Positions 1-64,000 of a stretch of DNA of 64,000 bases are shown in pieces. Position 1 is the stretch's first letter; each line of letters begins with the position of its first letter. The DNA comes from Alphaproteobacteria bacterium (GTDB taxonomy: Bacteria > Pseudomonadota > Alphaproteobacteria > Rs-D84), in NCBI GenBank assembly GCA_017463185.1, contig JAFTPS010000009.1, positions 1-64,000 on the forward strand, given 5' to 3'. The notes under the pieces were generated by a model. That model saw only the letters and a list, made by a program, of their open reading frames with translations. It made no database searches and was not told the origin of the DNA. The position numbers and the translations under genes are program-made.

Positions 1-70
1 GCGTTGTACTTGTCAAATCTACTCCTTGTCGAACCTTACAGGTTCTCATCCAAGGGCTGGACACAAAAAT

Positions 71-95
71 AACACCACCACAAGTGTGGTGGTTG
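71..95 (-). terminator. terminator after tRNA-Arg
   Basis: A GC-rich inverted repeat (CCACCAC / GTGGTGG around a short loop) lies just beyond the 3' end of the tRNA on the minus strand and is followed there by a T-rich tract. It is a plausible intrinsic terminator for the tRNA transcript. Confidence 0.6.
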
Positions 96-101
96 TATTT
101 T

Positions 102-178
102 TGGCGCGCCCTACAGGATTCGAACCTGTGACCTGCAGATTAGAAATCTGATGCTCTATCCAGCTGAGCTAAGGGCGC
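102..178 (-). tRNA. tRNA-Arg (anticodon TCT)
   Basis: The minus strand folds into a full cloverleaf. The acceptor stem is GCGCCCT paired with the 3' GGGCGC end, the D-arm follows, the anticodon loop TTTCTAA presents TCT, and the T-loop is the usual GGTTCGAATCC. The 3' CCA is encoded. The top pair of the anticodon stem is mismatched (T-C), but the remaining four pairs hold. TCT decodes AGA/AGG arginine codons. Confidence 0.95.
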
Positions 179-305
179 AGATGTGCCAATTTTATACTAA
201 ATTTATTGAAATTTCAAGTTTTGCAGAAAAACGAATCGCGATTCGTAAAAATATCCCCCCCGTTGGGGGGAAAAAGAAAAGATTGAATGACATTGTTGAC
301 GGGAC

Positions 306-557
306 CTAGCGACGGTCGGGTTGCTGTGCAGCCGGTGCGAAATATTTTATAAAGTCGTTTAATGTTGCGCCGGTTGCATCCAAGATTTTTGCTATGCTGT
401 TGGTGGACGGCCAACGGGGCTGGCCATATTTGGACCAACGCTTGCTTTTATTAAATGTTGTTGGGTCCAGGCCGCTGCGCTTTGCCAAGCCGGAACAAGA
501 CATTTTATGTTCCTGGGCAAAGGTGTCTATTGCATACCAAACATCAGTGTGTGTCAT
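306..557 (-). CDS. HTH-only XRE/LexA-like regulator (83 aa)
   Basis: The 83-residue protein matches the N-terminal DNA-binding part of alphaproteobacterial S24/LexA-like repressors. It has a DVWYAID start, an AKRSGLDPTTFNKSKRW recognition helix and the PRWPSTNSIAKILDATG tail. Family members I know continue for another 120-150 residues into an S24 self-cleaving peptidase domain. Here the frame stops soon after the HTH, so the protein would bind DNA without the cleavage switch. A good ribosome site (AAAGGAG) precedes the ATG. It may be a truncated gene or a genuine short form; no remnant of the peptidase domain is visible downstream. Confidence 0.75.
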   Translation of the reverse strand: MTHTDVWYAIDTFAQEHKMSCSGLAKRSGLDPTTFNKSKRWSKYGQPRWPSTNSIAKILDATGATLNDFIKYFAPAAQQPDRR

Positions 558-745
558 ATGTTTTTCTCCTTTGTTGTGTTGTTGTTAGGTATGCCGCTAT
601 TATAAATTAGGTTTTTATGTTTTATTTTATACCCTTTTTATTCAAAATCGTGTATAAAAAAGGGACTGGATTTGGAAAAAGTTCGGAAAATCGGGACTTT
701 TTTCAGATTATGCACAGGGGCGTATGCTTTTATTCCTGGGGAATT

Positions 746-801
746 TTGGTATTTTTTCATACCAAGAAAATGGGTTTTAGGGTCTGTTTTCCTAGTATAA
801 T
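746..801 (+). promoter_or_regulatory. promoter region of the LysR-type gene
   Basis: A perfect -10 box TATAAT lies at 796-801, about 43 bases before the chosen ATG. Upstream, at 746-765, is an inverted repeat TTGGTAT / ATACCAA with a 6-base spacer, in a position suitable for autoregulation of a LysR-type gene. I see no convincing -35 box. Confidence 0.4.
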
Positions 802-843
802 ATGCGTATGTTGCACACTTTTGTTTGGGTAAATGGAGAAAAA

Positions 844-1749
844 ATGGCAACTATTAAAACAAAAATTACATTTTTACGTGAATTATTGGCATTAAAAGAG
901 GTAATTGATACTGGACAGATTCAGGCTGCGGCTGAACGGAATGGTATCAAGCATTCTAATATGTCAAAGTTGATTGCGGATTTAGAGTCACGATTTAAAA
1001 CCACACTGTTGATACGCAGTTCGTCGGGCAGTGTGCCAACCAATACCACACGACAATTATATGCGGATATTGAAAATATTTCTAATGCTCTGGATAACAT
1101 TATCCAGAATTTGACCGGACCAGAAGAATTGACAGGGTATATATCTATTTGGACCGAGGAAGGTTTTGCCGGCAGTCAATTGTTCATAGAACTGTCAAAA
1201 CTGTATGCGAAACATCCGAAAATTCGTTTGGATATTCTGACAAATCGGCATATGAATATGGCGAATCCTGATATATCAATTATGGATATGCGAACGGCCC
1301 AGAAAATACCGGGGACAAAACCGTTATTTAAGTTCAAGACCAAAGCAAAGTTTTATACCACGCCAGGGTATCTGGCTAAATATGGGGTGCCGCGGGATAT
1401 GGATGATATGCTGGAAAATTTTGATATGTGTATCCGACAAAAGTTTCTGGAATCACCGGAATGTAATTTTATTTTGAAACGTGCCAAAAAGTTAAATACA
1501 ACGGCGGATTCTGCTTCAATTATATATCAGCTGGTCTGTGATGGGGCGGGCATTGCGCTGATGCCGGATTGGTGCGCAAACAAAAATACTAAATTGACCG
1601 AAGTTCCAAATATTGATTTCAGTTATGAATATGTTTTAACCGGAATCAGTAATCCAATTAAAATTAAAAGTCCCAAGATTCAGGCGTTTCTGGAATTCTT
1701 TTATGATTTCTGCAAGAAATACGAAATTCCCCTGGAAATGTTTGACTAG
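844..1749 (+). CDS. LysR-type transcriptional regulator
   Basis: The protein is 301 aa with the LysR layout: a winged HTH at about residues 10-70 (the stretch around IQAAAERNGIKHSNMSKLIADLE) and a C-terminal effector-binding region of about 200 residues ending in an ALMPDW-type segment. The length is normal for the family. I chose ATG 844 because GGAGAA sits just upstream; a further in-frame ATG at 802 would add 14 residues but has no ribosome site. The effector is unknown. The divergently placed HTH-only gene is 286 bases away. The HTH deviates from the usual FxxVaexgSfxxAA form. Confidence 0.85.
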   Translation: MATIKTKITFLRELLALKEVIDTGQIQAAAERNGIKHSNMSKLIADLESRFKTTLLIRSSSGSVPTNTTRQLYADIENISNALDNIIQNLTGPEELTGYISIWTEEGFAGSQLFIELSKLYAKHPKIRLDILTNRHMNMANPDISIMDMRTAQKIPGTKPLFKFKTKAKFYTTPGYLAKYGVPRDMDDMLENFDMCIRQKFLESPECNFILKRAKKLNTTADSASIIYQLVCDGAGIALMPDWCANKNTKLTEVPNIDFSYEYVLTGISNPIKIKSPKIQAFLEFFYDFCKKYEIPLEMFD

Positions 1750-1756
1750 GTGGCAT

Positions 1757-1785
1757 ACCGAATCGCACAGCGATTCGGTTTTTTT
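1757..1785 (+). terminator. terminator of LysR gene
   Basis: A CCGAATCGC / GCGATTCGG stem with a 3-base loop is followed by seven T, eight bases after the LysR stop codon. Confidence 0.85.
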
Positions 1786-1852
1786 ATGGGGAATCGTTCC
1801 TGTCAGATTTTAGGATGGGGTATGATATACTGAATCCCAAAAGGGGGATAAA

Positions 1853-2326
1853 ATGAAAAGTTTTTTAATTTTTGTTATGGCGGTGGTGATTTCGTTTTTG
1901 CCGGGGATTTTTGGTGTGTTCTTTACGCCACACGGGGGAAATGATTTGTGGTATAACGAATTGGCAAAATCGGTTTTAACGCCCGATGCGTGGGTGTTTA
2001 GTGTGGCGTGGTCGGTGCTGTATTTGTTATTGGGTATATCACTGTATTTGATTATTCGGCACAGTCATTCGCGTCAAAGCAAGGCACCGGCATATGCACT
2101 GTTTGCTATCCAGATGGGCTTAAACGCACTGTGGTCTTATTTGTTCTTTGGATTGCATTTCGTGGGTGCGGCGTTGCTGTGTCTGGTTGCACTGATTGGA
2201 ATTTCAATTTGGATGGCGCGGGTATTTCAATCATTTAACAAATATGCATCTTATTTGGTATGGCCCTATGTTGCGTGGTTGTGTTTTGCGTTTTGGTTAA
2301 ATGGGGTGATGCTGTATTTGAATTAA
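1853..2326 (+). CDS. tspO: TspO/MBR family protein
   Basis: The protein is 157 aa, entirely hydrophobic, with five predicted transmembrane helices. It carries TspO/MBR hallmarks: the LTPDAWVFSVAWSVLYLLLG segment, NALWSYLFFG in helix 3 and PYVAWLCFAFWLN in helix 5. Many Trp and aromatic residues line the helices, as in tryptophan-rich sensory proteins. The family binds porphyrins or sterols in the outer or inner membrane. The ATG has an AGGGGGA site 5 bases upstream. It stands alone between two terminators. Confidence 0.93.
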   Translation: MKSFLIFVMAVVISFLPGIFGVFFTPHGGNDLWYNELAKSVLTPDAWVFSVAWSVLYLLLGISLYLIIRHSHSRQSKAPAYALFAIQMGLNALWSYLFFGLHFVGAALLCLVALIGISIWMARVFQSFNKYASYLVWPYVAWLCFAFWLNGVMLYLN

Positions 2327-2330
2327 AAGA

Positions 2331-2360
2331 AAAAATCCCGCGTTTTTGCGGGATTAAAAT
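2331..2360. terminator. bidirectional terminator between tspO and Cys-rich gene
   Basis: An ATCCCGC / GCGGGAT hairpin is flanked by A-rich sequence on the left and AT-rich sequence on the right, so it can end the tspO transcript and, with a better T-tract, the convergent Cys-rich gene. A second GGGGGCA / TGCCCCC pair lies at about 2367-2403. Confidence 0.7.
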
Positions 2361-2413
2361 TGGGCCGGGGGCATAAAAAAGCGCAAAAAAGAGATTTGCC
2401 CCCGTCAGTGTAT

Positions 2414-3091
2414 TTATTCCGTCCAAAAACAGTTACCACCACCAGCCGTAATTATAAATGTTCCCGTGTCGTCGGTGTAGTTTTTGCCTATGCTTACATA
2501 ACAGTTTGTTATGCCGTATGTATGGTATGTCAGACCAGCAGGTTTGGCTATTGTGCCACCGTATGGGCATTCGTGACAGCCGGTGCTGTCTTTGTAATAA
2601 TTGCCGGCGCAATGTGTGAATGTTGTACAGGTTTTGTCGGTATACGTGCAACCGTTTTCTTCCTGTTCTGTGCTATCTATGATGCCAGAGCTGGTTGAGT
2701 TAGCGCACCAATCGTGTGTTGCGTTTTTTTGTGCCGCACAATATTTATGATTACCCAGTGCGGTGTATTGGGTGACCGATGGACACGTGTATGATGGTAC
2801 GGAATCTTCGCCCGCAAATTTAATCCAGTATCCGTCGCTGTTTTCACCGTTGTCGCAACAATAATAAAGGGTTTTGACAGCACCGATTTGTACGCTTTCG
2901 CCGTGTTCCACTATTATATCGTTATTACCGGTGTTTGCCAATCCGCCACAGTTGTATGCGGTTGAACCGTTTGAAAAGTACGAGTAGTCCGAATCGCCGA
3001 CTATTTCGTACGAACTGTCCAGATTATATGTTGCGGCATTTGTGGTGATTGGCGATATGGCAATTGCCAAAAAAATAAAATGTTTTTTCAT
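2414..3091 (-). CDS. secreted Cys-rich protein with C-terminal TD-TGT motif
   Basis: The protein is 225 aa with a clear Sec signal peptide (MKKHFIFLAIAISPITTNA/A). The mature part has many cysteines, including a YYCCDNG pair, a CHECPYG segment and a final Cys-framed module CYVSIGKNYTDDTGTFI...C. That last module recurs in three other proteins of this window. No enzyme motif is visible; a disulfide-rich exported protein is the best description. I start at 3091, where AAGGGAA precedes ATG. The gene follows a family A leader RNA on the same strand. Confidence 0.75.
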   Translation of the reverse strand: MKKHFIFLAIAISPITTNAATYNLDSSYEIVGDSDYSYFSNGSTAYNCGGLANTGNNDIIVEHGESVQIGAVKTLYYCCDNGENSDGYWIKFAGEDSVPSYTCPSVTQYTALGNHKYCAAQKNATHDWCANSTSSGIIDSTEQEENGCTYTDKTCTTFTHCAGNYYKDSTGCHECPYGGTIAKPAGLTYHTYGITNCYVSIGKNYTDDTGTFIITAGGGNCFWTE

Positions 3092-3116
3092 TTTCAATTC
3101 CCTTTTGTTTTTGTTG

Positions 3117-3369
3117 AATACAAAAAACCGCCGTGGAATTGGCGGTCGGGGATTGAAAAATCATATTACGAAATGACCCCGTGGCCTTTGGGTTGCCCCT
3201 GTTATATAACCACAGACCCCCGACCGGTTTTACTCAGTCGGGTTATTTAGATAAAACAAAAGGCACAAAATGTGCCGACGTTTTATTTTTTTAGTCGGAT
3301 ATCACACCGTTTTCAGTGTGTCGTAATACAGGATTTTTCAGGTCCCGAAAGCCACATCCCTGTGGATTC
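3117..3369 (-). promoter_or_regulatory. family A switch leader, copy A1
   Basis: The transcript should start near 3369, seven bases after a TATAAT box (3381-3376) with TTGTAT 17 bases further upstream. In order it shows: a CCACA/TGTGG start hairpin, a CGGGA/TCCTG hairpin with loop CCTGAAAAA, further small hairpins, a CCCGAC/GTCGGG hairpin (3219-3242), a conserved core with GTGG...CCAC around GGG/CCC, and a second CCCCGACC copy running into a CCGCC/GGCGG terminator with six T (3122-3145). The second copy can pair with GGTCGGGG of the earlier hairpin. It ends about 25 bases before the Cys-rich gene's start. Confidence 0.75.
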
Positions 3370-3433
3370 GCATAAATTATACGACAAGAAAAATAAAAAT
3401 ACAAATGTAAAAGCGGGGATAAATAAAAGATTT

Positions 3434-3769
3434 TTATATCTTTAATATTTTAACATTGGGGTCGCCGACGTTCAGGTATTTTAGACCCAGCTCCTCTACA
3501 TAATCGGGACTATAGCCCTGTAATAATTCAATGTGGCGATGCAGTGATTCTAATTTTTCCGTTTCTGCTGCCAGTTGTTCCTGTTCACCGCCCAATCGCC
3601 AGATGTTTATAACAAATTTCTGGATGTTTACATCGCCAAAAAACATTCGTACAAACATAAATGCCGCAAACAGGGTAAAAACTATCCCCATTTTGCCGTG
3701 GGCGCCCCCGCGCCAGGCGCGACCCATAAATCCAAATAAATTTTTGATTTTTCCTTTCATCGGTGGCAT
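3434..3769 (-). CDS. FtsB/DivIC-type septum formation initiator
   Basis: The protein is 111 aa: a basic N-terminus, one transmembrane helix at about residues 27-45 (MGIVFTLFAAFMFVRMFFG), a short coiled coil (QLAAETEKLESLHRHIELLQ) and a tail YVEELGLKYLNVGDPNVKIL. This is the FtsB/DivIC layout, in which the periplasmic coiled coil joins FtsL and FtsQ in the divisome. Its start is only 10 bases from the divergent dus gene, and a minus-strand TATAAT overlaps the first ATG, so the next ATG (3760) may be the true start of a nearly leaderless mRNA. Confidence 0.8.
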   Translation of the reverse strand: MPPMKGKIKNLFGFMGRAWRGGAHGKMGIVFTLFAAFMFVRMFFGDVNIQKFVINIWRLGGEQEQLAAETEKLESLHRHIELLQGYSPDYVEELGLKYLNVGDPNVKILKI

Positions 3770-3779
3770 TATATCATAA

Positions 3780-4691
3780 ATGTTTGGTGATAATCAAATT
3801 TTTGCTGCGCCACTTGCGGGAATTACAGACCGCCCATTTCGTCGTATTATTCGCGAATTTTCACCAAATGCGCCGATTATGACGGAAATGATTTCGTGTC
3901 ATTCGCTGGTGGGGGCGCATAAAAATTGTCTGCGTAATTTTGACCGCTATGATGACGAGGGGAATGTTGGTGCCCAGATTTTTGGCGCAGATGTAAATTT
4001 AATGGCGGATGCGGCGAAAATCCTGGCGGGGCAGGGGGCAAAATGGATTGATATAAATATGGGATGTCCAGTGCCAAAGGTTGCAACCCGTGCTGGTGCG
4101 GGGGCACACTTGATGCGCGACCATAAATTGGCGGGGAATATAATGCGTGCGGTTGTGCGTGCGGTGGATGTCCCGGTATCTATAAAAACACGTTTGGGGT
4201 GGGATGATGCACACCGTGATTGGCGCGATTTGATAAATATTGCGGCGGATGCGGGGGTGCGGTTTGCAACCCTGCACGGGCGTACGCGGGCCCAATTATA
4301 TGTTGGACCGGCTGAATTGCCGGATGTTGTGGATGCGCCGATTCCAATTATCGCAAATGGTGATATAAAAATGAGTGCGGATGTGAAACGCGTGATTCAA
4401 ATGGGGTATTCGGGGGCTATGGTTGGCCGTGGAATTTTGGGGCGACCGTGGCTGCTGTCAGAAATTTATGGCAAGGAAACACCACAAAATATTGGTGAAA
4501 TCGTGTTGCGCCATTTGCGCTATGCGATTGAATATTATGGTGAAAAAACGGCAGTGCCTATGTTTCGTAAACATGCCGCGTGGTACAGTGCTGGGATGCC
4601 GCATTCGTCTGAATTTCGTATCAATGTGAATGGTATTACAGATGCTGATGCCTTAGAGGTTGCAATTAAAGAATTTTGGGATATTATTTAG
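3780..4691 (+). CDS. dusB: tRNA-dihydrouridine synthase (DusB-like)
   Basis: This 303-aa FMN TIM-barrel protein reduces uridine in the tRNA D-loop with NADPH. Family signatures are all present: APLAGITDRPFRR near the N-terminus, INMGCPVPKV with the catalytic cysteine at about residue 100, KTRLGWDD, the TLHGRTRAQLYVGPA stretch and IPIIANGDI. The length is slightly below the usual 320-330. It is divergent from the FtsB-like gene and 24 bases upstream of the RodZ-like gene, probably in the same operon. Confidence 0.93.
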   Translation: MFGDNQIFAAPLAGITDRPFRRIIREFSPNAPIMTEMISCHSLVGAHKNCLRNFDRYDDEGNVGAQIFGADVNLMADAAKILAGQGAKWIDINMGCPVPKVATRAGAGAHLMRDHKLAGNIMRAVVRAVDVPVSIKTRLGWDDAHRDWRDLINIAADAGVRFATLHGRTRAQLYVGPAELPDVVDAPIPIIANGDIKMSADVKRVIQMGYSGAMVGRGILGRPWLLSEIYGKETPQNIGEIVLRHLRYAIEYYGEKTAVPMFRKHAAWYSAGMPHSSEFRINVNGITDADALEVAIKEFWDII

Positions 4692-4715
4692 AAAGAAAAC
4701 AGGGGATATGCAGAT

Positions 4716-5561
4716 ATGACAGAAAATATTGAAAATAGCGAAGTTGTTGAAACACCGGTGGAATTGACCGCGGGTGAAATGTTGCACAATGCGCGTACAA
4801 CGGGGCGTCGCAAACGTGAAATTCCAACCATTTCCAAACAGTTGTGTATAAGGGAGGAATTTTTAGAAGCCCTGGAAAGTGGTAATTATGGTTTTATCCC
4901 AGAACCTGTGTATATTTTGGGGTTTGCACGTAATTATGCGATGGAATTGGGGTTAGACCCTGATGAAATTGTGAATAAAATTAAACGCGAAATGGGGTTG
5001 ATTTCCGATTGTGTTGCCGATGATGACGAAGATGTTAGTGCGTGCGCTATGCCCAGTATCAAAGAAGAAAGGGGACTGAAAGTATTTTTTGGCAAGGTTT
5101 ATCAGTTTATCTATCAGCATTGGATTTGGTTTTTGGGTGGGATTGTTGCAATTGCGTTGGTTGTATTGGGGGTTGTTTTATTGTCGCCAGGGGACCAGGA
5201 AGCGAACACCCCAGCCGAGGTCGCACCAGTTGTTGCAACCGTTAGTGAACCTGAATACAAGGTCGCGGTGCGTGAACGCTTTGGTACAGATAATCGGGAC
5301 AAGGCAAATGTTGTTTTACAGGCAACCCAGGAATCATGGGTTAAAATAGAAGACGGTCGTGGCAATACCGTGTTTAGCCGTGTTTTGGTGCCGGGGGATA
5401 TTTATTATGTTCCCGCCGATGATAAGTACAAGGCCACATTTGGCAATGCTGGCGGTGTGGATATTTGGGTTGATGGAACTTTGGCACCCAAGGCTGGGGA
5501 TGCGCATACCCGAAAGTCTGGGATTTCTATGTCGCCCGAAAGTTTGATGGCAACAAAATAA
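4716..5561 (+). CDS. rodZ: RodZ-like HTH/membrane protein
   Basis: The protein is 281 aa. Residues about 18-90 form the HTH_25 domain typical of RodZ (GEMLHNARTTGRRKREIPTI, then GFIPEPVYILGFARNYAMELG). One transmembrane segment lies at about 130-152, and residues about 195-260 match the C-terminal DUF4115 beta-domain (SWVKIEDGRGNTVFSRVLVP). RodZ links MreB to the wall-elongation machinery and sets rod shape. The order cytoplasmic HTH, TM, periplasmic beta-domain is complete. It follows dusB and ends in a strong terminator. Confidence 0.85.
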   Translation: MTENIENSEVVETPVELTAGEMLHNARTTGRRKREIPTISKQLCIREEFLEALESGNYGFIPEPVYILGFARNYAMELGLDPDEIVNKIKREMGLISDCVADDDEDVSACAMPSIKEERGLKVFFGKVYQFIYQHWIWFLGGIVAIALVVLGVVLLSPGDQEANTPAEVAPVVATVSEPEYKVAVRERFGTDNRDKANVVLQATQESWVKIEDGRGNTVFSRVLVPGDIYYVPADDKYKATFGNAGGVDIWVDGTLAPKAGDAHTRKSGISMSPESLMATK

Positions 5562-5573
5562 GAATATATATTC

Positions 5574-5598
5574 GGGGCGAAAGAAATTTCGCCCTTTG
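5574..5598 (+). terminator. terminator of dusB-rodZ operon
   Basis: A perfect GGGCGAAA / TTTCGCCC stem with a 4-base loop is followed by TTTGTATT, 13 bases after the rodZ stop. Confidence 0.8.
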
Positions 5599-5629
5599 TA
5601 TTGAAAAACTCAATATTTAATCTATATTT

Positions 5630-8482
5630 ATGGGTACTATGGTTGGCGTAATTAAAATTCGCGGTGCACGCGAAAATAATCTTAAAAATGTTGATTTAGA
5701 CTTACCAAAAAATAAATTGGTGGTCTTTACTGGCGTGTCTGGGTCGGGCAAATCGTCGTTGGCGTTTAATACCATTTATGCAGAAGGCCAGCGCCGATAT
5801 GTTGAATCCCTGTCGTCATATGCGCGGCAATTTCTGGATATGCAGAAAAAGCCAGATGTTGATTTGATTGAGGGGCTGGCCCCTGCTATTTCCATTGAAC
5901 AGAAAACCACATCAAAAAATCCGCGTTCCACCGTTGGGACTGTGACGGAAATTTATGATTATTTACGATTGTTGTGGGCGCGAATTGGGGTGCCTCATTC
6001 GCCGGTGACGGGTAAACCGATTAAATCCCAAAGCGTGGCGGAAATGGTGGATTGGACAATGAAAATCCCCGCGGGGACCAAAATATTCATTATGGCCCCA
6101 CTGGTGCGTGAACGCAAGGGTGAATATCGCAAGGAATTAGCGTTCCTGGTAAAACAGGGGTATCAACGTGCGATTATTGATGGGGAAATAATTGATTTAT
6201 CATCTGTACCAACATTAGATAAGAATAAAAAGCATAATATTTTTGTTATTGTTGACCGATTGGCTATGCCGGCGACTGATACAGATAACGAAGAATTTCG
6301 CAGTCGTTTGTATGCATCGTTTGAGGGGGCTTTGCGTCTGGTGCCGGGGTCGGTGTTGGTGCGTCGCCTGGACACGAACGAGGACACGCTGTATTCGCAA
6401 AATTATGCGTGCCCGGTCAGTGGCTTTACCGTGCCAAAAATTGAGCCACGATTGTTTTCTTTTAATGCACCAATGGGGGCGTGCCAGAATTGTGATGGAT
6501 TGGGGGTACAGTTGAATATGTCACCGGATTTGGTTGTGCCGGACCCGTCAAAATCCATTCTGGGGGGTGCAATTGCGCCGTGGTCGCGTGGCGGGATGCT
6601 TAGTCAATTTGAACATTTATTGGATGCGTTGCATAAAAAATTTAAAATTCCATTATCAAAGCCTTGGCATACTTTAACAGACGAGCAGAAAAATATTATT
6701 TTATATGGCAGTGGTGATGATGCCATCAAAATAAACTGGAATGGTTTTGTTTATGAAAAACCGTACGAGGGTGTAATCCCAAATATTGAACGCCGTTGGC
6801 GCGAATCTGATTCCGAGGCTATGCGAACAGAATTAGCAAAGTATCAGGCTGAAAAACCGTGTCCAATTTGTCACGGCAAGCGGTTAAATATTCACGCATT
6901 GTGTGTTAAAATCAATGGTGCAGATATTATGGATGTCTGTGATATGTCTGTGGATGATTGTTTAGAATGGTTTCGTGATTTACCAAATCATCTTACGCAA
7001 AAGGATAATGATATTGCGCGAATTGTTTTGCGCGAAATTACGGACAGATTACATTTCCTGCAAAATGTAGGGTTGGGGTATTTGACAATGTCGCGTATGG
7101 CGGGCACCTTGTCGGGGGGCGAGGCCCAACGTATTCGTTTGGCATCCCAGATTGGCAGTGGCCTGTCCGGGGTATTGTATGTGTTGGACGAACCGTCAAT
7201 CGGTCTGCATCAGGCAGATAATGATAAATTGTTGGATACATTAAAGATGCTGCGGGACAAGGATAACACTGTTATCGTTGTTGAACACGATGAAGATGCA
7301 ATGCGGGCGGCTGATTTCTTGGTGGATATTGGTCGCGGTGCTGGGATAAATGGTGGAAAGGTTATTGCCGCAGGAACACCCGCCCAGGTGATAAAAAATA
7401 AAGATTCCATTACCGGGCAATATTTGTCTGGCAAACGTAAAATTGCCGTACCCACCATTCGTCGCGCGGGCAATGGTAAATTCATTACTATATCGGGGGC
7501 GCGTGAAAACAATCTGAAAAATGTCGGTGTGGAATTTCCACTGGGGAAATTTATTGCGCTGACTGGTGTGTCGGGTTCGGGCAAATCAACATTGCTGTTG
7601 GATACATTGTATCCAGCATTGATGCGTGCCTTGTATAATTCAAAACTGGAAACTGGGGCGCACGATATTATTACTGGGATGGAAAATATAGACAAAGTTG
7701 TTGATATTGACCAATCGCCAATCGGGCGCAGTCCACGCAGCAATCCGGCAACATATACCGGCGTGTTTAGTGATATTCGTGATTTCTTTGCGGGTCTGCC
7801 CGAGGCTAAGGCACGTGGGTATACATCTGGACGCTTTTCATTCAATGTAAAGGGTGGGCGTTGCGAAGCCTGTCAGGGGGATGGTCAGATAAAGATAGAA
7901 ATGAATTTCCTGGCAGATGTTTATGTAGAATGCGATTGTTGTCATGGTACGCGGTATAATGAAGAAACCCTGGCGGTTAAATACAAGGGAAAATCAATCG
8001 CAGATGTTCTGGACATGACGGTAGAGGAGGCGTACAGATTCTTTGTCAATGTGCCAAAAATTTCCCGTAAACTGGAATTATTAAAACGCGTGGGATTGGA
8101 TTATATCAAACTGGGGCAGAGTTCTTTGGACCTGTCGGGGGGCGAGGCCCAGCGTATCAAATTATCCAAGGAATTAGCGGCACGCAGTACAGGACAGACA
8201 ATTTATATTCTGGATGAACCGACAACTGGTTTACATTTTGAGGATATAAAACTGTTGCTGTCCGTGTTGCATGAATTGGTGGACCAGGGCAATACCGTTA
8301 TTGTTATTGAACACAATCTGGAAGTGATTAAAACCGCGGATTGGATAGTGGATTTGGGGCCGACCGGTGGTGCGGGCGGTGGTACGGTTATCGCCGTTGG
8401 TACACCCGAAGATGTCGCAAAAGTACCTGAATCTCAAACTGGGAAATATTTGCAAAAGTATCTGGACAAATCAAAAAAATGA
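5630..8482 (+). CDS. uvrA: UvrABC excinuclease subunit A
   Basis: The protein is 950 aa with the full two-ATPase UvrA layout. Walker A boxes are [12 protein letters not shown] (about residue 35) and [12 protein letters not shown] (about 640). ABC signatures are [13 protein letters not shown] and [13 protein letters not shown], with DEPSIGLH and DEPTTGLH Walker B regions. The C-terminal zinc module CEACQGDG...CDCCHG is intact. The first zinc module reads CPVSGF, lacking the second cysteine, as I remember for alphaproteobacterial UvrA. UvrA recognises bulky DNA lesions in nucleotide excision repair. No ribosome site precedes ATG 5630; TTGAAA (5601) and a TATATT box overlap the start, so the mRNA may be leaderless or begin at ATG 5639. 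Confidence 0.96.
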
Positions 8483-8510
8483 CAATAAAATTAAAAGAAA
8501 AGGAGTAGAA

Positions 8511-9047
8511 ATGTTTGGTTTTGGTAAAAAGAAAGAAAAAAAAGTAGTTGCGGAAAATATTACAGATGCAGATATGCGTGCCGCAGAGAAAGATTTAGGT
8601 GTTGATAAGATGCCGTCAGGGATGAAAGAGACCGCCCAGCGTATGATGTCTGGTCAGTTTGATATGAATGATATGTTGGCACAATTAAAACAGATTAAAA
8701 AGATGAGTAGTTTTAGTGGTCTGTTGAAAATGGTGCCAGGAATGTCGGGTGCTGTATCGGCAATGAAAGAAAAAATCAAAGATGGCAGTGTTGATGCCCA
8801 GATTAAAATATTAGAGGCTATGACACCAGCTGAACGTGCAGAGCCTGAAAAGATTTTTGCTAATGCCAAGGCTCGTATTGCGGACACTGCTAAATGTACT
8901 GTACGCGAAGTAGAGCATATGATAAAGCAATATACAAAAATGAAACAGCAAATGGCAATGATTCAACGTATGGGCGGGATGGAAGCTGTTATGCAGAAAA
9001 TGCAACAACAGGGCGGTATGCCAGGACCGAGACCACAGGGGAATTAA
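8511..9047 (+). CDS. stand-alone SRP54 M-domain (Ffh-like) protein
   Basis: The protein is 178 aa. Residues about 45-165 align with the methionine-rich M domain of Ffh/SRP54: MMSGQFDMNDMLAQLKQIKKM, LLKMVPGM, ILEAMTPAERAEPEKI and a Met/Gln-rich tail. The N and G (GTPase) domains are wholly absent; a fresh ATG with AAGGAG starts the short N-terminus MFGFGKKKEKK. The canonical RNA-binding motif SRxRRIAxGSG is replaced by NAKARIADTAKCT, so the conserved Arg, Ser and Gly residues are partly lost. It follows uvrA by 28 bases and heads a run with three small paralogues and rlmE. It may be a paralogue of Ffh or the M half of a split Ffh. Confidence 0.8.
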   Translation: MFGFGKKKEKKVVAENITDADMRAAEKDLGVDKMPSGMKETAQRMMSGQFDMNDMLAQLKQIKKMSSFSGLLKMVPGMSGAVSAMKEKIKDGSVDAQIKILEAMTPAERAEPEKIFANAKARIADTAKCTVREVEHMIKQYTKMKQQMAMIQRMGGMEAVMQKMQQQGGMPGPRPQGN

Positions 9048-9049
9048 AG

Positions 9050-9316
9050 ATGAATATAAATCAAGCCGTTGAAAAATTTAAGTTATTATTTGACTGGACG
9101 CCGGTATCTGTGTCATATCCTTCGCCAAAGTATATGGATTATAGCGACAAGGGACATGTACTGTTAGGATATCAGGTACGTGTTCGGTATCGTCACCATG
9201 GAATGCGCGAATATTTATTCACATATGACGAAGAAAAATTAGGTATGGTTTCCCAGGAACGCGCATTAAACAACGCAATAAAATTCTATGAAAAAACAAT
9301 GCAAAAGATACACTAA
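9050..9316 (+). CDS. small tandem-family protein 1 (88 aa)
   Basis: I do not recognise the family. It is the first of three tandem paralogues. Shared features are an N-terminal LFDWTPVSV-type segment, a GYQVRVRYRHHG strand with a His-His-Gly, then YLFTYDEE and a C-terminal alpha-helix. The composition suggests a small soluble alpha/beta fold with no signal peptide or membrane segment. Its ATG is two bases after the M-domain gene's stop, so translation is probably coupled. Confidence 0.7.
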   Translation: MNINQAVEKFKLLFDWTPVSVSYPSPKYMDYSDKGHVLLGYQVRVRYRHHGMREYLFTYDEEKLGMVSQERALNNAIKFYEKTMQKIH

Positions 9317-9320
9317 GACT

Positions 9321-9596
9321 ATGAAACTAAATTGGCGTAAATTGTTTGATTGGACTATTCGTGATGTTCGTAGACCGGAACGTTTTTACAGTGGACCGGC
9401 CAATCATTTTCGTGGTTATGCCGTTGTGGTGTCTTATGAACATCACGGGGACCAGGTGTATTTATTTCGTTATGATGATGAAACAATGTACACCGAATAT
9501 CAGGGACCGTTGGATGCAGCGACGACCGCTTTTAACGATTTTAGCGCGCTTATGCGCCGCCAACAGGCTAAGAAACAAAACAAACAAAAAGGATAA
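9321..9596 (+). CDS. small tandem-family protein 2 (91 aa)
   Basis: This is the second tandem paralogue. It keeps the KLFDWTIRDV start, the GYAVVVSYEHHGDQVYLFRYDDE core and a GPLDAA helix, and ends in a basic Lys/Gln tail. Conserved positions relative to its neighbours are FDW, GY-x-V-x-V-x-Y, HHG and LF-x-[YD]. It starts four bases after gene 1. Function is unknown; the position between an SRP-like protein and an rRNA methyltransferase hints at RNA or ribosome work, but that is inference only. Confidence 0.7.
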   Translation: MKLNWRKLFDWTIRDVRRPERFYSGPANHFRGYAVVVSYEHHGDQVYLFRYDDETMYTEYQGPLDAATTAFNDFSALMRRQQAKKQNKQKG

Positions 9597-9599
9597 AAA

Positions 9600-9869
9600 A
9601 TGAAAATTGATTGGAAACATTTATTTAATTGGAATATTGATGTTGTGGGTGGACCGGCCACGGTATATGGTCGCGATGGTCGTATCGCTGGGTACAAGGT
9701 AATTGTAAAATACACACACCACGGCAGTAATACACTTTTCTTTGATGTAAATGCCGAACATTTTTATACAATGTATAACGGGCCCGAGGATGCCGCCAAA
9801 CAGACATATAAATCATATGTTGACCAAATGAACCGCCAGAAAGCCCGTGTGGCAGCCCGCCAGAAATAA
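9600..9869 (+). CDS. small tandem-family protein 3 (89 aa)
   Basis: This is the third tandem paralogue. It has HLFNWNIDVV at the start, GYKVIVKYTHHGSNTLFFDV in the middle and GPEDAAKQTYKSYVDQMNRQ as the C-terminal helix, closing with a basic tail. It starts three bases after gene 2, and its stop shares bases with the rlmE start (TAATG). The triplication with low mutual identity outside the core suggests old duplication and specialisation. Confidence 0.7.
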   Translation: MKIDWKHLFNWNIDVVGGPATVYGRDGRIAGYKVIVKYTHHGSNTLFFDVNAEHFYTMYNGPEDAAKQTYKSYVDQMNRQKARVAARQK

Positions 9870-10528
9870 TGAAAATTACAAATAAAAAAATTGCGGCTAA
9901 AAAATCATCTGTCGCCTGGATTCAACGCCAGGCGGCAGACCCATATGTCGCGCGTGCGCACCGTGATGGATATCGGGCGCGTGCGGCATATAAATTGATA
10001 GAAATGGATGAAAAATTTCATTTTCTGCGTAATGGCCAGGTGGTCGTGGATTTAGGCGCGGCACCGGGTTCATGGTCGCAATACATTGCGCGCACATATC
10101 CAAAATCAAAAATATTTGCAATGGATTTGTTGGAAATATCACCAATTGTTGGGGTTGAATTTTATCAGGGTGATTTTACATCTGATGCGGCGTTGCAGTG
10201 GCTGGAAGAAAAACTGAATATTCCGCACGATGAAATGGGGCGGGGTACGGTTGATGTAATTGTATCCGATATGGCCCCAAATACAGTTGGACATAAAAAA
10301 ACCGACCATATCCGCCAAATGGTATTGTTGGAATATGCTTTTGATTTTGCGTTGCGTGCGTTAAAGCCCGGTGGGACATTTGTATGTAAATCATTTACCG
10401 GTGGTACAACGGGCGATTTGTTAAAACAAATCAAGGAAAAATTTGAAACCGTGCATCATATAAAACCACCAGCCTCGCGCAAGGATAGTGTGGAAATGTT
10501 TATTGTTGCCATGGGATTTCGTGGATAA
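9869..10528 (+). CDS. rlmE: 23S rRNA 2'-O-methyltransferase RlmE (FtsJ/RrmJ)
   Basis: The protein is 219 aa. It methylates the ribose of U2552 in 23S rRNA using SAM. The SAM-binding motif is VVDLGAAPGSWSQYIA, and the K-D-K-E catalytic tetrad can be read at AYKL, SDMAPN, CKSF and SVEMF. An N-terminal basic patch (KKIAAKKSSVAWIQRQ) resembles other alphaproteobacterial RlmE proteins. The start overlaps the preceding small gene's stop, so it belongs to the same operon. A terminator follows at once. Confidence 0.94.
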   Translation: MKITNKKIAAKKSSVAWIQRQAADPYVARAHRDGYRARAAYKLIEMDEKFHFLRNGQVVVDLGAAPGSWSQYIARTYPKSKIFAMDLLEISPIVGVEFYQGDFTSDAALQWLEEKLNIPHDEMGRGTVDVIVSDMAPNTVGHKKTDHIRQMVLLEYAFDFALRALKPGGTFVCKSFTGGTTGDLLKQIKEKFETVHHIKPPASRKDSVEMFIVAMGFRG

Positions 10529-10553
10529 AAATGCGCCGTTGGTGCATTTTTAT
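10527..10553 (+). terminator. terminator of rlmE operon
   Basis: AAAATGCGCC / GGTGCATTTT (one G-T pair) with a 3-base loop and a T-run directly follows the rlmE stop. Confidence 0.85.
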
Positions 10554-10579
10554 CAGTGTTCAAAGTTCAATTATAGAAT

Positions 10580-10735
10580 ATACAAAAAGTTATTAGGCAT
10601 TAGTTATTAGTAAACAGCAAAAGTCGTCATATCAGCATTCGGTCTCTGAAAAATTCGTTAGAATTTTTTGGGTGAGCTTGGGCGGGTATCTATTGCTCAG
10701 CAGGGACAAATAAGAATAAAATCTGTTTTATTTTA
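10580..10735. repeat. dispersed TTATTAG-type repeat and flank
   Basis: The segment AGTTATTAGGCATTAGTTA and its flank recurs almost unchanged near 47024-47055 (followed there by a similar CGTCAT sequence). Shorter relatives occur at 22690, 28625, 36719, 41808 and 46987. The rest of this stretch holds no gene that I can support. Confidence 0.5.
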
Positions 10736-10760
10736 TGGGAATTTATGCTAGTATTTTAGT

Positions 10761-10931
10761 CATAGTGGCGGTTGCCACTATGGGGATTCACAACCCCGCA
10801 CTACGTGTCAGTGAAGACATAAAAACTCCAACTTGTTGGTTGGAGTGTGGTGAATATATTGAATAGCCACGCAATTCGTAGTGATTGTTGTGAAACTCCA
10901 ACCACCTGATTTTTTGGTGGTTTTTGTTTTT
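10761..10931 (+). promoter_or_regulatory. family B switch leader, copy B1
   Basis: Transcription should start near 10761, just after TAGTAT (10749-10754). The RNA shows a CATAGTGGC/GCCACTATG start hairpin, a GGGG/CCCC hairpin (10782-10797), the switch hairpin CTCCAAC/GTTGGAG (10826-10845), the conserved GAATATATTGAATAG, a CAATTC...ATTG element, and a second CTCCAACC (10896-10903) fused to a CCACC/GGTGG terminator with a T-run. Where copies B2-B4 have CTCCTGACC in both places, B1 has CTCCAACC in both places: a covarying change. The XRE gene starts about 20 bases later. Confidence 0.75.
10780..10866 (+). CDS. possible leader ORF in B1 (28 aa)
   Basis: This short frame opens with ATG in the first hairpin and encodes MGIHNP at the start and CGEYIE at the end, stopping right at the conserved GAATATATTGAATAG. 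Other family B leaders also begin a frame with MGCxNP at the same place, and the EYIE-stop codons are present in B3 and B4. It has no strong ribosome site. It may be a regulatory leader peptide or only RNA conservation read as protein. Confidence 0.3.
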   Translation: MGIHNPALRVSEDIKTPTCWLECGEYIE

Positions 10932-10951
10932 GAAAAAAATTGGGGAACACA

Positions 10952-11284
10952 ATGATACAAAATTCAGATGAACATAATTTCTATATAGAATTGGGATTTT
11001 TTCTTTATAAAATGCGCAGAATGCAGGGGCTGGCACGAAAGGATATCGCAGATAAAATGGGGGTGACTTTTCAGCAAATACAGAAATATGAACGTGGTGA
11101 TAGCCGTATTCCAGTATATCATTTAGTACGCTATGCAGAAATTCTGGGAACGTCCCCAGCGTCGTTTTTTGAAAATGGCTTTCCAAGTGCACCGTGTCGT
11201 GTTTTGGACCCAGAAACAATTAATGCATACATATCGGATGCACATAAAGCCTTGGATATCCTTAGCAAGGAATTATTCAACTAA
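10952..11284 (+). CDS. XRE-family HTH regulator behind a switch leader
   Basis: The protein is 110 aa, with the HTH at about residues 15-70 (KDIADKMGVTFQQIQKYERG, IPVYHLVRYAEILGTS, ASFFE) and a helical tail ending DILSKELFN. The TFQQIQKYERG helix is the same type as in the XRE protein at 49682-50095. I chose ATG 10952 because GGGGAA precedes it; ATG 10940 is an alternative. It is the only regulator in the window that sits directly behind a family B leader. Confidence 0.85.
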   Translation: MIQNSDEHNFYIELGFFLYKMRRMQGLARKDIADKMGVTFQQIQKYERGDSRIPVYHLVRYAEILGTSPASFFENGFPSAPCRVLDPETINAYISDAHKALDILSKELFN

Positions 11285-11491
11285 TTATTTCCGTGTGGCC
11301 CAGAACAGGGACCAAATCCACGCAATTCCGGACCAGATAAATACCCAACTGGCCAGGCGAACCGCCATCATCTGTGGTTTATCGCGGCCATTTTGACGCG
11401 CCAGCCACGCTGGTGCCATAATAATTCCAAATGTTATCGCAATGCCGGCGGCATATTTTATTATCAATATAATATCGGTTGTATTTATCAT
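11285..11491 (-). CDS. small two-helix membrane protein
   Basis: The protein is 68 aa with two hydrophobic helices (IILIIKYAAGIAITFGIIMA and WVFIWSGIAWIWSLFWA) separated by a short basic loop. I do not recognise a family. The start at 11491 has GGGGAT 5 bases upstream; an earlier in-frame ATG lies inside the enolase terminator and is unlikely. It follows enolase on the same strand and abuts the convergent XRE gene's stop. Confidence 0.6.
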   Translation of the reverse strand: MINTTDIILIIKYAAGIAITFGIIMAPAWLARQNGRDKPQMMAVRLASWVFIWSGIAWIWSLFWATRK

Positions 11492-11510
11492 TTTATCCCC
11501 AGAAAATAAA

Positions 11511-11530
11511 GGGGGCATTGGTATGCCCCC
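11511..11530 (-). terminator. terminator of enolase
   Basis: A perfect GGGGGCAT / ATGCCCCC stem with a 4-base loop and TTTATTTT on the minus strand lies 19 bases after the eno stop. Confidence 0.85.
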
Positions 11531-11548
11531 GTTTTCATTCCGCGGTGA

Positions 11549-12823
<1,275 letters not shown>

Positions 12824-12879
12824 TTACTTCTATAATAATCAATTTCGTCCTTGCCTTAGAAAAACGAATTGTGCCATAA

Positions 12880-12897
12880 TATAATCACAATTGTGAT
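12880..12897. promoter_or_regulatory. -10 box and 14-bp palindrome before autotransporter
   Basis: TATAAT at 12880-12885 overlaps the start of a perfect palindrome ATCACAATTGTGAT (12884-12897), which would sit on the transcription start of the downstream autotransporter. A regulator bound here would block initiation. Which protein binds is unknown. Confidence 0.4.
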
Positions 12898-12914
12898 TGG
12901 ATGGAAACAGAAAA

Positions 12915-15900
12915 ATGATGAAAAAGATAATTTCTTTTATTTGCTGCTTGTTGCCAATGGGTGCGGGGGCTGATGTTATTACGGTAAATCCAGAAACGGG
13001 TCAGTCGTCGGTATCAACGTCGCAAACGAATTGGACTGATGCGATTGCCAATGGTGATTCCATTTTGATAGAAAAAGGAAATGGTATTAGTTCTACAACT
13101 GGTTTTGATATCACTAATAATATGTATTTGGGACGAAGCAATCAGGGCAGTATAAATGGTGATTTGTATATTACGTCAACTGTTACGAACCCTTTTACAA
13201 TTGTTACAGATGGCGATGTATCGGTTGGGGCAATTTTACAGGTTCTAGATGGTTGGAATCTGGGGGCTAAGTCAAATACATCCGGGGTAACTTATAATTT
13301 GGAAATTGGTTCTGGTAAATTGAATGAGGGGCTTTATATTGGCGAAACGGTAAATGGTAATGCGTCAGTTACACTTGAAAATGTCAATGCTTTGGCTGTA
13401 AATGGGTCTGTGATTGCGTATGGGGATTTGACCGTTGATGCAAATACTGTGAATGTTGGTATGATAAATGCTAATGCGGGTGATATGCTGATTACATCAG
13501 CAGGTGCGGTGACTATGGGTGGCTTGGTCGCAAATGGGGCAGGGGCGACTAATATTACCGCGGGCTCAACCATTACATCCAATGGCACGATTCAAAATAA
13601 CGCAGGTACAATGCAGTTAAAGACAACAGATGCGGTAAATGTTATGGGCAGCGTTGAAAATAAATCCACTGCTAATTTATCGGTTGATGCTGGGGCGATG
13701 ACGGTCAGCAATGCATTTACTAACGAAGCGCAAAGTGCAAGCGTTACATTAAATTTGGCAAGTTTGGCGGTGAATGGTGGGACAAGCGATTCGTATTCAT
13801 TGATAAATAATGGTAATTTTTATGCCACGGTGACGGGACAGACATATTTAGAATACGGTATAAATTTGTCTGGTATGGATAAAAGTAATGAATTTAGCTT
13901 GGATACTGGGACGTTGGTATTTGGTAATACGGCTGACAAAACCAAATGGTTTGATGCGTTTGCTAATAATCTGAATAATTTTAATGTTGCTGTGCGGGAA
14001 GGGGACTTGAATCAATTGACAACCGTATTGAATGGTGCGGCGGGAAATACGGCCGCTAATATGACGGTGCAGGCCCAGAATATTGTGGCGAACAGGGTTC
14101 AAAATGATGGGGCTAATTTAAGTTTGACATCATTGGATGGTGGTAATATCACAGTAAATGGTACGGTGGTTGGCAATACGGGAACCACGAATTTGATAGC
14201 GTCTGGAACTTTGACGGTAACAGGGGAGGTGTCTAATAATGCTGAAATGACATTAAATGGTAATACAGTGAATTTGGCATCGGTTTCAAACAATGACGTG
14301 GGTAATGTCTTAAAGGTGTCATCCCTGACGGACGATACGGGATTGATTCAGATTTCAGGTAATGTGACGAATATTTTGGGCGAAACCATTATCAATGCCA
14401 AAGATATTAGTATAACTGGTAATGTAAAGAATAACAGTGGCGTAACCACAATCAAAGGTTCGGATACAAATGGTGGACCGGTTCAGATTGGTTCAATTGA
14501 TGTTGTGGGCGGGGCAGTAAATTTGGATGCGCTGGCAAAAAGTGCGCAAATCGCGGGTACTTTGAATGTAAGTGGTGGTACTTTGAATCTGGGAACTAAT
14601 TTATCCAGTTTGACTGTGGCAGACGCTGTCCAGGTTGATGGGGATGTTGTTCTGGGGGCGGATACTGCGGGGGACGGAAATGTCAATATAGCGGTTTCTG
14701 GGAATGATACATTTGTGCTGACGTCCGATGGCAACAGTGGCAGTATCACAATTGATGGCGATGTTCTTGCCACGGATAGTTCGGTTTCTCGTACTGCACA
14801 GTTGGTTTCAAATAACATTACTGTTGGCCAGGCTGTTACGATTGCCAATCGTGGCAAGGTTATTTTTGGTAACAGTGATACTTTGAATATTGGTACATCC
14901 AGTTTGGATATTGCAGATGATTTGAATGTTTCCGATAATGGTGTTGTTGAAATTTATTCACATAATGCGGGGGTCGGGACTTTGACCGTAAATGGCGGAT
15001 TGGTTATTGCGCACGGTGCATATATTGTGGCGGATGCTGGTGATATTACGATTGATGGCAATGTCTATTATGACGGGACGACCGCAAATAGTGGTTTGAT
15101 ATTGGACGGTGCTGCATTTGAATTGGGGACAACGGATGCGGGTGCGGATATAATTGTTGGTGCTGTTTCTGTTGGCGGTGGTAATAGTTTAAGTTTTGAT
15201 TCTGCGGATGCAGTCAATATTGGTGGTACGGTGAATAATGCTGGTACGATTGATATTGTGGCAAATGGTGCGGCAACCACCACCGGTAAAATCACGAATA
15301 ATGGCACTTTTGCGGTTGGCGGTGCGGATGTTGTGATTGCGGACATTGAAAACACTGGGGATGCCACAATAAATGTTGCGGGGGGCAATGCCAGCCTGGG
15401 GAATATTACAAATTCTGGGTCGCTGGTTGCCGATGGGGCGGATACATTGACCGCGGCCGCTATTTCGCATACCGGCGGTGTTATGGATTTAAGTGCCGCT
15501 AGTACCATTGAGGCGCAGAGTCTGGTTGTTTCCGGTGGAAATGGGTCTAAGGTGAATCTGAATGCGGTGGATGTTGATGTTTCCGGCAATGTATCCGTTG
15601 CGGGCGATTTTAGCCAGGGCGGTACGGATGCAATGTTAAATAGCAGCGCATTGAATTTTATGGCACAGAATCTGGGGATTGGCGGTAATATGAATATTGC
15701 GTCTGGGATGGCTGCATATAAAATTGGATCAAATGTCAATGTATCTGATGATATTACAGTGGCGGATAGTGCTGCGGCGTATATCTATGCCGGCGGGACA
15801 GTCGCTGCCACAAATATTGTGAACAACAATATTTTAGATTTGCGTGCGAAAAGTGGTATCGTATTGAACGAAATTACAAATAATGCAGGAACATTGACTT

Positions 15901-18065
15901 TGGATTCTGGCGATGGCTATACAGACGCGTCAAATTTGATATTGAATGCGGGTAATTTGGTGCTTATGGGTGCTGGGATGACCCTGGATTCCGCGATTGA
16001 TTTTGGCGCTATGCTGTACCAGAATTATACCGGTGCATTGGCTGCGCGTGATATCAACATAGACGCCGATAAATACGAATTGACGACATCTAATCTGGAT
16101 GTCAGTGGTATAAAGCAAGCGTCGGGTTCATTAAAAATCAACACCAGTGATATTGATGTCGGGGGCAGTATTGTCGCAACTGATTTGGCGTTTTATGCGA
16201 CACCAAATGATAATTGGCTGAATGTCAATGTGGATTCGGATGTTTCCGGTGGGGTGGAATTTATTGGTCTGGAACAGATGACCGTTGGTGGCAACTATGT
16301 ATTTGACAGCAACAGCAAAATAAATGCTGCGATTTTGCCATACGCGACGGGGGCGGGGGCAACTGACCGTAATTATTGGTCAACCGTGACTTTGACCCAG
16401 GATAATACACTGGGTACAATTACAAATGCGGCCGATGGCGCGGCTTTGATTAGTGTTGGCGGTGTGTTCACATCGGGGACTCAGTACAACGAAAGTGCGT
16501 TTGTATTACCGGGGGCGCAAACCACCCTGGGCGAGGGGCAAATAGGCATATCGCTGTTTGATGCTGTTGACCAGGGAACGGCTATATGGTTGTTGCACGC
16601 AGATGGCGGGGTTGAAAATTTCAGCTTGTTGCAACAGATGCGTAATTTGAATGTGCGGTTCTGTAATGCCGACGGGTCTATTTGCTATAACTATTTGGAT
16701 TCTTTGGAAACTACGAATGATACGGATTCTGATTTGCCGGTATATATTTCGGTGCGCGATTCGGATGGTAATGGTTTCAAAGACAGTCTGTATATCGTGT
16801 TTGACCCACGTTTTGGCGGGCCGGTCCTGTTGGAAAATATGAAAATTCAGCCGATTGTTGCCCGTGAACCCGACCACACGGTTGGCGAATATGTCTCCGC
16901 CGGCGCGTTGGATGATTTGTTGGCGGGCCAGGCATGGAATAAGAAATTCTATAACAAAACACCCATAGAGGTTATTCCGCTGATTTTTGCCGGTACTAAT
17001 ATGGATGAAATGGCAAATGAATTGTATAATCGTATGGAATATTATGTTGAAACGGCCGAAGGTGACAGTTTGGCGCGGTTCAGCCGTCTGTTCCAGGTAC
17101 GCGAGCTGGAACAAATCGCGGGCAGTATTGCATTGAATGAACATACATCGTTCCGTTCGTTTGAGGACCGTATGTTTGATGAATTTATTTGGAATCGCAA
17201 TCGCAGTTTAAAGAAAGCTTGGGCCGACTTTGATTTTGGTATGTTTAGCCAGAATGTATCCGATAAAAAGCGCGTCTATGGCGACCGGTTTAGTATTTCA
17301 GGTGGCTTTGACTGGCAGGAATCAAATACTTTGATTTTGGGGTTGACGGGGCGTATTTCTCATACTGCGGGTGATAATTCTGACAGTATGGATTTGGGAT
17401 ATTTACCGGGTCAATCAATTGCGGGCCGTGTAAATATTGATGTTTCTGATACAAATATCGGGTTGGGTGGATATCTGATGAAAACATTGGGTGAAAAAAC
17501 GCGTGTGTATGGAAATGCCTTCTTGGATATGCATGTGTTTGATGTTGACCGTACCCAGAATTTTGTTGACCCGATTGATGGTGGTGGAACATCGTTCAGC
17601 CTGATTTCAGAATGGGGATTGTTGCATGATATTTTGAATCAATATGTTGTTGGGAATATATATGCGCGCGTTGGATATAATTTTGGCTTTAATGTGTCCG
17701 AGGAAGCAGATGGCGACGATTATATGAAATTGAAATCTGATGGCTATCTGATTTTAACGCCGGGGTATTCGTTGACCGCGCAAAAACGTATTTATCCATC
17801 GGCTTGGTTCCAGATTCGTCCGTATGCCACAATTGGTATAGAATACGATGTCCTGGGCGCGCCGGATACGGCAAAGTATAAATTTGCGCCGGCCCACAGT
17901 TTCACCAAATACGGCATTGATATTGACCCGTTGTGGGCGAATATTGGTGGTGGTATAGAATTCTTGTCGGCAACGGGTATCCAGATAGGTGTTGATTACC
18001 GCTATCAGTATAACCAGGATATGCAATTGCATAATATCAAGGTTTCTGGTTCATACAGATTCTAA
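12915..18065 (+). CDS. large autotransporter (type V secretion) adhesin-like protein
   Basis: The protein is 1716 aa. A signal peptide (MMKKIISFICCLLPMGAGA/D) leads into a passenger of roughly 1300 residues built of short Asn/Gly/Val-rich beta-strand repeats (many NNGTxxxxG, VxGNVxx and TITSNGTI-like units), typical of a beta-helix stalk. Residues from about 1440 form the outer-membrane beta-barrel: W-x-D-F-D-x-G-M-F entry, alternating strands and the terminal VSGSYRF ending in Phe. The passenger is almost free of cysteine. Such proteins act as adhesins or surface coats. An earlier ATG (12897) is possible but lies inside the operator palindrome. Codon usage resembles its neighbours. Confidence 0.9.
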   Translation: MMKKIISFICCLLPMGAGADVITVNPETGQSSVSTSQTNWTDAIANGDSILIEKGNGISSTTGFDITNNMYLGRSNQGSINGDLYITSTVTNPFTIVTDGDVSVGAILQVLDGWNLGAKSNTSGVTYNLEIGSGKLNEGLYIGETVNGNASVTLENVNALAVNGSVIAYGDLTVDANTVNVGMINANAGDMLITSAGAVTMGGLVANGAGATNITAGSTITSNGTIQNNAGTMQLKTTDAVNVMGSVENKSTANLSVDAGAMTVSNAFTNEAQSASVTLNLASLAVNGGTSDSYSLINNGNFYATVTGQTYLEYGINLSGMDKSNEFSLDTGTLVFGNTADKTKWFDAFANNLNNFNVAVREGDLNQLTTVLNGAAGNTAANMTVQAQNIVANRVQNDGANLSLTSLDGGNITVNGTVVGNTGTTNLIASGTLTVTGEVSNNAEMTLNGNTVNLASVSNNDVGNVLKVSSLTDDTGLIQISGNVTNILGETIINAKDISITGNVKNNSGVTTIKGSDTNGGPVQIGSIDVVGGAVNLDALAKSAQIAGTLNVSGGTLNLGTNLSSLTVADAVQVDGDVVLGADTAGDGNVNIAVSGNDTFVLTSDGNSGSITIDGDVLATDSSVSRTAQLVSNNITVGQAVTIANRGKVIFGNSDTLNIGTSSLDIADDLNVSDNGVVEIYSHNAGVGTLTVNGGLVIAHGAYIVADAGDITIDGNVYYDGTTANSGLILDGAAFELGTTDAGADIIVGAVSVGGGNSLSFDSADAVNIGGTVNNAGTIDIVANGAATTTGKITNNGTFAVGGADVVIADIENTGDATINVAGGNASLGNITNSGSLVADGADTLTAAAISHTGGVMDLSAASTIEAQSLVVSGGNGSKVNLNAVDVDVSGNVSVAGDFSQGGTDAMLNSSALNFMAQNLGIGGNMNIASGMAAYKIGSNVNVSDDITVADSAAAYIYAGGTVAATNIVNNNILDLRAKSGIVLNEITNNAGTLTLDSGDGYTDASNLILNAGNLVLMGAGMTLDSAIDFGAMLYQNYTGALAARDINIDADKYELTTSNLDVSGIKQASGSLKINTSDIDVGGSIVATDLAFYATPNDNWLNVNVDSDVSGGVEFIGLEQMTVGGNYVFDSNSKINAAILPYATGAGATDRNYWSTVTLTQDNTLGTITNAADGAALISVGGVFTSGTQYNESAFVLPGAQTTLGEGQIGISLFDAVDQGTAIWLLHADGGVENFSLLQQMRNLNVRFCNADGSICYNYLDSLETTNDTDSDLPVYISVRDSDGNGFKDSLYIVFDPRFGGPVLLENMKIQPIVAREPDHTVGEYVSAGALDDLLAGQAWNKKFYNKTPIEVIPLIFAGTNMDEMANELYNRMEYYVETAEGDSLARFSRLFQVRELEQIAGSIALNEHTSFRSFEDRMFDEFIWNRNRSLKKAWADFDFGMFSQNVSDKKRVYGDRFSISGGFDWQESNTLILGLTGRISHTAGDNSDSMDLGYLPGQSIAGRVNIDVSDTNIGLGGYLMKTLGEKTRVYGNAFLDMHVFDVDRTQNFVDPIDGGGTSFSLISEWGLLHDILNQYVVGNIYARVGYNFGFNVSEEADGDDYMKLKSDGYLILTPGYSLTAQKRIYPSAWFQIRPYATIGIEYDVLGAPDTAKYKFAPAHSFTKYGIDIDPLWANIGGGIEFLSATGIQIGVDYRYQYNQDMQLHNIKVSGSYRF

Positions 18066-18067
18066 AA

Positions 18068-18096
18068 AAATCCCGCCCATTGGGCGGATTTTTTTT
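18068..18096 (+). terminator. terminator of autotransporter
   Basis: An ATCCCGCCC / GGGCGGAT stem with an ATT loop followed by eight T sits immediately after the stop. Confidence 0.9.
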
Positions 18097-18188
18097 GCAT
18101 AGATGGTTGCAAGTGCTGGCAACTAACCACTTTTTACTATTTTCATTTTTCTCTTTATCTTTTTTATAATTCAATATATAATCAAAAA

Positions 18189-18436
18189 AGAATTCACAGG
18201 GATTGTGGGTTCGGGGCCTTAGAAAAGCCCATAAAACACCGGTGTGAGAAAATGCACACTGTAAATCCGCGCACAAATGTGGCGCGTATGCGCTATTTTT
18301 TTGTGTCAAAAATTCCCCGCGTGTCGGGGTGCCGTCGGTGTATGCAACAGGGCGTTCGCGCCCAAAGACCGGCGGGGTCATTGTGTTTTATGATTTTTCT
18401 AACACCCCGACCGCCGAAACTCTGGCGGTTCTTTTT
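18189..18436 (+). promoter_or_regulatory. family A switch leader, copy A2
   Basis: The RNA begins after TATAAT (18177-18182). It has a CACA/TGTG start hairpin, a GGGC/GCCC hairpin with loop CTTAGAAAA, an ACACCGGTGT element, a CCCCG/CGGGG hairpin (18315-18329), the conserved core (CAACAGGG...CCCAAAGACC and ATGATTTTTCTAA), and CACCCCGAC (18403-18411) fused to an ACCGCC/GGCGGT terminator with a T-run. CACCCCGAC can pair perfectly over nine bases with GTCGGGGTG (18323-18331), competing with both hairpins. The giant Cys-rich gene starts about 32 bases later. Confidence 0.75.
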
Positions 18437-18467
18437 ATATCCGAAAACTAAGAAATGGGGGGCGCAG

Positions 18468-21400
18468 ATGCATCGGAATATCGGGAATTTTTTATGTAAT
18501 TTAATTGCACGGAAAATTCACCACTTTTTTTTCTCTTTTACACTCATTCTGGTGCTGACCGCGTCCCCCGCCTATTCAGCGGGCTATTCATGTCCAACGT
18601 ATAAAAAATACACATCGTGTAATTCTGGGTATTATATGGTGGCCAGTTCATCGTCCACCACACATACCAGCACCGCTGCCGCCGGGAATGCATGTATTGC
18701 GTGTAGCAATGCTGGAACGGGATGTACTTGTGCGGGTGGCACAGCCGCACCGGTATGCTCGGTAAAAATAACCCTGAATAAAAATGGTGGTTCGGGCACA
18801 TGTGGTGGTGCGTCCAGTACAACCGCGGGCAGTGTGACGTGCACCCCAGGCAGTTCATGTACATTACCGTCATGGAGTAGTTCAACGTGTTCTTTTACAA
18901 ATGGGAATAAGATATTCAAGGGGTGGTCAACGTCGTCCACTGCGACCAGTGGCGTCACATCTATTACCCCAACCGCTGCAGCAACGTATTATGCGGTGTG
19001 GGTGACACCGACTTGTAGTGCCACAAACGGAAGTTGCGCTATTACAGCACCAAGCAGCAATGCACCACGCGCAACGATTTCATGTAGCACTGGATACAGT
19101 CAAAGCGGTGGTACGAATACAACAACGTCATTTATTGCGACTGGAACATCAGGTGCAACCAGTGTAAGTGGCACATGTAAAGCGCGTACTTATGTTGTGA
19201 CATTTAATACAAATTCTGCTACCAGTGGTTCACCAAGTGTCGCCAGTGTGACGTGTACGTATGGCAGTGCCTGTACGGCGGCAACACAGGGCACAATGTT
19301 GAAAACAAACAGTGTGTTTGGTGGATGGAATACTAACACCGGTGGTACAGGAACGAATTATTCATCAGGTGGCAGTATTAAAAATATTAGCACGGGTTCC
19401 AATGTGACATTGTACGCGAAATGGACAACGTGTACGGCATGTTCTGCTGGGACGGGCGCGACGTGTACATTGAGTGTTTCTAATAATACATGTACGTACA
19501 CAACAGCATGTAAGACTGGTTATAACACGCTGGCGAACAGTGGTAAGTATAACCCAAGCTGTACAGCAAATACATATACAGTTGCGTATAATGCAAATGG
19601 TGGGTCTGGCACAACCGCATCTAGCAGTCATACATACGATGAACCCAAAGCATTGACCAGCAATGGATTTACGAATGGTGTGAAGAAGTTCCTGGGATGG
19701 TCAACATCTAGCACAGCGACCAGTGCAACCTATACAAATGGTCAGAGTGTAAGTAATTTGACCTCAACGAACGGTGGCACAGTGACATTGTATGCGGTAT
19801 GGGGAACGTGTACGGCTTGTTCTGCTGGGACTGGTGCGACGTGTACATTGAGTGCACCAAAGGGTGTATGTACGTACACAACGGCATGTAAGACTGGTTA
19901 TAACACGCTGGCGAACAGCGGTAAGTATAACCCAAGCTGTACAGCAAACACATATACGGTGGCATATAATATTAACTGCCCTAGTGGGGTAACATGTTCC
20001 AGTGCGCCAAGCAGTACGTCTTGCATATACGACCAGACATGTACGTTCAGTTCAATTTCATCAACCGCCTTGTATGCAGGTGGGTATAAGTTGACCGGTT
20101 GGGCATCATCCAGTACAGGTACTGCGGCGACCAGTGGGTCCAGCCTTACTACAACGAACGGCGGTTCGGTCACACGCTATGCAATTTGGTCAAAATGTGC
20201 GGCGGGTACATATCACCCCGCGGCAACGGGTATTGCGGCAAATACATGTTCATCCGCATCCAAAGGATATTATGTTGGCAGTGCGGGTGCGACGGGTCAG
20301 ACTGTATGCGCAGCGGGCAAATATACTGATTCTACAGGGAAAACTTCATGTTCCGATGTGAATGCAGGGTATTACAACACTGGTTGCGGAACGAATGCGA
20401 CAGGTTCTGTTTGTTCAACATCGTACAGTGGTGGTGTAATTGCTGCGGGTTACTATGGTGGTGCGGGTGCGACATCGTCAACGGGTACAGGTAAAGTGTT
20501 GGCGGGTTATTACAGCACAGGTGGTGGCACATCGGCAACCCCAACTGCGGCGGGTAATGGATGTTTAAGTAGTTATAGTTGTGGCAAGGTGTCTGCGGGA
20601 TGTTATGGTGCTCAGGGCGCAACCAGTTCGTGTCCAACGGAATGCGCAGTTGGTTCGTATTCTGCGGCGGGGGCAAGTGCATGTATTGCGTGTACAAACG
20701 GAAAGACCACGTCTGGCACAGGAAAGACAAGTTGTGATGCAACTTGCTCTAATGTGACGGGTGCGTACGGATGGGCAACACCATCATGGAGTGCAAACAC
20801 AGTTAGCAACCTGTGTACGGTCAGCACATGCGCAACCAAGTACTATAAGAGCAGCAATGCGTGTACGTTGTGTTCGGGATTGGCAAGTGGGTTCTATCCA
20901 AACAGTAATAACGGCAACAGTTCTGGCACAAGTGCGTGTTATACAGACAGCCTGAGCGGTCAATACATCAAGGCTGCGAACGATAGCACGGCAACAGATT
21001 GTACAAACTGGACCTATAAGGGCAGTCATACCGTGAACTATGGTTCAACTTCGACTTGTGATGCCTGTTTGGCGGAACCAAGTGCGGTTAGTGGTGTGGC
21101 GTGGACCAAGGCAAGTGGTACCAAGTGGACATCATACAGCAGCTGTGTGGTTAGCCAGACACCTGCGAACTGTGCCAGCGGTAGTGTAAAGCGCACACAG
21201 ACCGACGCATCTACATGGGGTAGCACAACGTTGGCCAGTACGCTGAAATCCAACGCCGGTTATTATGCCAGCACGTCTGCGACGGCATGTACAGCGGCGG
21301 GTGATGGGTACTATGCGTTGGCGGGTGCGACCAGCCAGACGGCATGTGCAACGGGGTCGTACAGTACTAAGTCCAGTGCGTCATCATCTTGTACGGCGTG

Positions 21401-22661
21401 TCCGGCGGGACGTACAACATCAGGCACGGGAACTAAGTACAATGCAACCGCAAACACGGCTTGTGCAACAACCTGTGGCAATGCAAGTGGTGTACATACG
21501 TGGGCAAGCCCAAGTTGGTCTGCGAATACGGTTGCGAATCTGTGTGCTGTGTCAAAATGTAATGCGAATACGTATTACACAGCAACGACCGGCAGTGGGT
21601 ACAAGAATACATGTACATCGTGTGGTTCAAATTCATCCACGTCGGCGGGTAATACGTCAACAACATGTACGTGTACAACCGGTTATACCGCAGATGGCAG
21701 TGTGGATGGCGCATCGACCAGCACATCTGGGTGCAGTCTGATATCTGACATTGCGTGTGCGATTGGGTACTATCTGCCGGCAAGTTCTACAACGTGTTCG
21801 GCATGTACCGCGGGTTATTGGTGCCCAAGCAGTGCCAAGACATATTCGTACAGCAGCAGTAGTGTTCAGGGACGTACAGAATGTTCGGCCGGTACGTACC
21901 AGCCAGACACCGGTCAAACATCGTGCCTGAGTGCGGATGCGGGATACTATGTCAGTGGCACCGCCAAGACAGAACAGACGGCATGCACCGGTGCGACATA
22001 TGCCGCCAACACGGGTCAGAGTTCGTGCACGGCATGTCCAACGGCGACGAATAATGCGTCCAAGGCAACGGGATATTCGTACTGGAATACAGGTGGTACG
22101 GCAGATCATACGACGGTTAAGGGTTGTTATGTTCATTATTCAAATGATACAGTAAATAATGGTAGTGCGAGTTTGTATTACTGCTATGCTGATACGGACG
22201 CAGCAACAACCGGAGAATATGGTGTTGATGGAACATCCAAGGGTTGTTGGGTCTATTGGGACAAGCTGATGTGTGATGGCGGATACTATAATAAGAACTA
22301 TTCAACCAGTTCAAATTATGACTTTACCAACAAAACCATCGCCAATTTGAAGTCCAATGCATGTATCAGTGTGGGTGCGGGGTATTGGTCTGCGGATGAA
22401 AGCCTGACCCGTACAGCATGCACAAGTCCGTTGACAACCATCGGGTACGGCGCGGGTGCGAACGAGGCCACGGACTGTGGGCGCAAGTTGCACGCGGGCG
22501 ATAATGTGATTTACCTGCGCAGTGCGGAACGGACCAGTCCATCGCTGAGGGTCATGGTTGGTGAAGATACGTTCTATGGCGCGTTAAGCACAAGCCTGTC
22601 TGGTGCGCTAAAGGTCAAGAACGGCAGTACGGAATACTCGGTCGTGAATGATTATCAGTAA
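18468..22661 (+). CDS. giant secreted Cys-rich repeat protein (1397 aa)
   Basis: A signal peptide around residues 20-40 (FSFTLILVLTASPAYSA/G) is followed by about 1300 residues rich in Cys, Ser, Thr and Gly. Residues roughly 90-580 contain four or more InlB B-repeat-like (Listeria-Bacteroides) units, each with a YTVAYNANGG-type strand, a GW core and a VTLYAVW end. The rest is a ladder of CxxCxxGxY units like ephrin-receptor/GCC2-GCC3 modules (for example CSACTAGYWCPSS). It closes with a short Cys-free domain (VIYLRSAERTSPSLRVMVG). I start at 18468; the upstream frame extension runs through the leader RNA and is not protein. It is probably surface-exposed and disulfide-rich. Confidence 0.85.
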   Translation: MHRNIGNFLCNLIARKIHHFFFSFTLILVLTASPAYSAGYSCPTYKKYTSCNSGYYMVASSSSTTHTSTAAAGNACIACSNAGTGCTCAGGTAAPVCSVKITLNKNGGSGTCGGASSTTAGSVTCTPGSSCTLPSWSSSTCSFTNGNKIFKGWSTSSTATSGVTSITPTAAATYYAVWVTPTCSATNGSCAITAPSSNAPRATISCSTGYSQSGGTNTTTSFIATGTSGATSVSGTCKARTYVVTFNTNSATSGSPSVASVTCTYGSACTAATQGTMLKTNSVFGGWNTNTGGTGTNYSSGGSIKNISTGSNVTLYAKWTTCTACSAGTGATCTLSVSNNTCTYTTACKTGYNTLANSGKYNPSCTANTYTVAYNANGGSGTTASSSHTYDEPKALTSNGFTNGVKKFLGWSTSSTATSATYTNGQSVSNLTSTNGGTVTLYAVWGTCTACSAGTGATCTLSAPKGVCTYTTACKTGYNTLANSGKYNPSCTANTYTVAYNINCPSGVTCSSAPSSTSCIYDQTCTFSSISSTALYAGGYKLTGWASSSTGTAATSGSSLTTTNGGSVTRYAIWSKCAAGTYHPAATGIAANTCSSASKGYYVGSAGATGQTVCAAGKYTDSTGKTSCSDVNAGYYNTGCGTNATGSVCSTSYSGGVIAAGYYGGAGATSSTGTGKVLAGYYSTGGGTSATPTAAGNGCLSSYSCGKVSAGCYGAQGATSSCPTECAVGSYSAAGASACIACTNGKTTSGTGKTSCDATCSNVTGAYGWATPSWSANTVSNLCTVSTCATKYYKSSNACTLCSGLASGFYPNSNNGNSSGTSACYTDSLSGQYIKAANDSTATDCTNWTYKGSHTVNYGSTSTCDACLAEPSAVSGVAWTKASGTKWTSYSSCVVSQTPANCASGSVKRTQTDASTWGSTTLASTLKSNAGYYASTSATACTAAGDGYYALAGATSQTACATGSYSTKSSASSSCTACPAGRTTSGTGTKYNATANTACATTCGNASGVHTWASPSWSANTVANLCAVSKCNANTYYTATTGSGYKNTCTSCGSNSSTSAGNTSTTCTCTTGYTADGSVDGASTSTSGCSLISDIACAIGYYLPASSTTCSACTAGYWCPSSAKTYSYSSSSVQGRTECSAGTYQPDTGQTSCLSADAGYYVSGTAKTEQTACTGATYAANTGQSSCTACPTATNNASKATGYSYWNTGGTADHTTVKGCYVHYSNDTVNNGSASLYYCYADTDAATTGEYGVDGTSKGCWVYWDKLMCDGGYYNKNYSTSSNYDFTNKTIANLKSNACISVGAGYWSADESLTRTACTSPLTTIGYGAGANEATDCGRKLHAGDNVIYLRSAERTSPSLRVMVGEDTFYGALSTSLSGALKVKNGSTEYSVVNDYQ

Positions 22662-22663
22662 TA

Positions 22664-22690
22664 AAAATCCCCCGTTTGGGGGATTTTTAT
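22664..22690. terminator. terminator between giant Cys-rich gene and rnhA
   Basis: An AAAAATCCCCC / GGGGGATTTTT stem with a 4-base loop serves both the Cys-rich gene and the convergent rnhA. Confidence 0.88.
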
Positions 22691-22711
22691 AAGGCATTAG
22701 GCAACTAATTA

Positions 22712-23140
22712 CTATTTCAGGTTTTCGGCGGCTGTGCGGGCCAGGGTATCTACGCGTTCATTCATTTCGTTGCCGGCGTGCCCTTTGACCCATACCCAAT
22801 GAATTTCTTTGGATGCGGCAACGGTGTCTAATGCCATCCACAGATCTTGGTTTTTGACAGGCTTTTTATCCGCTGTGCGCCAATTATTTTTTTTCCAGTT
22901 TTTAAGCCAGGTTGTCATTCCGTTTTTTACATATTGGCTGTCGGTGTGAATTTCAACAGATTTATGATTTTTTGCCGCGGTCAGGGCGCGATAAACCGCC
23001 ATCAATTCCATACGATTGTTGGTTGTGTCCTGTTCCGCACCACTGCGTTCTGCAATGTTTTTTCCATCGGTTGCAACAAAGCCCCAGCCACCAGGACCGG
23101 GGTTGCCCAAGCAACTGCCATCTGTCCAAATTTTTAACAT
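22712..23140 (-). CDS. rnhA: ribonuclease HI
   Basis: The protein is 142 aa and degrades the RNA strand of RNA-DNA hybrids. The four carboxylates are visible: Asp in WTDGSCLGNPGPGGWG, Glu in NNRMELMAVYRAL, Asp in HTDSQYVKNG and the last Asp in NERVDTLA. The basic handle region WLKNWKKNNWRT is present. I start at 23140, preceded by AGGTGA; a longer frame to 23197 would overlap the divergent tkt gene. Only 36 bases separate the two starts. Confidence 0.95.
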   Translation of the reverse strand: MLKIWTDGSCLGNPGPGGWGFVATDGKNIAERSGAEQDTTNNRMELMAVYRALTAAKNHKSVEIHTDSQYVKNGMTTWLKNWKKNNWRTADKKPVKNQDLWMALDTVAASKEIHWVWVKGHAGNEMNERVDTLARTAAENLK

Positions 23141-23176
23141 TTTATATTCACCTGTTTTGTGATATAATAACATAAA

Positions 23177-24961
23177 ATGAGATTTGATGCCAAACAATTA
23201 AAAGAAATGTCAAATGCCGTGCGGGCTTGGGGCTTGCACGCGGTTCGTATGGCGCATAGTGGACATATTGGAATTGTGTTGGGGGCAGCGGATGTTATAA
23301 CGACCGTGTTTGCAAATTTTATGCGTTTTGGACGTGACAGATTTGTTATGTCGGCGGGACACGGCAGTGCGTTACTTTATTCTGTATTAAAATTTGCGGG
23401 ATATAATGTTGGTGATTTGAACAAGTTTCGCCAGATTGGTGGCCCCGCTGGACATCCGGAATATGGAACGCCCGGGGTTGATGCGACGACAGGTCCGCTG
23501 GGGCAGGGGGTTGCTAATGCTGTCGGGTTGGCGTTGGCCGAAAAGATCAAGAAAACCGGCGGGCGGGTTTATTGTCTGTGTTCCGATGGCGATTTGATGG
23601 AAGGTGTCGCGAACGAGGCTGTCGCTTTCGCGGGACGCTATAAATTAAACAATCTGGTTTTGATATGGGATGATAATGGGGTTTCTATTGATGGTGTTGC
23701 ACAGACTGATGTTGATGTTTCAGCACGTATGGCGGCGGCGGGGTGGTATGTGCTGCATACGCGTGGGGATGATTTTGGTAAAATAAATCGTGCGCTGACC
23801 GCGGCCCATAAGTCCACGGATGCGCCGGTCTTTATTTGCTGCAAGAGCCAAATTGGGCGTGGCTCGTCCCTGGCGGGCAAGAATAAGGCGCATGGCCTGG
23901 CTTTATCCGATGCCGAAATGATGCAATTGGTGGAAAAATATATTTCCCCCTGTGGCGAGGATTTATGGCACCAGGTGGCACAGACAAATTCCAATGTAGA
24001 GCAGGTTCAGGATAAAATAGAACTGCCAAATATTACTATGCCGAATGTTGGTGATTCGGCCGCCACGCGTGAATTATCTGGGATTTATCTGAATGAATTA
24101 TTAAATGCTGGGGTGTGCCTGGTGGGGGGCAGTGCGGATTTAGGTGGCAGTACAAATGCCCGTGTGGCGGCTTCGCGTGAAATTACACCCGATGATTTTA
24201 GTGGTAATTATATAAACTATGGTGTGCGTGAATTTGCAATGGGGGCAATTATGAATGGCTTGGCCATTGCGGGGGTGCGGGCGTATGGCTCAACCTTTTT
24301 GGTGTTCAGTGATTATATGAAACCTGCGATACGATTGGCAGCGTTGTCTGGATTGCCTGTTGTTTATGTTTTTACACACGATAGCGTGGCCGTGGGCCAG
24401 GATGGGCCGACGCATCAACCGATTGAACAATTGCCGTCATTGCGTTTGGTGCCAAATTTGAATGTGCTGCGTCCCTGTAATGAAGTAGAGGTTGCTTGGG
24501 GCTGGCGGCGTGCGTTGACGGATGTGGCGCGGCCGACTGCGCTGATATTGTCGCGCCAGGCGATAAAGCTGATTCCGACGCCGTTGGGGGCGGATTTGGA
24601 TCGCGGGGCGTATGTGATTCGGCCGGCGGTTGCGGCACGGGTGCGTGCAACATTGTTGGCGACTGGGGCGGAAGTGTCCCTGGCGGTACGCGTTGCGGAA
24701 AAATTGGGCGGTGCGGTTCAGGTCGTGTCTGTGCCGTCGGTTGCGGATTTTCGCGCCCAGGATAAGGAATATAAACAGCAAATTTTGCGTGGATTTGTTG
24801 TCGCGATAGAGGCCGCGGCCAGTGCGCCTTGGTTTGAATTTGCGGACGCGGTTGTTGGTATTGACCGGTTTGGCGTGTCTGGACCGGGGGATGCGGTCTA
24901 TGCCGAATGTGGTTTTGATGCCGATGCGATTGCGCGTGATATAAAAAATAAAATGAAATAA
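23177..24961 (+). CDS. tkt: transketolase
   Basis: The protein is 594 aa, about 60-70 residues shorter than typical transketolase. It moves two-carbon units between sugar phosphates using thiamine diphosphate. Seen motifs: AHSGHIGIVLGAAD, GHGSALLYS, GPLGQGVANAVGLALAEK, the ThDP signature CSDGDLMEGVANEA with WDDNGVSIDG, the catalytic-Glu region NYGVREFAMGAI, and VGQDGPTHQPIEQL. The order of PP, Pyr and C-terminal domains is intact; shortening lies in loops and in the C-terminal domain. Its stop overlaps the next gene's start. Confidence 0.93.
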   Translation: MRFDAKQLKEMSNAVRAWGLHAVRMAHSGHIGIVLGAADVITTVFANFMRFGRDRFVMSAGHGSALLYSVLKFAGYNVGDLNKFRQIGGPAGHPEYGTPGVDATTGPLGQGVANAVGLALAEKIKKTGGRVYCLCSDGDLMEGVANEAVAFAGRYKLNNLVLIWDDNGVSIDGVAQTDVDVSARMAAAGWYVLHTRGDDFGKINRALTAAHKSTDAPVFICCKSQIGRGSSLAGKNKAHGLALSDAEMMQLVEKYISPCGEDLWHQVAQTNSNVEQVQDKIELPNITMPNVGDSAATRELSGIYLNELLNAGVCLVGGSADLGGSTNARVAASREITPDDFSGNYINYGVREFAMGAIMNGLAIAGVRAYGSTFLVFSDYMKPAIRLAALSGLPVVYVFTHDSVAVGQDGPTHQPIEQLPSLRLVPNLNVLRPCNEVEVAWGWRRALTDVARPTALILSRQAIKLIPTPLGADLDRGAYVIRPAVAARVRATLLATGAEVSLAVRVAEKLGGAVQVVSVPSVADFRAQDKEYKQQILRGFVVAIEAAASAPWFEFADAVVGIDRFGVSGPGDAVYAECGFDADAIARDIKNKMK

Positions 24962-25659
24962 TGTCTGATTGTGTTTTTGTTTTATCGTCGGGCGAAGTAA
25001 TCCCAGTATTTATAACGACGCGGCGCGGATTGCGAAATATAACACTGCGGCCCAAGGTGATGCCACGGCGTGAGATTCATATTTCAAAACCCTGGTTGGC
25101 ATCGGGGGCGGGCGCGATAAAGTTCCTGGAATCTAAGCGTCGTTGGGTTGAGCGCATTTATGCCAAAGCCCCCCAGAAAGAATCCGTTGCACCGGGAATG
25201 TGTATTGAAATTCTGGGACGGTGTGTTGAATTGGTGCATAATCCGGATATGCGCTCAAATGGGTATAATCGCGATGGTTCGCGACTGATAATCGGGGGCG
25301 GGCGTGATATGTTTGAACGGCGCGTGCGTGATTTTATTAAATCTGAATTTTTACGCGAATTAAAGGAAATGGTGCGTTCCGCACCGCGTGAATTTTGGCC
25401 GGTGCGGATTGCGATTCGTGATACCGCCAGTCGCTGGGGCAGTTGTTCGTCATCTGGGACAATGTCGTTTTCGTGGCGATTGGCGTTTGCGCCACGTGAT
25501 GTGATGCGCTATGTTGTAATGCACGAATTGGCACATAAAAAACATATGGACCATTCACCAGAATTCTGGGCCACGGTGCGTGAATTGTATGGTTTTGGGG
25601 TGGGGCGGGCAAAACGGTGGTTGGTGCAAAATGGTGCAGATTTGCATAAGTATTTATAG
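24961..25659 (+). CDS. YgjP-like (DUF45) zinc metalloprotease
   Basis: The protein is 232 aa. It carries the HELAHKKHMDHSPEFW zinc motif, with the two His of HExxH plus the downstream His of the YgjP/SprT-like group, preceded by the family signature SRWGSCSSSGTMSFSWRL. The N-terminal half is a beta-rich domain (RRGLRNITLRPKVMPRREI). The fold is expected to be a minimal gluzincin peptidase; the substrate is not known for most members. ATG overlaps the tkt stop (ATAATG), indicating translational coupling. Confidence 0.9.
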   Translation: MSDCVFVLSSGEVIPVFITTRRGLRNITLRPKVMPRREIHISKPWLASGAGAIKFLESKRRWVERIYAKAPQKESVAPGMCIEILGRCVELVHNPDMRSNGYNRDGSRLIIGGGRDMFERRVRDFIKSEFLRELKEMVRSAPREFWPVRIAIRDTASRWGSCSSSGTMSFSWRLAFAPRDVMRYVVMHELAHKKHMDHSPEFWATVRELYGFGVGRAKRWLVQNGADLHKYL

Positions 25660-25760
25660 TGCGAAATCAATTAGTTGGCAAGATGAATCTTGTTTATCTA
25701 AATAATTGAAATTGTGTTTCTGTTTGGTATAATTGTTTTGTCGATGGGTGTTTGCTATCG

Positions 25761-25853
25761 ATGGGGTGTGAAGACCCCGTGCCAGCATCGGAATGTGTGC
25801 CTGTTGTTGTGCATTTTTTTGCGCAAGATAAAATCATAGGGGCGAACCGATGA
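25761..25853 (+). CDS. possible leader ORF 1 in B2 (30 aa)
   Basis: The frame starts MGCEDP at the GGGG/CCCC hairpin and ends with TGA that overlaps the ATG of the next short frame (ATGA). The MGC[E/Q][N/D]P start is shared with copies B3 and B4. There is no clear ribosome site. Translation would control access to the switch hairpin downstream. Confidence 0.3.
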   Translation: MGCEDPVPASECVPVVVHFFAQDKIIGANR

Positions 25854-25924
25854 AAAAACTCCTGACCTGTCATCCGGTCAGGAGGGCTTGCGGAATGTAT
25901 AAATACGCAGCACAATTCTGGTAA
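25850..25924 (+). CDS. possible leader ORF 2 in B2 (24 aa)
   Basis: ATG at 25850 follows AGGGG by about ten bases and overlaps the stop of leader ORF 1. It encodes MKKLLTCHPVRRACG at the start and ends in QFW. The codons run straight through the switch hairpin and the conserved core. The VRRAC segment is also encoded in the same position of copy B4. A ribosome translating this frame would melt the hairpin. Confidence 0.35.
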   Translation: MKKLLTCHPVRRACGMYKYAAQFW

Positions 25925-25969
25925 TTGTCTTCAACCTCCTGACCGCCTTAGTTTTTGGTGGTTTTTTTA

Positions 25970-26229
25970 TGGGGTGTGGATGTGCGTGAATGAGATTTCT
26001 TTCTTTCGTTCATTTGCAGACGCTGACACACCCCGCTAAAAATATATAAAATTACTTGAAATTTTATATTTTTGCTCTAAAATTAAATAGAAATGTTAAA
26101 AACAGATTTTATTTTTGTTGTCTTTAATCACGCCCGTGCGGGCGAATATTAGCATATTGTCAATTTGTATGATATAATCGGCGTGGCATCGCGCCACATG
26201 TTTCCATAATAAAAAGCGGGGAATGAAAA
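25970..26229. other. AT-rich stretch upstream of hisS
   Basis: This stretch holds the GGGGTGTG/CACACCCC inverted pair, an AT-rich run, a small CGCCC/GGGCG hairpin at 26131-26144 and, at 26173-26178, a TATAAT box that should drive hisS. A GTGGC/GCCAC hairpin lies near the expected hisS mRNA 5' end. I see no gene. Confidence 0.45.
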
Positions 26230-27531
26230 ATGGATTTGAAACCAACAAAGCCTTTATCGGGATTTATAGAATTGTTGCCGGTACAGCAACGTTGTTTTGA
26301 CGAATGTGCGGGGCGTATGTTAAATGTGTTACGTGTCGCGGGATTTAATCAGTTGGATTTGCCGGCCGTTGAACGTGCCGAGGTTTTAACCGACAAAGAC
26401 AACTGGGATGAAATTGAAACCCAGATGTTTTTGTTTCAAAAGGGTGATACAAAAATGGGGCTGCGCTATGATGGGACGGTTGGATTATCGCGGTATGTGG
26501 CGGGACATCTGAATGATTTGACTTTCCCTTTTCGTGCCAGTCAATTTTCAAAACGTTATCGTGGCGAGCGTGCGCAACGGGGGCGTTATCGTGAATTTTA
26601 CCAGATGGATATGGATATAATGGGGATAAATTCGCTAAGTACTAATTACGATGCCGAGATTATTTCTGTTATTCAGCGGACTTTAAATTCTGTGTCTGAA
26701 TTTATCGGTGAAAATGCGGTTCGGGTCGGGTCGCGACCGTTCTGGGATGCGTTGTTTGATTATTTGGAAATGACGGACGCTCAGAAAAAGGATGTGTTTG
26801 TCCTGATAGATAAAAAGGATAAAATGGGTGACGCAGACTTTGCAGAGGGACTGCGTGATACCCTGGGGGACGATGATAAAGAAAATGAAATTAAATCTGT
26901 ATTTACAGATGGATATTCGGGGTTCTTGAATAAATCTGATAAGTTGAATTTGGCAATTTCTGAGCTGACAGATTTTATGAAAATATTGTCTGCGTTCGGG
27001 GTAAAAAATGCCGAAATTGATTTGGCGATTACACGTGGGTTGGCATATTATACGGGACTGGTGTTTGAATTTAAGTTGCTGAATCATCCGGAACTGGGGA
27101 CGGCGGCCGGTGGTGGTCGTTATGCCGATTTGGCCGGAAAATTTAGCAAAAATAAAATAATTGGCGTTGGTGCGGCGATTGGTTTTTCGCGTATTTTTGT
27201 CGCATTGATGGAATCTGGGGCGATTGATTTAAGTCGGTTTGAATCATTGGTTGATGTTTCTGTGTTGTGTATGGGAAATGAAAATTTATCATATGCTGTG
27301 TCTGTGTTGAATTCATTGCGTGATGCAAATATTGCGACGGTGGCGTATTTAGATGCAGAAAAAAAGTTTAAAAACCAGATTGAATATGCCGATAAAATAA
27401 AAACTAGATTCAGTGCGATAATTGGCGAAACGGAAGTAAAAAATCAAGTTGTGGCATTAAAAAATATGGTAACCGGTGAGCAACAAAGTTTGTCAGTCGC
27501 CGATGTTATAAAAATGGTGCGGGGTGAATAA
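26230..27531 (+). CDS. hisS: histidyl-tRNA synthetase
   Basis: The protein is 433 aa. Class II motifs are present: motif 2 around FRASQFSKRYRGERAQRGRYREFYQMDMDIMG, the His-specific RGLAYYTGLVFEF and the motif 3 GVGAAIGFSRI. The C-terminal 90 residues form the anticodon-binding domain. The presence of RYREFYQMDMD and the C-terminal domain favours HisS over the HisZ regulatory paralogue. prfA follows after two bases, so the two translation genes form an operon. Confidence 0.93.
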   Translation: MDLKPTKPLSGFIELLPVQQRCFDECAGRMLNVLRVAGFNQLDLPAVERAEVLTDKDNWDEIETQMFLFQKGDTKMGLRYDGTVGLSRYVAGHLNDLTFPFRASQFSKRYRGERAQRGRYREFYQMDMDIMGINSLSTNYDAEIISVIQRTLNSVSEFIGENAVRVGSRPFWDALFDYLEMTDAQKKDVFVLIDKKDKMGDADFAEGLRDTLGDDDKENEIKSVFTDGYSGFLNKSDKLNLAISELTDFMKILSAFGVKNAEIDLAITRGLAYYTGLVFEFKLLNHPELGTAAGGGRYADLAGKFSKNKIIGVGAAIGFSRIFVALMESGAIDLSRFESLVDVSVLCMGNENLSYAVSVLNSLRDANIATVAYLDAEKKFKNQIEYADKIKTRFSAIIGETEVKNQVVALKNMVTGEQQSLSVADVIKMVRGE

Positions 27532-27533
27532 TT

Positions 27534-28598
27534 ATGATTGTTGAGCAGAAGTTAAAAGATATTCAAACGCGTGCGGCGGAAATAGAAACCCAGATGAATT
27601 CGGGTGAGGTTTCTGGTGATGAATTGACCAAGTTGTCCAAAGAATATTCGCGTCTGAACGAAATATTACCGATGATAAATGAATATTTTCAGACGGTCGC
27701 CGGTATCAAGGATGCAGAAGAAATGATGGGTGACGCTGAATTGCGTGATATTGCAAACGAGCAGTTGCACGAGTTAAATCATCGTTTGCCCGAAATTGAA
27801 AAGAATTTGCAAATTGCGCTGCTGCCGCGCGATGCGGCGGATGATAACAGTGTGATTATGGAAATTCGTGCGGGCGTTGGAGGCGAAGAATCTGCGTTGT
27901 TTGCGGGTGATTTGTATAATCAATATAAATCCTATGCTTTGCGTCAGGGTTGGAAGGTTGAAGTTATAGAAGAAAATGCGACATCACTGCGCGGGTACAA
28001 GGAAATTGTGTTCAAAATTGATGGCGCGGGTGCATATGGTCGCATGAAATTTGAGTCTGGAATTCATCGTGTGCAACGCGTCCCAGAAACCGAGGCTGGT
28101 GGTCGTATTCACACCAGTGCGGCATCTGTTGCCGTTATGCCCGAGGCCAAAGATATTGATGTTGTAATTGATGATAAGGATATTCGTATTGATATTTTCC
28201 GTGCGTCTGGTGCGGGTGGTCAGCACGTAAATAAAACCGACAGTGCGATACGCATTACGCACTTTCCGTCGGGGATTGTTGTGACCTGTCAAAACGAGCG
28301 CAGTCAGTTGCAAAACAAAACCGCGGCTATGGCAGTGTTGCGTTCCAAACTGTATGAAAAACAGCGTATGGAACAGGAAAACGCCAGCAATGCGTCGCGC
28401 AAGTCTATGGTGGGCAGTGGCGACCGCAGTGAAAAAATTCGTACCTATAATTTCCCGGAACAGCGTGTGACTGACCATCGTATTAAACTGACGTTGTACA
28501 AATTGGATGATATTTTGGCGGGTGGTGCCGGTCTGGACGAGATGATAGATGCGTTGATTGCAGCCGATCAATTAGAGCAATTGGCCAGTATGGAATAA
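27534..28598 (+). CDS. prfA: peptide chain release factor 1
   Basis: The protein is 354 aa and releases peptides at UAA and UAG. The GGQ motif lies in ASGAGGQHVNKTDSAIRI, and the stop-codon reading loop is HRVQRVPETEAGGRIHTS, where P-x-T marks RF1 rather than RF2. The C-terminal RTYNFPEQRVTDHR is conserved. It is translationally close to hisS and ends at a terminator. Confidence 0.96.
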   Translation: MIVEQKLKDIQTRAAEIETQMNSGEVSGDELTKLSKEYSRLNEILPMINEYFQTVAGIKDAEEMMGDAELRDIANEQLHELNHRLPEIEKNLQIALLPRDAADDNSVIMEIRAGVGGEESALFAGDLYNQYKSYALRQGWKVEVIEENATSLRGYKEIVFKIDGAGAYGRMKFESGIHRVQRVPETEAGGRIHTSAASVAVMPEAKDIDVVIDDKDIRIDIFRASGAGGQHVNKTDSAIRITHFPSGIVVTCQNERSQLQNKTAAMAVLRSKLYEKQRMEQENASNASRKSMVGSGDRSEKIRTYNFPEQRVTDHRIKLTLYKLDDILAGGAGLDEMIDALIAADQLEQLASME

Positions 28599-28623
28599 AA
28601 ATCGCCCGCGTGGGCGATTTTTT
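28597..28623 (+). terminator. terminator of hisS-prfA
   Basis: An AAAATCGCCC / GGGCGATTTT stem with a short loop and six T follows the prfA stop directly. Confidence 0.9.
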
Positions 28624-28687
28624 AATGGTTAGTAGCGGATGATGATAGGGAAAAACGAATACGCTAATATTTAATGACTAATACCTA

Positions 28688-28712
28688 TAAAAATCCCCCA
28701 AAGGGGATGGTG
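28688..28712 (-). terminator. terminator of secreted-protein operon
   Basis: On the minus strand ATCCCC-TTTG-GGGGAT is followed by TTTTTATA, just past the stop of the 28725-29540 gene. Confidence 0.75.
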
Positions 28713-28724
28713 CTAATTTTTGAT

Positions 28725-29540
28725 TTATTGTGATTTTACTGCTTGGTTTATTGTTGTTAAAGCAGAGGTTTGGGGTTTTGGTGCCGTTTGTTTAAGAGAA
28801 TTCATAATACAAAGTTTATATTTATCGGGATTTTTTATTGTCCAACATTGATTGCGAATGTGTGGGTTAGAATGTTTTGTGTGTCTATATCCATACATCA
28901 TATCTGATTGGGTTAGTGCAAATGCTGTGCTGCAATATCTGTTTTGGATGTCTTCTTTATTAAAATATTTTCCGATTGGGCATTTGATGCAGTATTTTTC
29001 TGTGGGATGTATGCCGTTGCGTATATGGGATGTGTCGCAGAATGGCAGGTTTGCACTGTTTGCGGCGGTCGGCTTGCTGTGGACGGTATTGATATCTTTT
29101 GTAATTGTGTTTATGGCCAGGTTTAAGATATCCAAAGCCAAACTTTTGTCGGGTGTGGTATCTTCTATAATTATGTTATTTGGGGGTGAATCAACAGAAG
29201 CGCAGGCGTTGGATTGTATTTTTCCCATTGTGTTGGTTGTGCCATTACAACACCAGTATGTTTGACCAGAAACGGTTATGATTTTTTGATTGTGTGTAAA
29301 AAAGAACTCCTGCGTTGATTCATTGCCATCAAGGTGGCCATACAAATCGTTTTTATTATGTGTTTCGTTGGCGCAACCTGTTTCTTGTTTGCCACAATAA
29401 TAGAAGCGTTGATAATTTAAGGTGTTGTCCACAATGCAGGCACCGCTGGGACCTATTTTGATGGTATCGCTGGCTTGTCCGTTTGGGGGATACATTAGAC
29501 ATAGTATCGTCAGTAGTAATAAAATAATAATATTTTTCAT
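28725..29540 (-). CDS. secreted Cys-rich protein (271 aa)
   Basis: A signal peptide (MKNIIILLLLTILCLMYPPNGQA/S) is followed by a Cys-rich mature part with CIV, FYYCGKQETGC, QTYWCCNG and a YCIKCPIGKYFN unit like the CxxCPxGxY modules of the giant protein. The QTYWCCNG segment resembles TLYYCCDNG in the 2414-3091 protein. No enzyme motif is visible. It is the last gene of a three-gene set under leader B3, separated from the middle gene by a hairpin without a T-run. Confidence 0.7.
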   Translation of the reverse strand: MKNIIILLLLTILCLMYPPNGQASDTIKIGPSGACIVDNTLNYQRFYYCGKQETGCANETHNKNDLYGHLDGNESTQEFFFTHNQKIITVSGQTYWCCNGTTNTMGKIQSNACASVDSPPNNIIIEDTTPDKSLALDILNLAINTITKDINTVHSKPTAANSANLPFCDTSHIRNGIHPTEKYCIKCPIGKYFNKEDIQNRYCSTAFALTQSDMMYGYRHTKHSNPHIRNQCWTIKNPDKYKLCIMNSLKQTAPKPQTSALTTINQAVKSQ

Positions 29541-29576
29541 AGATAAGATTCCTGTTTTATAGATGGGTTATTTATC

Positions 29577-29600
29577 TCCACCGACTTGCGCCGGTGGAGC
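29577..29600 (-). other. intra-operon hairpin
   Basis: CTCCACCG / CGGTGGAG forms a stable stem between the second and third genes of the secreted-protein set. It lacks a T-tract on either strand, so mRNA processing or partial termination is more likely than full termination. Confidence 0.45.
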
Positions 29601-29606
29601 GGGTCA

Positions 29607-29879
29607 TTAGGATAGGGCACATGGTTCGGTGTATTCGTATGTTCCTGTGTCATCTGTATATGATGTGTTTGCAGGAATATACATTATGCACGAGCCTGTT
29701 GGACTTGCGGCTAAACAGGTTTCGGCCGTTCCGGCTGGTGTTGTATTGGATGGGCAACTGGTTGCAATGGTTATTTGTCGTTCAGTTATTGCAACATAAC
29801 CCGAAGGACATGAAGTGTCTGGAGTTGCTGCGGTTGCCATAATTGGGTAAAGGATGATAATTGATGCAATTTTTTTCAT
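29607..29879 (-). CDS. small secreted Cys-rich protein with TD-TGT motif (90 aa)
   Basis: A signal peptide (MKKIASIIILYPIMATA/A) precedes about 72 mature residues with Cys at TSCPSGY, TSCPSN, ETC and SC. It ends in the recurring module C-IMYIPANTSYTDDTGTYEY-x-EPC. That module is shared with the proteins at 2414-3091, 35536-36501 and 48175-48513. The ribosome site is AAAGGAA. It lies 15 bases after the upstream secreted gene. Confidence 0.72.
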   Translation of the reverse strand: MKKIASIIILYPIMATAATPDTSCPSGYVAITERQITIATSCPSNTTPAGTAETCLAASPTGSCIMYIPANTSYTDDTGTYEYTEPCALS

Positions 29880-29894
29880 AATTTGTTCCTTTTT

Positions 29895-30371
29895 TTAATC
29901 GCTTAATGTGCTAAACATTGCGTTTAATAATGATGTTTCGTTTGAAAGATATGTTTGGCATCCCGCGGCGCAATTGTATAAACATTCGGATTCTGTTTGA
30001 TATGTAAGTCCGGAAAATACCCATAGTGATACGGCGGGGCTTGTCATTTTGCACCAACAATTCAGGCTGTCGCCTATATAGCAAGTGTCGGGGTCAGTTG
30101 CGGTGGAAAGCCTGGTTGATGCCAGGTTTGTACTGGTGCCGTACATCGCGCCCTGTGTGCTGGAGCATGCCATTACCCCAGATATTGTTTGGGTGGTGGA
30201 TTTTGTCGTGCAACTTAGGGACCAGTTGGAATAGCCGGTTGCCAGTCGGCCTGGGGCCGTGCATGTTGTGGCAGAGTTTAATGCAACGCATTTTTGTACG
30301 GCATCTGCTGGTGCGGGGGATAGCGTTGACAATAATGCTGTGATTGTGCCAAAGATAAAAGTTTTTTTCAT
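29895..30371 (-). CDS. secreted Cys-rich protein (158 aa)
   Basis: A signal peptide (MKKTFIFGTITALLSTLSPAPADA/V) precedes a mature part with ten or more cysteines (QKCVAL, TTCTAPGRLATGYSNW, CYIGDSLNCWCKM, SECLYNCAAGC). I start at 30371, preceded by AGGAGT; the longer frame to 30446 runs into the leader. It is first in the three-gene set under leader B3. No known family is recognised; the spacing of cysteines suggests several disulfides. Confidence 0.72.
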   Translation of the reverse strand: MKKTFIFGTITALLSTLSPAPADAVQKCVALNSATTCTAPGRLATGYSNWSLSCTTKSTTQTISGVMACSSTQGAMYGTSTNLASTRLSTATDPDTCYIGDSLNCWCKMTSPAVSLWVFSGLTYQTESECLYNCAAGCQTYLSNETSLLNAMFSTLSD

Positions 30372-30435
30372 ATGTTCTACTCCTGTTTTTCTGTTTTGTG
30401 TGTGCCCCTGTGAAGTAAAAACTTTTTGGGGACAG

Positions 30436-30646
30436 TAAAAAACCACCGTTAGATTTTGGTGGTCAGGAGGTTCAGAACAATCAAGTGAATTGTGTGCTTA
30501 TTCAATATATTCGCAACCCTCCTGACGCGAATGTTCAGGAGTTTTTTTCTTTTCGCCAAAATGTACCCCGTTTTTACGGTTTGGTTTTACATTTTGGTGC
30601 ACTTGTACGGGTTCTGACACCCCATCAACGGAAGTTCCCGTTGACA
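30436..30646 (-). promoter_or_regulatory. family B switch leader, copy B3
   Basis: The promoter TTGAAA-17-TATAAT (30680-30652) puts the start near 30646. The RNA shows a TCAACGG/CCGTTGA start hairpin (30625-30644), GGGGTGTCAGAACCC, a variable domain with ACATTTTGG repeats, the switch hairpin CTCCTGA/TCAGGAG (30519-30541), GCGAATATATTGAATAAGC, CACAATTC...ATTGT, and CCTCCTGACC (30470-30461) fused to an ACCACC/GGTGGT terminator with T6. A frame MGCQNP...stop lies at 30625-30587, and another, starting at ATG 30647, ends GCEYIE-stop. It precedes the three-gene secreted set. Confidence 0.75.
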
Positions 30647-30733
30647 TGATAATTATATTCAATAAAAATGAAAATTTCAATAGTAAGAATAATAATAGTA
30701 AATAGATTGGTCGGAATGCTGGTTTGTTGTTCT

Positions 30734-30758
30734 AAAAAATCCCCTTTCGGGGATTTTT
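30734..30758. terminator. terminator of short autotransporter gene
   Basis: AAAAAATCCCC / GGGGATTTTTT with loop TTTC lies directly after the minus-strand stop at 30760 and works on both strands. Confidence 0.85.
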
Positions 30759-30759
30759 T

Positions 30760-31878
30760 TTAGAACAGATATTTCAGATTCAGACCGCCGGTCCAACCGT
30801 CACGTGCGCCTTCGCGGCGACCAATGTTTGCGGATATGCTAAAATTATCAACAGTTTTTTCTATGGTCAATCCATATTCGGTAAAATTATCAAATTCTAA
30901 TTCATCTGCGGTTATGCCGTTGATGTCTAAATCGCCGCCATTTGCAAACAGGATTGCATATTTTGCGCCGATTGCGCCGTACCATCCGTTGCCAATATGT
31001 TTTATTGCGCGAATGGCTGGGGTCAATTCAAACATATGGAAATTATCGTTCTTTAATACTTCGCCTGATGTGGCGGTATAGTTTTCCGATTTAATCCATG
31101 TGTATCCGGTGTACAATGCGGGTTGTAATGTAAATGTGCGGTCCAACGCAATGTTGTAAGTTGCGTTTAATGCGCCGCCGGCCCAGATATTTGTGTATTC
31201 GTCTGTGCCATATGTTGTTTCGGTGGAATTACTTAAAACCCCGCCGTTTAATGATGAAAGGATATTGAATTTTCCGCCGTCAAAGATAAATTTTTTATAA
31301 ACACCAAAATATCCGCCGTTTTCGTCAATAGCAAGGCTGTCGTTTTCCTGGTCGCTGCCGATATATCCGGTATAGATTCCCCATTCTGTCATACCGTGAC
31401 TGAATGCGGTCTTGCTTCCAGCCAGGCCCAACATAACCAAATCTATATTTGAATCCAGGCGTGACATATCATCAAATTTTGTGTCGTTGCCATAATGTTG
31501 CCACGCAATCCATATATTGCCCAGGGTTGGTTGATTACCGTCGCCACCACTGCGTCCCTGGGAGCCGTCGTCATTAAATTCGCCATACATTGGCGCGGTG
31601 CCGTACATTGGTGCGCGACCGTATATTTTTGATGGGTCGGTATTTTTATCTATATGCTTGGAAGCTTGTTTTGGCTGTGGCGCATATGCGTCGTGTACGG
31701 CCGATGACAGGCGGTCGCCAGAATTCATGGCCGTGCTGAGTATAGAATGTTGCATAACCGCGATATTATTGGCGGAAATTGCATTTGCATACAGGTGTGC
31801 GGACGTTTTTGCCGATGCGTTCCCAATGGCCGATGCCAAAAACAACAAAGACGAAGCGAATATAGATATATTTTTCAT
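30760..31878 (-). CDS. short autotransporter / outer-membrane barrel protein
   Basis: The protein is 372 aa: a signal peptide (MKNISIFASSLLFLASAIGNASA/K), a short passenger or plug of about 90 residues with an APMYG repeat (RAPMYGTAPMYGEF) and a linker rich in Gly/Ser/Asp, then about 260 residues of autotransporter beta-domain (GNIWIAWQHYGNDTKFDD entry, alternating strands, terminal LNLKYLF with C-terminal Phe). Its passenger is far shorter than usual. A -10 TATAAT lies about 35 bases upstream of ATG, with an AGGAAGAG ribosome site. Confidence 0.82.
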   Translation of the reverse strand: MKNISIFASSLLFLASAIGNASAKTSAHLYANAISANNIAVMQHSILSTAMNSGDRLSSAVHDAYAPQPKQASKHIDKNTDPSKIYGRAPMYGTAPMYGEFNDDGSQGRSGGDGNQPTLGNIWIAWQHYGNDTKFDDMSRLDSNIDLVMLGLAGSKTAFSHGMTEWGIYTGYIGSDQENDSLAIDENGGYFGVYKKFIFDGGKFNILSSLNGGVLSNSTETTYGTDEYTNIWAGGALNATYNIALDRTFTLQPALYTGYTWIKSENYTATSGEVLKNDNFHMFELTPAIRAIKHIGNGWYGAIGAKYAILFANGGDLDINGITADELEFDNFTEYGLTIEKTVDNFSISANIGRREGARDGWTGGLNLKYLF

Positions 31879-31944
31879 GGTATCTCTCTTCCTTACTAAT
31901 TTTATCCTATTATAGCATAAAATTCATAACATTAGAAATAAAAA

Positions 31945-31968
31945 TAACCCCGAAATTATTCGGGGGTG
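31945..31968 (-). terminator. terminator of SDR gene
   Basis: CCCCGAA / TTCGGGG with a 4-base loop; the minus strand continues TTATTTTTATTTC. It lies a few bases past the SDR stop at 31972. Confidence 0.8.
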
Positions 31969-31971
31969 TTT

Positions 31972-32736
31972 CTATCTGATTATGCCACCGTTTATGTGTA
32001 TTTGCTGGCCATTGATAAATGCTGCGCGCTCGGATGCCAGAAATGCTGCCAGGTGTGCGACTTCCTCGGGCTTGCCAAATCGGTGCATTGGGGTCAGGTT
32101 GCGCAGCTCTTTGCGACGTTCGGCGGGAATTTTCTGGATTTGTGGTGTGTCAATTATGCCCGGTGCGATACAATTGGCGGTGATGTTGCGGCGACCGTAT
32201 TCTGTGGCAATTGATTTTGTTGCTGATGCCAGGCCGCCTTTGCTGGCGGCATAGGCGGACATGCCGGCATCGCCAAAGTAGCCTGCGATTGATGTGATGT
32301 TTATTATTCTGCCGTATTTTCCACGCAGCATATGGGGCAGGGCTGTACGGCATATGTTGTATGGTACAGAAAAATTCAAATGCATAATGTGATTTAAAAT
32401 TTCCGGTGTTGTTTTCAAAAACATATATCCGTTTATGTCGCCGGCGTTGTTGATAACTATGTCCAGGCGGTCAAATTTTTCAATGGCGGCGGATACCAAA
32501 GTTTTGTCTGCGTCGGTCGCGGTCAGGTCCAATGGCACGCACAGTGGTGTCAGTTGGTGTTTTGTCTGGTGCGCGGTCAGGTTTATGCTTAGTTTTTCAA
32601 GTTTGTCGTGCCGGCGGCCGGTCAGGACGACTTGTGCTCCCTGGTTGTAAAATTCTGTGGCGATTGCGCTGCCAATACTGCCGGTGGCGCCTGTGATAAT
32701 TACGACGCGCCCACGCAGTCCGTATTCTTCTATCAT
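31972..32736 (-). CDS. short-chain dehydrogenase/reductase, FabG-like
   Basis: The protein is 254 aa with a classical SDR Rossmann fold. The cofactor motif is TGATGSIGSAIA, the NNAG motif is INNAGDIN, the catalytic Ser is in NITSIAGYFG and the YxxxK pair is in SAYAASKGGL. The C-terminal HINGG ending matches 3-oxoacyl-ACP reductases (FabG), which use NADPH in fatty-acid elongation. No other fab gene is nearby, so the substrate is not proven. I start at 32736, where AAGGAT precedes ATG; the longer open frame overlaps aroK on the other strand. Confidence 0.88.
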   Translation of the reverse strand: MIEEYGLRGRVVIITGATGSIGSAIATEFYNQGAQVVLTGRRHDKLEKLSINLTAHQTKHQLTPLCVPLDLTATDADKTLVSAAIEKFDRLDIVINNAGDINGYMFLKTTPEILNHIMHLNFSVPYNICRTALPHMLRGKYGRIINITSIAGYFGDAGMSAYAASKGGLASATKSIATEYGRRNITANCIAPGIIDTPQIQKIPAERRKELRNLTPMHRFGKPEEVAHLAAFLASERAAFINGQQIHINGGIIR

Positions 32737-32839
32737 AATCAATAATCCTTTTTGTCGGAAGGCTGATAATAGCATGTTTTGGTGTGTTTTCCAGTTTTTT
32801 ATTGAGAGTTTTCTTAAATTTGATATGATGAATGTCATT

Positions 32840-33418
32840 ATGAGTGACCAGATTAGTGATTTGATTGATCGGCCAATTGTAATGGTTGGCTTGATGGGGG
32901 CGGGTAAAACCAGTGTGGGGCGCGCGTTGGCGCGACGGCTGGGGATACCGTTCGTTGATTCAGACAAGGAAATAGAAGCGGCGGCTGGTTGCAGTGTTGT
33001 TGATATCTTTGCCATGTATGGCGAGGCAGAATTTCGTCGTGTTGAACAGCGTGTGATTGCGCGTTTGTTGGATACGCCGCCGGCATTAAAAGTTATTTCC
33101 ACGGGCGAGGGGGCTTTTATCACCCCGGCGGTGCGTGAAATGGTGCTGGGACGGGCGATAACGGTTTGGTTACGGGCGGATTTGGATTTGCTGGTAAAGC
33201 GAACTAATTTTCGCGATACGCGACCGCAATTGTTGAATGCCGACAGTCGTAAGATTTTGAAGCAGTTGATTGACGAGCGTTATGGGATTTATGTCATGGC
33301 GGATATAACAGTCCAGACCAAGGACGAAAGTTTACGTAAAACACTGGGCAAAGTGGTTGCGGCAATAGAAGATTTTACTAACAAAACAAAAAGGAAGAAA
33401 AATGGCAAAAAAGAATAA
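32840..33418 (+). CDS. aroK: shikimate kinase
   Basis: The protein is 192 aa and phosphorylates shikimate in aromatic amino-acid synthesis. The P-loop is GLMGAGKTSVGRALARRLG, substrate residues are in DSDKEIE and FRRVE, and the lid Arg is in DTRPQL. The usual GGGAF reads STGEGAF, a mild deviation. TTGAGA-16-TATGAT (32802-32829) ends only about 11 bases before ATG 32840, so the mRNA is nearly leaderless; ATGs at 32825 and 32828 are in frame but lie within the -10 box. The stop overlaps mscL by 17 bases. Confidence 0.9.
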   Translation: MSDQISDLIDRPIVMVGLMGAGKTSVGRALARRLGIPFVDSDKEIEAAAGCSVVDIFAMYGEAEFRRVEQRVIARLLDTPPALKVISTGEGAFITPAVREMVLGRAITVWLRADLDLLVKRTNFRDTRPQLLNADSRKILKQLIDERYGIYVMADITVQTKDESLRKTLGKVVAAIEDFTNKTKRKKNGKKE

Positions 33419-34001
33419 TATATTTAAAGAGTTTGGTTCTTTTGTTCAACGTGGCAATGCGATTGATATGGCGGTTGGTATCATCGTAGGTAGTGTAATG
33501 ACCAGTGTGGTAAATTCCCTGGTAAAAGATGTTTTGATGCCGCCGATTGGACTGTTGATTGGTGGGGTAGATTTCTCGCAATGGTTCTTTGTTCTGGGTG
33601 GGGGCGAGCCGGGCGTAACCTATGAAACAATCGCAGCGGCCCAGGCGGCGGGTGTAACAACGCTGAATTTGGGACTGTTTCTGAATTCTATTGTAAGTTT
33701 CTTTATCACAATGTTTGCGATATTCTTGTTTGTGCGTACGGTGAACAAGATGCGTGATAAAAAACCGGCGAATACACATGCGTGTCCGTATTGTAAGTCA
33801 ACGATAAATAATGCGGCGACAAAATGTCCATTCTGTTGTTCGGATGTAGAGCCTGTTGAAACTGCTGCGGTTCAGGAAAGCGATTTGAAAATGGGAATTA
33901 AAGGGTTGACCAAGGTTGCAACGGGTGTGGCTTCTGGTGTGGTGGATGGCTCGTTGGGGCAAATCAAAAAAATTGCAAAAATTACAAAGCATAAAAAGTA
34001 A
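33402..34001 (+). CDS. mscL: large-conductance mechanosensitive channel with zinc-ribbon tail
   Basis: The protein is 199 aa against about 130-140 for typical MscL. The N-terminal helix and TM1 are standard (FKEFGSFVQRGNAIDMAVGIIVG), with the second TM at about residues 85-110 (NSIVSFFITMFAIFLFVRTVNKM). The extra C-terminal part carries two CxxC pairs, CPYCKS and CPFCCS, about 13 residues apart, which form a likely zinc ribbon, then a helix with Gly/Lys repeats. MscL opens at high membrane tension to release solutes. The ribosome site AGGAAG lies inside the aroK coding end, so translation is coupled. Confidence 0.92.
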   Translation: MAKKNNIFKEFGSFVQRGNAIDMAVGIIVGSVMTSVVNSLVKDVLMPPIGLLIGGVDFSQWFFVLGGGEPGVTYETIAAAQAAGVTTLNLGLFLNSIVSFFITMFAIFLFVRTVNKMRDKKPANTHACPYCKSTINNAATKCPFCCSDVEPVETAAVQESDLKMGIKGLTKVATGVASGVVDGSLGQIKKIAKITKHKK

Positions 34002-34023
34002 TTTGTGATAATTTGTTTGAATA

Positions 34024-34052
34024 AAAACGCGGGTGATTTTCCCGTGTTTTTT
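34024..34052 (+). terminator. terminator of aroK-mscL
   Basis: An ACGCGGG / CCCGTGT stem (one G-T pair) followed by T-rich sequence, about 25 bases after the mscL stop. Confidence 0.75.
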
Positions 34053-34838
34053 TATGGGCGACGGGCTGGATTATGTATAGTTTTTTTGTTGTGTGTACGG
34101 TGTGTATAAGGCGAATATATAAAATTGGTATAATTTGTTAAAAGTTTTGTGCAATATTTTGATTTTTGCGATTAGTTTATTGTAATTGTGTGCGTGATTG
34201 TGGCTGGTGTGTGTTTGTTGGTGCGGGTGATGTTGTGGTGTGCATAAAATATCCATGTTTATGTTGGTGTATCCTGTGGATTTGTTGCTGTGGGGCAGTG
34301 TTTGGCAAAAGGCGCATAATGTATATTATGTATAGTTTTGTGTTGCGTGGTGGGGATTTATCTAGTGGGATTGATTTGGTAAATGTTTTGGTGATGGTTG
34401 TGTAAAAAAATTGTGTGATTTTATCACGCTGTCCCTGTAGCAGTAGCAATGGATATGTGTGTGTATTTGTTATATGTGCGTGATTGTGTGTGCAATATGT
34501 GTCACAATTTAATTTTATTGGATGACGATACGTTGATTATGGTTGTTAAAATGATTTGTTTGATGTTAAATATAGTATATTGTTTATAGCGTTATAATTT
34601 GTTTTTGCTGCTTTGGGGTGAATTTGTCCCAGAATCCAAAATTTTGCACAAAAATCCAAAAAACGGTGTTTTGCGCCCTATTCCAGACCGAAAAAGTTCA
34701 AAAAATGCCGGATTTCCGCGCTTTTTTGGTGTTTTGTGCCCCAAAAAAGGTGATTTTAGGACTAAAAAATATAAAGGGAGGAGGGATTTTGTGTTGGTTT
34801 AATTGATTTTTTATAAAAAATCAAGTAGTGTGTATAGT
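34053..34838. other. GT-rich gene desert with mixed signals
   Basis: From 34060 to about 34560 the + strand is strongly G/T-rich with many TGTG runs and no coding frame that looks real. Four sequences fit a DnaA-box pattern: TGTGTATAA 34101, TGTGCATAA 34239, TGTGTAAAA 34399 and TTTTGCACA 34642. From 34600 the composition flips to A/C-rich. TATAAT at 34593-34598 could start a 240-nt leader for tlyA. At 34775-34787 is a strong GGGAGGAGGG followed by a GTG-TTG-GTT-TAA mini-frame. Function is unclear. Confidence 0.4.
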
Positions 34839-35561
34839 ATGAGATTAGACCAGGCGTTGGTTTTCCGGAATTTATATACTACACGGGCGCGTGCGGTGGC
34901 GGCTATTCGTGCTGGACTGGTGTTAGTAAATGGTGCGCCCGCCAAGAAACCTAGCCAGGATATTGCGGATACGGATGTCTTGGTGGCGGGGGATTTGCCC
35001 TATTCCGCTGGGCGCGGCAGTTTGAAATTGGCGCATGCGTTGGATTTCTTTGGCGTGTCCGTGCGGGAAAAAGTCTGTTTAGACATTGGTGCCAGTACGG
35101 GCGGTTTTACCGAAGTTTTATTAAATCGTGGTGCGTCGCGTGTTTATGCGGTGGATGTTGGCACAAATCAATTAAGTGACAAACTGCGTGGGGATTCGCG
35201 GGTTGTATCATTGGAACAGACGGATATTCGCGCCCTGCCCCCGATTGTGCCGATGGATTTGATTGTGATTGATGTGTCGTTTATATCGCTGGTGGATATT
35301 GTTGATGTGGTTGCACGGTGGAATGCAAAAGATATTATTGCGCTGATAAAGCCCCAGTTTGAGGTTCCGCGTGATATTGCCGCGCGTACCCGTGGGGTAA
35401 TTAAATCACAACAGTGGCGCGATTATGCGATAAATCGCGTGGTTGATTCCTTTGTGGCGGCGGGATTTGCCCAGCGTGGAATTACCACTTCACCCATCCT
35501 GGGCGGCAGCGGTAATACAGAATACCTGGCGTGGTTTAATTGTACGGACAATCATATGTAA
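34839..35561 (+). CDS. tlyA: TlyA-family rRNA 2'-O-methyltransferase
   Basis: The protein is 240 aa. An S4 RNA-binding domain (MRLDQALVFRNLYTTRARAV...AIRAGLVLVNG) precedes an FtsJ-like methyltransferase domain with SAM motif VCLDIGASTGGFTEVLL and the IVIDVSFISL and LIKPQFE motifs. TlyA methylates cytidine riboses in 16S and 23S rRNA and is also called haemolysin A family. I start at ATG 34839 where the S4 domain begins; a TTG at 34803 is an alternative. Its 3' end overlaps the convergent Cys-rich gene by 26 bases. Confidence 0.92.
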   Translation: MRLDQALVFRNLYTTRARAVAAIRAGLVLVNGAPAKKPSQDIADTDVLVAGDLPYSAGRGSLKLAHALDFFGVSVREKVCLDIGASTGGFTEVLLNRGASRVYAVDVGTNQLSDKLRGDSRVVSLEQTDIRALPPIVPMDLIVIDVSFISLVDIVDVVARWNAKDIIALIKPQFEVPRDIAARTRGVIKSQQWRDYAINRVVDSFVAAGFAQRGITTSPILGGSGNTEYLAWFNCTDNHM

Positions 35562-36501
35562 ATTGATATGTGCCGGTGGTGTCGGTCATACTTCTATTGG
35601 CGGGCATATAGCATGTTTCAATCGGGTTTTGGTATCCGCTGTATGTGCTGTTGGCGGATGCGCCATCCTGGGTTGGGCATGCAACACATGAACTGGTGCC
35701 ATCGTAATAATATCCGCTGGTGCAGGTTGTGCATATCGTGCCGACATCCATGCCATACCCTGCCCCTGCGCAGTCGTACCCCATATAGTCTGCTATTTCG
35801 GCGGGGTCGGAACTGAAACACAGTGCGTCTGTATATGCATCCCAATTTTGTGCCAGTGTATCATTGCACACGGAATCGTTATTGCACATTGCAAATACCA
35901 ATGCATCGCTATATGGTGTGCCGGTACCATCGCAGTTCAGTGAATTATACACCCCGTCCGCATTTTCATCGGCTGCCAACACATAACGCGCGCAATTGTA
36001 TTCTAACTGTATCATTGTTTCACAATGTGCGGATATGTCTTCTTCAGTGTCTGTGTCGGAGTCGCTGCTACCAAATTGGCAACCGACGATTCCAGAATTT
36101 TTAGATGCGGTATATGCATCGTCTTGGTTATTGCATATCGCGGCTGCGAAACGGTCAAAATCACTGTTCAAAAAGTTTACACAGTCGTCATAATCATCTG
36201 CGGCATTGCAGACATATTCTACCTCGGCGGGGTTGACGGTGGTTGAGAATGGGCAAAAGCCATTTGCAATGGCGTCGCTGTATAAAAGTTCAAAATACAT
36301 ACACCCGTTTTCGTTGTATGGTGAATCTGCATAACAAAATGTTTCGTTATATACGCATTCACCGACGCAATTGCTGCCATCGTATTGGGTGCAATAATAA
36401 CAGTCTGCACAATCCTGGTCATCTGTACCACTGGCGGCGATGGTTGGCAAAGTTGTGCAAACAAACATTATCACACACAGTATTTTGTTTAGCGTTTTCA
36501 C
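35536..36501 (-). CDS. secreted Cys-rich protein with TD-TGT motif (321 aa)
   Basis: GTG start with a GGAG site. The signal peptide (MKTLNKILCVIMFVCTTLPTIA/A) is followed by an acidic Cys-rich mature part with repeating Cys-Asn-Asp-Asp/Glu segments (for example DQDCADCYYCTQYDGSNC, VYNETFCYAD, AAICNNQDDAYTAS, VFAMCNNDSVCNDT). It closes with a CTTCTSGYYYDGTSSCVACP module and the recurring C-YMPANRSMTDTTGTYQF-x-x-DC end. Many Asp/Glu could bind cations. Its 5' region has an unusual repeat arrangement overlapped by a possible antisense RNA. Confidence 0.78.
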   Translation of the reverse strand: MKTLNKILCVIMFVCTTLPTIAASGTDDQDCADCYYCTQYDGSNCVGECVYNETFCYADSPYNENGCMYFELLYSDAIANGFCPFSTTVNPAEVEYVCNAADDYDDCVNFLNSDFDRFAAAICNNQDDAYTASKNSGIVGCQFGSSDSDTDTEEDISAHCETMIQLEYNCARYVLAADENADGVYNSLNCDGTGTPYSDALVFAMCNNDSVCNDTLAQNWDAYTDALCFSSDPAEIADYMGYDCAGAGYGMDVGTICTTCTSGYYYDGTSSCVACPTQDGASANSTYSGYQNPIETCYMPANRSMTDTTGTYQFTYDCPYN

Positions 36502-36552
36502 GGGGCGTTCTCCTTTCCTTAGAATTCTGGGGGACCGCTAGGAAAACGGTCC

Positions 36553-36653
36553 TTTGGATTCGGCATAAAATCCAATTGACAAAGCCCCGATTTCCGCGGT
36601 AAAATATATGTGAATAAATGCCGAAAATAATGGACCGTTTGGATTCGGCATAA
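36553..36653. repeat. 16-bp direct repeat upstream of Cys-rich gene
   Basis: TTTGGATTCGGCATAA occurs at 36553-36568 and again at 36638-36653, each followed by AAAATCC. In the Cys-rich gene's mRNA (minus strand) the complementary sequence is therefore present twice in the 5' leader. The first copy is flanked by a GGACCG/CGGTCC hairpin next to the ribosome site. Confidence 0.75.
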
Positions 36654-36702
36654 CAAAATCCCCGCAACCCCGGACTCACCGCGCCATCCGGCGTTTTTTT
36701 TG
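36612..36702 (+). ncRNA. candidate small antisense RNA
   Basis: A good promoter (TTGACA 36576, 18-base spacer, TAAAAT 36600) points to the right. About 90 bases later lies CGCC/GGCG followed by eight T (36682-36701). The predicted RNA folds ATGCCGAA/TTCGGCAT near its 5' end and contains TTTGGATTCGGCATAA, which is complementary to two sites in the leader of the divergent Cys-rich mRNA. No coding frame is present. The region to 36806 otherwise holds only a GTGGTTAGTGG-like repeat and a CCGC/GCGG hairpin. Confidence 0.42.
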
Positions 36703-36806
36703 TAAAAAATGGGTGGTGTAAATGGTTAGTGGTGGAATACATTATATTACCGCTTGCGCGGTAATGATGAAAATGCAATGCATTGTTTGTAACAGATGCT
36801 GTTTTT

Positions 36807-37400
36807 TTAATGTTGTTTTTGCAGGCGGGCTATGTGAGCCATCAGGCGTCGGTTCAGGATGTTATCAATGGGTTTTAATATATAATCAATATCCAGGCCC
36901 GCATTCAAAAAATCAATTGGATCGCAGGTATTTGTACGGCGCACATCCATATCGTTTGGCATATTTGCGCGTTTGCGGGCGGTTTCCAAATTGTTTTCCG
37001 GTGCCAAAAAGTACGCCACGCGATAATTATAATGACACGACAGGTTGTTTTTATTAAACCAATCAATCATTTGACGGGCGTATTTGGGCTGGATGACATC
37101 ATAGATTAAATTCTGGCCCAGGTGTGCGCGGACTTCGTCTTCTGGTACGCCATAGAGCCATTTTGGGGTTCCGGGTTGCCAGAATGCTTCGTTGACCCAC
37201 AGACGCGTTGCCAGGGACGCGGAATCAAAATACTCTTCGTCCCGAAAGAAATACGGATTGCCATCGGATTCACCGTCGCGCATTGGGCGCGTGGTTGCAG
37301 AGCGCAGGTTGTAAAATAGGTTTTCGGGCAAAGTATTTTTTACAAAATATGATTTGCCGCTGCCCGATAGTCCAGTACAAAATAAAAGTGTGTTTTTCAT
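36807..37400 (-). CDS. guanylate-kinase-like P-loop protein
   Basis: The protein is 197 aa. Walker A is GLSGSGKS, followed by SATTRPMRDGESDGNPYFF, which matches the GMP-binding SxTTRxPRxGExxGxxYxF of guanylate kinase, and by LYGVP in place of YGT. The C-terminal half (DPIDFLNAGLDIDYILKPID) does not match standard Gmk. It may be a divergent Gmk or a relative with another nucleotide or target. It follows rpoD on the same strand with a terminator between. Confidence 0.7.
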   Translation of the reverse strand: MKNTLLFCTGLSGSGKSYFVKNTLPENLFYNLRSATTRPMRDGESDGNPYFFRDEEYFDSASLATRLWVNEAFWQPGTPKWLYGVPEDEVRAHLGQNLIYDVIQPKYARQMIDWFNKNNLSCHYNYRVAYFLAPENNLETARKRANMPNDMDVRRTNTCDPIDFLNAGLDIDYILKPIDNILNRRLMAHIARLQKQH

Positions 37401-37425
37401 ATGGTTTTCCTTAGCATAAAATAAC

Positions 37426-37441
37426 CCGCCGTGTGGCGGGA
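37426..37441 (-). terminator. terminator of rpoD
   Basis: CCCGCC/GGCGGG with a 4-base loop right after the rpoD stop on the minus strand, then TTATTTTATG. Confidence 0.75.
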
Positions 37442-37444
37442 TGA

Positions 37445-39526
37445 TTAGTCTTCTAAGAAGCTGCGCAGTTTACGGGCACGGGTTGGATGTTTTAGTTTGT
37501 TCAGTGCCTTTTGTTCTATCTGGCGGATACGTTCACGGGTGACGCCGATATATTCACCGACCTCTTCCAATGTGCTGGTTTTGTTGGTTGACATACCAAA
37601 ACGCTGGCGCAGAACGGTTTCTTCCTTGGGGTCCAGTTCTGATAAAATCTGGGTGACGATTTTTCGCAGATTCTTTTGTGCGGCGGATGTGAATGGATTT
37701 TTCGCCGTTTCGTCCGCAATGATTTCAATACGCGAACTGTCGTCTTCGGTGCCAACGGGGGCCTCTAATGAAATTGGTTTCAGATTTACCTTCATGGCCT
37801 TGTGAATCTTGTCCACGGGCAGATAGATAATCTTAGACAATTCTTCGGCGGTTGGTTGACGACCGTATTTGTGCATAAATTGACGGGACGCGCGCTGAAT
37901 TTTATGGATGTTATCAATCATATGAACCGGGATACGGATTGTGCGGGCCTGGTCTGCGATACTGCGTGAAATGCCCTGTTGTATCCAATTGGTTGCATAT
38001 GTAGAGAATTTGTTCCCCAAACGATAGTCAAACTTATCAACTGCTTTCATCAGACCGATATTTCCGTCCTGGACCAAGTCGGAAAAGTCTAATCCCAGGC
38101 CGCGATTGCTGGATTTTTTTGCGAATTTAATAACCAGACGCAGGTTTGCTTCTATCATTTCGCGTTTTGCGCGGGCGGCTTCGGTTTGACCACGACGGAC
38201 CAGTTCAACAACCTTTTTATATTCGGCGGTTGGTTGACCAGTTTCGGTTGCGATTGCGGTGATATCTTCCTGGATTTTCAAAATGTCTGATTCGTGTTTC
38301 TTGGCAAAGTTTGCCCAGGAGGCATTTTTGTGTTTAGCCAATTTCTTTACCCAATTGCGATTCAGTTCATTGCCCGCATATTCGGCCAGGAAATCTTCAC
38401 GTTTAATTTTATTTGCCAGGGCCAGACGCAGTAATTTGCCCTCAAGCCCCATCAATAATTGGTCACGCTTGGTCAATTGTTCCAGAATTTCCGCGTTGCG
38501 GTCGTCGTTCAGACGGATTTTGCTGACGTGTTCAAACAATTCCAGGCGTTGTTTTGCGTATTTCTTTTCCAGGGCTTCGTCCGGCGTGTCGGATGTAAGC
38601 AGATTTTCCAGACGTTTGGCCTGTAGTTTTTGCATGCTGTTAAAGATGCGTTTGATTTTGGTGAACAGTTCGGTCACCATTGGCATAAGAGCCTCTTCCA
38701 TGACGGGGATTGGAACGCCGGATGTACCGCGTGGTGCATCTTCTTTTTTGATACCGTCTTCTTCGTCGGCATCATCTTCGTCGTCTTCGTCCGAATCAGC
38801 CGAAGCGTCCGCCAAATCGTCTAAATCATCATCGTCCAAGTCGTCTACATGTTCTACGCCCTTAGATTTTAAGGCCTCGGATAATGCTGCCAGGGATTTT
38901 TGTTCGGATTCGCTGGAATACATAACTTCTAAATTCACGATATAGCGCAGGCGAATGTCTTCGTTTAATAACTGTTGATACCAATCCAACATTGCCTGGA
39001 TTGTCATGGGGCTTTCGCACAGGCCATATACCATCAGGCGGGATGCCGCCTCAATTCGCTGGGCGATTGCAACCTCGCCTGCGGCGGTCAATAATTGTAC
39101 CGTACCGATTTGTTTCAGGTATGATTGCACGGAATCCTGGACGCCCAGGACCAGGCTGCCCGTTTGGCTACGTTCTAATTGTTTGGCAAAATGTTCATAA
39201 TCTTCGTCGTTGACATCAACCTGTTCGGCATCTGCGTTTAACAGGTTGCGGGTTTTGTCGCGTGGTTCGTCATCGTCAACATCATAATATTTTTCCATAT
39301 CCTGGGCGTAATTATCCGTTTCCAGAATTTCCAGGCCTAAATCCTGTTGGAAAAAATCCAAAACTTCATCTTGTTCCTCGGCTGGGATTTCGTCAGCCTC
39401 GGTCGCGGCATTAAAATCCATTTGGGACAAATAGCCCACCTCAACCGCTGATGTTGCCAGTTTTTGCAGATTTTCCGGCAAAGAATCAATCAGTAATTTT
39501 GTTGCCGCGTCCAGTTTTTTTGCCAT
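37445..39526 (-). CDS. rpoD: RNA polymerase sigma factor RpoD (sigma-70)
   Basis: The protein is 693 aa, the housekeeping sigma factor. Region 1.2 is [15 protein letters not shown], region 2 holds [20 protein letters not shown] and [17 protein letters not shown], region 3 begins IRIPVHMID and region 4 has [21 protein letters not shown] non-conserved region between 1.2 and 2 contains a very acidic run of about 35 residues rich in Asp and Glu (coordinates about 38720-38840). The promoters seen in this window (TTGAAW-17-TATAAT) fit a standard sigma-70. Confidence 0.97.
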
Positions 39527-39572
39527 TCGCCAACCTTTATGAATTTGTGTCGTATTTTATATATGTCAGAAA

Positions 39573-40112
39573 TTATTTCTTTTTATTATTGCCCTGCTTT
39601 TGTGCCTTGGCCACGGCATCGTGCAATGCGGATTCAGATACCAGCCCCAATACAATCGGACTTTGGATTTGAATCAGTGAATAAGATGCGTGGGTTTTAT
39701 TGCGTACGGATGCAACGGTTGGGTTTGTACTGCGCATCAGGCGTGCAACCTGGCCGTCGGATAATTCCGGATAATTTTTTAAAATCCACAAAATACCACC
39801 CAGGCGGTTTTGGCGATGTAATTTTGGGGTATAACCAACGCCGCGTTTGTTTTGCGCCTGTTGCGCTTCTACTATTTCGGCACGCAATGTCAGGCGGGCG
39901 GATGGGTCAGCCTCGGCTGTGGCGATATCTTCGCGGGTCAACTGGCCACTTAAAATTGGGTTTAATGGTTGGATTTTATAAGTTTCCGCATCGGCGATAT
40001 TTTTGATTTCTAATTCGTGCATACCGCAGAATTCCGCGATTTGCTCAAATGTCAATGCTGTGTTTTCAATCAGCCAAAGGGCGGTGGATTTAGGCATATA
40101 TGGATAATTCAT
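39573..40112 (-). CDS. trcR: DUF1013/TrcR-type cell-cycle regulator
   Basis: The protein is 179 aa. Its sequence fits the DUF1013 family restricted, as far as I know, to Alphaproteobacteria and called TrcR (cell-cycle transcriptional regulator): MPKSTALWLIENTALTFEQI, IAEFCGMHELEI, NPILSGQLTREDI, RRQ-like RGVGYTPKLHRQNRLGGILW and SDGQVARLMRSTNPTVASVR, the last likely a DNA-binding HTH. The C-terminus is a basic tail. The gene lies between cysS and rpoD, all on the minus strand. Confidence 0.88.
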   Translation of the reverse strand: MNYPYMPKSTALWLIENTALTFEQIAEFCGMHELEIKNIADAETYKIQPLNPILSGQLTREDIATAEADPSARLTLRAEIVEAQQAQNKRGVGYTPKLHRQNRLGGILWILKNYPELSDGQVARLMRSTNPTVASVRNKTHASYSLIQIQSPIVLGLVSESALHDAVAKAQKQGNNKKK

Positions 40113-40134
40113 TGAAAATTCCTCTTAAATTACA

Positions 40135-40162
40135 GGGGGCAATATACACTAATATTGCCCCC
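40135..40162. other. long perfect hairpin in trcR 5' region
   Basis: GGGGGCAATAT / ATATTGCCCCC forms an 11-bp perfect stem with a 6-base loop between cysS and trcR. A T-rich tract follows on the + strand, but not on the minus strand where the genes lie. It may be a transcript-stabilising 5' hairpin for trcR mRNA or a partial terminator of cysS. Confidence 0.5.
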
Positions 40163-40187
40163 ATTTCAACCTATTTTTATTATTTTT

Positions 40188-41612
40188 TTAGGACTTTTTA
40201 ACAATTTTGTATCCGTCTTTGTTGTCCAGCACGGTCCAGCCTGCCGCATCAATTTGAGCGCGCAGGGCGTCCGCCGTTGCCCAATCACGCGATGCCTTGG
40301 CGGTGGCACGACGGTCGGCCAGCGCAACGATTTCCGCCGGCGCAGTTTCACGTTCCAGTGCAACCAATTTCTTTGCACGGTCAATGAATTGCAGGCCCAA
40401 TAATTCGTCCACAAAGCCTATCAATGCTAATTTTGTTGCATTGTCTATGTCGCCCGATTTGATGAAATCCTGGACCATAACTAATACAGATGCGGTTTTC
40501 AGGTTGTCTGATATAGCCGCGACCATATCATCATGCCATTTCTTATAAATGTCATGATTTATGGGTTGGGTATGTGCTGGTAAAATATCCGCAACGCGGC
40601 GTACCAGGTTTGCATAACTTTTTGCGGTTGCGTCCATTGTTTCCCACGAAAATGCCAGTTGTGATTGATAGTGTCCCAATGCCACAAAATAGCGATAAAC
40701 CATCGGGTCGTATCCACGCGTACGGACGGCGTCCAGCCCCAAAAATTCGCCCTTAGACTTGGCCATTTTTTCGCCGGATTTGTCCAGCAGGAAACTGTAA
40801 TGCAACCAAGTGTTGACCCACGGTGCGCCCGTGATTGGTTCACTTTGCGCGATTTCGTTGGCATGGTGAACGCGGGACAGGTCTTCGCCCCCAGTATGTA
40901 TGTCAAAATGGTTACCCAGTAATTTCATGCTCATCGCGCTGCATTCTGCGTGCCAGCCGGGGAATCCAATGCCCCAGGGACTGTCCCATTCCATTTGGCG
41001 TTTTGTATCCGTTGGTGAAAATTTCCACAGGGCAAAATCTGTTGGGTTGCGTTTTGCATCGTTAAAGTCTACGCGCGCCCCCGCCCGATTGCCAGATAAC
41101 GACCCACCGGTCAATGCGCCATAGTTAGCAAATTTAGATGTGTCATAATAAATGCCGTCGTTTGGAATTTCATAGGTGTATCCCAAATCTTGCAACTTTT
41201 GAACCAGTTCAATTTGTTCGGCGATATAATCTGTTGCATGTGGCATTACTGTTGGCGCAATCATATTCAAATCGTTAAGGTCGCGCAAAAATTCGTCTTT
41301 ATAAAATTTGGCAATGTCCCACACAGATTTATTATCACGGGCGGCACCCTTTTCCATTTTATCTTCGCCAGAATCGTCTTCGTCATTGGTCAGGTGGCCA
41401 ACGTCTGTGATGTTCATAACATGGCGCACATCATATCCATTTGCCAAAAACATACGTTTCAGAAAATCGTTGTGCAAAAATGTACGTAAATTGCCCAAAT
41501 GCGTGTAGTGATAAACCGTTGGACCGCACGAATAGAAACCAACCTTGCCCTGCTCTAAGGGTTTGAATTCTTCTAGTTTGCGCGTTAGTGTATTATATAA
41601 TTTAATCGTCAT
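40188..41612 (-). CDS. cysS: cysteinyl-tRNA synthetase
   Basis: The protein is 474 aa. The class I signature is present in altered form: YSCGPTVYHYTHLGNLR (HLGN for HIGH/HIGN) and the KMSKS loop as KMAKSKGEF. The zinc ligands are in the C-G-P-T start, PGWHAECSAMSM and the HHANEIAQSE segment. It charges tRNA-Cys, which must be in demand given the many Cys-rich secreted proteins. The ribosome site is AAAGGAT. Confidence 0.95.
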   Translation of the reverse strand: MTIKLYNTLTRKLEEFKPLEQGKVGFYSCGPTVYHYTHLGNLRTFLHNDFLKRMFLANGYDVRHVMNITDVGHLTNDEDDSGEDKMEKGAARDNKSVWDIAKFYKDEFLRDLNDLNMIAPTVMPHATDYIAEQIELVQKLQDLGYTYEIPNDGIYYDTSKFANYGALTGGSLSGNRAGARVDFNDAKRNPTDFALWKFSPTDTKRQMEWDSPWGIGFPGWHAECSAMSMKLLGNHFDIHTGGEDLSRVHHANEIAQSEPITGAPWVNTWLHYSFLLDKSGEKMAKSKGEFLGLDAVRTRGYDPMVYRYFVALGHYQSQLAFSWETMDATAKSYANLVRRVADILPAHTQPINHDIYKKWHDDMVAAISDNLKTASVLVMVQDFIKSGDIDNATKLALIGFVDELLGLQFIDRAKKLVALERETAPAEIVALADRRATAKASRDWATADALRAQIDAAGWTVLDNKDGYKIVKKS

Positions 41613-41959
41613 TGTGCGTATCCTTTCGGGTTTAGTTTATTGGAATATTAGTTATAGTGTGATTGAAAAGCAAACAAAATAGTTTACCGAAAAAGCGTTC
41701 TAGCGACAACAGTAAAAATTGATAAACCGAATTGTCATATAATGATTATGCCACGGTTTGGGCAAAAAGTCAAGGCAGATGTATTGAATACTTAGATAAA
41801 TAAAAGTTTAGTGGTTAGTGGTTGTGGCTAGTGATTAGTGGTTGTGTGCGGCGGATGCCGCACATTATAGCGCAAACACTTACCACTCTGATAAACTTTT
41901 TTTATCTAAGAAATCCGCAACATAAATTAAACCCGACATTTCTGGCGGGGAATGGGGGA
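41613..41959. other. intergenic region with short dispersed repeats
   Basis: The stretch holds several copies of TTAGTGGTTGTGG/TAGTGATTAGTGG-type repeats near 41808-41850, a GCGGCGGATGCCGC hairpin next to them, and AT-rich sequence. A TATAAT-like box is visible near 41738. I see no coding frame that I can support. Confidence 0.4.
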
Positions 41960-42401
41960 ATTCCCCTCCGTCGGAGGGGTGGTGGCTATGCCACCGGGGA
42001 GGGTTTTAGTCTTTCTATATTAAACTTTATCCATTCTAATACGGAACACATATCTTTTTTTACGTCTTTGTCGTTTAGTCTAATCACGGTTATTCCCAAT
42101 GATTGCATATATTCATCTCGTTCCATGTCATATTCATATTTATCGTCGTGTGAACTGCCATCTATTTCAATAACTAATCTTAATTCTTTACAATAAAAAT
42201 CGGCTATATAATTTCCAATAGGTTTTTGTTTGGTAAATTTTACGCCTAATGCAGAACGCTTTAATTCATTCCATAATAATGCTTCTGATAAAACGCCCGC
42301 ACGGCGGTTCGTACGGGCAAAACTGTTCAAATTATTGTTGTATATTTCTATCATTTATAACCCTCCCCGTCGCTTCGCGCCACCCCTCCGTTGGCGGGGA
42401 A
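41960..42401. mobile_element. DUF559 element with inverted terminal repeats
   Basis: About 45 bases at each end (41960-42004 and 42357-42401) are imperfect inverted repeats: TTCCCCTCCGTCGGAGGGG...GGGGAGGGTT on the left against TTCCCCGCCAACGGAGGGG...GGGGAGGGTT in the reverse complement of the right. Between them is one DUF559 gene. The right end stops four bases from the 3' end of tRNA-Ser. I recall similar repeats around DUF559 genes in other bacteria. No transposase is present. Confidence 0.6.
41986..42354 (-). CDS. DUF559 endonuclease-like protein
   Basis: The protein is 122 aa with the DUF559 (Vsr/restriction-endonuclease-like) layout: EALLWNELKRSALGVKFTKQ, IGNYIADFYCKELRLVIEID with the catalytic D and E-x-D, then HDDKYEYDMERDEYMQSLGI and VIRLNDKDV. 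Such proteins are small PD-(D/E)xK nuclease folds with poorly known roles. The gene fills the space between the inverted repeats. The last codons run into the left repeat. Confidence 0.88.
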   Translation of the reverse strand: MIEIYNNNLNSFARTNRRAGVLSEALLWNELKRSALGVKFTKQKPIGNYIADFYCKELRLVIEIDGSSHDDKYEYDMERDEYMQSLGITVIRLNDKDVKKDMCSVLEWIKFNIERLKPSPVA

Positions 42402-42405
42402 TAAG

Positions 42406-42493
42406 TGGCGGAGCGTATAGGACTCGAACCTATGGACCAAAAATTTCGGTCACAGATTAGCAATCTGCTGCATTACCACTCTGCCAACGCTCC
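42406..42493 (-). tRNA. tRNA-Ser (anticodon GCT)
   Basis: The minus strand forms a class II tRNA: acceptor GGAGCG/CGCTCC, D-arm, anticodon stem CAGAT/ATCTG region with loop presenting GCT, a long variable arm (GACC...GGTC) and T-arm GGTTCGAGTCC. CCA is encoded. It reads AGC/AGU serine codons. Confidence 0.95.
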
Positions 42494-42633
42494 GTGCAGG
42501 GGCTATTATATAGAAACGCGTTTTCAAATGCAAGCGCGAATTTGTGTGCAAATTATAAAATCCTTGAATTTGTGCTTTATTGTGGCTAAAATTTGTCTGT
42601 TTTATTTAATTTTGAAAAATAAGGTATCAAAAA

Positions 42634-45030
42634 ATGGCAGAAGACATCAAAAAAATTCACGAGCGCGAGGCAAAATGGCAAAAAAAATGGCGCGAGGCGC
42701 GCGCTTTTGTGCCAAAAGACGACGGCAGCAAACCACGTTTTTATACTCTGGTTGAGTTTCCGTTTTTGTCTGGTGCGGGTATGCACGCAGGGCATATGAT
42801 GAACTATTCTGGGATTGATGTTTTGGCGCGTTTTCGGCGTGCGCGTGGGTATGATGTCTTGTTTCCTATGGGGTTTGATGCGATGGGAATTGCGGGCGAA
42901 CATTACGCTACAAAAATTGGCAAACATCCCGCCGATGTTGCGCGTGAATTGATAAAATCTTATTCAGATATGATTGACCGTGTTGGCTGGTCGGTCAGTC
43001 CGGATACGCGGGTTGCGACATCTGACCCGGAATATATAAAATGGACGCAATGGATGTTTATTCAGTTCTGGAAAGCTGGATTGGCATATAAATCCGCTTT
43101 GCCGATGAACTGGTGTCCGGCGTGTAAAACGACATTTACAAACGAAGAATTGGAAGATAACAAATGTCCGCGCTGTCACGGTATAATTGAAAAGAAAGAA
43201 AAATTACAGTGGAATTTGGCCTTGTCGCGTTATTCGGAAAAATTACTGGCTGGATTAAACGATGTTGATTTTGAAGAACGTATTAAAAAGGATGAAATCA
43301 ATCTGATTGGTAAATCAAATGGTGCAGATGTGGATTTCCGGGTTGGGGATGATATTATGACGGTATATACCACACGCGTTGACACAATATTTGGTGTGAC
43401 ATTCTGTGTTATTGCGCCGGAACATAAATTATTGGCAAAATGGCTGGACGACGGTAAAATCACAAATGCGGACCAGGTTCGTGCCTATATCAAAGAATCC
43501 GCCGCAAAATCAGAAATTGAACGAACCGATGCGACCAAGGAAAAAACCGGTGTTGAATTAAAGGGGATTAAAGCCATAAATCCATTTAATGGTCGCGAGA
43601 TACCGGTCTTTACATCGGATTATGTGTTGGTTGATTATGCGTACGGTACAATTATGGCGGTGCCGGCACACGATGGTCGTGACTGGGATTTTGCGAAAAA
43701 GTTTGGTCTGGATATTATCCCGGTTTTGGCGGGGGGCGAGCCAGATAAAGTCTGGGAAGGTGATGGCGTGCATATCAATTCGTCATTCTTGGATGGTATG
43801 GGCAAGACTGACGCAATTGCGGCCGCGATTAAATATGGTTCTGAGAAAGGTTTTGCGCGCGGTACAACCAAGTATAAATTAAAGGATTGGGGATTTTCGC
43901 GTCAAATGTACTGGGGCGAACCAATTCCAATGGTGTATTGTGAAAAATGTGGTTGGCAACCCGTTGATGAATCTGAATTGCCGGTTATGCAGCCATTTAT
44001 GATGGACTATCGCCCAACGGATACGGGTGAAAGCCCATTGGCGCGTGCGACGGATTGGGTGAATACAACCTGTCCACATTGTGGTGGTGTGGCAAAACGC
44101 GAAACAGATACTATGCCGGGATGGGCTGGGTCTTCGTGGTATTTCCTGCGCTATTTGGATCCAAAAAACGACAAAGAGTTTTGTTCACGCAGACAGATGG
44201 AAAACTGGATGCCGGTGACGCATTATAATGGTGGGCATGAGCATAATACACGTCATTTGATTTATTCACGATTTTGGCACCACGCATTGTATGATTTGGG
44301 TCTGGTGAATACGCCAGAGCCGTATGCGCGGCGCACGGCTCAGGGTTTGTTGATGGGGAATGATGGTTATAAAATGTCAAAATCCCGTGGAAATGGCTTT
44401 ATGGTGGCAGATTTGGTTGACAGTGTCGGTGCCGATGCGGGGCGTGTGGCGGTGTTGTCGCTGGGCCCGTGGGAGAATAATGCCGTATGGACTGATGGTG
44501 CGCTGGCCGGTGTACAACGTTTCCTGAAACGTGTGGAAAATATGTCGGATAATTTAACCGATGAACCAATGACCGCGGACCAGGAAAGATTGGTACACAA
44601 ATTGATTGCAGATGCGACAGAACGTTTGGAAAATATGAAATTCAATACAACAATTTCCGCGATGATGGAATATATCAATGCGTTTGGTGGTGCGATGCCC
44701 CGCCCTGCGTATGAAACGTTGTTGCAGATATTGAATCCTTTTGCGCCACATTTAACTGAGGAAATGTGGGAAAAGTTAGGGCACGATACCATGTTGGTTT
44801 TTGAACCTTGGCCAACATTTGATGCGTCAAAACTGGTGAAAACATCAATGACAATTGTTGTGTCGGTCAATGGCAAACGTGTGGCAGACTTTGTTGTGCC
44901 GGCGGATGCAGATGAGGCCACTATTGTAGCCGCTGCCAAAGATGCAGCCGGCGCAAAACTGGATGGTGCAACGATAATAAAAACAATTGTCGTTCCGAAA
45001 AAACTGGTAAACTTTGTGGTAAAGAAATAA
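42634..45030 (+). CDS. leuS: leucyl-tRNA synthetase
   Basis: The protein is 798 aa, about 60 residues shorter than the E. coli enzyme. Signatures: FPFLSGAGMHAGHMMNY (HAGH for HIGH), a zinc-type CPACKTTFTNEELEDNKCPRCH insert, the CP1 editing domain with TTRVDTIFGVTFCVIAPEH and YGTIMAVPAHDGRD, and YKMSKSRGNG (KMSKS). The last 51 codons are duplicated at 47345-47497. Ribosome site is weak; AAGGTA lies upstream of ATG. Confidence 0.96.
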   Translation: MAEDIKKIHEREAKWQKKWREARAFVPKDDGSKPRFYTLVEFPFLSGAGMHAGHMMNYSGIDVLARFRRARGYDVLFPMGFDAMGIAGEHYATKIGKHPADVARELIKSYSDMIDRVGWSVSPDTRVATSDPEYIKWTQWMFIQFWKAGLAYKSALPMNWCPACKTTFTNEELEDNKCPRCHGIIEKKEKLQWNLALSRYSEKLLAGLNDVDFEERIKKDEINLIGKSNGADVDFRVGDDIMTVYTTRVDTIFGVTFCVIAPEHKLLAKWLDDGKITNADQVRAYIKESAAKSEIERTDATKEKTGVELKGIKAINPFNGREIPVFTSDYVLVDYAYGTIMAVPAHDGRDWDFAKKFGLDIIPVLAGGEPDKVWEGDGVHINSSFLDGMGKTDAIAAAIKYGSEKGFARGTTKYKLKDWGFSRQMYWGEPIPMVYCEKCGWQPVDESELPVMQPFMMDYRPTDTGESPLARATDWVNTTCPHCGGVAKRETDTMPGWAGSSWYFLRYLDPKNDKEFCSRRQMENWMPVTHYNGGHEHNTRHLIYSRFWHHALYDLGLVNTPEPYARRTAQGLLMGNDGYKMSKSRGNGFMVADLVDSVGADAGRVAVLSLGPWENNAVWTDGALAGVQRFLKRVENMSDNLTDEPMTADQERLVHKLIADATERLENMKFNTTISAMMEYINAFGGAMPRPAYETLLQILNPFAPHLTEEMWEKLGHDTMLVFEPWPTFDASKLVKTSMTIVVSVNGKRVADFVVPADADEATIVAAAKDAAGAKLDGATIIKTIVVPKKLVNFVVKK

Positions 45031-45031
45031 A

Positions 45032-45058
45032 AAAACGCCCATTGGGCGTTTTTTTAAT
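45032..45058. terminator. terminator of leuS
   Basis: AAAACGCCC / GGGCGTTTT with a short ATT loop and a T-run directly after the leuS stop; it also ends the convergent protease gene. Confidence 0.88.
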
Positions 45059-46685
45059 CATTTTCTTGGTCTTTTTCTTTGTCGTCTGAATCGCGATTTA
45101 TTATTAAATCGCCAACTAATCCGCCCACCGCACCAACACCAGCCACGATGCCACCGGTCTTGGTTTGTTTTTCGGTGTCGGCCTTTTGTTTGTCCCAATT
45201 GGTGGCGTCCTGACCGTCTGGATCGGATAATGCGCGGGATAATGATGTGTAGGTCCCGTCCGTTTTTCCACGCGCAATATCGTCATACAGGCCAGATGTG
45301 GCGGAATCCTGGATAGCGTTGGATTCTAGGCCGGGCGATATCCCCAGTTGCTGTTTGCGTAATTTCAAATCGTTTGCCAATTTGATGTATTCCGTTTTTA
45401 ATTTCAATAAATCATTTCCGCCCGGCAATTCAATGTTTGTTTCGCCGCCACGAATGTTTTTTCCGGCCCCATAATTGCATGTAAATGTTGCCAGATATGC
45501 CCGCATATCACGTTCGGCCGCTTGGTCCGCCTGTTGTTCCGCCAACCCCGATGCCAGCATCATGCCCCCTATCCCAGTTGCGCCAATTGCCAGCCCACCC
45601 AGGATACGGTTTGGTTTAGATTGCTCGCGTTCAAGTGCGCGTTCATAGTTTTCTTTTAATACACTATAATTCGTTGTCTGTCCCAGAAAACTTAGAAATT
45701 CCGCATCTGTCATGTTTGATACAGTTGTTAGTTGTGATTCAAGATTTGTTGCAACCTGGTCTAATATTTCTTGTTGGTCATTTATGGTTGTGTCAGTGTT
45801 TGTTGAATAGTCTGTATCGGTGTCTGGTTGGTTGTTATTGGCTATTGTGGTTGGGGAACGGGTTATCATTTCCTGAAGGGGCTTATAATAAAGTTTGGGG
45901 GATACGGCATGGTCCGTATTGTATTTATCAATCCAGCTGTCTGCACCATAAGAACATATGCCATATAATGTATTGCCGGAAAAATACGCCCCGCCGGAAT
46001 TGCCACCCCATGCATCGCATGTAGTGCTGATTGTGTCGTCGTCGTTTTGTTGATTGAACAGGCGACAAGTTGTGTCTGCTTTCAGTCGGTATCCGTTGAT
46101 GTTGTAATCCCAATCGTATAGGTCGGGTATATTTGCGGCCTGTATTTGTTGCTGGACTTGTTCTAGTACCGTATCAAAGTCAATAAATTGGTTTTGGTCA
46201 CCGATTTTATTTGTAAAAATTTGTTTGATTTGCTGTATTTCGTCATTTGATAATATTCGCATATAGCCAAATCCGGCATTGGTGACGAACAGATGTTTTG
46301 TTGTATTGTGGACGTCAAAATAGTTATTACTAAAAAAGTTCGGGTCAGATATATGCAGAAGTGCCCAATCTTGGTTGATGTTTTTGCCGTATTGTTCCAA
46401 TGTGACATTGGTTGTGCGCCCGTCATATAGTTGAATTTCATAAGTTTTACCAATGTGTTGGTAGTTATCATGTTCATAGTTGGATGTGACACAGTGGCGC
46501 GCGGTTAAAATAATATCTTTGGCAACATATTGCGCTGTGCAGGAGGCGTATTGATGGGGGCGAAAATACACGATTTGATTATATGGCCATTTTGACCAAT
46601 CAACATATTCGCGTTGGTCTATGTCGCCAACGCCGGCGTATGCGGACGCACACGATAAAAATATCAACAAAAATATAGGTTTCAT
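45054..46685 (-). CDS. secreted trypsin-like serine protease with membrane C-terminal part
   Basis: The protein is 543 aa. A signal peptide (MKPIFLLIFLSCASAYA/G) leads to a chymotrypsin-fold domain: His in LTARHCV, Asp in NQDWALLHI and Ser in GGNSGGAYF. Paired cysteines (CTAQY/RHC and CRL/CDAW) fit trypsin-type disulfides. Residues about 300-540 form a second part with two Gly/Ala-rich hydrophobic segments (GGLAIGATGIGGMMLASGLA and GGIVAGVGAVGGLVGDLI) and a coiled middle. I start at 46685 (GGGAG upstream); a longer frame runs into leader B4. The gene is bracketed by leuS and a duplicate leuS 3' end, which suggests acquisition. Confidence 0.85.
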   Translation of the reverse strand: MKPIFLLIFLSCASAYAGVGDIDQREYVDWSKWPYNQIVYFRPHQYASCTAQYVAKDIILTARHCVTSNYEHDNYQHIGKTYEIQLYDGRTTNVTLEQYGKNINQDWALLHISDPNFFSNNYFDVHNTTKHLFVTNAGFGYMRILSNDEIQQIKQIFTNKIGDQNQFIDFDTVLEQVQQQIQAANIPDLYDWDYNINGYRLKADTTCRLFNQQNDDDTISTTCDAWGGNSGGAYFSGNTLYGICSYGADSWIDKYNTDHAVSPKLYYKPLQEMITRSPTTIANNNQPDTDTDYSTNTDTTINDQQEILDQVATNLESQLTTVSNMTDAEFLSFLGQTTNYSVLKENYERALEREQSKPNRILGGLAIGATGIGGMMLASGLAEQQADQAAERDMRAYLATFTCNYGAGKNIRGGETNIELPGGNDLLKLKTEYIKLANDLKLRKQQLGISPGLESNAIQDSATSGLYDDIARGKTDGTYTSLSRALSDPDGQDATNWDKQKADTEKQTKTGGIVAGVGAVGGLVGDLIINRDSDDKEKDQEND

Positions 46686-46715
46686 ACTCCCTACCCCCCG
46701 TCGGACAATTTTTAT

Positions 46716-46936
46716 TATAAAAACCACCAGAAAATTCGGGTGGTCAGGAGGTTGAGAACAATTATCGGAATTGTGCTGCTTATTCAATATATTCGCAAGC
46801 CCTCCTGACCAATGGTCAGGAGTAGTTGTTCATCTGTGATACATAAAAATACGCCCATAAAAATGGTGCGTCGTTTTTTTTATTCACAGACGCCGATATC
46901 GGGTTCTCACACCCCATCATCAGAATCCCTGATGAC
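46716..46936 (-). promoter_or_regulatory. family B switch leader, copy B4
   Basis: The promoter TTGAAT-17-TATAAT (46971-46943) is followed by a TCATCAG/CTGATGA start hairpin, GGGGTGTGAGAACCC, a variable domain, the switch hairpin CTCCTGACC/GGTCAGGAG with a 3-base loop (46822-46802), GCTTGCGAATATATTGAATAAGC, CACAATTC...ATTGT, and CCTCCTGACC (46751-46742) fused to an ACCACC/GGTGGT terminator and a weak T-tract (46728-46716). The protease start codon is 31 bases beyond. Confidence 0.77.
46816..46917 (-). CDS. possible leader ORF in B4 (33 aa)
   Basis: The frame opens ATGGGGTGTGAGAACCCG (MGCENP) in the second hairpin and ends TGA inside the left arm of the switch hairpin (MNNYS-stop). The same frame downstream of the stop reads VRRACEYIE, matching the VRRAC of B2 and EYIE of B1 and B3. 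No obvious ribosome site. It may be a leader peptide or a decayed short gene. Confidence 0.3.
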   Translation of the reverse strand: MGCENPISASVNKKNDAPFLWAYFYVSQMNNYS

Positions 46937-47019
46937 TTTGTCATTATATTACATTTGGTATAAAAATTCAAAACAAAAATCTGTTTTTTAGTGGTTAGTG
47001 GATAGTGGTGGAATATATA

Positions 47020-47310
47020 AAAGTTATTAGTCATTAGGCATTAGTTATTAGTAATAATAACTCGTCATACCGGCGAAGGCCGGTATCCATTGCCCCGCAG
47101 GAACATATGCTACATATAATTCTCACCGCCCGGGTTCACCCACGCAAACGAATGTTTGCGTGGGGCCCGAAGTGGCGGGGAGTGGCGAGCATATGCGAGC
47201 CGAGGGGTGACTATAATAAAGTTCGTATTTTAGCCACCCCCAAGTTTTACTAGGCTATCGCCAAGTAAAACTATCCCCCGCCAATGGCGGTGGAAATTAT
47301 TTGATTCTAT
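47020..47310. repeat. cluster of dispersed repeats
   Basis: This stretch has the TTATTAG repeat also found at 10580, an ACCGGC/GCCGGT palindrome (47066-47080), an ACGCAAAC/GTTTGCGT hairpin near 47141-47160, a GC-rich part that folds back on itself (CCGCCCGGG...GGCGGGGAG) and a CCCCCGCC/GGCGG segment similar to the DUF559 element's ends. No coding frame is supported. Confidence 0.5.
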
Positions 47311-47344
47311 TTTACTGGATTGCCACCACACTACGCCAAGGCTT

Positions 47345-47497
47345 CGTGTGGCAGACTTTGTTGTGCCGGCGGATGCAGATGAGGCCACTATTGTAGCCGC
47401 TGCCAAAGATGCGGCCGGTGCAAAAATGGATGGCGCAACGATAATAAAGACAGTTGTCGTTCCGAAAAAACTGGTAAACTTTGTGGTAAAAAAATAA
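47345..47497 (+). pseudogene. leuS: duplicated 3' fragment of leuS (last 51 codons)
   Basis: The 153 bases align with leuS 44878-45030 without gaps, ending in the same TAA. I count seven differences: most are at third codon positions (GCA/GCG, GGC/GGT, GGT/GGC, AAA/AAG, AAG/AAA), plus CTG/ATG and ATT/GTT. There is no start codon or ribosome site of its own, so it is a fragment. It is followed by its own terminator. Mostly synonymous differences suggest the copy came from another strain's functional leuS rather than decaying here. Confidence 0.9.
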
Positions 47498-47524
47498 AAA
47501 TCCCGCCATTGGCGGGATTTTTAT
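47498..47524 (+). terminator. terminator after leuS fragment
   Basis: AAATCCCGCC / GGCGGGATTT with an ATT loop and T-rich tail, in the same position as the terminator after intact leuS but with a different stem sequence. Confidence 0.8.
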
Positions 47525-47605
47525 TTTTTTAATCATCTGGACACATCCAGATTTGTTGAACATAAAGCATTTGAATTTTTTATTTGTTTAATGTATAGTT
47601 ATTTT

Positions 47606-47846
47606 GAATCCAAAGGGATATTGGGTTCGGGACTTAGAAAATCCCGTAAGTATGTAGTACCGATATATCGGTGCTATTATCCGACAGAATTTTTGTCGGC
47701 GCATTTATGCGTCGTTTCTTTTCTGTATCCCGACCTTTTCGGTCGGGAAGTTGTGGTTATACAACAGGGGGTATCCCAAAAGCCACAAGGTCATTCATAC
47801 TTATGATTTTTCTAACTTCCCGACCGTCAATGTTTGACGGTTTTTG
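47606..47846 (+). promoter_or_regulatory. family A switch leader, copy A3
   Basis: The promoter is TTGAAT-17-TATAGT (47571-47599). The RNA has a CCAA/TTGG start hairpin, CGGGA/TCCCG with loop CTTAGAAAA, ACCGAT/ATCGGT, CCGAC/GTCGG, GCGCAT/ATGCG, the switch hairpin TCCCGACC/GGTCGGGA (47728-47748), the core GTGGTTATACAACAGGG...CCCAAAAGCCAC, ATGATTTTTCTAA, and CTTCCCGACC (47816-47825) fused to an ACCGTCAA/TTGACGGT terminator with T5. Every stem differs in sequence from copies A1 and A2 but keeps pairing. Two Cys-rich genes follow. Confidence 0.8.
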
Positions 47847-47875
47847 TTTAACAAGAAAAACAAAAAGGGATAGAA

Positions 47876-48160
47876 ATGAATGTCAAAATTTTAATTGTTA
47901 TTTGTTCTTTTGTTGTCGTGGCAAGTGCGCACGCAGGATGTGCAACATTTGCATATAAGACATCGTGTTTATCTGAGGGTGGTGTTTTATGCGCTGACGG
48001 AGGTTGCTATGTGTGTTGTGATGCGGATAATACCGGTGCCACGACAGTATGTTCAGGGACATATACCACAGATACTTCTTTGACTTTCTCGGATGAAAAA
48101 GGCAGCGGATATTATAGTCGCAAAAAATATACCAAGTCTTGCAAGTGTCTAGAGCTATAA
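47876..48160 (+). CDS. small secreted Cys-rich protein (94 aa)
   Basis: A signal peptide (MNVKILIVICSFVVVASAHA/G) precedes about 74 residues with ten cysteines (CATFAYKTSC, GGVLCADGGCYVCCDAD, VCSGTY, SCKCLEL). The ribosome site is AAGGGA. A TDTSLTFSDEKGSGYY stretch near the end resembles loosely the TD-TGT module of its relatives. It is translated just ahead of the next Cys-rich gene and lies behind leader A3. Confidence 0.72.
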   Translation: MNVKILIVICSFVVVASAHAGCATFAYKTSCLSEGGVLCADGGCYVCCDADNTGATTVCSGTYTTDTSLTFSDEKGSGYYSRKKYTKSCKCLEL

Positions 48161-48174
48161 CTATGGGGGCAGAT

Positions 48175-48513
48175 ATGAAAAAAATATATTTTATTGTATT
48201 GATTTTTTGTGCACAAAATACTTATGCCGCAATTGCCACCACTTATTGTAATGCGAAGGCGACATATACATCCTGCAATGCTGGATATTATTTATCAGGT
48301 GGTAATTGTGTTGCTTGTGAAAAAGGAACATATAAAGACAGCGTTGGGACAGATTCATCGTGTTCGGATTGTCCGTCATTGGGCGGTGTTGCAGGGACTA
48401 CATCGTCCGCTGGCACAACATCAAGAACATTATGTTTTATACCGTCTGATTCATCTGTGAGTGACAGTTCCGGTACATACATATTTACCAGCGATTGTTT
48501 TTATACCGAGTAA
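48175..48513 (+). CDS. small secreted Cys-rich protein with SD-SGT motif (112 aa)
   Basis: A signal peptide (MKKIYFIVLIFCAQNTYA/A) is followed by a TYTSCNAGYYLSGGNCVACEKGTYKD module (a single CxxGYY...CxxC unit like those repeated in the giant protein), DSSCSDCPSLGG and the recurring end C-FIPSDSSVSDSSGTYIF-x-x-DC. GGGGG five bases upstream supports this ATG over 48163. It looks like a one-repeat version of the giant Cys-rich protein. It is the second gene behind leader A3. Confidence 0.75.
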   Translation: MKKIYFIVLIFCAQNTYAAIATTYCNAKATYTSCNAGYYLSGGNCVACEKGTYKDSVGTDSSCSDCPSLGGVAGTTSSAGTTSRTLCFIPSDSSVSDSSGTYIFTSDCFYTE

Positions 48514-48547
48514 AAAAATTACATGGTTCTAATGTTTTAATATAAAA

Positions 48548-48568
48548 AAACCGTTCTGATGAACGGTT
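48548..48568. terminator. bidirectional terminator between Cys-rich gene and rpsI
   Basis: AAACCGTTC / GAACGGTTT with loop TGAT, flanked by A- and T-runs, serves both convergent genes. Confidence 0.88.
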
Positions 48569-48589
48569 TTTTGTTGTTCCAATATTTGA

Positions 48590-49072
48590 TTAACGTTTGC
48601 TGAACTGAGTGGAACGACGGGCCTTGCGGTAACCGTAGTGTTTACGTTCAACAACACGGCTGTCGCGGGTCAAGAAGCCTGCGGCTTTCAATGCTTTGCG
48701 CAGTTCTGGTTCGTGTTTTTCCAATGCCTTGGAAATACCGTGTTTTACTGCACCTGCCTGGCCGGACAGACCGCCACCTTCTACCATGGCGACAATATCA
48801 TATGCGGTTTCACGTTTTGTGACGCCGAATGGTTGGGCGATAATCATCTGCAACACTGGACGGCGGAAATATTCAGCCATCGCAATGCCGTTGATGGTGA
48901 TGTTGCCTTTGCCTGGCATCAAATATACGCGGGCAACGGAATCTTTACGTTTGCCGGTTGCGTATGTTGCGTCGTTCAATTTTACTTTTGCAACTGGGGC
49001 TTTTTTTGCCGCAGTTTTTGCAGGGGCAGCCTTTTTGACTGTCTTTGCTGCTGTTTTCTTTGCTTCTGCCAT
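48590..49072 (-). CDS. rpsI: 30S ribosomal protein S9
   Basis: The protein is 160 aa with a Lys/Ala-rich extension of about 30 residues before the conserved S9 core ([57 protein letters not shown]) and the usual basic end [12 protein letters not shown]. The tail contacts tRNA in the P site. Its start overlaps the rplM stop by one base (TAATG), the standard rplM-rpsI operon. Confidence 0.97.
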
Positions 49073-49545
49073 TATTCGCCCCTTTTGTTTTTACGGTTTA
49101 AGCCCGCGAAATCAATAACCTGTGGATTCTGGGCAACGTGTTTGTGTTCCGCGCCCGCATAAACATGCAGTTTTGTCAAACGCTGGTTCGCCAATGCAAC
49201 CGCTGTGCGACGGCCCATCATACGTTTTACTGCGTTGAAAATCAGTTTTTCTGGTTTTTCGTTGCGCATCTGGCCCAATGTGCGGGATTTCAATGAACCT
49301 GTCCACAAAGAGTGCCAGAAGAAACGGTCTTTGTCTGCTTTGTGGCCAGACAAAGCAACTTTGTCCGCGTTGATAATGATAACATGGTCACCACAATCCA
49401 TATTTGGTGTCCAGGTTGGCTTATGTTTGCCGCGCAGGATATTAGCAGTATATGCCGCCAAACGTCCCAGCGTGCAATCGGTTGCGTCAATCAGATACCA
49501 TTTAGCATCTAATTCGCACTTTTTTAACGATTTTGTCGCTGCCAT
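49072..49545 (-). CDS. rplM: 50S ribosomal protein L13
   Basis: The protein is 157 aa. Seen motifs are [65 protein letters not shown] and [19 protein letters not shown]. It is an early assembly protein of the large subunit. ATG 49545 is preceded by AAGGGTAAA; the longer frame upstream is unsupported. Confidence 0.97.
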
Positions 49546-49660
49546 TTTTATTTTACCCTTGGTTTTATAAATTAAAGCGGGGTTATTATGACGCAACACG
49601 GCAGAAAAGTCAAGAAAAAACGGTGTGGTATTATTATACCGTAATAATAATTCCGATAAA

Positions 49661-49684
49661 AATCCCCCAATGGGCTGGGGATTA
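49661..49684 (-). terminator. terminator of XRE gene
   Basis: On the minus strand AATCCCC / GGGGATT is followed by TTTATCGG; it overlaps the end of the XRE gene. Confidence 0.65.
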
Positions 49685-50095
49685 TTGGGCGCCGTTCAAG
49701 TGGCGCATCATTTTCATTACCGTTTCGCGCATTTCGTCGCTTGGTAATTTCCAATACAGGTTTATCAACTGTAAAGATTCTGTTTTGCCCAGGGGGTCGT
49801 CCTTGGTCTGGTCGGAAATGCGGCCCGTACGCAGTGCATGTGGGTCATCGCTGATATATCCCGGCAGGCCTTTGAAGAAAAAAGTGACCGGGATTTCCAG
49901 AGCAGAACTTATCGTGAATAGGCGTGACGCAGATATGCGATTGCCCGCCGTTTCGTATTTTTGAATTTGCTGAAATGTGACGCCACAAACATCCGCCAGG
50001 TCCTTTTGACTCATGCCCATCATCAGGCGGCGTTGTTGCATACGCTGGCCAATGTGTTGGTCTACAGGGGTTGGTGCAAATGGTTTACCACTCAT
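49682..50095 (-). CDS. XRE-family HTH regulator (alphaproteobacterial type)
   Basis: The protein is 137 aa. The N-terminal VDQHIGQRMQQRRLMMGMSQ and the HTH QKDLADVCGVTFQQIQKYETAGNRISASRLF match a regulator family widespread in Alphaproteobacteria. The rest (VTFFFKGLPGY, then a helical LINLYWKLPSDEMRETVMKMMRHL) is the usual C-terminal tail. Members I know act in cell-cycle or stress control, but the target here is unknown. It shares its recognition helix type with the XRE protein at 10952-11284. ATG is preceded by a weak site. Confidence 0.9.
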   Translation of the reverse strand: MSGKPFAPTPVDQHIGQRMQQRRLMMGMSQKDLADVCGVTFQQIQKYETAGNRISASRLFTISSALEIPVTFFFKGLPGYISDDPHALRTGRISDQTKDDPLGKTESLQLINLYWKLPSDEMRETVMKMMRHLNGAQ

Positions 50096-50226
50096 TGTGT
50101 TATTCTCCGTATAATAAGTAAGAACATTATCCTTTCGGGTATTTTATACAATTTTTCTTTTTCTTTTGCAATCAAAAAAGGGATATGATATTTTTGGCCT
50201 GACCAAAAAGTAAGGAAAGAAAAAAT

Positions 50227-51699
50227 ATGAAAAAAACACTTGTTTTGTGCATTATGGATGGCGTGGGAATCAATCCGGATGCGAACCATAATGCGGTTGC
50301 TATGGCGCATATGCCGTTCTTTGATGAATTGTTGAAAAAATATCCTCATTCAAGATTAGATGCCAGTGGCGTTGCCGTTGGATTGCCAGATGGCACAATG
50401 GGCAATAGCGAGGTCGGACATATCACAATGGGTGCTGGACGCGTGGTGAATCAATTTTTGCGCCGGTTTGAGGTGGAAAACTGGGATAAAAATCCGGCGT
50501 TGCGCGAATTTATTGAGTCTGTAAAATCCGATGGCGGGATTGTACATATGGCGGGATTGATGAGCGATGGTCGCGTGCATTCAAATCTGGCAGATATGTT
50601 GGTGATTACACACCGTGTGATTGATGCGGGATTGCGTGTATGTATTCATTTTATTGCGGATGGGCGTGATACCCTGCCCCAGTCTGCGCCAGAATATATT
50701 CAAATGATAAAAGATTCGTTGAAAGAAGAATTGTCCGATGGGCGTGCGTTTTTTGGAACTTTGTCGGGGCGGTACTATGCTATGGACCGCAACCAAAATA
50801 TGGAACGCACGGAATTGGCGTTTGACGCAATCGCAAATGCTAAATCGGAATATCGGGCCGCAACAATAGATGATGCGATTACGGCGGCGTATGCGCGCGG
50901 TGAAACGGATGAATTTGTTCGGCCAACCGTAATAGACGGAGATGTAGCGATTACCAATAAAGATGGATTTTTGTTTGGGAACTATCGCAGCGATCGCGCA
51001 CGCCAGATTATGCGTACAATATTGAAAACCAGTGCGCATATTTTATGTTTTTCCCAATATGGCGAGGGTTTAAATGAACTGTGTCCCGCATTGTTGCCGG
51101 ATGTGGTTGTGGAAAATACGCTGGGGGATGTGTTGGCGGCAAATGGACTGACGCAGTTGCGTATTGCGGAAACGGAAAAATATAATCATGTGACATATTT
51201 CTTTGACGCGGAACGTAATATTGATTTTGATGGCGGTAAAAAAGTTCTGATTGATTCCCCTGCGGTTGCGACATTTGATATGAAACCGGAAATGTCGGCG
51301 GTGGAAATCACGGATGCTTTGTTGCCGATTTTGGGTGATTTTGATGTTGTGATTTTGAACTGGGCAAATGGTGATATGGTGGGGCACACAGGGAATCTGG
51401 ATGCGACAATCCGTGCGATGGAAACCCTGGATGCCCAATTGTCGCGATTGGTGCCAGCGGTGTTGGCGTTGGGCGGTATGCTTTTAATTACCGCTGACCA
51501 CGGCAATGCGGAAAAGTTATGGGATGATAAAAATAATCTGCCCTGGACGGCACATACGACAAACCCGGTAAATCTTATTCTTGTGGCGGATAATGCCCCG
51601 GTACTGCGTGATGGCGGATTGGCAGATATTGCGCCAACAATGCTGAAAATCCTGGGGATAAAACAGCCCGATGATATGACGGGAAAATCGTTGATATAA
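50227..51699 (+). CDS. gpmI: 2,3-bisphosphoglycerate-independent phosphoglycerate mutase
   Basis: The protein is 490 aa and interconverts 3- and 2-phosphoglycerate using two Mn ions. Metal and catalytic motifs: MDGVGINPDANHNAV with the first Asp, GNSEVGHITMGAGRVV with the catalytic Ser, HFIADGRDTLPQSA, GRYYAMDRNQNMERTELAF, NYRSDRARQI and LLITADHGNAEKLWD. It pairs with enolase in glycolysis. AAGGAAAG precedes ATG, with TATGAT about 35 bases upstream as the likely -10 box. Confidence 0.96.
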   Translation: MKKTLVLCIMDGVGINPDANHNAVAMAHMPFFDELLKKYPHSRLDASGVAVGLPDGTMGNSEVGHITMGAGRVVNQFLRRFEVENWDKNPALREFIESVKSDGGIVHMAGLMSDGRVHSNLADMLVITHRVIDAGLRVCIHFIADGRDTLPQSAPEYIQMIKDSLKEELSDGRAFFGTLSGRYYAMDRNQNMERTELAFDAIANAKSEYRAATIDDAITAAYARGETDEFVRPTVIDGDVAITNKDGFLFGNYRSDRARQIMRTILKTSAHILCFSQYGEGLNELCPALLPDVVVENTLGDVLAANGLTQLRIAETEKYNHVTYFFDAERNIDFDGGKKVLIDSPAVATFDMKPEMSAVEITDALLPILGDFDVVILNWANGDMVGHTGNLDATIRAMETLDAQLSRLVPAVLALGGMLLITADHGNAEKLWDDKNNLPWTAHTTNPVNLILVADNAPVLRDGGLADIAPTMLKILGIKQPDDMTGKSLI

Positions 51700-51728
51700 A
51701 TAATGCGCCATCGGCGCATTATTTTTTT
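51699..51728. terminator. terminator between gpmI and tadA
   Basis: AATAATGCGCC / GGCGCATTATT with an ATC loop and T8 ends gpmI and, on the other strand, tadA. Confidence 0.88.
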
Positions 51729-51738
51729 TGAAAAACAG

Positions 51739-52185
51739 CTATTGCTTCCGGCGTCGTTTGAAAAAATCGCGCAGTAATTGAGCGGATTCGTCTGCGAATT
51801 CTGGTATTTGGTGGACGGTCGGTTTCCATAAATGGCGATCGGTTTCATATATTTTGGCGTTTGATGTTATGCCACCGCCCTTTTCGTCTGTTGCGGCAAA
51901 ATAAATATTTTTTATACGCGCCAGGGATATTGCCGTTGCGCACATTGCGCAAGGTTCCAGCGATACATAAATATCGCATTCATCCAGGAATTTTGTCCCC
52001 AATTTTTTGCACGCGCGGTTTATGGCGACTATTTCCGCGTGCAGGGTCGGATTTTTGCGTTTTTGTACCTGGTTTTCACCGCGGGCAATGATTTTGCCGT
52101 CGCGAACAATAACCGCGCCGATTGGAACATCGTCGTGTGAAAAAGCGTGTTTCGCTAAAAGTATGGCTTGACTCATAAATTTCAT
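51739..52185 (-). CDS. tadA: tRNA-specific adenosine deaminase
   Basis: The protein is 148 aa. It deaminates A34 of tRNA-Arg(ACG) to inosine. The zinc site is HAEIVAINRAC with the catalytic Glu and SLEPCAMCATAIS with two Cys. It keeps VPIGAVIVRDGKIIARGEN and ATDEKGGG, typical of TadA rather than other CDA-family enzymes. It is divergent from rsmD with only 17 bases between starts, so the promoters must overlap. Confidence 0.93.
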   Translation of the reverse strand: MKFMSQAILLAKHAFSHDDVPIGAVIVRDGKIIARGENQVQKRKNPTLHAEIVAINRACKKLGTKFLDECDIYVSLEPCAMCATAISLARIKNIYFAATDEKGGGITSNAKIYETDRHLWKPTVHQIPEFADESAQLLRDFFKRRRKQ

Positions 52186-52202
52186 ACTTTATATTTTATA
52201 GT

Positions 52203-52763
52203 ATGGATTCAAATTTGCAAATTATTTCGGGACAGTTCCGTGGACGCAAATTATTGTTGCCGCCAAATGCGCGGCCAACGCAAAATCGTGCGCGCGAGGC
52301 TTTGTTTAATATGCTGGATTCTGGGATTGTGGACCCGGTGGCCGAATTTATGGTTTGGGACGCATTCGCTGGCAGTGGCGCGTTCGGTATAGAGTGCTTG
52401 TCGCGTTATCCGTTGAGCAAGGTTTTATTTACTGATGTGGCTTGGTCATCAATCAGTACGGTGCGGGCAAATCTGGGGGCGTTGGCGATTGGTCGCCGGG
52501 CCGAGGCCCTGCACCGCGATGCGATTCCCGCGATTCAGCAATTTGTTGATATGGTGGATTTGGTGTTTGTTGACCCGCCATATGCCCAGGCAAATTTAGG
52601 TTATGCGTTTGTAAAGCGTTTTGGGCGTGCCGTGCGCAAGGGGGTAATCCTTATCTGGGAACAGGATTTGGATAAAGCGTCCGAACCCGATACCAAAAAA
52701 TGGAAAATTTTGCGTGATAAAACATATGGTCGGGCGCGTTTTCTGATTCTGCAACGAATATAG
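52203..52763 (+). CDS. rsmD: 16S rRNA (guanine-966-N2)-methyltransferase RsmD
   Basis: The protein is 186 aa. It starts IISGQFRGRKLLLPPNARPT, the RsmD N-terminus, followed by REALFNMLDS, the SAM motif VWDAFAGSGAFGIECLSR and the catalytic VFVDPPYAQ (DPPY). It methylates G966 of 16S rRNA. TATAGT (52198-52203) sits right at the start codon, so the mRNA may be very short-leadered. Confidence 0.92.
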   Translation: MDSNLQIISGQFRGRKLLLPPNARPTQNRAREALFNMLDSGIVDPVAEFMVWDAFAGSGAFGIECLSRYPLSKVLFTDVAWSSISTVRANLGALAIGRRAEALHRDAIPAIQQFVDMVDLVFVDPPYAQANLGYAFVKRFGRAVRKGVILIWEQDLDKASEPDTKKWKILRDKTYGRARFLILQRI

Positions 52764-52869
52764 ATAAAATTTCCTTGATTTTGCGAAGGTTTTGGGTAAT
52801 AATACGCGTCGCGCAGCACCCTTGGAGGCTGCCAATCTGAACTAACCAATGCTATAAAAGGATTATAAA

Positions 52870-53490
52870 ATGGCAATTGAATTAAATGCAGAAATTCGCA
52901 GTGTTGCTGGCAAGGGGGCCGCACGCAGCATCCGCAATAATAAAAATATCCCCGCCGTTATCTATGGGGAAAAGAAAGCCCCGGTCGCGATTGAATTAAA
53001 TGGTCGTGAATTTGAAATGTTGTTGAAAACACCGGGTTTGCGGACTAAATTGTTCCAAATCAAAACCAGTGCGGGCAACGAAGATGCTATGTTGATGGAT
53101 ATTCAGTATCATCCAGTGTCTGATGCCGTTGTTCACGCGGACTTTAAACGCATTGATGTTAAAAAACCAGTCAATGTGGTTGTTCCTGTTGAAGTTATCA
53201 ATGCTGAAATTTCTAAGGGCTTGAAATTGGGCGGCACATTGAACTTTGCAGTGCGTAAGGTTGCTTTGCGTGGTTTGGTTGATGTTATCCCAGAAAAAAT
53301 TGTTATTGATTTAACTAGTTTGACAATCGGTGATGTGGTTCACGGTACTGATTTAGTCTTGCCTGCGGGCGTTGAATTGGGCCTGCACCAGGCAGAATTG
53401 GCGTTTGCAACAATTGGTGGAAAAATGCCAATGGAAGAAGATGAAAAGGCCAAAGCAGCAGCAATGGCTACAACCGCCGCTAAAAAATAA
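52870..53490 (+). CDS. rplY: 50S ribosomal protein L25 / Ctc
   Basis: The protein is 206 aa. The N-terminal domain binds 5S rRNA (LNAEIRSVAGKGAARSIR, IPAVIYGEKKAPVAI, LMDIQYHPVSDAVVHADFKRI) and the C-terminal TL5/Ctc beta-domain (NVVVPVEVINAEISKGLKLG, VIPEKIVIDL, GDVVHGTDLVLP) follows, then a Lys/Ala-rich tail. AAGGAT precedes ATG. A GCAGC/GCTGC hairpin at about 52816-52834 in its leader could be regulatory. Confidence 0.94.
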   Translation: MAIELNAEIRSVAGKGAARSIRNNKNIPAVIYGEKKAPVAIELNGREFEMLLKTPGLRTKLFQIKTSAGNEDAMLMDIQYHPVSDAVVHADFKRIDVKKPVNVVVPVEVINAEISKGLKLGGTLNFAVRKVALRGLVDVIPEKIVIDLTSLTIGDVVHGTDLVLPAGVELGLHQAELAFATIGGKMPMEEDEKAKAAAMATTAAKK

Positions 53491-53492
53491 AA

Positions 53493-53518
53493 AAATGCGC
53501 CAATGGCGCATTTTTTTA
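53493..53518. terminator. terminator of rplY
   Basis: AAATGCGCC / GGCGCATTT with an AAT loop and a T-run straight after the stop. Confidence 0.88.
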
Positions 53519-53543
53519 TTTATGTAATCAGCAAAAAAAATTT

Positions 53544-53753
53544 TTATTCGCCCATTTTGCGGGCAGAGTTTAGCGCATGACGCAGGGCCTGTTCCGCGAT
53601 TTGGCGGATTTTGGGCGCAAACGTGCGCATGTTCATTGTGTCTGCGACCGTATTGCCAAATAGGCGGGCGATATATTCTATCTGGGTTGGTGCAATGGTG
53701 TAAACTTCGCTGGTTATATTGTTTATGTTCAAATTTTGTACTGGTTCGCGCAT
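53544..53753 (-). CDS. small hypothetical protein (69 aa)
   Basis: The 69-aa protein has no signal peptide or membrane segment. The N-terminal half is a beta-like stretch (LNINNITSEVYTIAPTQIEYI), and the C-terminal half is a basic helix (FAPKIRQIAEQALRHALNSAR). A strong GGGGGGA lies upstream of its ATG, which supports translation. I recognise no family. It faces away from secA, 149 bases from that start. Confidence 0.6.
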   Translation of the reverse strand: MREPVQNLNINNITSEVYTIAPTQIEYIARLFGNTVADTMNMRTFAPKIRQIAEQALRHALNSARKMGE

Positions 53754-53902
53754 ATTTTCATCCCCCCATTATAATGCGAAAATAGATAAAATTTTTATTT
53801 CTGTACTTGTTTAATCCCTTCTATCGCATTATATCATAAAGGAACTTGACCGCAAGGGGCAAAATTGCTATATATTTTGTGATAAAACAAGGAAAGAAGG
53901 TT

Positions 53903-56512
53903 ATGAAAAATATATTAGGTTTGTTATTGGGTTCTGCAAATGACAGAATTGTGAAAAATTATGATAAAACTGTATCCCTTATCAATGATTTAGAGCCAAA
54001 ATATCACGCAATGACGGATGATGAATTGCGTGAGCAAACACAAAGTCTGCGGGCGCGATTGGCGACGGGGGAAAAGGAAAAAAATATTCTGGCGGATGCA
54101 TTTGCCCTGGTGCGCGAAGCATCGGTACGTACAATCGGTTTGCGGCATTTTAATGTCCAAATGATTGGTGGTATGGTTTTAACCGATGGTCAGATTGCTG
54201 AAATGAAAACAGGCGAAGGTAAAACATTGGTGGCGACATTGGCAATGTTCCTGAAAGCGTTGCATGGCAAAGGCGCACATTTGATTACGGTAAATGATTA
54301 TTTAGCGTCACGTGACGCGGAATGGATGGGCCAGGTTTATCGTTTTCTGGGGTTGACGGTTGGTATTATCCAGCACGATATGACCGACGAAGAAAGACGC
54401 GCTGCGTATGCATGTGATATTACCTATGTGACCAATTCTGAATTGGGTTTTGACTATTTGCGCGATAATATGAAATTCAGTAAATCTCAACAGGTTTTAC
54501 GTCCGTTCTTTTTCGCAATTGTTGACGAGGTTGACAGTATTTTAATTGACGAGGCGCGAACCCCGCTGATTATTTCCGGCCCAGCCGAGGATACCAGTGA
54601 ACTGTATGCTAAGGTTGATGCGGTTGTTGCACAATTTGGTGAAAATGATTTCAAAAAGGATGAAAAAGACCGCCATGTGACATTGACCGAAAGTGGCGTT
54701 GATACGGCGACGCGTCTGTTAAAGGATGCGGGATTGTTGGTCGGTGATAATTTATATGCATCTGAAAATGCCGCGTTGGTTATGCATATTCAGCAGTCTT
54801 TGTTGGCGCATCATTTGTATCAGAAAAATGTGAACTATGTTGTTCGCAATGGCGAGATTCTGATTGTTGATGAATTTACGGGTCGTGTTATGACGGGGCG
54901 TCGCTTTGGTAAAGGGTTGCACCAGGCAATTGAGGCCAAAGAACATGTTGCGGTTCAGCCAGAAAATCAGACCGTATCCAGTATTTCGTACCAGAATTTA
55001 TTCCGTCTGTATCCGACATTATCGGGTATGACTGGTACCGCTATGACCGAAGCTGCGGAATTTGAAGAAATTTATAAATTGCGTGTGGTATCTATTCCGA
55101 CAAATCGCCCAGTTGCGCGTAATGACCATCATGATGAAATTTATCGCAACAAAGACGAAAAATATGATGCAATTATCAAGCAAATTGATGAATGTATGGT
55201 GCGTAAACAGCCGGTTTTGGTTGGTACTGTATCAATTGAAAAATCCGAAGAGTTGGCGGCGATTGTTCGTAAAAAATTGGGGGTTGAACCTGCGGTTTTG
55301 AATGCGAAACATCACGAATCTGAGGCTAAAATCGTTGCCCAGGCGGGTGCGCCGGGTGCGGTCACCATTGCGACCAATATGGCGGGTCGTGGGACAGATA
55401 TTAAACTGGGCGGTAATGCCGAAGAATTGATTGCGGCATTGGATGCAGATGCGCCAGATTATGAAGATAAAAAGAAAGAGATCTATGCCACAATAGAGGC
55501 GAATAAAAAATTAGTGTTGGATGCGGGCGGTCTGTATGTAATCGGTACGGAACGCCATGAATCACGCCGTATTGATAATCAGTTGCGTGGTCGTTCCGGC
55601 CGTCAGGGTGACCCAGGTGATTCTAAATTCTTTTTGGCATTAGACGATGATTTGATGCGTATTTTTGGTGCGGCGCGTTTGAATGGTATGTTGACAACGT
55701 TGGGATTAAAAACGGGTGAAGCTATTACCCATCCGTGGATTACGAAAGCCCTGGAAAAGGCGCAAAAGCGCGTGGAAGCACGCTATTTTGAGGCTCGTAA
55801 AGAATTGCTAAAATACGACGATGTTATGAATGAACAGCGTGCGGTTATCTATAAACAGCGTGATGATTTGATGGTCTCCGACGATTTGTCGCCGTTGGCG
55901 CATGAAATGATAGGTGATGTTGTTGAAATTATTTGTGAAAACAATATTCCTGAAAAAACACATCCTATGGATTGGAATGTTGCAGGGGTTCATAATGCTA
56001 TGTTGCGCACGTTTGCGTTGGATATTACCGATATAGAAAAATGGAAAACCGATGAAACAATTACAGAGCGCAAGGCGTATGAAACGCTGTATAATCTGGC
56101 GTTGCGTCGCTATGAGCACCAGGCGGAAAAATACGGTCCCGAATTGATGCAAATGGCGTCACGTCAGATGATGCTGGGGGCGTTGGACGCGGTTTGGAAA
56201 AAACATTTGCAACAGATGGATTATTTGCAAAGCGCAATAGGGTTGCGTGGATATGCCCAGAAAAATCCGCTGTATGAATACAAACGCGAGGCGTTGGATT
56301 TATTCAAAAATACTGTGAATAATTTCAAAATTATGTCCGTGTCATATATTTGCCGTATGGAACTGACTCGCGAAGATGTTGCCGCGACCGAGGCTGCACG
56401 CGCCAAACATGACGAAGGTCTGAATCAGGCGGCCGGTGAAGCGCGACGAAATGCGCCCTGCCCCTGTGGTTCTGGGTTAAAGTACAAGCATTGTTGTGGT
56501 AAGTTGCACTAA
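53903..56512 (+). CDS. secA: preprotein translocase ATPase SecA
   Basis: The protein is 869 aa. It drives Sec-dependent export through SecYEG, which the many signal-peptide proteins here need. Motifs: Walker A MKTGEGKTLVATLAMFLKAL, the DEAD-type VDEVDSILIDEARTPLIISG, ATNMAGRGTDIKLGG, RIDNQLRGRSGRQGDPGDS, and a C-terminal zinc/SecB-binding tail CPCGSGLKYKHCCGKLH. I start at 53903 because GGAAAGAAGG precedes it; the upstream frame lacks a site. Confidence 0.97.
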   Translation: MKNILGLLLGSANDRIVKNYDKTVSLINDLEPKYHAMTDDELREQTQSLRARLATGEKEKNILADAFALVREASVRTIGLRHFNVQMIGGMVLTDGQIAEMKTGEGKTLVATLAMFLKALHGKGAHLITVNDYLASRDAEWMGQVYRFLGLTVGIIQHDMTDEERRAAYACDITYVTNSELGFDYLRDNMKFSKSQQVLRPFFFAIVDEVDSILIDEARTPLIISGPAEDTSELYAKVDAVVAQFGENDFKKDEKDRHVTLTESGVDTATRLLKDAGLLVGDNLYASENAALVMHIQQSLLAHHLYQKNVNYVVRNGEILIVDEFTGRVMTGRRFGKGLHQAIEAKEHVAVQPENQTVSSISYQNLFRLYPTLSGMTGTAMTEAAEFEEIYKLRVVSIPTNRPVARNDHHDEIYRNKDEKYDAIIKQIDECMVRKQPVLVGTVSIEKSEELAAIVRKKLGVEPAVLNAKHHESEAKIVAQAGAPGAVTIATNMAGRGTDIKLGGNAEELIAALDADAPDYEDKKKEIYATIEANKKLVLDAGGLYVIGTERHESRRIDNQLRGRSGRQGDPGDSKFFLALDDDLMRIFGAARLNGMLTTLGLKTGEAITHPWITKALEKAQKRVEARYFEARKELLKYDDVMNEQRAVIYKQRDDLMVSDDLSPLAHEMIGDVVEIICENNIPEKTHPMDWNVAGVHNAMLRTFALDITDIEKWKTDETITERKAYETLYNLALRRYEHQAEKYGPELMQMASRQMMLGALDAVWKKHLQQMDYLQSAIGLRGYAQKNPLYEYKREALDLFKNTVNNFKIMSVSYICRMELTREDVAATEAARAKHDEGLNQAAGEARRNAPCPCGSGLKYKHCCGKLH

Positions 56513-56514
56513 AC

Positions 56515-56540
56515 AAAATCCCCGATTTCGGGGATTTTTT
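56515..56540 (+). terminator. terminator of secA
   Basis: AAAATCCCCGA / TCGGGGATTTT followed by T-run, just after the secA stop. Confidence 0.88.
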
Positions 56541-56614
56541 GTGTCAATAAAAAAATTGCGCTTTTAGGAAATATATGGTTGCCCCTGGGCGACCTTTTTT
56601 GTTATGGTGGCGGT

Positions 56615-59600
56615 ATGGAAAAACAATTTATTCATCTTCGTACTCATTCACGTTTTTCAGTTGGGGCCAGTACACTGACCGTTAAAAATATCCCCAGTTT
56701 ATGCGCCGCGGCGGGTATGTCGGCGTGTGCATTGACGGATACTAATTTAATGTCGGGATGTGCGGAATTTTCCGATGTTATGCCCAAGAATAAGTTACAA
56801 CCCATCATTGGTATTGAAATATCATTAAATCATCATACCGCTGACCCCAAAATTTTACGAGCTGGTTCGTTATCGCGGGTGGTTTTGTTGGCCCAAAATC
56901 ACGGGGGATATTTGAATCTGTGCGAATTAAACCGCATTATGTATATGCGTACGGATAATCATCATTTGGGGCCGTATATAACATGGGATGAATTGATATC
57001 ACACAGTGATGGAATTATCTGTTTGTCGGGGGCGCATTTGGGGCCGATTGGTATGGCGATACTAAATGGCCAGGATGCCCAGGCCACCATTTATGCTAAA
57101 CAATTATTGGAAATATTCGGCAATCGCTTTTATATTGAAATTCAGCGTCATGGGTTAGAGGACGAGATTAAAACCGAACCTACTTTCCTGAACATAGCGC
57201 GGGAATTAAATATTCCGATTGTTGCGACAAATGATGTGTGCTTTGCGGCGGATACCAATTATGAATCCGCGGATGCGTTGGGGTGTGTGTTGGGGCAGAC
57301 TAAGGTTATTGACCCCGAACGGCCACGAAAATCATCCGAACAATATTTTAAGTCATACGAAGAAATGTCGGAAATATTTTCCGATTTACCAGAGGCTATT
57401 GAAAACACAGTCGTTATTGCCAAACGCTGTGGATTTATGGTAAATGTTCATGAAAAGCCTTTGTTGCCGCGTTTTGGCGATGATTTGGAAACAGAATGTC
57501 AAATGTTGCGCGACAATACTATGAATGGTCTGAAACGCCGTCTGGCGCAGCATAATATTACCGATACTGCACCATATTATGAACAGGCTGAATTTGAATT
57601 GGGCGTTATTATTGGTATGGGATTCCCGGGGTATTTCCTGATTGTTGCGGACTATATTGATTGGTGTCGTCATAATGATGTGTTGACGGGGCCTGGGCGT
57701 GGTTCGGGTGCGGGGTCTATTGTGGCGTGGGCATTGGGTATCACCAATGTTGACCCGTTAAAGTATGGCTTGCTGTTTGAGCGTTTCCTGAATCCAGACC
57801 GTATTTCTATGCCCGACTTTGACGTTGATTTTGAACCATCTGGGATTGAGCGCGTATTGGCCTATGTTTGCGATAAATATGGACACGATTCTGTGTGTCG
57901 TATTATTACATTTGGTTCGTTGCAGGCGCGCGGGGCAATTCGTGATATTGGGCGTGTGTATGGTATGCCCTATTCCAAATCAGACCGATTGTCTAAGTTG
58001 ATTCCACAGGATGCCAAGACTTTGAAAGAAGCGGTTGACGCATCAAGCGAAATGCAAGACATTCTGAATAACGACGAAGATTTGAACAAGGTTGTTATGG
58101 TGGCCGAGGAATTAGAGGGTTCTTTGCGAAACCTGGGGCAACACGCGTGCGGTGTTGTTATTGGCGACCGGCCGACAACCAAGATTGCACCTGTCTATCG
58201 CGACCCAGCGAACCCGTTGCCATCGTGTCAATATGATGGAAAATATTTGGAAAAATCGGGGCTAATTAAATTTGATTTTTTGGGATTAGAAACACTGGTG
58301 GTGTTAAAATATGCGGTGCGCCTGATTCAACAGACACGCGGGATAAATATTGATTTAGACCAGATTCCAACCGATGATCCAAAAACTATGAAATTATGGC
58401 AACAGGGGTTGACCGAGGGTATATTCCAATTTGATGCCCAGTTTGTACAACAGACTCTGCGTAAAATGCACCCGACCAGTTTTCTGGAAATATCGGCATT
58501 AAATGCGTTGAATCGTCCGGGGCCAATTGCTTTTATTCCGCAGTTTATCGCCCGTATGCATGGTGAAGAAGCCATTGAATATGTGCATCCTAAGGCCGAG
58601 CCTATACTAAAAGAAACATACGGAATTATTGTTTATCAGGAACAGGTTATGCAATTGACACGTGCATTGGCGGGCTTTACACGCGGTCAATCGGACAACG
58701 TGCGCAAGGCGATGGGTAAAAAAATCATTGCTATGTTGGATGAATTAGAGGGCAAGTTCTATGAAGGGTGCGAGAAGGAAGGTACTCTGGACCGCGAAAC
58801 AGCTAAAAATCTGTGGGAGAAGTTCAAAGATTTTGCAAAATATGCATTTAATAAATCGCACGCGATTGCGTATTCTATTGTTGCGAACCAGTGTGCGTAT
58901 TTGAAAGCAAACTATACGCCCGAATTTCTGGCGGCTTCTATGTCCAGTAATTTGAATGATACAGATCAGTTGGCAATATTTGTGGATGACGCCAAGACTA
59001 ATTTTGGGATTCAGATTGTTGCGCCAGATATAAATCAAAGCGAGTCCCTGTTTACGGTGCGCGATGGCAAAATTATTTACGGGCTGGCCGCGTTAAAGGG
59101 CGTGGGAACGGCCGCAACGGACGCAATTGTTGCCGAACGAAATGCCAATGGAAAATTCAAGAATTTAACTGACTTTGCAAAGCGTTGCGCCCCAATTATG
59201 AACAAACGAATTTTGGAAGCTTTTGCTAAGACCGGCGTTCTGGATTCGTTAGAGAAAAATCGTGCATTGATTTATATGAATGCAGACGCGATTCTGACAT
59301 ATGCGGCCAAGTCTAAAGATGGGGCAAATATGTTGTCTTTATTTGCCAACACGGTTGAGGATGATGTTAGCGAAGATAGGTTGGGCAAAAATTTACCCAA
59401 AACCACACCGTGGACTTTTGGTCAACAATTGGAAAATGAATTGTCGGCGTTGGGGTTCTATATCTCTGCCCACCCGTTGGACCAGTATAAACATTTAATA
59501 AAACGTGCAAAATTGGCAACCAGTGCAACTTTGGCGGACTTGGGCGACCGTAAATCGGTACAAATTGCCGCGAATGTAAATTCATTTGCGCGTCGTCGTA

Positions 59601-60025
59601 CCAAGACTGGCAAAGAAATGATTACAATCAATGCGTCTGACAGTTCGGGTAATATTGATGCGGTGGCATTTGGTGATGCGGCGATTGAATTTGCTCAGAT
59701 TCTGGCTAATGAAAATGCGGTTGTTATTTCGGGCAAAACATCCAATCGTGATGACCGTGTGTCGGTGTTTGTGGATTCTATTACCCCGTTGGCACAATGG
59801 GTGGCCAAAATTGCTAAAAAAATTGTATTGGATATTCGCGACCAGGCGGTTTTGGCAGATGTAAAAAAGGCTTTGGTTGCGTTGTCGCGCGGTTATACGC
59901 GGGTGGAATTGGTTCTGCACGGTGCGGAAAAAGTGGCAACGGTTGCCTTGCCCGGTGGGGTGGAATTGGGTAATACAACGGTTGCGGATTTTGCAAACTT
60001 GGGTATCAGGGTGGAAATTGAATAG
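56615..60025 (+). CDS. dnaE: DNA polymerase III subunit alpha
   Basis: The protein is 1136 aa, the replicative polymerase. The PHP domain starts FIHLRTHSRFSVGAS and ALTDTNLMSG. The C-family catalytic carboxylates are in PDFDVDFEPSG and nearby, with GPGRGSGAGSIVAWALGITNVDPLKYGLLFERFLNPDR and NAYA-like NKSHAIAYSIVANQCAYLKANY. A (HhH)2 region (GLAALKGVGTAATDAIV) and a C-terminal OB domain (VQIAANVNSFARRRTKTG) follow. ATG 56615 places the PHP domain at residue 4. rsmH follows after 9 bases. Confidence 0.97.
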   Translation: MEKQFIHLRTHSRFSVGASTLTVKNIPSLCAAAGMSACALTDTNLMSGCAEFSDVMPKNKLQPIIGIEISLNHHTADPKILRAGSLSRVVLLAQNHGGYLNLCELNRIMYMRTDNHHLGPYITWDELISHSDGIICLSGAHLGPIGMAILNGQDAQATIYAKQLLEIFGNRFYIEIQRHGLEDEIKTEPTFLNIARELNIPIVATNDVCFAADTNYESADALGCVLGQTKVIDPERPRKSSEQYFKSYEEMSEIFSDLPEAIENTVVIAKRCGFMVNVHEKPLLPRFGDDLETECQMLRDNTMNGLKRRLAQHNITDTAPYYEQAEFELGVIIGMGFPGYFLIVADYIDWCRHNDVLTGPGRGSGAGSIVAWALGITNVDPLKYGLLFERFLNPDRISMPDFDVDFEPSGIERVLAYVCDKYGHDSVCRIITFGSLQARGAIRDIGRVYGMPYSKSDRLSKLIPQDAKTLKEAVDASSEMQDILNNDEDLNKVVMVAEELEGSLRNLGQHACGVVIGDRPTTKIAPVYRDPANPLPSCQYDGKYLEKSGLIKFDFLGLETLVVLKYAVRLIQQTRGINIDLDQIPTDDPKTMKLWQQGLTEGIFQFDAQFVQQTLRKMHPTSFLEISALNALNRPGPIAFIPQFIARMHGEEAIEYVHPKAEPILKETYGIIVYQEQVMQLTRALAGFTRGQSDNVRKAMGKKIIAMLDELEGKFYEGCEKEGTLDRETAKNLWEKFKDFAKYAFNKSHAIAYSIVANQCAYLKANYTPEFLAASMSSNLNDTDQLAIFVDDAKTNFGIQIVAPDINQSESLFTVRDGKIIYGLAALKGVGTAATDAIVAERNANGKFKNLTDFAKRCAPIMNKRILEAFAKTGVLDSLEKNRALIYMNADAILTYAAKSKDGANMLSLFANTVEDDVSEDRLGKNLPKTTPWTFGQQLENELSALGFYISAHPLDQYKHLIKRAKLATSATLADLGDRKSVQIAANVNSFARRRTKTGKEMITINASDSSGNIDAVAFGDAAIEFAQILANENAVVISGKTSNRDDRVSVFVDSITPLAQWVAKIAKKIVLDIRDQAVLADVKKALVALSRGYTRVELVLHGAEKVATVALPGGVELGNTTVADFANLGIRVEIE

Positions 60026-60034
60026 AGGCTAGAA

Positions 60035-60880
60035 ATGAAACATATTCCCGTTTTATTGGATTCTGTGTTGGATGCCCTGGGGGATATTTCTGGGCGGCGT
60101 ATAGTTGATTGTACATTTGGTGCGGGTGGATATTCGCGGGCCTTTCTGTCGCGTGGTGCGACGGTTGTGGCGTTTGACCGCGATCCAAATGTTGTGACCG
60201 ATGCAGAAGCGGTTCGGGCCGAATATGGTGACCGATTTACTTTTGTGCCACGTGCGTTTTCACATATTGCGGATTTGGATGAAAAATTTGATGCGGTCGT
60301 GTTTGATTTGGGGATTTCTTCTATGCAGATTGACACACCCGAACGTGGGTTTTCATTTCGTGCAAATGCGCCGCTTAGTATGCGTATGTCGGACGATGGC
60401 CCAACCGCTGCCCAGTTGATAGAACAGTTGTCAGTGTCTGATTTGGCTAATATATTGCGCGATTATGGTGATGTAAATCGTGCGGGAATATTGGCGCGCG
60501 CAATGAAGGATGCACGTCCCCAGACCACATTTGCATTGCGTGATTTAATTCGTAATCCGCGCGATGTGGCCCCCGTATTTCAGGCTTTACGCATTGCGGT
60601 CAATGATGAAATGGGAGAGGTAAAGCGTGCATTGGCGGCGGTGCCTGATTTGTTGGTAGCGGGGGGCAAATGTATTTGTGTGACATTTCATTCACTGGAA
60701 GACCGCCTTGTAAAAAATATTATGCGACGCTGGACGGCGATACCGGGTGACCCGCGCTTGCCTGTGGTAAAGGCGGCGCAGTTTGTGCCGATAAAAACCG
60801 TCACCCCCAGTATGAGCGAGGTTAAAAATAACCCACGTTCGCGGTCTGCGCATATGCGCGGTGTGATAAAATCATATTGA
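60035..60880 (+). CDS. rsmH: 16S rRNA (cytosine-1402-N4)-methyltransferase RsmH
   Basis: The protein is 281 aa. It opens HIPVLLDSVLDAL and has CTFGAGGYSRAFLSRG for SAM, FDRDPNV, VVFDLGISSMQIDTPERGFSF and the C-terminal CVTFHSLEDRLVK. It methylates C1402 in the ribosomal P site. In most bacteria it heads the division and cell-wall cluster (mraZ-mraW); here it follows dnaE instead and no mur/fts genes adjoin. GAGG lies upstream of its ATG. Confidence 0.94.
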   Translation: MKHIPVLLDSVLDALGDISGRRIVDCTFGAGGYSRAFLSRGATVVAFDRDPNVVTDAEAVRAEYGDRFTFVPRAFSHIADLDEKFDAVVFDLGISSMQIDTPERGFSFRANAPLSMRMSDDGPTAAQLIEQLSVSDLANILRDYGDVNRAGILARAMKDARPQTTFALRDLIRNPRDVAPVFQALRIAVNDEMGEVKRALAAVPDLLVAGGKCICVTFHSLEDRLVKNIMRRWTAIPGDPRLPVVKAAQFVPIKTVTPSMSEVKNNPRSRSAHMRGVIKSY

Positions 60881-60937
60881 CCACATTAGCGGATTTTTTG
60901 TAGAATTGAAAAAAGTGTAAGGAAAAGGAACAAAATT

Positions 60938-61474
60938 ATGAAAAAAATACTGTTTGCAATGTTGGCTTTTGTTGCGGCAATGTCGGTGGCCAATGCTGTG
61001 TGTCCGGTTTGTACGATTGCGGTTGGTGCCGGGCTTGAGGGGGCGCGTCTTTTGGGCGTAGAAGATGTTATTACCGGAATCTGGGCGGGTGGTTTGACAT
61101 TGTCGTTGGTGGCTTGGACGGCGAATTATATGAAAAAGCGTGGTGTACGTGGCTGGTTTTGGTATGTGTTGAATTTTGTTGTTTATTATGGGTTGCTGGG
61201 ATTGGTGTATTTTGTGCCAACGGCAAATCCGATTGTTGTATTTAATGAAATGTGTATGTGGGGTATTGACCAGTTCCTGTTGGGGACAATTGTTGGAACT
61301 TTGACTTTCCTGGTGATGGAAATATGGTATGCGCATATCAAGAAAAACAATGGCGGACACGCTTGGTTTCCATTTCAAAAGGTTGTATGGCCGTTTGGTG
61401 GTCTGGTCATTATGACGCTGATTTTCTGGGCGATAATAGAATGGTTGCCGCAAATCGGAATAGTTTTGTGTTAG
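60938..61474 (+). CDS. membrane protein with CPVCT motif (178 aa)
   Basis: A signal-like N-terminus (MKKILFAMLAFVAAMSVANA/V) is directly followed by CPVCTIAVGAGLEGARLLGV and then four membrane helices (ITGIWAGGLTLSLVAW, WFWYVLNFVVYYGLLGLVYF, FLLGTIVGTLTFLVMEIWY and FGGLVIMTLIFWAIIEWLP). The CxxC right after cleavage suggests a redox or metal site at the outer face. I recall similar CPVCT membrane proteins in other phyla, some beside a helical partner, but no function is known to me. AAGGAA precedes ATG. Confidence 0.75.
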   Translation: MKKILFAMLAFVAAMSVANAVCPVCTIAVGAGLEGARLLGVEDVITGIWAGGLTLSLVAWTANYMKKRGVRGWFWYVLNFVVYYGLLGLVYFVPTANPIVVFNEMCMWGIDQFLLGTIVGTLTFLVMEIWYAHIKKNNGGHAWFPFQKVVWPFGGLVIMTLIFWAIIEWLPQIGIVLC

Positions 61475-61512
61475 TGGATAAAAATTTTTAAGAAAAGAAA
61501 GGAAAAAATAAA

Positions 61513-62124
61513 ATGGCAAAAGCAAAAAAAATGACTTTGGAAGAAATGATTGCTCAGGTTGATGCCGCGAAAAAGGTAAATCCGCTGGATTTATCATCTG
61601 ACCAGGATTTGTCCATAGCATTGATGAATTTGATTTCCCTGGAAGAACATTTCTTTTTCAGTGGGGCGAAAACCCAGAAAACAGGTTTTTATGATTTGAT
61701 AAATACTGTGCGTTCTATGCGAAAAGAGCTGATGGAACGTATTGTAAAAAAATCATCGGCTGAAAATGGCGAGGTTTGGTGTATTTCTAAACATTTGCTG
61801 GCTGGTTCTATGCGTTTGATGGAGGTCGGCACCAAAGCCCTGGGTGCGGGAAATACCCAGGATGCATATGATTTATTTAACAAAGCGTATGACTTGTATT
61901 CCCTGTTTTGGGGTATCAATATGGATTTGATTGATTTGAATGGGGTTCAGAAAATTGCGCCAGATATTGTGGCACGTGCGGCTGCGGATTCTGAGTGCAA
62001 GGTTGATACACCAAAGAAAACAACCAAAACATCAGCCACGGATACGACTATTGAAAAGTCTCAATCAACGGTAAAACGTCTGGGGGCGTGGGTAAAAAAT
62101 AAAGTAAATTGCTGTATAGAGTAA
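61513..62124 (+). CDS. helical protein paired with CPVCT membrane protein (203 aa)
   Basis: The protein is soluble and mainly helical. Core segments are SIALMNLISLEEHFFFSGAK, TGFYDLINTVRSMRKELMERI and EVWCISKHLLAGSMRLMEVG, then an AYDLFNKAYDLYSLFWGIN helix and a Thr/Lys-rich tail ending KVNCCIE. It contains two aromatic-His clusters and could bind a cofactor, but this is not shown. It lies 38 bases after the CPVCT membrane gene with an AGAAAGGAAA ribosome site. Confidence 0.7.
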   Translation: MAKAKKMTLEEMIAQVDAAKKVNPLDLSSDQDLSIALMNLISLEEHFFFSGAKTQKTGFYDLINTVRSMRKELMERIVKKSSAENGEVWCISKHLLAGSMRLMEVGTKALGAGNTQDAYDLFNKAYDLYSLFWGINMDLIDLNGVQKIAPDIVARAAADSECKVDTPKKTTKTSATDTTIEKSQSTVKRLGAWVKNKVNCCIE

Positions 62125-62183
62125 TTTCGGTATTGATTCCAATTACTCAAAAGTGATAAAATACAGAAAAGAGAGAATAGGTT

Positions 62184-64000
62184 TTGAAACATCGTATTGC
62201 GAATTTTTGTCGGTTTTCTGTGGTTTTAGCGACCTTTTTAGGTGGTGCGTCTGTGTCCGCGCAACAGGCACCAAATCCACGCAGTGCCACCGCAACTAAT
62301 GTTGCCCCTGCCCGCAGCGATGGTCGCATTGTTTCCCGTGGGAATGCAAAATCTGATTCCAGTCAAAATGTAATTTCCAGTTCGCGCAGCGCGATTCGTC
62401 GCCCCAGTGCGGTTGCATCACGCAGTGCGGTTAAATCGGTTTCTGCGCCTAGTGCACGCAATGCTGCGCGGGCGACCATTGTGGCAAATACGCGTCCCAC
62501 AGCAACAACGGCACGTGCCGCGTCCGATAATGTTGTGCGTGGTGCGGTATCACATACGGGCGCATCAAATGCACGCAGTGCGATTTCGGGGTTGACGGCA
62601 TCGCGTGCCGCGACCGCACGAGCAACCGCCGTGTTCAGTGATGTTTCAAAAATTGGTGGTGGATATGCATCATGTCGCGATTCGTATGCGACATGTATGG
62701 ATCAATTCTGTGCTAATGCAAATGACACATATCGTCGCTGTTATTGTAGCACACGTTTTACCGAATTTCGCGACACAGAAGATGCTTTGGACCAGGCAAA
62801 AGTTTTATTACAGAAGTTTGAAGATAATAATCTGAACGCGGTTGATAAAACCGCGGCAGAGGTGAACGCAATGTACACCGCCACCGTGGGCGAGGCGGCA
62901 ATAAAAAACGACACCAGTGGCGCACAATCTATATTGAATGAAATTGGTGATTTGTTGTCGGGCAAGAAAAAGGCAACCACAACATCCAATACCACATCGT
63001 TGGGGATTATGTCTTTGGATTTTTCATCTGATATTGGTGATGTTTGGGGCGAAGGTGGTGGTTCTTCTATCTTTTCCAGCGGGTCGTCTGCGGTGGATAT
63101 GACCAGTTTAGAGGGATTAGAATTATATGAAGCCGCCCATAAACAATGTATGTCGGTTATTGGCGATTCGTGTGAAAGCAGTGCCGTTTTGAATATGTCC
63201 AAAAGTGCATATGGCATTATGATTACCCAGGATTGCAATGCGTATGAAAAAAGCGTAAATGCCAAGCGCGAGGCGGTTGAATCCACCGTGCGCCAGGCCG
63301 AAAAATACCTGCGCGAGGCCCGCCTGGAAGAATATCGTGCACATAATTCCCAGGATGTAAACGAATGTATTGCCAAGGTTAAATCCGCGATTGTTGCTGA
63401 TACGGCCTGTGGTGAAAACTATAAACGTTGTTTGGATTATTCGGGTAAATATGTCAGTCCTGTAACTGGCGAGGCTACAATGTCTACCAGTCTGTTTAAG
63501 CTAACAGAACAGATTACGTTGACTGGCAGTAGTGATGTGTTAGGTGATAATCCTAGTTATGATTCTTTCCTGGATGAAAAGCGTAAATTTGCTGCGACGG
63601 CTTTGGATACTTGTCGTGATTTGGCGGATGTTGTGTGGACTGAATTTAAGCGCAGTGCATTGATTGAAATTGCCCAGGCACAAGAAGAACTTATAGAAGA
63701 TGTAAAGTCGTCTTGTGTAAGTACAATGGCCGAATGTTATGATACACAATCAAATGCGTTAAAGGAATTTGATAACACAACGGCCCAGGCGGCAGGTGCT
63801 ATTTCGGCATATGCTGCGAAATCTATGTGTCAAGATCGAGTTACTCGTTGTGCTGCATTGTATAGTCCAACAGGATGTGTTTTTGATAGTTCTTCAGGTA
63901 AATTGAAAAATGAAGGGACTTGCGGTTTGACTGCGTTGTTAGAGTATGTTAGAGTGGTGGATGATGTTCGTGTGGCCGAGGGATGTGCCGGCGCAATTGA
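62184..64000 (+). CDS. large exported Ser/Arg/Ala- and Cys-rich protein (partial)
   Basis: The gene is open to the window edge: at least 605 codons. It starts with TTG after GAGAGAATAG. A signal-like segment (FCRFSVVLATFLGGASVSA/Q) is followed by about 120 residues of Ser-Arg-Ala repeats (SRSAI, SRSAV, SARNAARA, NARSAI). From about residue 155 it has paired cysteines: YASCRDSYATCMDQFC, RRCYCSTRF, CMSVIGDSCESS, CGENYKRCLDY, CVSTMAECYD and CQDRVTRCAALYS. The middle is helical. No enzyme motif is visible. It is probably a periplasmic or surface structural protein of this lineage. Confidence 0.75.
   Translation, partial: MKHRIANFCRFSVVLATFLGGASVSAQQAPNPRSATATNVAPARSDGRIVSRGNAKSDSSQNVISSSRSAIRRPSAVASRSAVKSVSAPSARNAARATIVANTRPTATTARAASDNVVRGAVSHTGASNARSAISGLTASRAATARATAVFSDVSKIGGGYASCRDSYATCMDQFCANANDTYRRCYCSTRFTEFRDTEDALDQAKVLLQKFEDNNLNAVDKTAAEVNAMYTATVGEAAIKNDTSGAQSILNEIGDLLSGKKKATTTSNTTSLGIMSLDFSSDIGDVWGEGGGSSIFSSGSSAVDMTSLEGLELYEAAHKQCMSVIGDSCESSAVLNMSKSAYGIMITQDCNAYEKSVNAKREAVESTVRQAEKYLREARLEEYRAHNSQDVNECIAKVKSAIVADTACGENYKRCLDYSGKYVSPVTGEATMSTSLFKLTEQITLTGSSDVLGDNPSYDSFLDEKRKFAATALDTCRDLADVVWTEFKRSALIEIAQAQEELIEDVKSSCVSTMAECYDTQSNALKEFDNTTAQAAGAISAYAAKSMCQDRVTRCAALYSPTGCVFDSSSGKLKNEGTCGLTALLEYVRVVDDVRVAEGCAGAI

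Follow-up and report, generated by a model that had tools for sequence, protein, structure and literature searches.

A repeated alphaproteobacterial leader that carries a guide RNA and its own target, probably a self-silencing unit of the P4 CI and P1 c4 kind

What does a leader do whose RNA can adopt two mutually exclusive folds, and which occurs seven times in 64 kb of a bacterial genome? We consider the question for one of the seven, leader A3, in a window by which we mean the whole 64,000-nt stretch that was analysed. An initial annotation had read all seven (A1 to A3, B1 to B4) as attenuators, in which a segment X pairs with X′ while a downstream copy, X2, competes for X′ at the cost of a terminator. 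The exclusive pairing stands, but that reading omits two guide segments, a target for them at the 5′-end and a first terminator. With these parts included, the region is probably the leader of a self-silencing unit of the kind known from P4 CI and P1 c4.

All parts of A3 lie on the plus strand. A −10-like hexamer read from the sequence, TATAGT (47594..47599), precedes a 5′ hairpin, GAATCCAA..TTGGGTTC (47606..47628), at the putative transcript start. Two target segments, identified by guide-target scoring, come next: b′ (TTAGAAAA, 47634..47641), complementary to guide b, and a′ (CGTAAGTATG, 47645..47654), complementary to guide a. They are followed by a candidate first terminator, T1 (GGCGCA-TTTA-TGCGTC and GTTTCTTTTC; 47698..47723), whose A3 copy was likewise read from the letters, and by X (TCCCGACC, 47728..47735), the 5′ arm of the X:X′ hairpin. 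The guide-RNA element itself (47741..47825) is a three-way junction closed by the helix P1 and a homologue of sRNA-Xcc1 (RF02221). In it, X′ (GGTCGGGAAGTT, 47741..47752) forms the 5′ arm of P1, guide a (CATACTTATG, 47796..47805) lies within the P3 hairpin, guide b (TTTTCTAA, 47808..47815) occupies the junction J3/1, and X2 (AACTTCCCGACC, 47814..47825) forms the 3′ arm of P1. The second terminator, T2 (ACCGTCAATGTTTGACGGT and TTTTG; 47823..47846), has the letters ACC in common with X2. The ORF that follows (47876..48160) encodes a small protein of 94 aa with a signal-peptide-like N-terminus and without a Pfam match.

The surroundings of A3 deserve a brief description. The second gene after it (48139-48513) encodes a Cys-rich secreted protein with Ephrin_rec_like and Giardia VSP-like Pfam matches. 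A 186-nt direct repeat, 90% identical, is found at 44878-45063 and 47345-47530; the repeated sequence is the 3′-end of the long ORF at 42634-45030, which probably encodes an aminoacyl-tRNA synthetase, copied as a remnant just 5′ of A3. Leader B4 and its protease gene sit between the two copies, an arrangement that insertion of this block with duplication of one end would produce.

The other six leaders of the window are built alike. On the plus strand are the elements of A2 (18322-18412; b′ 18219-18227, a′ 18230-18239), of B1, which is of the CTCCAACC type (10838-10903; b′ 10787-10794, a′ 10799-10805) and has an HTH_3 protein downstream, and of B2 (25876-25944; b′ 25769-25775, a′ 25780-25785). 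Those on the minus strand belong to A1 (3144-3225; b′ 3332-3340, a′ 3321-3330), B3 (30461-30527; b′ 30611-30617, a′ 30600-30605) and B4 (46742-46810; b′ 46903-46909, a′ 46893-46898), the last with a trypsin-like protein downstream. In the region 18252-22661, the ORF downstream of A2, 1469 aa long, has List_Bact repeats (Pfam Flg_new) and contains a 198-nt direct repeat (19395-19592 and 19773-19970).

The window comes from contig C7 of a 1.04 Mb genome. We infer that its genus is Candidatus Enterousia (order Rs-D84), which is among the named GTDB records retrieved with the A core and which comprises Rs-D84 gut Alphaproteobacteria with genomes of ~1 Mb (PMC12306168); the data for the genus are all MAGs. 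Whole-genome searches gave 20 A copies and 27 B-model matches in the source genome, about 45-47 leaders in total, of which 42 (20 A and 22 B) were analysed. Across the genus, the two leader-family models occur in 50/59 and 53/59 genomes, with up to 49 A-model and 48 B-model matches per genome, some overlap between the models being possible. The B form is nearly restricted to the genus and its close relatives. The tests of pairing, energy and guides described below used 150 distinct copies from the genus (77 A, 73 B). Some A elements are paired: two stand in tandem in the source genome (L171, 1067-1158 and 1301-1387), followed by an ORF resembling an RgpF-type one, and divergent pairs ~1 kb apart occur in three genomes (G048:C2:161718-162803, G038:C4:79642-80728 and G050:C42:3226-4313), suggesting a conserved two-headed locus.

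The rival pairings X:X′ and X′:X2, which the initial annotation had proposed, are present in all seven leaders, and both covary throughout the genus. The X:X′ hairpin has a median length of 7 bp in A and 8 bp in B, and scores at least 15 in 65/77 A and 73/73 B copies, against 31.7 and 19.5 when the flanks are shuffled; it is weak in A2 (5 bp). P1, the rival helix, has a median length of 9-10 bp. The three parts change in concert, as had been claimed: the GGTCGGG, GGTCAGGAG and GGTTGGAG types each come with matching X and X2, and the pooled comparison of own with swapped X hairpins gave 0/5000. The overlap of X2 with the terminator is also real, but it amounts to a few nucleotides only (ACC, 47823-47825, in A3), so that pairing of X2 would trim T2 at its base rather than destroy it, and the proposed breaking of the terminator can be at most part of the mechanism.

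An antiterminator far less stable than the alternative in every copy would have spoken against a switch. Fold energies computed under explicit X:X′ and P1 constraints differ (X state minus P1 state) by +0.4 ± 6.2 kcal/mol in A and −2.0 ± 4.0 kcal/mol in B over the 150 copies; the spread is wide, and the two states lie within 3 kcal/mol of each other in 63/150. The folds being near-isoenergetic on average, the antiterminator is not far weaker in all copies, and a switch is thermodynamically plausible in many of them. An upstream copy of X is above chance in the genus and is also found in 18/22 loci of other Alphaproteobacteria, against 10.2 by chance; in RF02221 loci the count is 11 against 11.2 expected, which leaves none above chance. 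A further candidate, coverage of the Shine-Dalgarno sequence by the freed X2, was set aside: own versus swapped pairs gave 0/5000 overall, but 35/5000 and 54/5000 within the families, a weak signal that partly reflects shared ancestry.

What kind of RNA do X′ and X2 enclose? P1 (X′:X2), P2 and P3 form a three-way junction, with a conserved core in P2 (UAUACAACAGG..CC.AAAG in A, GAAUAUAUUGAAUA in B). The structure is borne out by pairing in 96.1% of cells and two-sided changes at 18/22 pairs in A, and by 98.3% and 7/17 in B; in neither family did any of 500 shuffles reach the covariation of P1, P2 and P3. RF02221 was matched by 5/9 A loci scanned, the two highest scores being 47.3 and 45.7 bits over the full length (1-87; E about 3e-6), short of the gathering score of 53 bits. 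We therefore regard the A element, at the level of sequence and structure profiles, as homologous to RF02221, a relative rather than a scored member. A model built on A (R1) also detects loci in further families of Alphaproteobacteria. At the gathering threshold Rfam returned tRNAs only, and none of the scanned A or B loci matched the C4, c4-2 or isrK model at E values up to 1. Cross-model scores between A and B reach 27.8 and 21.0 bits (E about 1e-3), but some hits are on the reverse strand and the shared P1 helps the scores, so homology of A and B is suggestive only.

The loop of P3 (a) and the junction J3/1 (b) are hypervariable across copies, and a and b are complementary to b′-a′ near the 5′-end of their own leader, about 85-93 nt before P1. 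A two-segment test was adopted, the single-segment version being diluted, most of all in B. Own pairs score 37.4 against 26.6 for swapped pairs in A (n = 77) and 32.7 against 22.9 in B (n = 73), and the own target ranks first among all in 56/77 A and 70/73 B. The genus mean was reached in 0/10000 permutations, a count that is not a strict probability because the copies are related. Among B leaders with GGGGTG-N7-CC, guide b and the 7-nt b′ agree exactly in 37/37, against 6.9% of swapped pairs. In the source genome 41/42 guides score highest with their cognate target among the 42. On this crude scale of complementarity, which is not one of energy, isolation is incomplete, since the best non-cognate target (mean 30.7) is not far below the own one (34.9; all non-cognate, 24.4). 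What makes the case strong is the covariation of guides with targets within a constant surrounding scaffold. It might also be asked whether the guides of any one genome are kept distinct from one another. Among 268 and 346 pairs none was identical, but only about 1-2 were expected per set; with ~3 expected in 614, their absence is not significant.

A TATAAT-like box precedes the b′ end in 66/73 A and 65/69 B leaders, mostly by 40-51 nt, which would place the target at the start of the transcript, after a 5′ hairpin that is conserved as GAATYCA-CAGGGAT-TGGGTTC. Strict criteria detect a T1-like hairpin between target and element in only 83/150 copies (32/77 A, 51/73 B), against 3 in shuffles (1.4 and 1.8); a T2-like hairpin follows P1 in 118/150 (68/77 A, 50/73 B), against 4 (2.4 and 1.2). 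The start codon is uniformly placed, at a median of 51 nt from the end of P1. By a simple hydrophobicity rule, 124/144 downstream genes have a signal-peptide-like N-terminus, compared with 5/29 control ORFs of the window; the remaining ones include glycosyltransferases, RgpF, a protein with polymorphic-membrane-protein repeats and an HTH protein.

These results bear on two simpler views. If competition among X, X′ and X2 alone decided T2, the real and covarying pairings and the frequent T2-like hairpin would be accounted for, but neither the guide-target covariation nor T1 would be explained, and X2 has only a few nucleotides in common with T2; we consider this view very improbable. Hardly any weight can be given to the still simpler one, that the leaders are dispersed mobile repeats whose hairpins serve DNA transposition and have no regulatory role. 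Such repeats would be expected to lie scattered in many copies per genome, as the leaders do, and RF02221 is carried by phages and integron cassettes, but uniform start-codon spacing, promoters, terminators and covariation of both guide-target and RNA-type pairs argue otherwise.

We prefer the view that the leader silences its own unit. The order would be promoter, 5′ hairpin with b′-a′, T1, X:X′ hairpin, antisense RNA, T2, Shine-Dalgarno sequence and ORF. Occasional read-through of T1 would make the guide element. Where P1 wins over X:X′, the element would fold and be released as an RNA of ~85 nt, a release we propose because sRNA-Xcc1 has been mapped as 88 nt. The guide RNA would then use a and b to pair with the 5′ target of new leaders, favour termination at T1 and so silence the unit. 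As X competes with X2 for X′, X would control maturation of the guide RNA, and formation of X:X′ would free X2 to complete T2 and possibly to mask the Shine-Dalgarno sequence. The trans action, the regulatory sign and the processing of the guide RNA are presumed here.

The loci of RF02221 give this model its context. The family is present in 58/398 genomes sampled across the phylum. In beta- and gammaproteobacteria and in phages it adjoins antirepressor and SymE genes, just 5′ of them; ten of the Pfam-scanned ORFs that follow it are Bro-N, P22_AR_N, KilA-N and pRha antirepressor-type proteins and SymE. In Vibrio phage VPBES an annotated sRNA-Xcc1 is closely followed by a small ORF and a gene for a DNA-binding protein, and in related Vibrio phages the matched gene is named KilA-N. 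P1 c4 with ant (PMC12197685) and P4 CI with seqA/seqC (PMC4825925, PMC10111431) are arranged alike. Integron cassettes of Xanthomonas also have RF02221 before SymE (PMC12444791). When 30 RF02221 loci were scored, two sites matched the guides, one upstream and one around the Shine-Dalgarno sequence of the next ORF (each 0/5000). In 22 loci of other Alphaproteobacteria the upstream site is again significant (0/5000), and the Shine-Dalgarno region is not (240/5000). In the genus, where guides were scored against the leader upstream of the element, the best-matching site is at the 5′-end of the leader. Complementarity of two guides to a site in their own transcription unit, the mark of the P4 CI and P1 c4 type, is thus found. 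The resemblance to P4/P1 immunity that the initial annotation suspected is well supported by the relation to RF02221, whose members precede phage antirepressor genes, and by the c4/CI-type pairing; attenuation is a putative outcome.

The main rival is a purely intramolecular switch, in which the guides would pair with the target of their own transcript in a long-range pseudoknot, fix P1 and thereby set access to T2 or the ribosome binding site, with no RNA acting in trans; the junction may also be where a ligand or protein acts. Guide and target are always on one leader, the conserved internal loop of P2 is not explained by an antisense function alone, and the X and P1 folds are alike in average energy, all of which such a switch would accommodate. 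Against it, sRNA-Xcc1 is reported to occur free in Xanthomonas, as an RNA of 88 nt whose ends were mapped (PMC2996969), RF02221 loci have two alternative targets, one over the ribosome binding site, as in P4 and P1, and the guides differ in 37/37 B pairs of the same genome whose 5′ scaffold is identical. We give this switch a low but appreciable probability. The sign of control could also be reversed. Salmonella IsrK, which has been called structurally homologous to P4 SeqA, acts in trans to activate translation (PMC4825925), and structure around T1 could face competition from pairing at the target, so a short trans RNA might open the leader or relieve termination. As P1 c4, P4 CI and the RF02221 pairing that covers ribosome binding sites are all repressive, activation seems unlikely.

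If self-silencing is accepted, what could so many leaders do in one cell? With ~45 mostly non-interchangeable addresses, most of the genes could be silenced independently. It is conceivable, and we offer it tentatively, that a phage immunity RNA was domesticated and multiplied into ~45 mostly non-interchangeable self-silencing switches, each setting a secreted or surface gene heritably ON or OFF, which would vary the surface from cell to cell without DNA rearrangement. In this uncultured gut lineage the leaders are candidate regulators through which surface proteins could be controlled independently. A single RNA regulator present in tens of copies per ~1 Mb, each with a two-part address, is also natural material for the study of how cross-talk is avoided.

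How do the leaders compare with known systems? sRNA-Xcc1 shares with A the P1-closed junction, the AUACAA-type core of P2, the guides in the P3 loop and J3/1, and the ORF directly 3′; it differs in that Xcc1-type loci also target the downstream ribosome binding site and have no X hairpin above chance. The portions of its literature available to us annotate it as a trans-acting virulence sRNA, mention neither antirepressors nor self-targeting, and state no link to the P1 c4 and P4 CI class; RF02221 belongs to no clan in Rfam 15. The present analysis ties this family to those classic immunity RNAs, and a “virulence sRNA” whose guides match the ribosome binding sites of antirepressor and SymE genes may warrant reannotation as c4-like. 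One locus (L119) has both an RF02221 element (1501-1585) and a sub-threshold c4-2 (RF02944) match (2890-2958).

SymE/SymR is similar in that RF02221 precedes SymE in two loci, but SymR of E. coli is a cis-encoded antisense RNA, whereas RF02221 lies upstream on the same strand. P1 c4, as described in PMC12197685, precedes the ant genes, and its guide set determines specificity and heteroimmunity. P1/P7 c4 (C4/c4-2, clan CL00128) has the same outer helix, hairpin, loop-bearing hairpin and junction, with complementary loop segments; its target is at the ribosome binding site, whereas the best-matching of the upstream sites scored in the genus is at the 5′-end of the leader. P4 CI is similar in layout: from its leader RNA, processing is described to yield a small RNA, which pairs with the upstream seqA site of the same leader (PMC4825925, PMC10111431). 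Like it, the genus leaders have a SeqA-like upstream target, followed in 83/150 by the T1-like hairpin. P4 CI controls phage genes, whereas the leaders described here precede host genes, add a copy of X and come with many addresses per genome; T1, the upstream X and the use before host genes appear to be what is new in the genus.
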